From an uncultured Demequina sp. (GTDB lineage: Bacteria > Actinomycetota > Actinomycetes > Actinomycetales > Demequinaceae), in contig NZ_CAJXJX010000011.1 of the NCBI RefSeq assembly GCF_913055775.1, forward strand, positions 1-33,814: a stretch of DNA of 33,814 nucleotides, given 5' to 3'. Position numbers and translations under genes: made by a program. Below the pieces are notes generated by a model, which was not told the origin of the DNA, made no database searches, and saw only the letters and a list, made by a program, of their open reading frames with translations. Positions 1 through 33,814 of the stretch are shown here, piece after piece (position 1 is the first letter of the stretch; every line of letters starts with the position of its first letter).

Positions 1-1110
1 CTCGATGAACTCCTGGGGGAGGAGGAGCCCGCGATTCGGGTGCTGCCAGCGCACCAGCGCCTCGTACGCGACGGCCTCGTTCGTGTCGAGGCGAACGATC
101 GGCTGGTAGTGCACCACCAGCTCGCCCTCGCGGATCGCGGTGCGCAGCTCCGTCTCAATCGACAGCCGCACCATCGCGTTGTCCTGCAGACCGGGACGGA
201 AGACCTCCGCGCGGTTGCGGCCGGAGCTCTTGGCGTGCGACATCGCGAGGTCCGCGTTGCGGACAAGCGTCTCCGCGGTGATCGCGGGCTCTGCCAGGGC
301 CAGGCCGATCGAGACGGTGGGGCTCATGCGGTGACCCTCGACCGTGATGGGGGCCTGAATCGCCGCCGAGACGACGGCGAGCATGCCCTCGGCGGCGGTC
401 TTGCCGACGATGCCGTCGAGCACGACCACGAACTCGTCGCCGCCCAGGCGCGACACGGTGTCAACGGGCCGCACCGACTCCTGGATGCGGCGCGCGAGCT
501 CGACCAGCATGCGGTCGCCGGCGTGGTGACCCAGGGAGTCGTTGACGAGCTTGAAGTGGTCGATGTCGATGAACAGGCACGCGACAGTGGCGTCCGCGTC
601 CGCGTGCGTGCGCAGTGCGGCCGCCGTGCGCTCGAGCAGCAGCGAGCGGTTGGGAAGTCCCGTCAGGTGGTCGAACTGGGCGCGGCGCTCCAGCAGGTCC
701 TTGGCGCGCCGCACCTCGCTGACATCCTCCATCTGCAGGAGGTAGTGGGCGTCGGCTCCTGGGTCGCCCAGCCGGGTGACCGTCGAGCGGGTCCACACCG
801 TGTCGCCGGAGCTGTGCAGCGCACGCGCCTGCAGCTGGAAGTAGTTGAGCTCTCCCGAGGCGAGCTGCTCGCGGAGTTCGGCGTCGCGCGCCGTGTCGTC
901 GGGGTGCACGAGCGCCTCGGCCGGGGTCCCCGCGAGGTCGCCGATGTCGCGACCAAGGATGGTCGCGAGCGAGGCGTTCGCCTCGGTGATGCGTCCCAGC
1001 GGATCGACCATCGCCATGCCGATGGGCGAGCTCCGGAACGCCTGCCAGAAGAGCTCATCCTCGTGCTTCACGCGCCATGCCTCCCTTGGGCCGTCGCCGC
1101 GGCGGGCCAT
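1..1110 (-). CDS. PAS-GGDEF-EAL cyclic-di-GMP signalling protein (3' end outside window)
   Basis: Reading the minus strand from ATG at 1110 gives 370 codons that run off the left edge. An N-terminal PAS fold (about residues 15-130, with [19 protein letters not shown]) is followed by a complete GGDEF domain with [20 protein letters not shown] and the intact active-site loop LGGDEF, so a diguanylate cyclase is likely active. The start of an EAL phosphodiesterase domain follows (VHYQPIVRL and EALVRW), but its catalytic C-terminal part lies outside the window. No membrane segment is seen, so it is probably cytoplasmic. An in-frame GTG at 1122 is an alternative start: it lies 6 nt after a GCCGATAA element and would be leaderless, while ATG 1110 has a purine-rich GGCGGAG immediately before it. 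The gene is divergent from lepA. Which of cyclase or phosphodiesterase activity dominates cannot be told. Confidence 0.9.
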
Positions 1111-1128
1111 CTCCGCCGTCACCAGGGT

Positions 1129-1136
1129 TTATCGGC
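1129..1136 (-). promoter_or_regulatory. GCCGATAA, FliA/WhiG-type -10 element before the c-di-GMP gene
   Basis: The minus strand reads GCCGATAA, an exact match to the -10 consensus of sigma-28 family factors (FliA, WhiG). It ends 6 nt before GTG 1122 and 18 nt before ATG 1110. The -35 side is weak: TCATGAGT sits 11 nt upstream and matches only 4 of 8 positions of TAAAGTTT. The -10 match is seen; the sigma factor assignment is inferred. Confidence 0.4.
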
Positions 1137-1243
1137 AGGTTTGCAGGACTCATGAGGCGAGGCAGGATCCCGCACGAGGACGGATCCGGACGCGGGATGA
1201 TGGAGTCTGCCCTGCCACTCCCGACCCGAGGGATCCCCGCACC

Positions 1244-3097
<1,854 letters not shown>

Positions 3098-3099
3098 CA

Positions 3100-4296
3100 G
3101 TGGCCGCGGTCGCGACCACGGCGACGCCGATGCGCGACTTCGGCGTCTACATTCACGTCCCGTTCTGCGCGGTCAGGTGCGGCTACTGCGATTTCAACAC
3201 GTACGCCCCGGGAGATACCGGGTTCGGGTCGCGTGACGACTACGTCGCCGCCGCGCTCGGGGAGATGGCCCAGGCGCGCGACGCCATGGCGGGCGACGAG
3301 CGCCCTGCTCGCACCGTCTTCATCGGCGGCGGCACGCCCACCATGCTGGACGCGCGCGCACTGAGCGCCCTGCTCGACGGGGTTCGCGAGACGTGGGGCC
3401 TCGCGCCCGATGCCGAGGTGACGACGGAAGCCAACCCCGACTCGGTGACGCCCGAGTCCTTGGCCGCCCTCGCATCGGCCGGCTTCACTCGCGTGAGCCT
3501 GGGCATGCAGTCCGCGCTGCCGCATGTGCTCGCCACCCTCGAGCGCACGCACCGGCCCGAGAACATGGGCCGCGCGGTCGCTGCCGCTCGTGCTGCGGGT
3601 CTGTCCGTGAGCCTCGACCTCATCTACGGCACCCCGGGAGAGAGCCTCGCCGACTGGGAAGCCAGCCTCGACGCCGCGATCGCGCTCGAGCCCGACCACA
3701 TCAGCGCCTACGCCCTGGTCATCGAGCCCGGCACCCGCATGGGTGCTCAGCTGCGCCGCGGGGAGATCGAGGCAGTGGACCTGGACACGCAGGCCGACAT
3801 GTACGAGCGGGCCGATGCGCGGCTGGCGGAGGCGGGATATGCCTGGTACGAGGTGTCGAACTGGGCGAGGGAGCCGGGGCAGGAGTGCCGCCACAACATC
3901 GCCTACTGGACCAGCCAGGACTGGTGGGGCGTCGGGCCGGGAGCGCACAGCTACCTGGGCCCGCGCATCGGCCCTGATGGAAGCGAGGCGGCCGCCGAGC
4001 GGTGGTGGAACGTCAAGCTGCCCCGCGCCTACGCGCAGCGTGTGGCGGCGGGCGAGAGCCCCGCGGCCGAGCGCGAGCCGCTCAGCGAGGCCGACCTCGC
4101 GCTGGAGGCGGTGATGCTGCGGCTGCGCCTCGCGGAGGGGATGCCGGTGGCGGCCCTGCCTGAGCCGCGACCGCGAGAGGCGGCCGCCCTGGTCGCCGAC
4201 GGGATCCTGGACGGCCGCGAACTGATCGGCGGCCGGCTGCGGCTCACGCTGCGCGGGCGCCTGATGGCCGATGCCGCGGTGCGGGCCCTCACGTGA
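3100..4296 (+). CDS. hemW: Radical SAM coproporphyrinogen III oxidase-like protein HemW
   Basis: The product is about 398 residues, a normal length for HemW. The radical-SAM cysteines are C23, C27 and C30 in PFCAVRCGYCDF, preceded by the HemW-typical GVYIHV, and GGGTP (76-80) is part of the SAM site. The C-terminal HemW domain is present, with NIAYWTSQDWWGVGPGAHSY. The CxxxCxxC spacing without the extra cysteine of true HemN fits HemW, a haem-binding chaperone, rather than an oxygen-independent coproporphyrinogen dehydrogenase. GTG 3100 lies 2 nt after lepA with AAGAAGAAG upstream; ATG 3130 is a possible shorter start that keeps the whole domain. It converges on the DUF4870 gene that ends at 4315. 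Confidence 0.93.
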   Translation: MAAVATTATPMRDFGVYIHVPFCAVRCGYCDFNTYAPGDTGFGSRDDYVAAALGEMAQARDAMAGDERPARTVFIGGGTPTMLDARALSALLDGVRETWGLAPDAEVTTEANPDSVTPESLAALASAGFTRVSLGMQSALPHVLATLERTHRPENMGRAVAAARAAGLSVSLDLIYGTPGESLADWEASLDAAIALEPDHISAYALVIEPGTRMGAQLRRGEIEAVDLDTQADMYERADARLAEAGYAWYEVSNWAREPGQECRHNIAYWTSQDWWGVGPGAHSYLGPRIGPDGSEAAAERWWNVKLPRAYAQRVAAGESPAAEREPLSEADLALEAVMLRLRLAEGMPVAALPEPRPREAAALVADGILDGRELIGGRLRLTLRGRLMADAAVRALT

Positions 4297-4307
4297 GCCC
4301 GCACCGC
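4276..4307. terminator. Bidirectional hairpin between hemW and the DUF4870 gene
   Basis: Perfect 11-bp inverted repeat, GCGGTGCGGGC (4276-4286) and GCCCGCACCGC (4297-4307), with a 10-nt loop that contains the hemW stop codon. There is no U-tract on either side. Its position between two convergent genes makes a shared terminator likely. Confidence 0.6.
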
Positions 4308-4314
4308 CCGGCCG

Positions 4315-4788
4315 TCACTTGATGAACGGGATGGTGAATCCGATCCGGTAGTACTGTCCCGAGCTGGCCTTGACCGCGGCCACGATCGAGATCACGAGCG
4401 CGTAGATGCCGTACGCGAGCCACAGCGGACCCGTCAGCAGGAAGCCGAAGCCGACGGTGATGAAGCCAATGACGACGGCCGCGACGGAGACGACCAGCAG
4501 GGTGAGCTGCAGGTTGAGGTTCTGCTTGCCGTGGAAGTCGACCAGGGCGCTGCGCTCGCGGAAGATCATCCAGATGACCAGCGGGACCACGAAACCCAGG
4601 AAGCCGCCGCTGAGGACCACGGCGGCGAGCGCGAGGACGTGGATCAGCATCGACCACGTGCGCGCCTCGGCCTCGAGCATCGGCCGCGGCGCGTACGGGG
4701 TCGCGCCGGTCGGAACCGGGCCGGCGGATGCGGAGCCGGCAGGCGGGACGGGCGCCGCAGGGGCGCCGGAGTGAGTGGTGTCGTTCAT
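4315..4788 (-). CDS. DUF4870-type small membrane protein (paralog 1)
   Basis: A 157-residue protein with a flexible Ala/Pro/Gly-rich N-terminal tail (1-45) and then hydrophobic segments at roughly 48-75, 95-120 and 122-145. The body has the pattern of DUF4870/Tic20-like proteins: an initial helix, a polar loop with RERSALVDFHGKQNLNLQ, and a C-terminus with YRIGFTIPFIK. No enzyme activity is known for the family. It starts at ATG 4788 with GAGGTC just upstream. A large hairpin at 4809-4854 separates it from the upstream paralog (4880-5302), so it may have its own promoter. It resembles the next two genes in layout and in its C-terminal Y-x-F/Y-ending motif, which suggests tandem duplication. 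Confidence 0.85.
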   Translation of the reverse strand: MNDTTHSGAPAAPVPPAGSASAGPVPTGATPYAPRPMLEAEARTWSMLIHVLALAAVVLSGGFLGFVVPLVIWMIFRERSALVDFHGKQNLNLQLTLLVVSVAAVVIGFITVGFGFLLTGPLWLAYGIYALVISIVAAVKASSGQYYRIGFTIPFIK

Positions 4789-4808
4789 GACCTCAGGGTC
4801 TCAGACAG

Positions 4809-4854
4809 CATCGGGGCCCGTCATCGGCCTGGCGGCTGATGACGGGCCCTGATG
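4809..4854 (-). terminator. Long hairpin between two DUF4870 paralogs
   Basis: The arms CATCGGGGCCCGTCATC (4809-4825) and GATGACGGGCCCTGATG (4838-4854) pair over 17 positions with one G-U, around a 12-nt loop. It lies just after the stop of the 4880-5302 gene as read on the minus strand. No U-tract follows, so it could also be an RNA-stability or processing element. Confidence 0.6.
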
Positions 4855-4879
4855 GATGTCGGGGAGGACCCTCAGGGGG

Positions 4880-5302
4880 TCACTTCACAAGCGAGAGATT
4901 GAACGGGTACTTGTACGTCTCGCCACGGTTGACGGCCATCGCGCCCTGGATGCCGAAGATCACGGCGACCACGAACGCGGCCAGCTGGACCAGGCCGCCG
5001 ATGAGGATGATCCACAGGATCGCCCCCACGATGTACGCGATCGAGATCATGATGCCGAAGTTCAGGATGTCCTTGCCCTCGGTGTCGATCCGCGCGCTGC
5101 GGTCCTTCGCGATCAGCCAGATGATCAGCGGCGCGAGGAAGCCCGTGATGATCATGCCGATGTGCGAGATGAGGAGGTAGGTCTTCTCATCCTGCTCGGA
5201 CATAGGCTGTCCGCCCGACGGAGGTCCGCCTGCGGGCTGGCCGCCCGGGGGCTGTTCCGGCGGCGGCGGGGGCGGGGGAGGAGGCGTGCTGTTGTCAGTC
5301 AT
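4880..5302 (-). CDS. DUF4870-type small membrane protein with proline-run N-terminus (paralog 2)
   Basis: From ATG 5302 the product is 140 residues. The first 45 residues are low-complexity, with nine consecutive prolines followed by Gly-Gly-Gln-Pro units, a cytoplasmic tail type common in actinobacterial membrane proteins. The body starts at EQDEKTYLLISHIGMI and has about three hydrophobic segments, a conserved polar loop KDRSARIDTEGKDILNF, and ends YKYPFNLSLVK. The reading frame continues upstream, but ATG 5302 overlaps the stop of the preceding gene as ATGA, the usual sign of translational coupling. Function is unknown; members of this family are predicted integral membrane proteins. Confidence 0.85.
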   Translation of the reverse strand: MTDNSTPPPPPPPPPEQPPGGQPAGGPPSGGQPMSEQDEKTYLLISHIGMIITGFLAPLIIWLIAKDRSARIDTEGKDILNFGIMISIAYIVGAILWIILIGGLVQLAAFVVAVIFGIQGAMAVNRGETYKYPFNLSLVK

Positions 5303-5652
5303 GCTGTTCTCACCACTTTGATGTCGTAGGGATACGTCGCCGGCAGTCCCCGGCGCACGGCGCGGAAGGCCTGCACGCACAGGACGGCCGCGACGGCGAG
5401 AACAGCCAACTGTGCCAATGTACCGACAAACGCGACGAGTGGCACGAACAATCTCACCGCCGTACCCAGGGCGAACACCACCAGGACGAGCATTCCGAAG
5501 TTCGTGGCGGCAGCCGCCTGGCTCGCGGCCCAGGGGTCATCGCGGCGGCGCGCGAGCCAGACCCCGAGGGGAACCAGCGGCCCGACGATCGCGCCCAGGT
5601 GCGCGAGGCCCGCCATCGCCGTGTCGTGCTCGTGATACGTGCTGTCGGTCAT
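5299..5652 (-). CDS. DUF4870-type small membrane protein (paralog 3, first of its operon)
   Basis: From ATG 5652 the product is 117 residues, with GGAGG 7 nt upstream of the start. It begins MTDSTYHEHDTAMAGLAHLG, has three hydrophobic stretches (about 20-40, 55-75 and 78-98), a polar loop RRRDDPWAASQAAAATNF at the place of the KDRSA/RERSA loop of its neighbours, and a Y-P-Y-D-I-K-type C-terminus. It is a more diverged member of the same family. It overlaps the next gene by 4 nt (ATGA) and is divergent from hrcA across 88 nt. An alternative upstream ATG at 5673 lacks a ribosome binding site. Confidence 0.8.
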   Translation of the reverse strand: MTDSTYHEHDTAMAGLAHLGAIVGPLVPLGVWLARRRDDPWAASQAAAATNFGMLVLVVFALGTAVRLFVPLVAFVGTLAQLAVLAVAAVLCVQAFRAVRRGLPATYPYDIKVVRTA

Positions 5653-5700
5653 CCTCGCGCCTCCGAGGGCCACGCTACCTGTCCGACGTCCGCGATACGA

Positions 5701-5727
5701 TTAGCACTCACGCTTACCGAGTGCCAG
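5701..5727 (+). promoter_or_regulatory. CIRCE operator for HrcA
   Basis: TTAGCACTC (5701-5709), a 9-nt spacer, then GAGTGCCAG (5719-5727). The left arm matches the CIRCE consensus exactly and the right arm matches 7 of 9 positions. It starts inside a TACGAT -10-like element (5696-5701) and ends 13 nt before the hrcA start, with an AGGAGG ribosome binding site overlapping its right end. This predicts autoregulation of hrcA and heat control of dnaJ and the genes behind it. Confidence 0.9.
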
Positions 5728-5740
5728 GAGGAGGGGAGCC

Positions 5741-6757
5741 GTGAGCGAGGACCGTCGCAGCGCCGTCCTCCGCGCCATCGTGGAGGGCTACGTCGCAACC
5801 TCGGAACCGGTGGGGTCGAAGGCACTCGCCGAGTCCTCCGCGCTCGGGGTGTCGCCCGCGACCATCCGCAACGACATGGCCTCGCTGGAGGAGGAGGGGC
5901 TGATCGCCCAGCCCCACACCAGCGCGGGACGGGTCCCCACGGACGCGGGCTACCGCTTCTTCGTCGACCACCTGGCGGCTGCGGCACTTCAGGATCCGCA
6001 CCGCCGCGCCATCCAGACCTTCCTGTCCGACGCTGTCGACCTCAACGACGTCGTCGAACGGTCGGTGCGCCTGCTGAGCCAGCTCACGCGCCAGGTGGCC
6101 GTGGTCCAGTACCCGAGCGTGCGCGAGTCGGCGGTGCGGCGCGTGGAGCTGGTGCGCATCGGCACTGAGCACGCGCTCGTCGTGGTCGTCTCGGCCGATG
6201 CGCGGGTCGAGCAGTCGACGGTGGCACTGGGCGCCGCCGTGCCGGACGAGGAGTTCGAGCGCGCCGCACGCGAGCTCAACGAGGCGGCGGTGGGGCTGAC
6301 GCCCGCACCGCTGCAGACCTCGCTGGACGCGTGGGCCGGACGGCACGGCCAGGTGGCGTGGGCCGCTCCGGTTGCCGACGCCGTGGTCGCCGCCGCTCGC
6401 GGGGGCACCGTGGAGAAGGTCGTCTTCGCGGGGGCCGCCAACCTCGCACGCGCGGGCGCGGACTTCGAGTCGGATGCGATCGGCTCGGTGCTGGACGCCC
6501 TCGAGGAACAAGTGGTGCTGCTGCGACTGTTGCACGAGATGACGCACGAGAGCCCTGACGTGTCCGTGCGCATCGGCGCAGAGATGAACAACGAGGCGCT
6601 CGCGCGCACCAGCATCATCGCGGCGGGCTACGGCCCGGGCGGCGACGCCACGTCGCTGCTCGGCGCACTGGGTCCGACCCGCATGGACTACCCAGGGACG
6701 ATGGCGGCAGTCCGCGCCGTCGCCCGCTACCTGTCGAGAGTCGTGGAGAACGAGTGA
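5741..6757 (+). CDS. hrcA: Heat-inducible transcription repressor HrcA
   Basis: The 338-residue product has the N-terminal winged helix of HrcA (VEGYVATSEPVGSKALAE and VSPATIRNDMASLEEEGLI, about 10-60), the characteristic HTSAGRVPTDAGYRFFVD, and a full GAF-like and dimerisation C-terminal region. HrcA binds CIRCE elements and represses chaperone genes until heat titrates GroEL away from it. A CIRCE site lies directly upstream. The GTG start at 5741 is set by AGGAGG 8 nt before it. The stop overlaps the dnaJ start by 4 nt (GTGA). Confidence 0.97.
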   Translation: MSEDRRSAVLRAIVEGYVATSEPVGSKALAESSALGVSPATIRNDMASLEEEGLIAQPHTSAGRVPTDAGYRFFVDHLAAAALQDPHRRAIQTFLSDAVDLNDVVERSVRLLSQLTRQVAVVQYPSVRESAVRRVELVRIGTEHALVVVVSADARVEQSTVALGAAVPDEEFERAARELNEAAVGLTPAPLQTSLDAWAGRHGQVAWAAPVADAVVAAARGGTVEKVVFAGAANLARAGADFESDAIGSVLDALEEQVVLLRLLHEMTHESPDVSVRIGAEMNNEALARTSIIAAGYGPGGDATSLLGALGPTRMDYPGTMAAVRAVARYLSRVVENE

Positions 6758-7893
6758 ACGATTACTACGCCACCCTGGGAGTCTCCAGGGACGCCAGCGA
6801 GGCCGAGATCAAGAAGGCCTACCGCAAGCTCGCGCGCGAGCTGCACCCCGACGTCGCCGGACCCGAGGCGGGCGACCGCTTCAAGGACGTCGCCGCGGCC
6901 TACGAGGTGCTCGGCAACGCGGACAAGCGCGCCCAGTACGACCGCGGCGTGGACCCCCGTGGGAGTCGCGGCGGTGCTCAGGGAGGTCCTCAGGGCTTCG
7001 GATTCGAGGACATCTTCGAGCAGTTCTTCGGTGGCGGCGGATCGCCGTTCGGCGGCGCCGCTCAGCGCGGTCCGGCCTCGCGCACGCAGCGCGGAGGCGA
7101 CACCCTGGTCCAGACCGCGGTGTCGCTCGAGGAGGCCGTGTTCGGTGTGACGCGCAAGGTCGAGGTCGACCTCGCCGACCTGTGCTCGACGTGCCAGGGC
7201 TCGTGCTGTGCGCCGGGCACCTCCCCGCAGCAGTGCCGCCAGTGCAACGGCTCGGGCATGATCCAGCGCACGGCGCGCTCGCTGCTTGGCCCCGTGATGA
7301 CGCAGTCGCCGTGCCCCGGCTGCGGCGGCTACGGAACGATCATCGCGAGCCCATGCGGCGACTGCTCGGGCCAGGGCCGCACCCACTCGCGCCACACGGT
7401 CTCCGTCGACATCCCCGCCGGCGTCGAGACCGGCACGCGCATTCGCCTCGCCGGGGCCGGAGACGCCGGCACCGGCGGCGGCCCCAAGGGCGACCTGTAC
7501 GTCGAGATCCGCGAGAAGGCGCACCCCACGTTCGAGCGTCGCGGAGACGATCTCCACTGCACCCTCGAGGTGCCGATGACCGCGGCCGCGTTGGGTGCGG
7601 ACATGACCGTCGAGACCCTCGATGGTGAGCAGAAGGTCGAGATCCGCCCGGGGACGCACGCCGGCACCACGGTGCGGCTCAAGGGGCTCGGCGTGGGTCG
7701 GCTCCAGCGGCACGGTCGCGGCGACCTGTTCGTCCAGCTCGACGTCCACACGCCCACGGACATGGACGATGAGCAGCGAGAGCTGCTCCGGAAGCTCGCT
7801 GAACTGCGTGACGAGGAGATGCCTGCCGCCAGCCTCGCGCCCATCGGCGGCGGAGTGTTCTCGCGTCTCAAGGACGCGTTCAAGGGTCGGTAG
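6754..7893 (+). CDS. dnaJ: Chaperone DnaJ (actinobacterial DnaJ2, hrcA-linked)
   Basis: A 379-residue co-chaperone of DnaK. The J domain covers residues 1-65, with the HPD motif at 31-33, followed by a Gly/Phe-rich linker (66-105). The zinc-binding region has four repeats: CSTCQGSC (144-151), CRQCNGSG (161-168), CPGCGGYG (187-194) and CGDCSGQG (201-208). Three match CxxCxGxG; the first has Cys in place of the last Gly, but its two metal-binding cysteines are kept. A C-terminal substrate-binding domain follows. GTG 6754 overlaps the hrcA stop. The hrcA-dnaJ pair without dnaK or grpE is the usual second, HrcA-controlled dnaJ of actinobacteria; a HspR-linked dnaJ1 is expected elsewhere. Confidence 0.96.
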   Translation: MNDYYATLGVSRDASEAEIKKAYRKLARELHPDVAGPEAGDRFKDVAAAYEVLGNADKRAQYDRGVDPRGSRGGAQGGPQGFGFEDIFEQFFGGGGSPFGGAAQRGPASRTQRGGDTLVQTAVSLEEAVFGVTRKVEVDLADLCSTCQGSCCAPGTSPQQCRQCNGSGMIQRTARSLLGPVMTQSPCPGCGGYGTIIASPCGDCSGQGRTHSRHTVSVDIPAGVETGTRIRLAGAGDAGTGGGPKGDLYVEIREKAHPTFERRGDDLHCTLEVPMTAAALGADMTVETLDGEQKVEIRPGTHAGTTVRLKGLGVGRLQRHGRGDLFVQLDVHTPTDMDDEQRELLRKLAELRDEEMPAASLAPIGGGVFSRLKDAFKGR

Positions 7894-7899
7894 CCGCAC

Positions 7900-8709
7900 G
7901 TGAGCGCGCCGGTCTTCCTCAGCGCCGCGGCGGCCGATGCTCGCCCCGGCGACGTCGTCACCGTCGCGGGTGACGAGGGCCGGCACGCGGTCACGGTCCA
8001 GCGACGCACCGTCGGCGAGGCCGTGCATCTCGTGGATGGCCGCGGGGTCCGTGCCGGCGGGACCATCGTCGAGGCTGGCGACGGCACCATGCGCGTGCGC
8101 GTCGACGAGGTGAGCGTCGACCGAGATCCCGAGGTGGTGCTCGTCCAGGCACTCGCCAAGGGCGGGCGGGACGAGCAGGCCGTCGAGGCCGCGATCGAAT
8201 TGGGGGCCACGGGAATCGTGCCCTGGCAGGCCGCGAGATCGATTGTGCAGTGGCGAGGACCCAAGGCCGACAAGGCGCGCGACAAGTGGGCGGCGCTGGT
8301 GGTCGCCGCGACCAAGCAGTCTCGCCGGGCGGTCGTTGCCGAAGTCGCGCCTGTCGTCACGACCGCGCAGCTCGCGCAAGAGATCTCGGCCGCAGTGGAC
8401 GCTGGAGCCGCAGTGCTCGTGCTGCACGAGAGTGCGGACACGCCGCTGACCTCGCTCGAGTGGGCCGACTCTCGGCAGACGGTGTGGGTCGTCGTGGGCC
8501 CCGAGGGTGGTGTCTCGGAGGACGAGGTCGCCGTGCTGACTGACGCGGGCGCCACGCCCGTCGTGCTCGGGCCTCACGTCCTTCGCGCATCGTCCGCGGG
8601 CCCTGCGGCGATCGCGGCGCTCGCCGCGCAGCGCGGCACCTGGGCCGCCACCGCATCGGCCCGCGCGACCGGCGATGCGGACGCTCAGCCACCCGGGGGC
8701 CTACGCTAG
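7900..8709 (+). CDS. rsmE: 16S rRNA m3U1498 methyltransferase RsmE
   Basis: The 269-residue product has the RsmE/SPOUT layout. An N-terminal PUA-like part (about 1-75, EGRHAVTVQRRTVGE) is followed by the knotted methyltransferase domain, with QALAKGGRDEQAVEAAIELG (84-102), GPEGG (200-204) and the SAM-binding LGPHVLRAS (223-231). It methylates N3 of U1498 in 16S rRNA with S-adenosylmethionine. The GTG start is 6 nt after the dnaJ stop. The dnaJ-rsmE pairing is widely conserved. Confidence 0.95.
   Translation: MSAPVFLSAAAADARPGDVVTVAGDEGRHAVTVQRRTVGEAVHLVDGRGVRAGGTIVEAGDGTMRVRVDEVSVDRDPEVVLVQALAKGGRDEQAVEAAIELGATGIVPWQAARSIVQWRGPKADKARDKWAALVVAATKQSRRAVVAEVAPVVTTAQLAQEISAAVDAGAAVLVLHESADTPLTSLEWADSRQTVWVVVGPEGGVSEDEVAVLTDAGATPVVLGPHVLRASSAGPAAIAALAAQRGTWAATASARATGDADAQPPGGLR
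8702..8707 (+). promoter_or_regulatory. Internal leaderless-type -10 (TACGCT) before the HIT gene
   Basis: TACGCT fits TANNNT and ends 6 nt before ATG 8714. There is no Shine-Dalgarno sequence in front of this ATG, which favours a leaderless transcript. No clear -35 is seen. Confidence 0.4.
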
Positions 8710-8713
8710 CCAT

Positions 8714-9052
8714 ATGAGTGCCGATTGCCTGTTCTGCTCGATCATTGCCGGTGACATCCCGGCAGATCGCGTGCTGGAGAACGACGCCGTGGTGGCGTTC
8801 CGCGACATCGCGCCCAAGGCGGACACGCACGTGCTCGTCGTGCCGCGCACGCATGCGCCGGACGTCGCCGCGCTCGCGGCGACCGCACCCGGCGAGCTCG
8901 CCGCGATGGCCCTCGCCGCCCAGGAGATCGCGGATGCCGAGTGCGGTGGGCAGTTCAAGTGGATCTTCAACACGGGCGAGAAGGCGGGGCAGACGGTGTT
9001 CCATGCACACGGGCATCTGCTGGGCGGCGACCTCGGCGGGAGCCTGGTGTGA
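8714..9052 (+). CDS. HIT family nucleotide hydrolase/transferase (HinT-like)
   Basis: A 112-residue histidine-triad protein of normal length. The N-terminus DCLFCSIIAGDIP is typical of HinT-type proteins, and the catalytic triad is HAHGHLL (97-103), with the middle valine of the usual HxHxH pattern replaced by Gly. HIT proteins hydrolyse nucleoside phosphoramidates or adenylates; the exact substrate here is unknown. ATG 8714 lies 4 nt after the rsmE stop and has no ribosome binding site but a TACGCT element 6 nt upstream. The frame is open upstream to 8675, but that start would overlap rsmE and add a non-homologous tail. Confidence 0.93.
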   Translation: MSADCLFCSIIAGDIPADRVLENDAVVAFRDIAPKADTHVLVVPRTHAPDVAALAATAPGELAAMALAAQEIADAECGGQFKWIFNTGEKAGQTVFHAHGHLLGGDLGGSLV

Positions 9053-10122
9053 ATGGACGTGGTGTGAGCGCGAACCGAGTGGTCGTCATCGAGGACGCCG
9101 AGAGGATGCCGGAGCTGCTGGGCTCGGGCGACGCCGTCATCAAGGAGGTGGAGCGCGCGTTCCCTGCCGTCGACGTGCACGTGCGCGGCAATCGGATCTC
9201 GCTGACCGGCGACGAGTCGGATGTCGCCGCCGCCGCGACGGCGATCGAGGAACTGCGATCGGTGCTGGCCGCAGGGGTCCCGCTCACGCCCGACGTCGCA
9301 CGGGAATCGGTGCGCATGCTGAGTGCGGCGCGTGGCGTGGCGGCAGCCGCCGCTGACGCGGGAGGCGAGCCCGCCCAGGCGGCGCGACCCGTCGCGGTCC
9401 TCACCCGTTCGATCCTGTCGAGCCGGGGGCGCACCATTCGCCCCAAGACCCAGGGCCAGGCCGACTACGTTGCCGCGATCGAGAATCACACGGTGACGTT
9501 CGGCATCGGCCCCGCCGGCACCGGCAAGACCTACCTCGCGATGGCGCAGGCCGTCGCGGCCCTGCAGGCCAAGAAGGTCAACCGCATCGTCCTCACGCGC
9601 CCCGCCGTCGAGGCCGGCGAGCGCCTGGGCTTCCTCCCGGGCAGCCTCAACGAGAAGATCGACCCCTACCTGAGGCCGTTGTACGACGCGCTGCACGACA
9701 TGGTCGATCCCGAGTCCATCCCGCGCCTCATGGAGGCCGGCACCATCGAGGTCGCGCCGCTCGCCTACATGCGCGGGCGCACGCTCAACGACGCGTTCAT
9801 CATCCTCGACGAGGCGCAGAACACGACGCGCGAACAGATGAAGATGTTCCTCACGCGACTGGGCTTCGGCTCGACCATGGTGGTCACGGGAGATGTGACG
9901 CAGGTGGACCTCCCCGGCGGCACGCAGTCAGGCCTGCGGGCGTCCCGCGAGATCCTGGACGGCGTCGAGGACATCGCGTTCTGCGAGCTGGGCGCCCAGG
10001 ACGTCGTGAGGCACCGGCTGGTGAGCGACATCATCACGGCCTACGCGAAGGCGGACGAGCGGCGGCCGCCGCGAGGCGGGGGCCAGCAGAGGCGCTTCGA
10101 CAGGTCGGAGGAGCGCCCGTGA
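9049..10122 (+). CDS. phoH: PhoH-like P-loop ATPase
   Basis: About 357 residues. The conserved PhoH ATPase core has Walker A GPAGTGKT (144-151) and Walker [12 protein letters not shown] (about 246-256), plus [15 protein letters not shown] and GDVTQVDLP. An N-terminal KH-like region (about 10-75) precedes it, and the C-terminus is basic and rich in Arg and Gly. PhoH/YbeZ proteins are thought to act with YbeY in RNA or ribosome maturation; the adjacent ybeY supports this. GTG 9049 is preferred because it overlaps the HIT stop as GTGA and has GGCGGGAG upstream; GTG 9064 is an alternative that removes five residues. Its stop overlaps ybeY by 4 nt. Confidence 0.93.
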
Positions 10123-10571
10123 TCGACGTCAACAATGAGACGGACGCCCAGGTCGACGAGATCGAGTTCGCGGAGCTGGCGACGTACGTTCTGCGCGAGA
10201 TGCACGTCGCGGACGGCGCGGAGCTCGCGATCCTGTTCGTCGACGAGGCCGCGATGGAGCAGCTCCACATCCAGTGGATGGACGAGCCCGGACCCACCGA
10301 CGTGCTGTCCTTCCCCATGGACGAGCTGCGCCCCGGCACCGAGGACGCGCCCACTCCCGCGGGGCTCCTGGGCGACATCGTGGTGTGCCCCACGGTGGCG
10401 GCCCGGCAGGCGACGGCCGCCGGTCACACGGCGGAGGAGGAGATGCTGCTGCTCACGACGCACGGGATTCTCCACCTGCTCGGCTACGACCACGCCGAGC
10501 CTGACGAGGAGAAGGAGATGTTCGCGCTGCAGCGTCGTCTCCTGCTGACCTTCCTCGCGGACCGCGCGTAG
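10119..10571 (+). CDS. ybeY: Endoribonuclease YbeY (16S rRNA 3'-end maturation)
   Basis: A 150-residue single-domain metalloprotein. The zinc ligands are H115, H119 and H125 in HGILHLLGYDH, and the upstream PTDVLSFPMDE (59-69) is the other family signature. YbeY is an endoribonuclease involved in 16S rRNA 3' processing and ribosome quality control. The GTG start overlaps phoH by 4 nt (GTGA), so the two are probably translated together. Confidence 0.96.
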   Translation: MIDVNNETDAQVDEIEFAELATYVLREMHVADGAELAILFVDEAAMEQLHIQWMDEPGPTDVLSFPMDELRPGTEDAPTPAGLLGDIVVCPTVAARQATAAGHTAEEEMLLLTTHGILHLLGYDHAEPDEEKEMFALQRRLLLTFLADRA

Positions 10572-10578
10572 GGCCAGC

Positions 10579-11838
10579 GTGTCCGGCACCGTCATCGCGC
10601 TCCTGGCGCTCGGGGCGGCCTTCGGCGCGCTGGGGGCAGCCGCGCTGCACGCGGTGGTCGCGGCGCTCGAGCAACTCCCTCACGCCGAGGAGCGCAGGAT
10701 CGCCCAGCGACGCAGGCCGGACGGTCGCCCCACGTCCGCGGCGCGGCTCGCGGCGATCCCGACCCAGACCGACGAGGCTGCGTCGCTCGCGTACGCGATC
10801 CACGAGGCGTTCGCGATCGTCTGCCTGACTTTCCTCGTCGGAGACCTGGTGGTCGACGCCGAGTGGCCGCCGCTCGTGGTGGTTCTCGTGGCTGCCGGAC
10901 TCGCCGTGGTCCTCTCGCTGCTCGTGATCCGCGCCTTCCCGCGTCAGGTCGCGAGGCGCCACCCCCTCAACGCGCTCGGCGTTCTCGCTCCTGTCGCGTG
11001 GTTCATGATCCGGATCACGGCCCCGGTGCGCGCCGTGGTGCCCGCGCTGAAGATGCCGCCGCTCGCGGAGCCCGAGGACCTGGTCGAGCAGGCGCAGGAC
11101 GCGCTCGAGGAGGAGGACGCGGAGCTGTTGCGCTCGGTCGTCAGCCTGGGCGACACGCTGACGCGCGAGGTGATGGTGCCGCGCACGGACATGATCACCA
11201 TCGCGTCGGGAACCCCGGCGCGCAAGGCGATGGTCCTGTTCATGCGATCGGGCTTCTCGCGCGTCCCCGTGATCGGCGACGGCGTGGACGACACCGTGGG
11301 CGTCGTGTACCTCAAGGACGTCGTCAAGACCACGTGGGATGACGCTGCGGCGCTCGAGCACCCCGTCGACCAGTTCATGCGCGATCCGGAGTTCGTGCCC
11401 GAGTCCGTGCCGGTCGACGACCTGCTGCGGCGCATGCAGGACGAGGTCTTCCACATGGCGATCGTGGTGGACGAGTTCGGCGGCGTCGCGGGCCTCGTGA
11501 CGATCGAGGATGCGCTCGAGGAGATCGTGGGCGAGGTGGTCGACGAGCATGACCGCAGCGCGCCGGAGGTCGAGCGCGTGGGCCCCGATCGCTACCGCGT
11601 GCCTGCCCGGTACCCGCTCGACGAGCTCGGCGAGCTGTTCGACGTCGAGATCGACGAGGATGACGTCGAGACCGCGGCGGGCCTGCTCGCCAAGGCGCTG
11701 GGCAAGGTTCCCATCCCGGGCGCGCGTGCCAGCGCGCACGGGCTCGCGCTCGAGGCCGACAGGGTCGAGGGCCGGCGCCGTCGGCTCATCTCTGTGCTCG
11801 TGGAGGCGCTTCCCCAGGAGGAGGATGACGATGACTGA
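10579..11838 (+). CDS. Hemolysin C/CorC-type transporter-associated membrane protein (CNNM-like, CBS pair)
   Basis: A 419-residue protein. The N-terminal membrane part has hydrophobic segments at about 4-28, 76-93, 97-118 and 130-150. A tandem CBS pair (about 190-315) contains EVMVPRTDMI, SRVPVIG and the second-repeat FHMAIVVDEFGGVAGLVTIE. The C-terminal CorC_HlyC domain (about 335-412) has RYPLDELGELF. Family members are linked to magnesium or cobalt efflux and metal homeostasis; the substrate here cannot be read from the sequence. The GTG start is 7 nt after ybeY. The acidic tail ends EEDDDD and overlaps the era start by 8 nt. The ybeY-corC-era order is standard in actinobacteria. Confidence 0.92.
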   Translation: MSGTVIALLALGAAFGALGAAALHAVVAALEQLPHAEERRIAQRRRPDGRPTSAARLAAIPTQTDEAASLAYAIHEAFAIVCLTFLVGDLVVDAEWPPLVVVLVAAGLAVVLSLLVIRAFPRQVARRHPLNALGVLAPVAWFMIRITAPVRAVVPALKMPPLAEPEDLVEQAQDALEEEDAELLRSVVSLGDTLTREVMVPRTDMITIASGTPARKAMVLFMRSGFSRVPVIGDGVDDTVGVVYLKDVVKTTWDDAAALEHPVDQFMRDPEFVPESVPVDDLLRRMQDEVFHMAIVVDEFGGVAGLVTIEDALEEIVGEVVDEHDRSAPEVERVGPDRYRVPARYPLDELGELFDVEIDEDDVETAAGLLAKALGKVPIPGARASAHGLALEADRVEGRRRRLISVLVEALPQEEDDDD

Positions 11839-12736
11839 TACCACCCATCGCAGCGGATTCGCGTGCTTCGTGGGCAGGCCCAACGTGGGCAAGTCCACGC
11901 TCATGAACGCCTTGGTCGGGGAGAAGGTCGCGATCATGTCCTCGCGTCCGCAGACCACGCGGCGTGCCATCCGGGGCGTGCTCACGCGCGAGGACTCCCA
12001 GCTCGTCATCGTGGACACGCCCGGTCTGCACCGGCCACGCACTCTGCTCGGCGAGCGCCTCAACGACCTGGTGCGCGAGACCTTCTCGGAGGTCGACGTC
12101 ATCGGCTTCTGCCTGCCGGCCGACCAGAAGGTGGGCCCGGGGGACCAGTGGATCGCGCGCGAGCTCGCGGAGGCCAGGGCGCCTGTGGTGGCGATCGTCA
12201 CCAAGGTCGACAAGGTGCCGCGTGACAAGGTGGCCGAGCACCTGCTCGCGGTCTCCCAACTGGGGGAGTGGGCGGACATCGTGCCCGTGAGCTCGATCGA
12301 GGGAATCCAGATCGACACCCTCGTGGACGTGCTCACCAAGCATCTGCCTGAGGGGCCGGCGCTGTACCCCGAGGGAGAGGTGACGGACGAGCCCGAGGAG
12401 GTGCGCATCGGCGAGCTCATCCGCGAGGCGGCGCTCGAGGGCGTGCGCGACGAGCTGCCGCACTCGATCGCCGTCGTGATCGAGGAGCTGCTCGAGCCCG
12501 AGGATGAGATGGCGTCGAAGGACGTGCTCGAGATTCGTGCCCAGCTGTTCGTCGAGCGCGATTCGCAGAAGGGCATCATCATCGGCAAGGGAGGGGCGCG
12601 GCTCAAGGAGGTGGGCGCGACCGCCCGGGCGGGCATCGAGCGCCTGCTGGGCCGGCGCGTGTATCTCGACCTCCACGTCAAGGTCGCCAAGGACTGGCAG
12701 CGCGACCCCAAGCAGCTGGGCCGCCTGGGCTTCTGA
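11831..12736 (+). CDS. era: GTPase Era, 30S ribosomal subunit assembly
   Basis: A 301-residue product of normal length. The GTPase motifs are GRPNVGKS (15-22), DTPGLH (62-67) and TKVD (124-127); a C-terminal KH domain carries GIIIGKGGARLKEVG (around 248-262). Era binds the 3' end of 16S rRNA during 30S maturation. ATG 11831 is chosen because CAGGAGGAGG lies 6 nt upstream; ATG 11825, also in frame, abuts the ribosome binding site. The start overlaps the end of corC by 8 nt. This is the last gene of the hrcA operon. Confidence 0.97.
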   Translation: MTDTTHRSGFACFVGRPNVGKSTLMNALVGEKVAIMSSRPQTTRRAIRGVLTREDSQLVIVDTPGLHRPRTLLGERLNDLVRETFSEVDVIGFCLPADQKVGPGDQWIARELAEARAPVVAIVTKVDKVPRDKVAEHLLAVSQLGEWADIVPVSSIEGIQIDTLVDVLTKHLPEGPALYPEGEVTDEPEEVRIGELIREAALEGVRDELPHSIAVVIEELLEPEDEMASKDVLEIRAQLFVERDSQKGIIIGKGGARLKEVGATARAGIERLLGRRVYLDLHVKVAKDWQRDPKQLGRLGF

Positions 12737-12777
12737 CTCCCGCGAGGCCCGCCGGACCTCCGGACTCCCGCGAGGCC
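12735..12777 (+). repeat. 15-nt direct repeat just after era
   Basis: GACTCCCGCGAGGCC occurs at 12735-12749 (overlapping the era stop codon) and again at 12763-12777, a 28-nt period. No gene is seen here. Confidence 0.6.
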
Positions 12778-12810
12778 AGCCGGCCGCCGTCCCCGCGCGC
12801 ATTCCACTGA

Positions 12811-12868
12811 CGTTGCGCCGCATCCTGCGTGGATGTGGGCCGTAGGGGCGCAATCCACGCATGCAACG
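12811..12868. other. Foldable intergenic segment downstream of era
   Basis: TGCGTGGAT (12826-12834) pairs perfectly with ATCCACGCA (12853-12861), and CGTTGC (12811-12816) with GCAACG (12863-12868). A competing pairing joins TTGCGCC (12813-12819) to GGCGCAA (12847-12853). No ORF is found here. It may be part of the era 3' end or a structured RNA; there is no promoter to support a separate transcript. Confidence 0.3.
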
Positions 12869-12909
12869 CCCACCCATGGGTGAGGAGCGCACGGCCCGCG
12901 CCCACGAGA

Positions 12910-12941
12910 AAGCCCCGGCCTCCACGAGGAGACCGGGGCTT
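12910..12941. terminator. Hairpin terminator between era and the small membrane ORF
   Basis: AAGCCCCGG (12910-12918) and CCGGGGCTT (12933-12941) pair, extended inside by CTCC/GGAG around an ACGA loop with one mismatch. On the minus strand it is followed by TTTCTC, so it mainly ends the small gene at 12956-13102; it can also stop era transcription from the other side. Confidence 0.75.
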
Positions 12942-12955
12942 GCGGTGCGAGCGGA

Positions 12956-13102
12956 TCAGTACCCGATCGACGAGAACGTCTCGATGCTCTTGGCGAGCAG
13001 GTAGACGAAGGCGCCCGAGCTCACCATGATGATCGCGAGCGCGCCGGGGACGGCGTACCAGGGAAGGTCCTTGGTGGTCGTGGTGTCGTTCGTGGTGGTC
13101 AT
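12956..13102 (-). CDS. 48-residue single-span membrane protein of unknown function
   Basis: From ATG 13102 to TGA 12956 there are 49 codons. The ribosome binding site is strong: AAGGAG 7 nt before the ATG. The first 12 residues are Thr-rich and polar (MTTTNDTTTTKD), then LPWY leads into one membrane helix (about 17-37, AVPGALAIIMVSSGAFVYLL), and the tail is AKSIETFSSIGY. A terminator hairpin follows the stop and an operator-like palindrome plus a perfect TTGACA lie upstream, so it looks like a complete independently controlled gene. I do not recognise the family. The size resembles small subunits of membrane complexes, but no sequence link to known ones (CydX, KdpF, MetS) is seen. Confidence 0.75.
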   Translation of the reverse strand: MTTTNDTTTTKDLPWYAVPGALAIIMVSSGAFVYLLAKSIETFSSIGY

Positions 13103-13138
13103 TGCTTTCTCCTTGGTGATGCCGTGCTGCCGGTTGGC

Positions 13139-13164
13139 TGGTTAGTTGGTGTAGTAACTAACCA
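13139..13164 (-). promoter_or_regulatory. Palindromic operator in the promoter of the small membrane ORF
   Basis: TGGTTAGTT (13139-13147) and AACTAACCA (13156-13164) form a perfect 9+9 inverted repeat with an 8-nt spacer. A perfect -35 hexamer TTGACA lies on the minus strand at 13188-13183; the -10 region at an 18-nt spacing would fall on the edge of the palindrome. Size and symmetry fit a TetR- or MarR-like dimer site; no such regulator is encoded nearby. Confidence 0.6.
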
Positions 13165-13251
13165 ACCATGGTTCCGTTCCCCTGTCAAGAGAACTCCTGA
13201 CATCCGCCGCCGCACCGCCCTCTACCGCGCGCCGCCCACGCTGAGGGGAAC

Positions 13252-13281
13252 GTGACCCGCGCATCGGCCGTCCGCTATGGT
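13252..13281 (+). promoter_or_regulatory. Promoter of the leu leader and leuA
   Basis: GTGACC (13252-13257), an 18-nt spacer and TATGGT (13276-13281). The -10 ends 6 nt before the ATG of the leader peptide, so transcription probably starts at or next to that ATG. Confidence 0.55.
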
Positions 13282-13287
13282 GAACAC

Positions 13288-13332
13288 ATGCGTGCACGCT
13301 CGCTGCTCCTTCGCCGCCGCGACGAGGCCTAA
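13288..13332 (+). CDS. leu operon leader peptide (14 residues, three consecutive Leu codons)
   Basis: The short frame reads MRARSLLLRRRDEA. The three leucine codons CTG CTC CTT (13303-13311) are followed by three arginine codons. Leu-rich leader peptides before leuA are a known form of attenuation control in actinobacteria. It has no ribosome binding site and appears leaderless (TATGGT 6 nt upstream). Its coding sequence contains one arm of the RNA structure at 13317-13352. leuA follows 75 nt after its stop. Confidence 0.7.
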   Translation: MRARSLLLRRRDEA

Positions 13333-13368
13333 AGGCCGGCTCCTCGTCGCGGAGGCTGTCGCGCCGGC
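13317..13368 (+). promoter_or_regulatory. Candidate leuA attenuator with mutually exclusive hairpins
   Basis: Structure A: CCGCGACGAGG (13317-13327, inside the leader peptide) pairs with CCTCGTCGCGG (13342-13352), 11 bp. Structure B: GCCGGC (13335-13340) pairs with GCCGGC (13363-13368) around CCTC/GAGG (13342-13345 with 13352-13355). A and B share bases and cannot coexist. CCTCGTCG (13342-13349) can also pair, with one bulge, with CGACGAAGG (13388-13396) at the leuA ribosome binding site. Which form is the off state cannot be decided by eye; there is no U-tract after either hairpin. Confidence 0.6.
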
Positions 13369-13371
13369 TGA

Positions 13372-15150
<1,779 letters not shown>

Positions 15151-15157
15151 GGCCGAC

Positions 15158-15595
15158 GTGGGCGCCGGCATCGCCATCCGGCGCTACGGCCCTGGAGACG
15201 CCGATGCGGTGGTCGCCCTGTGGGAGACGTGCTTCCCTGACGACCCGCCCCGCAATGCGCCCCGGGCTGTCATCGCGCGCAAGGTCGACCGCGACCCCGA
15301 CCTGTTCTGGGTCGCGGTCGACTCTGCCGGAGACGTGGCCGGCGCAGTGCTCGCCGGCTACGACGGCTACCGCGGCTGGCTGTATCACCTCGCGGTCGCC
15401 CCCGACCGGCGTCGCGAGGGCATCGCCACGGCTCTGGTGGACGCGGCCGTCGAGGCGCTCTCTGGGCTGGGGTGCGTCAAGGTCAATCTGCAGGTGCGTG
15501 AGTCCAACGCGGCGGTAGTCGCGTTCTACGCGTCGCTCGGCTGGACCGAGGACGCGACCGTGTCGCTGGGGCGCACGCTGCGTGCGTTCGACTGA
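15158..15595 (+). CDS. GNAT family N-acetyltransferase (YpeA-like)
   Basis: A 145-residue single GNAT domain. The acetyl-CoA loop is VAPDRRREGIATALVDAA (motif A, about 82-99), followed by KVNLQVRESNAAVVAFYASLGW (about 109-130), typical of the YpeA branch with its Asn-Ala pair. The substrate is unknown; small-molecule or protein N-acetylation are both possible. GTG 15158 lies 7 nt after leuA, so the two are probably co-transcribed, and a strong terminator follows. Confidence 0.88.
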   Translation: MGAGIAIRRYGPGDADAVVALWETCFPDDPPRNAPRAVIARKVDRDPDLFWVAVDSAGDVAGAVLAGYDGYRGWLYHLAVAPDRRREGIATALVDAAVEALSGLGCVKVNLQVRESNAAVVAFYASLGWTEDATVSLGRTLRAFD

Positions 15596-15617
15596 GGCGA
15601 AGGCGCAGGAGACGGCA

Positions 15618-15646
15618 GAGGGGCGGTGCCGCAGGCACCGCCCCTC
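15618..15646 (+). terminator. Strong hairpin after the GNAT gene
   Basis: Perfect 13-bp stem GAGGGGCGGTGCC (15618-15630) with GGCACCGCCCCTC (15634-15646), GCA loop. No U-tract, as is common in high-GC actinobacteria. The segment from 15647 to the recO start holds only a small CCCCAC-TT-GTGGGG palindrome (15729-15742) and the recO promoter. Confidence 0.8.
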
Positions 15647-15825
15647 GGCGTGATCTCTCCCCCGATGAAACCACCCCGGCTCTTGGCCGTCGACTCTGAC
15701 GCTATTGCCGCCCGGTGACGCGCGGTATCCCCACTTGTGGGGGGTCAAGATGAACTTTCGGGGCCGGAATGCGCATTGAGGCGCCCCGAGGCGGCGAGGC
15801 GCACGGCCGTGCCGGGCGCGCGCGC

Positions 15826-15831
15826 GACAAT
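15826..15831 (+). promoter_or_regulatory. Leaderless-type -10 (GACAAT) for recO
   Basis: GACAAT ends 6 nt before the GTG at 15838. No ribosome binding site precedes that GTG. The same GACAATGG sequence at the same distance precedes dusB. Confidence 0.45.
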
Positions 15832-15837
15832 GGTCCG

Positions 15838-16584
15838 GTGCCCGTGTACCGAGACGATGCGATCGTGCTGCGCACCCACAAGCTGGGTGAGGCGGACCGC
15901 ATCGTCACGATGCTGACCAAGCGCCACGGCAAGGTGCGCGCGGTCGCCAAGGGTGTCCGGCGTACGTCGAGCAGACTGGGATCGCGCGTCGAGCCCTTCA
16001 TGCTGGTCGACGTCCAATTGTACGAAGGGCGCAACCTGGACGTCGTGAGCCAGGTCGAGACCAAGGAGCCTTACGCGCGCCGGATCGCGGAGGACTACGC
16101 GCTGTACACGGCGGCGACTGCGATGGTGGAGACGGCGGACAAGCTCGTCGACCACGAGAAGGAGCCGGCGTGGGATCAGTATCGGCTGCTGCACGGTGCC
16201 CTCGGGGCCCTCAGCCGGCGCGAGCACGATCCTGGCCTGGTTCTCGACAGCTTCCTCCTGAGATCGCTCGCGCTCGCGGGCTACGAGCCCAGCTTCGACG
16301 CGTGCGCGAGCTGTGGACGCGACGGGCCTCATCGGGCCTTCGTGGTAGCCGGGGGAGGAGCGGTGTGCGAGACGTGTCGCCCGCCCGGCGCGGCAGCGCC
16401 CGCGCCCGAGACCTTCTCGTTGCTCGAGGCCCTGCTCAGCGGCGACTGGTCCACCGCTGACGCTTCGGCTGACCGTCACCGGCGCGACGGTGCCGGGCTG
16501 ATCGCGGCGTACACGCAGTTCCACCTCGAGCGAAAGGTGCGGTCGCTGCCGCACGTGGACCGCGCCCAGCCCGGGACGGCGTGA
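15838..16584 (+). CDS. recO: DNA repair protein RecO
   Basis: From GTG 15838 the product is 248 residues and begins [20 protein letters not shown], the expected RecO N-terminus (OB fold, about 1-80). A helical domain follows and then a C4 zinc finger, CASCG about 155 residues in and CETC about 23 residues later. RecO loads RecA on gaps with RecR and anneals single strands. The frame is open to ATG 15769, but the extra 23 residues are Arg/Gly-rich and unlike the family. GACAAT 6 nt upstream supports a leaderless start at 15838. Confidence 0.94.
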
Positions 16585-16593
16585 CTCCACCGT

Positions 16594-16599
16594 TAGGCT
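16594..16599 (+). promoter_or_regulatory. Leaderless-type -10 (TAGGCT) for uppS
   Basis: TAGGCT ends 7 nt before GTG 16607. No Shine-Dalgarno sequence in between. uppS may therefore be transcribed separately as well as with recO. Confidence 0.4.
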
Positions 16600-16606
16600 G
16601 GCGGTC

Positions 16607-17365
16607 GTGACCTTCGCCGAGCCTCCGTCCCACGCCGGGGGAGCGACTCCGCCCGCCCTGCCCGCATCAGCCGTTCCCGGGCATGTCGCCGTGGTGATGG
16701 ACGGCAACGGCCGGTGGGCCAAGCAGCGCGGGCTGCCGCGCACCGCGGGACACGAGCGCGGCGAGGCCGCCCTGCTCGACGTTGTCGCCGGCGCGATCGA
16801 GATAGGCGTGACCCACCTCAGCGCGTACGCCTTCAGCACGGAGAACTGGAAGCGCAGCCCGGACGAGGTGCGCTTCCTCATGGGCTTCAACCGCGACGTG
16901 ATCCGCCGCCGCCGGGACCAGATGGGCGAGTGGGGCGTGCGCGTCCGGTGGGCTGGGCGACGGCCCAAGCTGTGGAAGTCCGTGATCGACGAGCTCGAAC
17001 GCGCCGAAGAGATGACCGCCGGCAACGATGTGCTCACCCTGACGATGTGCGTCAACTATGGGGGACGCGCGGAGATCGCCGATGCGGCACGCGCCATTGC
17101 GATCAAGGCGGCGGCGGGGGAGCTGGACCCGTCGCGGGTGAACGAGAAGACCCTGGCGGCGCACCTCGATGAGCCGGACATGCCCGACGTCGACCTCTTC
17201 TGGCGCTCGAGCGGCGAGCAGCGCAGCTCCAACTTCCTGCCGTGGCAGGCGGCCTATGCCGAGTACGTGTTCAGCGACGTGCTGTGGCCCGACGTCGACC
17301 GCACCCACCTGTGGGCCGCGATCGAGGAGTACGCGCAGCGCAACCGGCGATTCGGATCGGCCTAG
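16607..17365 (+). CDS. uppS: Isoprenyl transferase (cis-prenyl diphosphate synthase) UppS
   Basis: A 252-residue cis-prenyltransferase that builds the polyprenyl diphosphate lipid carrier for cell wall synthesis. The catalytic aspartate is D32 in [13 protein letters not shown], and the family regions [20 protein letters not shown] and [15 protein letters not shown] are all present. Chain length (undecaprenyl or decaprenyl) cannot be decided from sequence. The GTG start is 22 nt after recO. Its stop codon TAG overlaps the stop of the convergent VTT gene as a shared CTAG. Confidence 0.96.
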
Positions 17366-17898
17366 GAGGCGTACGGGGACGTCGGGTCGGCCGCGACGGT
17401 AGGCGCGCGGCGCCTGCGCCATAGGTTGAGCCCCACCACCACGGCCGCGATCACGAGCACGCCCAGCACGAGGAGCCACGGCGACCTCAGCCACGCCTCC
17501 CACAGCGACAGAGCAATCGCCGTGTAGATGGTGGCCCACGCCAGGCAGCCGGGGATCATCGCCAGCGTGTACAGGTCGAATCGCATGCGCGTGTAGCCCG
17601 CGGTCGCGTTCACCATGGTCTGGAAGCCCACGGTGAAGAAGGACAGCGGTATCGCCACGTAGCCGCGTCGCTCGATGAACTCGCGTGCGCGCTCCATGCC
17701 GGGACCCGAGAAGCGTCGCGCGAGGCGAGCCCTCCGGCTGTGGCGCTCCTCGGCTCTGTCGGCCACCGCATCGGCCCCCGTGCGAGCCCAGCGCGCGAGC
17801 CAGTAGGTCGCCTGGGTGCGGAAGAAGACCACGCCGGTAAGGAAGGAGAACAGTCCCCACCAGGGGCCGTCGAAGATGAAGGACGGAACGCCGGGCAT
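17362..17898 (-). CDS. VTT/DedA-like integral membrane protein
   Basis: From ATG 17898 the product is 178 residues, with hydrophobic segments at about 12-32, 84-104, 118-140 and 148-168. The middle part ([20 protein letters not shown], then [19 protein letters not shown] and [17 protein letters not shown]) resembles the DedA/VTT domain region, proteins linked to lipid scrambling and membrane homeostasis. Assignment to this family is by pattern only. The start overlaps the zur stop as TGATG, so it is translated with the znu-zur operon. It ends in a CTAG shared with uppS. No ribosome binding site is needed for a coupled start. Confidence 0.7.
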
Positions 17899-18317
17899 CA
17901 GTGGCCCTTCGCGGTGCAGGCCGCGCACACTCCCGTGATCTCGACGGTGTGGTCCATGCGAGCGAATCCGCGCTCGGTGGCGATGCGCGAGGCCCACTCC
18001 TCGAACTCGGGCACCTCGATGTCCTCCGCCTTGCCGCAGACGCGGCAGCGCAGGTGATGGTGGTGCTCGTCCACCGCTCCGCAGCGGCGGTAGAGGGTCT
18101 CGCCCGAGGACGTGACGACGGCGTCGACCTCGCCGGACTCGGCGAGGATCTGGAGCGATCGATAGACAGTGGCGAGCCCCACGGAGGAACCGTCGTGACG
18201 GAGGATGTCGTGCCACGACTGTGCCGACCGGAACTCATCGGTGCCGTCGAGCGCCTCGAGGATGGCGGCGCGCTGCTTGGTCATGCGTGGCGCGGGTGCG
18301 GCCTTGGCGTCCGTCAT
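17898..18317 (-). CDS. zur: Fur-family zinc uptake regulator Zur
   Basis: A 139-residue Fur-family repressor. The winged helix (about 10-75) contains SVGLATVYRSLQILAESGEV. The metal sites are visible: HHHHLRC (85-91), the structural-zinc pairs C91-x-x-C94 and C131-x-x-C134, and H123. The genome context (znuA, znuC, znuB in the same operon, and zinc-sparing ribosomal proteins nearby) makes it Zur rather than Fur. It binds zinc and represses at the boxes found at 21034-21048 and 22155-22169. ATG 18317 overlaps the znuB stop (ATGA), with GGAAGGAG upstream. Being last but one in the znu operon, it is probably autoregulated through the znuA promoter. Confidence 0.95.
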   Translation of the reverse strand: MTDAKAAPAPRMTKQRAAILEALDGTDEFRSAQSWHDILRHDGSSVGLATVYRSLQILAESGEVDAVVTSSGETLYRRCGAVDEHHHHLRCRVCGKAEDIEVPEFEEWASRIATERGFARMDHTVEITGVCAACTAKGH

Positions 18318-19216
18318 GCGGTGGCTCCTTCCGTCGGCTCGAGCGGCCGTTCTTCCGCCACAGCGTGGTCTCGCCTGCGGCGGCGGCTTCTCACGAGCCC
18401 AGCACTGGACGCTACCACGGCGTACAGCACGACCCCGAGGACGACGATCAGCGCGCCGGGCTGAAGGTCGTGGAACAGGGTGATGGCGACGCCGGCGACG
18501 CAGATCGCGACGCCCACCCCCATTGCCACGGCCATGGTGCGCGAGAACGAGCGCGTCACGATCTGGCTGACGGCGACAGGCAGGATCATGACGCCGCTGA
18601 CGAGCAGCACGCCCACCACGCGCATCGAGGCGGTGATGGTCACGGCCGCGAGGACCGCTACCACCATGTTGAGTGCACCCACGGGCAAGCCCACGGAGTG
18701 CGCAAACTCCTGGTCGTGGGTGACCGCGAAGAGCGACGCCCGCAGACCCACGCCGACCACCAGGATGGCGATCGACAGCGCGACGGTGACCCACACATCG
18801 GTCCAGCTCACCGTCGAGATGGAGCCGAAGAGGTAGCCCATGAGGTTGGCGTTCGACCCGCCCGCGGCGGAGATCAGCAGCACGCCCGTCGCGATGCCGC
18901 CGTAGAACATGATCGCCATGATGACGTCGGCGGCGGCGATGCCGCGGGCCCGCATGCGCTCGATCACCACGGCGCCCACGATCGCGAAGACGATCGCGCC
19001 CGGGATCGCGAGAGCATCCTGCTGGGCGAGGTCCGCCCACGACCCGGCCAGCCACCCCGCTGCGACTCCGGCGAGAGCCACGTGGCCGATCCCGTCTCCC
19101 AGGAGCGACATCCGACGCTGCACCAGGTAGGTGCCCACCACCGGCGCCGTCGCGCCCACGAGGATCGCCACGATCATCATGCGCTGGACCAGGGGATCGG
19201 TGAGCAGGTCGATCAT
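18314..19216 (-). CDS. znuB: Zinc ABC transporter permease ZnuB
   Basis: A 300-residue ABC-3 family permease with about eight or nine hydrophobic segments. It begins MIDLLTDPLVQRMMIVAILV and contains the family-typical QRRMSLLGDGIGHVALAG near the N-terminus. It forms the membrane channel of the zinc importer. ATG 19216 overlaps the znuC stop as ATGA and has GGGAGGTG upstream; an ATG at 19231 in the same frame is unlikely. Confidence 0.95.
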   Translation of the reverse strand: MIDLLTDPLVQRMMIVAILVGATAPVVGTYLVQRRMSLLGDGIGHVALAGVAAGWLAGSWADLAQQDALAIPGAIVFAIVGAVVIERMRARGIAAADVIMAIMFYGGIATGVLLISAAGGSNANLMGYLFGSISTVSWTDVWVTVALSIAILVVGVGLRASLFAVTHDQEFAHSVGLPVGALNMVVAVLAAVTITASMRVVGVLLVSGVMILPVAVSQIVTRSFSRTMAVAMGVGVAICVAGVAITLFHDLQPGALIVVLGVVLYAVVASSAGLVRSRRRRRDHAVAEERPLEPTEGATA

Positions 19217-20010
19217 GGCCGCACCTCCCACGCGAAGGTCGAGCCCTCAGGCTCGGCGACGTCGGCGTGCGCGTGCTCGTGGTCGTGGCCGGGGAGCGCA
19301 TGGACACCCAGCGCGCGAGGAGGCTCGCCGATGTGCGTCACGCAGCCCTGGTCGAGGACCACGGCGTGGTGCACGAGAGGCGCGAGCGGCCCGAGCTCGT
19401 GCAGCACGAGGATGATGGACGCGCCGGCGTCGCGACGCTCCGTCAAGGCCGCGGACAGCGCCTCCTGGCTGGGGACGTCGACGCCGGCCATGGGTTCGTC
19501 GAGGATCAGGACGTCCGGGTCGCGCACGAGTGCACGAGCGATGAGGACGCGCTGCTGCTCTCCGCCTGACAGCGACGCGACATCGCGGGTCGCGAGATGG
19601 GCGACGCCCAGGTGGTCGAGAGCGTCCATGGCCCGCGCTTTGGCGTCACGGGGAAGCAGCAGCTGGCCGGTGCCCAGCAGGCCCGAGCGGACCACCTCGC
19701 GGGCGGTCGCCGTGACGCCGCCTCCGGCGGAGGCGCGCTGGGGCACATAGCCGATGCGCGAGGCGGTTGCGCGAGAGCGAGGCCGTCCGAACACCTCGAT
19801 GGATCCAGCCGAGACGGGCAGCGCGCCCACGAGCGCACGGACGAGCGTGGACTTGCCCGAGCCATTGCCGCCCATGATCGCGACGGCCTCACCCGGGAAC
19901 GCGTCGAGGTCCACGCCGTGCAGGATCTCGTGGCCGCCCAGGCGCACGCGCACCGCGCGCGCCGTGATGGCGGGCGGGGTGTCGTGGTGGAAAGGGTCAG
20001 CTGCAGTCAA
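19213..20010 (-). CDS. znuC: Zinc ABC transporter ATP-binding protein ZnuC
   Basis: A 265-residue ABC ATPase: Walker A GGNGSGKST (47-55), Q-loop at PQR (90-92), signature LSGGE (147-151) and Walker B LILDEP (168-173), with a switch histidine in LVLHE. The C-terminus is His-rich (HDHEHAHAD), perhaps a metal sensor. The first codon is TTG at 20010, overlapping the znuA end by 14 nt, with GAGGACC upstream; the next in-frame GTG would remove 19 residues. Confidence 0.94.
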   Translation of the reverse strand: MTAADPFHHDTPPAITARAVRVRLGGHEILHGVDLDAFPGEAVAIMGGNGSGKSTLVRALVGALPVSAGSIEVFGRPRSRATASRIGYVPQRASAGGGVTATAREVVRSGLLGTGQLLLPRDAKARAMDALDHLGVAHLATRDVASLSGGEQQRVLIARALVRDPDVLILDEPMAGVDVPSQEALSAALTERRDAGASIILVLHELGPLAPLVHHAVVLDQGCVTHIGEPPRALGVHALPGHDHEHAHADVAEPEGSTFAWEVRP

Positions 20011-21013
20011 GCCCGGTCCTCAGCGCCTCGAGGTTGCGCTCCATGACCGAGAGGTAGTCGTCGCCTTCGGCGATCGACTCGATCGGGTCGAGCACCTCGG
20101 TGGAGACGCCCACGTCCTCGGCGAGCGAGTCGGCGACGTTCGCGCTGACGAGCGACTCGGTGAAGATCGTGGTCGCCCCCGTGTCCTCGACGAGGTCGCG
20201 GATCGCGCGCACCCGAGCAGGGGAGGGCTCCGCCTCGGGGTCCAGCCCGGACAGGCCCTCCTGGTGGAGGTCGTAGCGGGCGGACAGGTACCCGTAGGCC
20301 TCGTGGCTCACGAAGATATCGCGGCGCTCGCACATCGCGAGGCCGTCCGTGTAGGCCGCGTCGAGGTCGGTCAGGTCTGCCTTCAGTGCCTCGGCCCGCT
20401 CCTCGTACGAGGCGGCGTTGTCGGGGTCGAGCTCGGAGAACTCTGCGGCGACATCATCCGCGAACTCGGCCACGAGCGTCGGGTCCTGCCAGAAGTGCGG
20501 GTCGACGGCGCCGTGATCGTGGTCGTGGTCGTCGCCCTCCTCCTCGTCCTCGTGCGCCTCATCCTCGGCGTGATCGTGGTCGTCGTCCTCGTGCGCCTCG
20601 CCCGTCTCGTGGTCGTGGTCGGCCTCGGCGTGGGCCACCACGTCGCCGACGTGCTCGTCGACGATGTGGTGCGCATCGAGGGAGCGCACGCCCGTGGTCT
20701 CGATCGCGTCGTCCACCGCAGCGGAGAAGTCGGACAGGAAGACCACCGTGTCCATGCCCTGCATCGATCGCACCGTGGCCGGTGACATCTCGGCATCGTG
20801 CGGCTCCACGCCCGCGGCGATGAGGGACGAGACAGCGACGTCCTCGCCGCCCACGCGCTCGGCGACGAACTGCAGCGGGTAAAAGGACGCGCCTACCACG
20901 AGGCTGGCATTGGGGTTGTCGAACGACGAGGCGTCACCGGAGGACGACGAGCAGCCGGCAAGCGAGAGGATGCCGACGCACGCGCCAGCGACGAGAAAAC
21001 GGGGGAGAGACAT
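19997..21013 (-). CDS. znuA: Zinc-binding lipoprotein ZnuA (ABC substrate-binding protein)
   Basis: From ATG 21013 the product is 338 residues. The lipoprotein signal peptide ends in LAGC with the lipidated Cys at 21. The zinc ligands of the cluster A-1 fold are H72 (EPHD), H173 (DPHFW) and H237 (VSHEAYGYL). Between them lies a long Asp/Glu/His-rich loop (about 115-168, with DDHDHDHG), the known zinc-collecting loop of ZnuA proteins. It is anchored outside the membrane and delivers zinc to ZnuBC. The reading frame continues upstream to 21112, but ATG 21013 has TATTCT exactly 7 nt upstream and no ribosome binding site, indicating a leaderless start under a Zur-controlled promoter. Confidence 0.96.
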   Translation of the reverse strand: MSLPRFLVAGACVGILSLAGCSSSSGDASSFDNPNASLVVGASFYPLQFVAERVGGEDVAVSSLIAAGVEPHDAEMSPATVRSMQGMDTVVFLSDFSAAVDDAIETTGVRSLDAHHIVDEHVGDVVAHAEADHDHETGEAHEDDDHDHAEDEAHEDEEEGDDHDHDHGAVDPHFWQDPTLVAEFADDVAAEFSELDPDNAASYEERAEALKADLTDLDAAYTDGLAMCERRDIFVSHEAYGYLSARYDLHQEGLSGLDPEAEPSPARVRAIRDLVEDTGATTIFTESLVSANVADSLAEDVGVSTEVLDPIESIAEGDDYLSVMERNLEALRTGLDCS

Positions 21014-21020
21014 GCGAGAA

Positions 21021-21049
21021 AGAATACCGTTCTTGATAATCGTTGTCGA
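21021..21049 (-). promoter_or_regulatory. znuA promoter with embedded Zur box
   Basis: On the minus strand: -35 TCGACA (21049-21044), a 17-nt spacer, -10 TATTCT (21026-21021), then 7 nt to ATG 21013. The Zur box CGACAACGATTATCA (21048-21034) covers the -35 and half of the spacer, so bound Zur would block RNA polymerase. It has the pattern CGANAACGATTNTCA, shared with the second box. Confidence 0.85.
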
Positions 21050-21050
21050 T

Positions 21051-22133
21051 CTAGGCTGCGTTGGCGTCGGAGCCGCCGTCGGCCTCCCCAAACCAGTCGG
21101 CGAGGGTGTCACTTCCAGGAGTCTCGGACGGGGACGCGAGCGCCGCGGCGAACGCGCTTGCGATCACGTCGCGCTCGTCACCGACGCCCGTGATCAGCAG
21201 TTCCGTGCGCGGCCTGCGACCCTCCCACGTGCCGATCTCGCCCACGCTCAGCTGGCCCGCCGACTCCTCCCACACGCATGCGCCGCCGGGGCGCGACGCG
21301 ACCCAGAAGTGCCCTCGCGCTCGCACGCGGTGGTCCGCTAGCCGGTGGAGGTTTTCGCGCAGCCGTCCGGCGTCGAAGGCTCGCTCGCTCGACAGGCGCA
21401 GGGTCCACACCCCCGCACGGTCCTCCGGGGTGCGCCGTGGCAGTCGCAGCGGGTCCACGCGCTCGAGGCAGTCGCGGGTGCGCCCGCACGGGCGCGACAG
21501 CAGCGCCTCGCCCACCTCGCTGAGCTCGGACTCGATGATGCGGCTGCCGTCGCCGCGCAGGTGGTCGGCGACGGCGCGGGCGCCCTCGGGCGCCGGAGAG
21601 TCGCCGCTGAGGACAATGAGGTCGGCCGCGGCCATGATGGGCGCGAGAGCCTCGGCCAGAACGCGGTCGTCGTCCTCGTGCATGCCGAGTCCCAGATCCT
21701 CGATCCACGCGTCGGAGAAAGCGTCGTCGCGTAGCGTCGCCGCGTCGACCACGGCCGCAACCGTGCCGAAGCGCGCGCCCGCGAGCGAGCCGGTCCGCCG
21801 CAGCTCGGCGTCGAGCAGCCGCACGAGCGGCGCGGGCTCCGCGGTGACAGGCAGGGCGACGACTGCATGCTCCCACCGGTCCAGTCGGCGCAGTCCCACC
21901 AGCGTGGGCAGGACGTCCTCGCGGATCGCGCAGGAGACGCAGGCGTGGTCGAGGGGAGTGACGACCGTCTCGAGGACTCCGGTGGCGTCCGCGACGGTGC
22001 GGCGCACGCCGCCGTCAAGAATGTCGTGAGTGATCACGACGGTGTCGCCGCGGTCGATGGTGAGCCCGAACGCGGCTGATGCGCGAACGACGGGGTCGAT
22101 GGTCGTGAGAGTCGAGATGGTGAAACTGGTCAT
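21051..22133 (-). CDS. COG0523 (CobW-like) protein lacking GTPase motifs, Zur-controlled
   Basis: From ATG 22133 the product is 360 residues. The C-terminal CobW domain is clear (VRARGHFWVASRP, then WEGRRPRTELLITG), and an N-terminal COG0523-like domain carries CVSCAIREDVLPTL where active members have CxCC followed by RED. The P-loop GxxGxGKT is missing: the N-terminus is MTSFTISTLTTIDPVVRA. The usual NKxD is also absent (LIVLSGDS in its place), and EtSG-type switch residues are replaced by ALPVTAEPAP. It is thus probably a non-GTPase relative of zinc chaperones such as YciC/ZigA. It is divergent from rpmB, with a Zur box between, and likely leaderless (TACAGT 7 nt upstream). Direct metal handling is inferred. 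Confidence 0.85.
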   Translation of the reverse strand: MTSFTISTLTTIDPVVRASAAFGLTIDRGDTVVITHDILDGGVRRTVADATGVLETVVTPLDHACVSCAIREDVLPTLVGLRRLDRWEHAVVALPVTAEPAPLVRLLDAELRRTGSLAGARFGTVAAVVDAATLRDDAFSDAWIEDLGLGMHEDDDRVLAEALAPIMAAADLIVLSGDSPAPEGARAVADHLRGDGSRIIESELSEVGEALLSRPCGRTRDCLERVDPLRLPRRTPEDRAGVWTLRLSSERAFDAGRLRENLHRLADHRVRARGHFWVASRPGGACVWEESAGQLSVGEIGTWEGRRPRTELLITGVGDERDVIASAFAAALASPSETPGSDTLADWFGEADGGSDANAA

Positions 22134-22140
22134 GGAGAGC

Positions 22141-22179
22141 ACTGTAGCATTTGACGAGAACGATTCTCATTACTAGAGT
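22141..22179. promoter_or_regulatory. Divergent Zur-controlled promoters for rpmB and the COG0523 gene
   Basis: Plus strand: TTGACG (22151-22156), a 17-nt spacer, TAGAGT (22174-22179), then 8 nt to the rpmB ATG. Minus strand: TACAGT (22146-22141), then 7 nt to ATG 22133, with TGAGAA at the -35 position. A single Zur box CGAGAACGATTCTCA (22155-22169), with the perfect core GAGAA-CGA-TTCTC, lies in the rpmB spacer and over the -35 of the other promoter, so one site can control both. Confidence 0.85.
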
Positions 22180-22187
22180 TGCTCGGC

Positions 22188-22427
22188 ATGTCACGACAGC
22201 GATGCCAAGTCACCGGAGCTGTGCCCAGCTTCGGCCACTCCATTTCCCACTCCCACCGGCGCACCAAGCGCCGCTGGGACGTCAACATCCAGCGCAAGCG
22301 CTTCTGGGTGCCCAGCCTGGGACGCACCGTCACCCTCAACGTGAGCACGAAGGGCCTGAAGGTCATCGATCGCGACGGGATCGACGCCGTGGTCGGGCGC
22401 ATCATCGCGTCAGGAGAGAAGGTCTGA
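22188..22427 (+). CDS. rpmB: 50S ribosomal protein L28, low-zinc paralog
   Basis: A 79-residue L28: [20 protein letters not shown], then [20 protein letters not shown]. Only one cysteine is present, so the four-cysteine zinc site of zinc-binding L28 is missing. First gene of the zinc-sparing ribosomal operon. ATG 22188 sits 8 nt after a TAGAGT element and has no ribosome binding site. The stop overlaps rpmG as TGATG. Confidence 0.96.
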
Positions 22428-22594
22428 TGGCCAAGGGAAAAGATATCCGGGACAAGATCACCCTGGAGTCCACCGCGGGCACAGGCACGCGCTACGTGAC
22501 GACCAAGAGCCGCCGCAACACCCCGGACCGGCTCGTGATCCGCAAGTACGACAAGGCGATCAGGCGCCACGTCGAGTTCAAGGAGACCCGCTGA
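22427..22594 (+). CDS. rpmG: 50S ribosomal protein L33, cysteine-free paralog
   Basis: A 55-residue L33 ([20 protein letters not shown], ending RHVEFKETR). It has no cysteine at all, the zinc-independent form. It overlaps rpmB and rpsN at TGATG junctions on both sides. Confidence 0.96.
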
Positions 22595-22899
22595 TGGCGA
22601 AGAAGAGCAAGATCGCCCGCAACAAGCAGCGCGAGGAGGTGGTCGCCCGGTACGCCGAGCGCCGCCTCGAACTCAAGCGTGCATCCGTCAACCCGCACCT
22701 CAGCGCGGACGAGCGCGACGCGGCGATGAAGGCGCTGCACGCGCTGCCGCGAGACGCGAGCCCCACCCGTCTGCGCAATCGCGGGTCGAGCGATGGCCGT
22801 CCGCGCGGCAATCTCAGGAAGTTCGGACTGTCGCGCGTCAAGTTCCGCGAGGCGGCCCACCGCGGTGAGCTGCCCGGCATCACGAAGTCGAGTTGGTGA
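22594..22899 (+). CDS. rpsN: 30S ribosomal protein S14, cysteine-free long form
   Basis: A 101-residue S14 ([20 protein letters not shown], with [20 protein letters not shown]). The long, cysteine-free form replaces the 61-residue zinc-binding S14 when zinc is scarce. ATG overlaps the rpmG stop by one base. Confidence 0.96.
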
Positions 22900-22900
22900 C

Positions 22901-23152
22901 ATGAAGCACGGTATCCACCCGCCCTACGGCCCCGTCGTCTTCCGTGACAAGGCCGCCGACTGGGCGTTCCTGACCCGCTCGACGATGACCTCCGAAGAGA
23001 CTATCGAGTGGACCGACGGGAACACGTACCCCGTGGTAGACGTCGAGATCTCCTCAGCCAGCCATCCGTTCTACACCGGCCAGCAGCGCGTGGTCGACAC
23101 CGCCGGACGCGTCGAGCGCTTCCGGCGCCGCTATGGGAAGGAAGCCTCATGA
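22901..23152 (+). CDS. rpmE2: 50S ribosomal protein L31 type B (zinc-free)
   Basis: An 83-residue L31 type B ([20 protein letters not shown], then [20 protein letters not shown]). It has no cysteine, while the zinc-binding type A has a CxxC pair. Type B L31 is a classic Zur target that displaces the zinc form. It starts 1 nt after the rpsN stop. Confidence 0.95.
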
Positions 23153-23271
23153 AGGTCCGCGCCAGCATCCGGTCCCTGGCCCGCAAGGAGGGCGCGATCG
23201 TCGTGCGCCGTCGGGGCAAGACCTACGTCATCAACAAGCGCAATCCGCGCTTCAAGGCGCGACAGGGGTAG
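23149..23271 (+). CDS. rpmJ: 50S ribosomal protein L36, cysteine-free paralog
   Basis: A 40-residue L36 ([20 protein letters not shown], ending NPRFKARQG). The three cysteines and the histidine of the zinc form are replaced. It overlaps rpmE2 as ATGA. Confidence 0.95.
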
Positions 23272-23275
23272 TGTC

Positions 23276-23455
23276 ATGGCCGTACCCAAGCGCAAGACCT
23301 CCCGTTCGCGCACACGCTCAAGACGTGCACAATGGAAGGCGGCGGCACCAGACCTGGTCCCCGTGACCGTGAACGGCACGGTGCACCAGGTGCCGCGTCC
23401 CCTCGTCCGCGCTGTCCAGCGCGGACTCATCGAGCCCGACGGAAGTCGGGCGTGA
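23276..23455 (+). CDS. rpmF: 50S ribosomal protein L32, cysteine-free paralog
   Basis: A 59-residue L32: [20 protein letters not shown], then [20 protein letters not shown] and [11 protein letters not shown]. The zinc-finger cysteines of the normal C-terminal half are absent. The start is 4 nt after rpmJ. The 3' end of the gene is a 7-bp hairpin in front of HU. Confidence 0.94.
23434..23451 (+). other. GNRA-looped hairpin at the end of rpmF
   Basis: GCCCGAC (23434-23440), loop GGAA (23441-23444), GTCGGGC (23445-23451). The perfect 7-bp stem with a GNRA tetraloop ends just before the rpmF stop and 15 nt before the HU start. No U-tract follows. It could limit read-through, mark an RNA processing site or stabilise the upstream message. 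Confidence 0.5.
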
Positions 23456-23465
23456 AAGGAATGAC

Positions 23466-23750
23466 ATGACCCTCACCCGCTCCGACGTCGCCTCGAAGAT
23501 CGCCGACGGCACCGACCTCACGCAGGCTCAGGCAGCCGATGCGCTCAAGGCCTTCGAGAAGGTCGTCACCGAGGCGGTGGCAGCAGGCGAGGCCGTCAAG
23601 CTGACGGGCTTCCTCCAGGTTGACACCGGCGAGCGCGCTGCGCGCACCGGCCGCAACCCCCAGACCGGCGAGACCCTCGAGATCCCCGCGACCACCGTCG
23701 TGAAGCTCTCGGCCGGCGCCACGCTCAAGGCAGCAGCCAAGGGCGCGTAA
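23466..23750 (+). CDS. HU family nucleoid-associated DNA-binding protein
   Basis: A 94-residue HU/IHF-type protein: [20 protein letters not shown] at the N-terminus, then the DNA-binding arm [20 protein letters not shown] with the conserved R-N-P-x-T-G-E. It lacks the long Lys/Ala-rich tail of mycobacterial and Streptomyces HupB/HupS. AAAGGAATGAC gives a good ribosome binding site before ATG 23466. Only 10 nt separate it from rpmF, so it is probably on the Zur-controlled transcript, unless a promoter lies inside rpmF. A strong terminator follows. Confidence 0.93.
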
Positions 23751-23770
23751 CTCACGCCCCTGCGCTTTCG

Positions 23771-23800
23771 CGGCCCGGCTCCCTTGCGGGAGCCGGGCCG
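23771..23800 (+). terminator. Intrinsic terminator of the ribosomal protein-HU operon
   Basis: Perfect 13-bp stem CGGCCCGGCTCCC (23771-23783) with GGGAGCCGGGCCG (23788-23800), TTGC loop, followed by TTGTCGTGT. The best-formed terminator of the window. Confidence 0.9.
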
Positions 23801-23876
23801 TTGTCGTGTCCGGACCCCGCGCATCGGCGCGCGGAGTACGGCGCCCGCCGCCGCATCGGCCCTCCGCTGTCACCGA

Positions 23877-23882
23877 TAGACT
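23877..23882 (+). promoter_or_regulatory. -10 element (TAGACT) of glyS
   Basis: TAGACT lies 37 nt before the glyS GTG, giving a leader of about 30 nt that contains TAGGAG as ribosome binding site. No good -35 is seen. Confidence 0.35.
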
Positions 23883-23919
23883 GTGCGGGCACTTCCGCCC
23901 GACCCCTAGGAGCAGCCCC

Positions 23920-25305
<1,386 letters not shown>

Positions 25306-25353
25306 GAGCGGGGCCGATGCGCGGGCTGGGCTGGCACTGATGGGCACCTGCTG

Positions 25354-26568
25354 ATGGGCGCCGGCCACTCGCACGGGCTGGGCGTCGACGGCGGCCTCGA
25401 GCGCGCGCCGCGGGCGTCCGAGCGCACCACGATCATCCTGTCGGTGATCGTGGGCGTGGTGCTGTTCCTCACCACCGTCGGCGCGATGGCAGTGTGGCCG
25501 CAGGACTGGTCGCTGCTGCGCTCCGTGCCCACCACCTACACAGGCGCGACGTGGGAAAGCGCGGTAGTCGAATCCGTCGGGGCCGACGGCGTCGCGCAGG
25601 TGACGGTGCGCGGGCAGGAAGAGGACGGACTCCAGGAACTACAGCCCGCATCGCTCGGCACGTTTGAGTATGAGACCGGCGACCGCGTGCGGGTGCTGCA
25701 GGTCGAGACCGGCGAGTTGATCTTCGGCGACTTCGAGCGCGCAGGGCCGATGCTGTTCCTGCTGATCGTCTACGTGGTCCTGGTGGTGGGCATCGCGTGG
25801 TGGCGCGGCATTGGTGCGCTGCTGGGCCTGGCCGCCGCGTTCGGCATCATCATCTTCTTCACCGTGCCCGCGCTCTTCGACGGCGGAGACCCGCTGGTGA
25901 TCGGGCTCGTGACGGGCTCCGGGGCGCTCGCGGTGCTGCTGTACCTCGCTCACGGCTTCAACGCGCGCACCACCACCGCCTACCTGGGCACCCTTGCCGG
26001 CTTGTCGATCACTGCGATCCTCGCGTGGTGGGCGGTCGACGCCTCGCGACTCACGGGGATCTGGTCCGAGGAGGGCACGCATCTGGAGCTGTCAGGGCGG
26101 AGCGTGGACCTGCAGGGCCTGGTGCTGTGCGGCATCATCATCGCGGGCCTGGGCGTGCTGAACGATGTGACCGTCACCCAGGCTTCAGCCATCTGGGAGC
26201 TGCGCGCCGCCCGGCCCGAGATCTCCCGGTGGAACCTGTTCCAGCGCGGCATGCGCATCGGCCGCGACCACATCGCGTCGACGGTCTACACGATCGCCTT
26301 CGCCTACGTCGGTGCCGCGCTGCCGGCCATCATGCTGATCAGCCTCTACGACAGCGCTCTGGGCACCACCCTCACCGGCGCAGAGATCGCCGAGGAGGTG
26401 GTCCGCACGCTGGTGTCCTCAATCGGCCTGGTGCTCGCGGTGCCCTTGACGACGGGCATCGGCGCCCTCGTGGTGGGGCGTGACGCGATCGCGGACGAGG
26501 ATCGGCGCACGGGCGACGAGCCCGACGGCCCCGGCACGCCCGGCGCATCGGCGACAATGGAGTCATGA
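25354..26568 (+). CDS. YibE/F-like multispan membrane protein
   Basis: A 404-residue protein. A short His-containing start (MGAGHSHGLG) precedes one membrane helix (about 28-50), then an extracytoplasmic domain of about 80 residues, then some seven further hydrophobic segments from about 133 to 375. The middle has GLGVLNDVTVTQASAIWEL and FQRGMRIGRDHIASTVYTIA, the most family-like stretches, which match the YibE/F pattern. Function of this family is not established. The start has little ribosome binding site and is 48 nt after glyS. The last bases form the promoter of dusB, whose ATG lies 4 nt before this gene's end. Confidence 0.85.
   Translation: MGAGHSHGLGVDGGLERAPRASERTTIILSVIVGVVLFLTTVGAMAVWPQDWSLLRSVPTTYTGATWESAVVESVGADGVAQVTVRGQEEDGLQELQPASLGTFEYETGDRVRVLQVETGELIFGDFERAGPMLFLLIVYVVLVVGIAWWRGIGALLGLAAAFGIIIFFTVPALFDGGDPLVIGLVTGSGALAVLLYLAHGFNARTTTAYLGTLAGLSITAILAWWAVDASRLTGIWSEEGTHLELSGRSVDLQGLVLCGIIIAGLGVLNDVTVTQASAIWELRAARPEISRWNLFQRGMRIGRDHIASTVYTIAFAYVGAALPAIMLISLYDSALGTTLTGAEIAEEVVRTLVSSIGLVLAVPLTTGIGALVVGRDAIADEDRRTGDEPDGPGTPGASATMES
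26553..26558 (+). promoter_or_regulatory. Leaderless-type -10 (GACAAT) for dusB
   Basis: GACAAT ends 6 nt before ATG 26565, inside the 3' end of the YibE/F gene. GGAG at 26559-26562 is too close to the ATG to be a normal ribosome binding site. Confidence 0.4.
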
Positions 26569-27740
26569 CCACCACCGCATCGGCGAGCCCCCGTGTCCTG
26601 CCGCCTCTGCGCATCGGCCCCCTCGAGGTCGACACTCCCGTGGTGCTCGCTCCCATGGCAGGAATCACCAACGCGGCCTTCCGGCGCCTGTGCCGCGAGC
26701 ACGGAGGCGGCCTGTATGTCGCGGAGATGGTGACCAGTCGCGCTCTCGTCGAGCGCACCCCAGAGAGCCTGCGCATCATCCACCACGACGAGGATGAGAA
26801 GCCGCGCTCCGTGCAGGTGTATGGCGTGGATCCGTCGACCATCGGTGCTGCGGTGAAGATGCTGGTCGAGGAGGACCGCGCCGACCACATCGACATGAAC
26901 TTCGGCTGCCCGGTGCCCAAGGTGACCCGCAAGGGCGGGGGAGCGGTGCTGCCGTGGAAGCGCGACCTGTTCCGCGACATCGTGCGCGCCGCGGTCCGCG
27001 AGGCGGAGCCGTACGGCATCCCGGTCACCGTGAAGATGCGCAAGGGCATCGACGACGACCACCTGACCTACCTCGAGGCGGGCCGGATGGCGGAGCGCGA
27101 GGGGGCAGCCGCCGTCGCCCTTCACGCGCGCACCGCCGCCGACTTCTATTCCGGCACCGCGGACTGGTCCGCGATCGCGCGCCTCAAGGAGGCCGTCACC
27201 ACCGTTCCCGTGCTCGGCAATGGCGACATCTGGTCTGCCGAGGACGCGGTGCGCATGGTCGAGCAGACCGGGTGCGACGGCGTCGTGGTGGGGCGTGGCT
27301 GCCAGGGCAGGCCGTGGCTGTTCGGCGACCTGCAGGCGGCCTTCGAGGGGCGGTCCGAGCGCGCGCGCCCGGACCTGCGCACCGTCGCGGACACCATCTA
27401 CCGCCACGGCGAGCTCATGGTGAGCTTCTTTGGCGACGACGAGACCAAGGCCATGCGCGAGATTCGCAAGCATATGGCCTGGTACCTCAAGGGCTATCCG
27501 GTGGGCGGGGATGTCCGTCGATCGCTGGGGCTGGTCGAGACGCTCGATGGCCTGCGCGCGCTGCTCGACTCGCTGCCCCTCGACACTCCCTACCCGGGAG
27601 AGGCCGCAGAGGGTGCCCGTGGGCGCCAGGGGACGCCCAAGCGCCCGGCCTGCCCCGAGGGCTGGCTCGACACCCAGGACATCACTCCCGATCTCGAGGC
27701 GCGCCTGCGCGAGGCGGAGCTCAGCGTCTCCGGCGGCTGA
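26565..27740 (+). CDS. dusB: tRNA-dihydrouridine synthase (DusB-type)
   Basis: A 391-residue flavoprotein that reduces uridines in tRNA with NADPH. The TIM barrel starts VVLAPMAGITNAAFRRL and the catalytic Cys is C115 in NFGCPVPKVTRKGGGAVL. FMN-binding stretches VPVLGNGDIWSAEDA and GVVVGRGCQGRPWLFG are intact. A C-terminal helical domain (about 275-391) binds the tRNA. It overlaps the preceding gene by 4 nt. Confidence 0.95.
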   Translation: MTTTASASPRVLPPLRIGPLEVDTPVVLAPMAGITNAAFRRLCREHGGGLYVAEMVTSRALVERTPESLRIIHHDEDEKPRSVQVYGVDPSTIGAAVKMLVEEDRADHIDMNFGCPVPKVTRKGGGAVLPWKRDLFRDIVRAAVREAEPYGIPVTVKMRKGIDDDHLTYLEAGRMAEREGAAAVALHARTAADFYSGTADWSAIARLKEAVTTVPVLGNGDIWSAEDAVRMVEQTGCDGVVVGRGCQGRPWLFGDLQAAFEGRSERARPDLRTVADTIYRHGELMVSFFGDDETKAMREIRKHMAWYLKGYPVGGDVRRSLGLVETLDGLRALLDSLPLDTPYPGEAAEGARGRQGTPKRPACPEGWLDTQDITPDLEARLREAELSVSGG

Positions 27741-27746
27741 CCGGAT

Positions 27747-28409
27747 CTACGCGAGTCCGAGGGGCGGCTCGCCGGGGTCCTTGTCCTCGACGTCTGCGGC
27801 AGGGCCGCCGCCCTCGGGCACCGCTGAGACGTCCTGCGGTTCGCGGGCAGGTGTCAGCGTGAGCTGCACGAGCCCGTCGCCGTATCGGCGCACATCGACC
27901 ACCGTGATGTGGTGGCGCGCCTCGACTCCCGCGAACAGCGGGTGCCCGGCGCCCAGCAGCGTGGGGTGCAGGGTCACGATGAGCTCGTCGATGAGTCCGG
28001 CGTCGAGCGCCTGGCGGATGATGCTCCCGCCATCGACGTAGACGTCCTTGCCGCGCGCGGCCTCGCGCGCCTCCTCCACGAGGTTGTCGATGGGGGCCGA
28101 TGCGGCGGTCACGGTGGGCGCCTCGGGCTCCAGCGGCCGCGCAGTCGCCACGATCACGGGCACGTCACCGTAGGGCCACTCAATATCCATGCTGGCGACC
28201 ACGTCGTAGGTGCGCCGGCCCATGAGGATCGCACCCACATCGGCCATGAACTCGTCGTACCCGACCGCGTCCGGAGCGGTCGACGCCCACGGCGCGGCAG
28301 CCATCGGGGCCCACGCGGGGCGCGGCGCCTCGAGCCACGCGATGTCGTCGTGCGGCCCGGCGATGAAGCCATCGAGCGAACTGGCGATGTACACCCGTAC
28401 CCGTCCCAT
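27747..28409 (-). CDS. Dihydrofolate reductase/RibD C-terminal domain family protein
   Basis: A 220-residue protein with the RibD_C/DHFR-like fold: RVYIASSLDGFIAGPHDDI at the start, GAILMGRRTYDVV, and KDVYVDGGSIIRQALDAGLI followed by IVTLHPTLLGAGHPLF. These proteins are NADPH-dependent reductases of unknown substrate and are not the folate-pathway enzyme. The C-terminal 25 residues are Gly/Pro/Glu-rich. ATG 28409 has TAGCGT 7 nt upstream (leaderless type); GTG 28418 in the same frame would start within that element. It converges with dusB and is divergent from the Tat lipoprotein gene. Confidence 0.88.
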   Translation of the reverse strand: MGRVRVYIASSLDGFIAGPHDDIAWLEAPRPAWAPMAAAPWASTAPDAVGYDEFMADVGAILMGRRTYDVVASMDIEWPYGDVPVIVATARPLEPEAPTVTAASAPIDNLVEEAREAARGKDVYVDGGSIIRQALDAGLIDELIVTLHPTLLGAGHPLFAGVEARHHITVVDVRRYGDGLVQLTLTPAREPQDVSAVPEGGGPAADVEDKDPGEPPLGLA

Positions 28410-28416
28410 GCGCTTC

Positions 28417-28422
28417 ACGCTA
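28417..28422 (-). promoter_or_regulatory. Leaderless-type -10 (TAGCGT) of the DHFR-like gene
   Basis: Minus strand TAGCGT ends 7 nt before ATG 28409. It favours this ATG over the GTG at 28418. The rest of the 195-nt gap up to 28605 shows no ORF or clear hairpin. Confidence 0.4.
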
Positions 28423-28604
28423 CGCCGCGGCTCGGAGTCGCGCGCGGGAAGTGGACGTGTGCATCGGAGCTGCGTCCGTCACTCCCAGCAAACCCTCATG
28501 CGGTTCTCAGCGTGGTCCCAACTCCCTTGAGCAGGCTGGTCATCACCTCGCACCGCGACTGCGGCGCGACTCATGATTCGAACGAACCTTAGGGAGGCAG
28601 TCCC

Positions 28605-29651
28605 ATGTCCCGCGTACCCGAACCTGACCAGACCCCCGCTGGCCCGTCCTACGAGGGCCGGCTCCTGGACCACCCGGACGAGCCGATCGTCGACCAGGGA
28701 GCCGCCTTCGACATCCGCACCGCGATCAGTCGGCGCAGCGTCGTGGGGCTCGTGGGAGCAGGCGTGGGCGTGGCGGCACTCGCCGCGTGCACGCCGACGT
28801 CGTCGAGTGGCACCTCCACCGCGACGGGGTCCGCCGGATCCAGCGCCGACGTCGACCTGCCCAGCGGCGAGATTCCCGATGAGACCGCCGGACCCTACCC
28901 GGGCGACGGGTCCAACGGGCCCGATGTGCTCGAGGAGTCGGGGGTGGTTCGTCAGGACCTCACGACCTCGATCGACGGGGGAGATGCCGTGGCCGGCGTC
29001 CCGCTGACCTTCGCGTTCACCATCACCGACATGGTCAACGACGACGCCCCCATGGTGGGTGCCGCCGTCTACGCGTGGCACTGCGATGCTCAGGGGCTGT
29101 ACTCGATGTACTCCGAGGGCGTCGAGGACCAGACCTGGCTCCGTGGAGTTCAGGTCACCGACCAGGACGGACGCGTCGAGTTCACCTCGATCATGCCGGG
29201 CTGCTACACCGGCAGGTGGACGCACATCCACTTCGAGGTCTACCCCGACGTGGACGCGATCACCGACGCCGCGAACGCGATCGCAACCTCGCAGATGGCC
29301 TTCCCCGAGGACGTCCTCGACGGCGTCTACGAGCTCGCCGACTATGACGGCTCCGCGGCGAACCTGTCGCAGATCACGCTTGACTCGGACAACGTATTCG
29401 GCGAAGACGGCGGGGAACTGCAGATGGCGGCCATCTCAGGCGACGTCTCATCGGGCTACGTCGCGTCGCTCGTCGTTCGCGTCGACACCAGCACCGAGCC
29501 CGCGGGCGGCGACGCCCCGGGCGTCGGCGGCGGCGAGGGCGGCGAAGGCGGCGCGCCTGGCGGCGAGGGCGGCGAAGGCGGCGCGCCTGGCGGTGGTGAG
29601 CCCCCGTTCGGCGACATGCCCGAGCGTCCCGACGCGGAGTCGGATTCCTGA
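28605..29651 (+). CDS. Tat-exported intradiol dioxygenase-like lipoprotein
   Basis: A 348-residue protein. A long n-region (1-41) precedes the twin-arginine motif SRRSVVG (42-48), a hydrophobic stretch and the lipobox LAAC with Cys62, so a Tat-dependent lipoprotein is predicted. The folded part matches intradiol ring-cleavage dioxygenases: AWHCDAQGLYS and PGCYTGRWTHIHFEVY. The four iron ligands are present (Y166, Y201, H207, H209). The tail (about 303-340) is Gly/Glu/Pro low-complexity with a perfect 30-nt tandem repeat. Aromatic substrate and true activity are unknown. GGGAGG lies upstream of ATG 28605. tatA begins 42 nt downstream, and a cofactor-loaded protein would need that machinery. 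Confidence 0.88.
   Translation: MSRVPEPDQTPAGPSYEGRLLDHPDEPIVDQGAAFDIRTAISRRSVVGLVGAGVGVAALAACTPTSSSGTSTATGSAGSSADVDLPSGEIPDETAGPYPGDGSNGPDVLEESGVVRQDLTTSIDGGDAVAGVPLTFAFTITDMVNDDAPMVGAAVYAWHCDAQGLYSMYSEGVEDQTWLRGVQVTDQDGRVEFTSIMPGCYTGRWTHIHFEVYPDVDAITDAANAIATSQMAFPEDVLDGVYELADYDGSAANLSQITLDSDNVFGEDGGELQMAAISGDVSSGYVASLVVRVDTSTEPAGGDAPGVGGGEGGEGGAPGGEGGEGGAPGGGEPPFGDMPERPDAESDS
29532..29591 (+). repeat. Perfect 30-nt tandem duplication in the dioxygenase tail
   Basis: Two identical 30-nt units, 29532-29561 and 29562-29591, each encoding GEGGEGGAPG. In-frame, so length variation would keep the reading frame. Confidence 0.85.
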
Positions 29652-29693
29652 CCCCTCGCACCCATCTCACGACTCACACCAAGGAGAACCATC

Positions 29694-29933
29694 ATGTTGC
29701 AGAACCTCACCGGGTGGCACGCCATCCTCATCCTCGTCGTCGTCCTGCTGGTCTTCGGGGCCTCGAAGCTGCCTGCCCTCGCCAAGAGCGTGGGGCAGTC
29801 CGTCAAGATCCTGAAGGACGAGGTGGCGGATGACTCCGCAGCGCCGCGGACCGTCGATGCCGAGCCTGTGGCCTCCGAACGACCACGTTCGACCACGGGC
29901 TCGGCCGCCCCGACGCAGCACGCAGCGTCGTGA
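29694..29933 (+). CDS. tatA: Sec-independent translocase component TatA
   Basis: A 79-residue protein: one N-terminal membrane helix (about 8-22), the FG hinge (21-22), then the amphipathic helix SKLPALAKSVGQSVKILK and a hydrophilic tail. TatA forms the pore or membrane-weakening element of the Tat system. AAGGAG lies 8 nt before ATG 29694. The stop overlaps the tatC start (GTGA). Confidence 0.93.
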   Translation: MLQNLTGWHAILILVVVLLVFGASKLPALAKSVGQSVKILKDEVADDSAAPRTVDAEPVASERPRSTTGSAAPTQHAAS

Positions 29934-30712
29934 CCGCCACCGCCACCTCCGCGCGGGCGCGCATGCCGCTCGCGGATCATCTCCGCGAGGCCCGCAATCG
30001 CGGGATCCGCGCGGCGGTGGCGGTGCTCGCGGCCATGGCCGTGGGCTACGTCCTGGCCGACCCGATCCTGAGCGCCCTGCGTGAGCCGGTGCTGGCGATC
30101 GCCGATTCCCGCGACGCAAGCCTCAACTACGACTCCGTCACAGGGGCCTTCGACCTCAAGCTCAGGATCGCGGTGTTCGCCGGCATCATCCTGTCGAGTC
30201 CCGTGTGGCTGTACCAACTGTTCGCGTTCATCACTCCGGGTCTGACGCGCAAGGAGAAGCGCTACACGTTCGGTTTCGTCGCCGCGGCCGTGCCGCTGTT
30301 CCTCGCAGGATGTGCGGTGGGCTTCTGGATCTTCCCTCACATGGTCGAACTCCTGACGTCCTTCGCCTCGACCGAGGACTCCACCATCCTCCAGGCAACC
30401 TACTACGTGGACTTCGTGACCCGGATGGTGGTGGCGGTGGGCTTCGTCTTCGTGCTCCCGGTGCTGATCGTCATGCTCAATCTCTTGGGGGTCCTGCCTG
30501 CGCGCACGATTCTTGCGCAGTGGAGGGTGTCGGTCGTCGCGATCGTGGTCTTCAGCGCGCTGGTGACGCCGGCCGCGGACGCGATGTCGATGATCGTCGT
30601 CGCCGGCGCGATGACCGCGCTGTTCTTCGCCGCGTACGTGATCGCGGTTGTCCATGACCGCCGTGCGGCGCGTCGCGCTCTCGCCGGCACCCTCGCCGGC
30701 ATCTCCGACTGA
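29930..30712 (+). CDS. tatC: Sec-independent translocase component TatC
   Basis: A 260-residue polytopic protein with six predicted membrane helices. The TatC signatures are present: MPLADHLREARNR at the N-terminus, PVWLYQLFAFITPGLTRKEK between helices 2 and 3, and ALVTPAADAMSMI near helix 5. It is the receptor for twin-arginine signals. GTG 29930 overlaps tatA by 4 nt. tatB follows after 11 nt. Confidence 0.95.
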   Translation: MTATATSARARMPLADHLREARNRGIRAAVAVLAAMAVGYVLADPILSALREPVLAIADSRDASLNYDSVTGAFDLKLRIAVFAGIILSSPVWLYQLFAFITPGLTRKEKRYTFGFVAAAVPLFLAGCAVGFWIFPHMVELLTSFASTEDSTILQATYYVDFVTRMVVAVGFVFVLPVLIVMLNLLGVLPARTILAQWRVSVVAIVVFSALVTPAADAMSMIVVAGAMTALFFAAYVIAVVHDRRAARRALAGTLAGISD

Positions 30713-30723
30713 GGGAGGAAGTC

Positions 30724-31308
30724 ATGCTCGGTCTATCCCTGGACAAGGTCCTCATCGTGCTGGTCGCCGCTGCGGTCATCATCGGCCCTACCCGGCTCCC
30801 GCACTATGCCCACCAGCTTGCCGAGTGGACACGCCGCACACGCGACGCGCTCGAGTCGATGCGCGTGCGCGCCGAGCGCGAGGGCGGGGTGCGTTTGCGG
30901 GCGGACGAGTGGCGGACGCTCGATCCGCGACGCTACGACCCGCGGACCATCATCCGCGATGCGCTCGACGCATCGCCGTCCCACCCAGGCGGCCCGCCAC
31001 AGGTCGTCGTGAGCCCAGGGCGACCTGGCGTGCAGGCTCGACAGGAGTCGGATGCACACACCTGCCCGGCATGCGGAGGTGATCAGAGCGGGGTGGACGC
31101 GGAGCTGGCCGCCGTGGAGCCCGCACCGGAGGTGGCGGATCTCGAGGTGGCGGATCTCGAGGTGGCGGATCCCGAGGTGGCGGCGCCCGCGCGGCCTCGC
31201 CGTCAGCGCTGGGTGGTGGTGGGTGGCAGTTCGGGACACCCGATCAGGCGCTTGGTGGATGTCGAGGACGACGATGCGGAGCTGAACGCCGCGGCAACGC
31301 GAGGGTGA
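30724..31308 (+). CDS. tatB: Sec-independent translocase component TatB-like protein
   Basis: A 194-residue protein: N-terminal helix LSLDKVLIVLVAAAVIIGPT, then LPHYAHQLAEWTRRTRDALE, the amphipathic helix of TatB. The rest is hydrophilic, with CPAC (about 114-117) and a run of EVADL repeats. Position after tatC and the longer tail favour TatB over TatA. GAGGGAGGA precedes ATG 30724. Confidence 0.87.
   Translation: MLGLSLDKVLIVLVAAAVIIGPTRLPHYAHQLAEWTRRTRDALESMRVRAEREGGVRLRADEWRTLDPRRYDPRTIIRDALDASPSHPGGPPQVVVSPGRPGVQARQESDAHTCPACGGDQSGVDAELAAVEPAPEVADLEVADLEVADPEVAAPARPRRQRWVVVGGSSGHPIRRLVDVEDDDAELNAAATRG
31129..31183 (+). repeat. 15-nt tandem repeat in tatB
   Basis: GAGGTGGCGGATCTC occurs at 31129-31143 and 31144-31158, GAGGTGGCGGATCCC at 31159-31173, then a partial unit to 31183. 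It encodes EVADL, EVADL, EVADP, EV. Confidence 0.85.
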
Positions 31309-31364
31309 CGTGAGCCTCCATCGGCGCTGCATCTTCCACGCAATCTCGCCCAGATGTTCAGTGA

Positions 31365-31406
31365 TCCGGGCCCGTGCGGACGATCGACACGGATCGAGAG
31401 CCCGGA
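31365..31406 (+). terminator. Possible hairpin after the tat operon
   Basis: TCCGGGC (31365-31371) pairs with GCCCGGA (31400-31406), and inside it CCGTG (31372-31376) with CACGG (31388-31392), with a 7-nt bulge. Weak evidence. Confidence 0.3.
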
Positions 31407-31474
31407 CACCAGTGAGCCGTGCACGCGCGACACGCGCCCAGGCGCGCTGGGGGCGCCGCTCCCAGCCCTCCGGC

Positions 31475-31480
31475 TAGCAT
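31475..31480 (+). promoter_or_regulatory. Leaderless-type -10 (TAGCAT) for dgt
   Basis: TAGCAT ends 6 nt before GTG 31487. No ribosome binding site is seen. Confidence 0.4.
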
Positions 31481-31486
31481 CGAGAC

Positions 31487-32752
31487 GTGAACGCCCTGCC
31501 ACCTGGCTATTCCGAGCCGGACGTCGAGCGCTGGATCGCCGAGCCCCCCAAGGCCGCCCAGCGCACGCCGTTCGAGCGCGACCGCGCGCGCATCGTGCAT
31601 TCGAGCGCGCTGCGCCGGCTGGGTGCCAAGACCCAGGTGCTGGGCCTCGGGTCGGGCGACTTTGTCCGGACCCGGCTCACGCATTCGCTCGAGGTGGCGC
31701 AGGTGGGCCGCGAACTCGGCAAGGCGCTCGGGTGCTCGCCCGACATCGTGGATGCGGCGTGTCTCGCGCATGATCTGGGACACCCTCCCTTCGGGCACAA
31801 CGGCGAGCGGGCACTCGACAAGGTCGCCAAGGACATCGGCGGCTTCGAGGGCAATGCTCAGACGCTGCGACTCGTCACGCGCCTCGAGCCCAAGTCCGTG
31901 GATCCGGCGACGGGCCGCTCCGTTGGCCTGAACCTCACCAGAGCGAGCCTGGACGCGGTGGTCAAGTACCCGTGGCGTGAGCCGGCCGCGCCACTACGCC
32001 CTGACGGCACGCCCACCCGCAAGTTCGGCGTCTACGAGGACGATCTGCCGGTGTTCGAGTGGCTCCGCGAGGGATCGGTGGGCACCCACCAGAGCTTCGA
32101 GGCGCAGGTGATGGACGTCGCGGACGACATCTCGTACTCGGTGCACGACGTCGAGGACTCGATCGTCTACCGCGCGGTCAAGCTGTCCGTGCTGCGCGAC
32201 CCTGGCCAGGCGAGGGCCGTTGTCGAGCACGCTCGCGAGTGGTACGGCGGCGCGACCGATGACGACGCGCTGCTCGCGGCCCTCGAGCGGCTGCGCACTT
32301 TCCAGTGGTGGGCCGAGGACTACGACGGCACTCGCGAGTCGCTCGCTGCGCTCAAGGACATGACCAGCCAACTCATCGGCCGCTTCGCGCAGGGCATCTT
32401 CGACGCGACGCGGGCACAGCACGGCGACGGTCCGCTGACCCGCCACCATGCGTCCCTGGTGGTGCCTCAGGACACCCTCGACGAGATCATGATCCTCAAG
32501 GGCATCGCGGTGCACTTCCTCATGGCTCCGCGGGAGACGAGCCCGACCTACGGCAAGCAGCGCCGCGTGCTTCGCGAGCTGGTCGCGGCGCTGGCAGACA
32601 GGGGAGCGGACGCGATGGAGCCGCAGTTCGCGGTCGACTATCGAGCGGCCTCAGGAGATGCCGAACGGCTGCGCGTCGCGGTGGACCAGGTCGCGTCGCT
32701 CACGGACACGTCTGCGTACAACTGGCACCACAAGTACTGCGGGCAGGCGTAG
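31487..32752 (+). CDS. dgt: Deoxyguanosinetriphosphate triphosphohydrolase-like protein (Dgt)
   Basis: A 421-residue HD-superfamily enzyme that removes triphosphate from dNTPs. The metal site is H66 (THSLE), H95-D96 (AHDLGHPPFGHNGE) and a later Asp in VADDISYSVHDVEDS (around 204-218). The N-terminus has RIVHSSALRRLGAKTQV, typical of the family. The family includes dGTP-specific and broad dNTPases; specificity is not decided. The gene is commonly found just before dnaG in actinobacteria, which may lie downstream of this window. Confidence 0.94.
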   Translation: MNALPPGYSEPDVERWIAEPPKAAQRTPFERDRARIVHSSALRRLGAKTQVLGLGSGDFVRTRLTHSLEVAQVGRELGKALGCSPDIVDAACLAHDLGHPPFGHNGERALDKVAKDIGGFEGNAQTLRLVTRLEPKSVDPATGRSVGLNLTRASLDAVVKYPWREPAAPLRPDGTPTRKFGVYEDDLPVFEWLREGSVGTHQSFEAQVMDVADDISYSVHDVEDSIVYRAVKLSVLRDPGQARAVVEHAREWYGGATDDDALLAALERLRTFQWWAEDYDGTRESLAALKDMTSQLIGRFAQGIFDATRAQHGDGPLTRHHASLVVPQDTLDEIMILKGIAVHFLMAPRETSPTYGKQRRVLRELVAALADRGADAMEPQFAVDYRAASGDAERLRVAVDQVASLTDTSAYNWHHKYCGQA

Positions 32753-32756
32753 GCGG

Positions 32757-33161
32757 TCAGGCCGTCGGTGCGCTCACGGCGTCATCCGGGGCGCGGCGCC
32801 CGCCGCGCAGCAGCACCACGAGTGCGATCACCGGCAGCGCGAGCGGCACCCATCCGTAGGCCGAGCCGTAGCCGGTCCACACCGTCTCGTCGGGCCACAG
32901 TTCCGGCGCCGCGTAGCCCAGCGTCCCCACCACCAGCACGCCCACGAGCTCGACCGCGGTTCCCACGATCGCGACGCGCCGCCAGCCGCGCCACAGCGCC
33001 ACCGCGATGAGGACGTAGAGCAGGGCCGATGCGCCCGACACCAGGTAGGGAAGCGGCGCGTCCGCGAGCTTGGTGGTGATCTGCACCACGGAGCGCCCGG
33101 TCGCGGCGAGGCCGAGCACCGCGTACGCGGCGATGAGCAGGATGCGTCCGATCGCGTTCAT
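32757..33161 (-). CDS. Four-span membrane protein of unknown function
   Basis: A 134-residue protein with hydrophobic segments at about 3-22, 40-57, 64-83 and 103-120. The third and fourth are joined by a short aromatic-rich loop (ELWPDETVWTGYGSAYGW). ATG 33161 overlaps the stop of the upstream gene (ATGA at 33161-33158). It converges on dgt with a 4-nt gap. No family recognised. Confidence 0.75.
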   Translation of the reverse strand: MNAIGRILLIAAYAVLGLAATGRSVVQITTKLADAPLPYLVSGASALLYVLIAVALWRGWRRVAIVGTAVELVGVLVVGTLGYAAPELWPDETVWTGYGSAYGWVPLALPVIALVVLLRGGRRAPDDAVSAPTA

Positions 33162-33577
33162 GCGGCTCCCAGGATGACGGCGATGCGCCAGGCGAGCACC
33201 GCGGCGGCGATGCCGACGATCACCGCGGCCCCGCCGTCCACGCGCGCGATCTGGTCCGGCTGCAGGACGGGGCGGTTGGGGTCGGGATCCGCGGCAGCCG
33301 CGTCTGGTGCGCCGAGGCGCCCGATGCCCATGAGGGGCAGGATCACGATGGTCGCCAGCAGGTAGCCGATGGTCAGCACCAGTCCCGCGTCATTGCCGCT
33401 GAGCAGCAGCACCACCACGGCAATGGCCTGAACGCCCGTCGCGCTCCACAGTGCGGTCACCGCCCACTCGAGGACCCGGTGCGCGCGAATCCACGCCATC
33501 GTCACGCCGCCGAGCACGACGACGAGCGCGCTCACCACCAGCACCGCGGGGTAGATCCCCGCGCTGTAGATCCCCAT
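33158..33577 (-). CDS. Membrane protein of unknown function, coupled to its neighbour
   Basis: A 139-residue protein with four hydrophobic segments (about 8-30, 38-60, 65-85, 115-137). The third and fourth are separated by a polar stretch with DPDPNRPVLQPDQIARVDGG. It starts 24 nt after the next gene's stop and ends overlapping the downstream gene by 4 nt. Similar size and membrane layout to its partner suggest a two-component membrane assembly, but no family is recognised. Confidence 0.75.
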   Translation of the reverse strand: MGIYSAGIYPAVLVVSALVVVLGGVTMAWIRAHRVLEWAVTALWSATGVQAIAVVVLLLSGNDAGLVLTIGYLLATIVILPLMGIGRLGAPDAAAADPDPNRPVLQPDQIARVDGGAAVIVGIAAAVLAWRIAVILGAA

Positions 33578-33601
33578 GCAGGAACTCTCGCTTCGCGGCT
33601 G

Positions 33602-33814
33602 CTACTGCTGCTGCGCCTGCTTCACCCGCATCGGCAGGCGCGAGACCTCTTCGCCGTCGATCGAGATGACCCAGGAGAACATGCCCGCCTCGGCGAAGCG
33701 CAGGCCGTCGATAGTGAAGGCGAAGCACGCGACCTGCTCGTCGCCGTCGGCCAGCTGCGGCGGGCGGCCCAGCGTGAACTCGCCGCCCATGGCGCGGACC
33801 GGCTGCGGCTTGCC
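33602..33814 (-). CDS. C-terminal part of an uncharacterised small protein (5' end outside window)
   Basis: The minus-strand frame is open to the right edge (70 codons) and starts inside the window with GKPQPVRAMGGEFTLGRPP. The body ACFAFTIDGLRFAEAGMFSW and VISIDGEEVSRLPMRV looks like beta strands and turns, reminiscent of small conserved actinobacterial proteins of the DUF6941 type, an impression only. The ATG at 33790 is internal in a longer frame, so the real start is probably beyond the window. The last codons encode QAQQQ. Confidence 0.6.
   Translation of the reverse strand, partial: GKPQPVRAMGGEFTLGRPPQLADGDEQVACFAFTIDGLRFAEAGMFSWVISIDGEEVSRLPMRVKQAQQQ

Follow-up and report, generated by a model that had tools for sequence, protein, structure and literature searches.

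The mrf-like gene at positions 22133 to 21051 (minus strand) of the window, that is, of the whole 33,814-nucleotide stretch of DNA analyzed here, encodes a P-loop-less COG0523-like protein of 360 residues (P0001), a divergent member of an MRF-like clade of an already described kind. As judged from its AlphaFold model, the phosphate loop is gone while the COG0523 fold is kept, and the protein is likely a pseudo-GTPase in a predicted zinc regulon. Its most likely role, to which a probability of roughly 0.6 is assigned, is that of a nucleotide-independent, zinc-responsive ribosome-hibernation helper working like the mycobacterial factor Mrf. The original prediction had taken the role of such a protein to be undescribed, which is contradicted by the available text of Haas et al. 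(2009) on Rv0106 and of a 2026 review on Mrf (PMC13418864); its suggestion of an adaptor for target proteins is the best guess.

Sequence and Predicted Structure of the Mrf-like Protein

The open reading frame starts with ATG and contains no internal stops. Pfam places a CobW_C domain (PF07683) at residues 244–332 (39 bits vs a cut-off of 22) and a cobW N-domain at residues 32–176 (24 bits vs a cut-off of 20.7), the latter starting behind the P-loop position. In the alignment with P-loop relatives, TIDPVVRA stands at the Walker A P-loop GxxxxGK[ST] (GFLGAGKT), ALPV at the Walker B region with its Glu (ESTG), SGDS at NKxD, and CVSC (residues 65–68) followed by AIRED at the metal motif CxCC, so that these signatures of COG0523/G3E proteins are absent. 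This agrees with the original description of an intact gene that keeps CobW_C, lacks the P-loop and NKxD, and has its CxCC reduced to CVSC followed by RED.

The AlphaFold model of P0001 is confident (pLDDT 93.1, pTM 0.90), with β1 spanning residues 5–10 and α1 residues 14–27. A P-loop recovered by structure was an outcome that the original prediction had itself named as speaking against it; none appears, three residues being left between β1 and α1 at the phosphate-loop position. The P-loop control, a poor model with a pLDDT of 68 that was used for the P-loop turn alone, has β1 at residues 3–10 and α1 from K16. A P-loop masked by misalignment was also considered and ruled out, the alignment of P0001 with the P-loop rows being gap-free there and the model offering no space for it. 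Furthermore, none of 151 distinct homologues, chosen by a profile built from P-loop-less sequences, carries a P-loop, and the loss is therefore not a chance event in one gene.

Regarding solved structures, the best matches of the model are three entries of E. coli YjiA (PDB 1nij, 4ixm, and 4ixn), which align across both domains with Z of 14.1–14.8 and an rmsd of 8.5–9.1 over 277–281 residues (top match: Z 14.8, rmsd 8.6 over 277 residues), followed by a UreG complex with Z 11.2 and an rmsd of 3.5 over 159 residues. CobW_C and the YjiA-like two-domain fold of COG0523/G3E proteins are thus found in P0001 by Pfam and by structure comparison. The whole-chain TM-score to YjiA from Foldseek is low (0.36–0.38), as would be expected if the two domains are differently set. 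The Foldseek rows under YjiA (Hsp70 and others) were treated as chance matches, with E > 1e-4. Unlike the P-loop-less P0001, YjiA is a verified GTPase according to the available text of Haas et al. (2009).

The window belongs to a draft genome of 2.71 Mb in 208 contigs (97.3% complete), in which P0001 matches only itself and no second CobW_C protein was found. Nothing in this draft exceeds the PF02492 cut-off, in a search that also failed to list P0001; the single PF02492 match, C48, reaches 19.8 bits against the cut-off of 20.7, and degenerate members can escape that search. Within these bounds, a canonical YciC or ZigA elsewhere in the genome was not detected, and the earlier idea that P0001 acts as a regulator of another, active COG0523 protein of its cell is left unsupported. 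The genome encodes one long HPF (221 residues, PF02482 and PF16321), the candidate partner for an Mrf-like protein, as well as ClpS; both are common, and their presence supports an Mrf-like role weakly.

Relation to MRF and ZigA

Among NCBIfam models, the best match of P0001 is NF047431 (ribosome hibernation factor-recruiting GTPase MRF) at 100.9 bits; because the curated equivalog cut-off of 375 bits is not reached, the protein is not filed as an MRF equivalog. At the sequence level, it carries the CXXC motif of MRF as CVSC. The model of ZigA-type zinc metallochaperones, NF038288, gives 65.2 bits, short of its cut-off of 600. Across the phylum, 11 of 248 genomes exceed the NF047431 cut-off, and all 11 sequences are P-loop-less, carry the CxxC and come from one family code, f19. 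On sequence matches this code corresponds to Mycobacteriaceae, because its member L019 is 100% identical to a [Mycobacterium] fortunisiensis record and 77 Mycobacteriaceae names occur among the best 80 of 545 relatives, obtained by scanning named genomes with an alignment of six f19 rows as query; the other 3 of these 80 are MAGs named only Actinobacteria or Actinomycetes. These 80 relatives, the best of 545, include no sequence of M. tuberculosis or M. smegmatis, so that the link from P0001 to Rv0106 and MSMEG_6069 runs via the NCBIfam model, Haas et al. (2009) and the review, and not via the sequences of these two proteins.

For Rv0106, the available text of Haas et al. (2009) reports the same motif losses and infers that there is no GTPase activity. 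The accessible part of the review (PMC13418864) identifies Rv0106 and MSMEG_6069 as Mrf, which recruits Mpy, a hibernation factor, to ribosomes free of zinc and is turned off in mycobacteria via ClpS/ClpC1P when zinc returns. MSMEG_6069 is described in the accessible text of PMC7174638 as a Zur-dependent, CobW-like MRF of M. smegmatis with a Zur site, adjoining alternative ribosomal genes. For M. avium ssp. paratuberculosis, the available portion of PMC4298942 gives Rv0106 as the orthologue of MAP3770, a gene that zinc starvation induces and that carries two predicted Zur boxes.

P0001 accordingly resembles Mrf/MRF (Rv0106, MSMEG_6069; NF047431) in the absent P-loop, the CxxC in place of CxCC and the CobW_C domain, and its gene in the Zur box (predicted in the present case) and the adjoining zinc-free ribosomal genes. 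Its identity to the 11 Mycobacteriaceae rows is 20–25%, and, compared with the Mycobacteriaceae MRFs, its C-terminal domain is shorter and a DPC-type tail is absent. P-loop-less homologues from the f18/g21 genomes, which from their context appear to be of Streptomyces type, have likewise lost the P-loop and adjoin genes for type B L31 and L28, but unlike P0001 they keep CACC. The metallochaperone GTPases of ZigA/YciC type share CobW_C with P0001, and a Zur-like box is common among them (6/10 P-loop ORFs); unlike P0001, they possess a GFLGAGKT-type P-loop, an ESTG-type Walker B, a KxD motif and CxCC.

Zinc-Related Genes in the Window

Back to back with the mrf-like gene, on the plus strand, lies an operon of five small ribosomal protein genes, namely rpmB2 (L28, 22188..22427), rpmG (L33, 22427..22594), rpsN (S14, 22594..22899), rpmE2 (type B L31, 22901..23152), and an ORF at 23149..23271 which, by resemblance, we take to be rpmJ-like (L36). 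The first four were assigned from library matches and sequence, the last from sequence. All five products are without CXXC, and those of the four genes after rpmB2 contain no Cys at all; the other L28 of the genome carries two CXXC motifs. An HU/IHF-like DNA-binding protein is encoded at 23466–23750 on the plus strand, directly downstream of this operon.

The intergenic region that separates the mrf-like gene from the divergent operon holds a predicted Zur box, the 15-base palindrome CGAGAACGATTCTCA (on the plus strand, 22155..22169), at a distance of 21 bases from the mrf-like ATG and 18 bases from the rpmB start. A second predicted box, a pattern match at 21034..21048, is situated upstream of znuA. 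The Zur pattern occurs 7 times in the window vs a mean of 0.71 in shuffles; the two sites (21034, 22155) contribute one match per strand, and the other three matches are weak. Further along the minus strand follow znuA (zinc-binding lipoprotein, 19997..21016; PF01297), znuC (ABC ATPase, 19213..20010) and znuB (ABC-3 permease, 18314..19231), both from library matches, and a Fur-family regulator (17898..18317; PF01475), which reaches no NCBIfam equivalog cut-off and is named zur by context. Taken together, the palindrome and the second box uphold Zur control of the mrf-like gene as a prediction from sequence.

Linkage and Co-occurrence with Zinc-Free Ribosomal Genes

The distribution of this arrangement was examined in selected regions. 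Sixty came from two homologue searches, one of which matched 126 of 295 genomes, and include a few low-scoring P-loop matches; the others are 20 P-loop controls and 12 from the NF047431 search. Of the 57 P-loop-less ORFs, with fragments and the gene of P0001 counted, 45 have a relative of the L28, L33, S14, L31B or L36 of the window at a distance of at most 4 kb; the remaining 12, some of them at contig ends, have no such gene within this distance. Such a neighbor accompanies 7 of 22 P-loop control ORFs, in five loci; the control list held 23 ORFs, 8 with a neighbor, of which L253|5953 is P-loop-less and was left out. The difference between 45/57 and 7/22 gives a Fisher p of 1.5e-4, with kinship ignored. 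Zinc-free and zinc-binding ribosomal neighbors are counted together in these figures, the L28 of seven genus loci alone having been sorted. The 60 regions contain 10 P-loop ORFs, 4 of which have a ribosomal neighbor; in all four cases the locus also holds a P-loop-less ORF.

A Zur-like box (at most 2 mismatches) occurs upstream of 49/57 P-loop-less ORFs vs 6.8% of 3000 stretches drawn at random from their loci. Since it is also found at 6 of the 10 P-loop ORFs of these loci, the box marks a wider zinc regulon and not the P-loop-less clade alone. The gene of P0001 shows both traits of the clade, the link to zinc-free-type ribosomal genes and the predicted Zur box.

Among the 25 genomes of the genus, that of the window included, the full-length gene is present in 7, a second L28 in the identical 7, and neither in 16 (p 4e-6, or 7e-5 with the genomes G007 and G014 counted against the association). 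The L28 adjoining the gene is without CXXC in all seven. G007 holds a gene fragment at a contig end (L082:1-543) and G014 a 5'-truncated remnant (L083:4497-5066), both by znuA, and the second L28 is absent from both. For 14 further genomes of the order, both genes are found in 5 and neither in 6, the gene alone in one (G036), and the second L28 alone in two (G029 and G030), of which G030 gives two weak matches to the clade profile.

Phylogeny and Possible Order of Motif Losses

The trees were built without the four motif regions, and the P-loop trait therefore cannot itself produce the clade. The careful tree comprises 90 rows, of which 55 are P-loop-less; these form one side of a branch with support of 100/100, found in 100% of 200 bootstrap trees, and the same split (100/100) is obtained in an enlarged tree of 95 rows, with five added and 56 P-loop-less. 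The stable P-loop-less clade that the original prediction had envisaged is thus recovered with the motif columns removed. It holds P0001, the Mycobacteriaceae MRFs (including the sequences over the NF047431 cut-off) and the Streptomyces-type rows, and spans 20 family codes. Two divergent rows (L157_646 and L159_1426) and four short pieces were dropped before the first tree. The first tree (93 rows) still included L170_3, L126_4344 and L128_4532, and in it the P-loop-less label requires two changes, the second being L170_3, a P-loop gene cut at the locus end and thus seemingly P-loop-less; all three were dropped before the careful trees, the latter two as highly degenerate, long rows. Among the sampled rows, the P-loop was hence lost once.

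The next branch of the unrooted tree joins the clade with the pair L270_4395/L276_4413 (98/94). This pair retains P-loops (GFLRAGKS in L270, GVPGAGKS in L276) as well as the Glu and Gly of ESTG, and has lost NKxD; L276 (4413-5867) reads CLHC for CxCC and has L28, L33 and L31B genes nearby. From a YjiA/CobW-type root, the 20 ZigA-like rows (88/86) are the sister of the clade plus the pair, all 78 being united at 100/98. If the pair is the true sister, the P-loop would have been lost later than NKxD, and this stepwise decay is possibly new. Both motifs are absent from 57/57 P-loop-less rows, and the Glu of ESTG is left in 9 of these 57, P0001 not among them.

L276:4413-5867 and L270:4395-5678 are possible decay intermediates. 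L126:4344-5639 and L128:4532-5668 are very degenerate members adjoining Fur-family and znu genes, and in L126 even the Cys pair is lost. At L253:4441-7194, a COG0523 gene with a P-loop adjoins one without, together with L28, L33, and L31B; the genome of this locus is listed as sharing only the phylum with that of the window.

Candidate Zinc Site

The Cys pair at 65/68 is present in 56/57 P-loop-less rows. Two further positions distinguish the clade: position 36 is His in 46/57 P-loop-less rows and Asn in 35/35 P-loop rows, and position 63 is His in 50/57 P-loop-less rows vs 0/35 P-loop rows. Both positions are Asn in 18/18 ZigA-like rows. As a hypothesis from these alignment patterns, H36 and H63 could complete a Cys2His2 zinc site with C65 and C68. 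Among the 151 distinct clade sequences, H63 occurs in 106 and a middle Cys in 22, with both in none and neither in 23. The 22 middle-Cys sequences have Asn or Asp at position 63, and those in the alignment are of Streptomyces type; because the exclusion possibly reflects one event, it is no independent proof. The clade-specific histidines are possibly new: the literature searched, which covers subscription papers thinly, holds no statement on them or on a family-wide lack of the P-loop across actinobacteria.

Proposed Function and Alternatives

The proposed mechanism follows that of Mrf. When zinc is scarce, Zur would leave the shared promoter region, and P0001 would be produced together with the zinc-free ribosomal proteins. 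The zinc-free protein would be stable and would help to load the long HPF onto the remodelled ribosomes, without the use of GTP. Upon the return of zinc, P0001 would bind the metal by its CxxC, with H36 and H63 as candidate further ligands, and the zinc-bound form would be shut off in the manner of mycobacterial Mrf via ClpS/ClpC1P. Zinc-induced hibernation in mycobacteria is itself said to be disputed, reportedly by Tobiasson et al. in 2019, and no experiments on Mrf-like proteins outside mycobacteria were found in the literature searched. A bolder, tentative proposal, with the odds against it, concerns the origin of this function: a GTP-gated CxCC site in the ancestor shared with the ZigA-like proteins may have been rebuilt stepwise, first by loss of NKxD and then of the P-loop, with two Asn replaced by H36 and H63, into a Cys2His2 sensor coupling zinc to hibernation beyond mycobacteria.

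P0001 might instead be a GTP-independent zinc store or carrier that keeps or hands on the last zinc under starvation and leaves HPF and the ribosomes untouched. The YjiA-like fold (Z 14.8, rmsd 8.6, 277 residues), the almost invariant CxxC (56/57 rows) with its clade-specific histidines, and the position next to znuABC are consistent with this. Carriers of the G3E type load and release metal using GTP, however, whereas the P-loop and NKxD are missing from 57/57 rows; the gene moreover accompanies ribosomal genes, and a store or carrier is on balance unlikely. A similarly doubtful possibility is an assembly or swap factor for the zinc-free ribosomal proteins, acting in remodelling instead of hibernation. 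The shared divergent promoter region and the occurrence in the identical 7 of 25 genus genomes as the second L28 would fit such a factor, but the mycobacterial relative is reported, in the accessible part of PMC13418864, to act in Mpy recruitment.

It is very improbable that the gene is decaying and without function. The truncated copies in G014 and, at a contig end, in G007 and the lack of any match in 16/25 genus genomes could be read in this way, but the ORF of P0001 is full-length, its CxxC, HxC, and CobW_C are conserved, its frame is unbroken against the G015 homologue at 71% identity, and its model is confident and compact; in G014, where a remnant is left, the second L28 is absent too. 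Least probable of all is that nucleotide is still bound independently of the P-loop, as the retained G3E fold and the ESTG Glu of 9/57 P-loop-less rows (P0001 excepted) might suggest, given that the P-loop and NKxD are missing from 57/57 rows and the P-loop turn is gone from the model.

Implications

With the Mrf-like hibernation helper as the preferred reading, the P-loop-less COG0523-like gene in this zinc regulon is no orphan but an Mrf relative. NF047431 is named as a GTPase, yet the 11 sequences found here over its cut-off are P-loop-less, and the label merits review. The proposed Cys2His2 site offers point mutants. Furthermore, the 20 family codes within the clade make it testable whether hibernation under zinc starvation is special to mycobacteria or general among actinobacteria.
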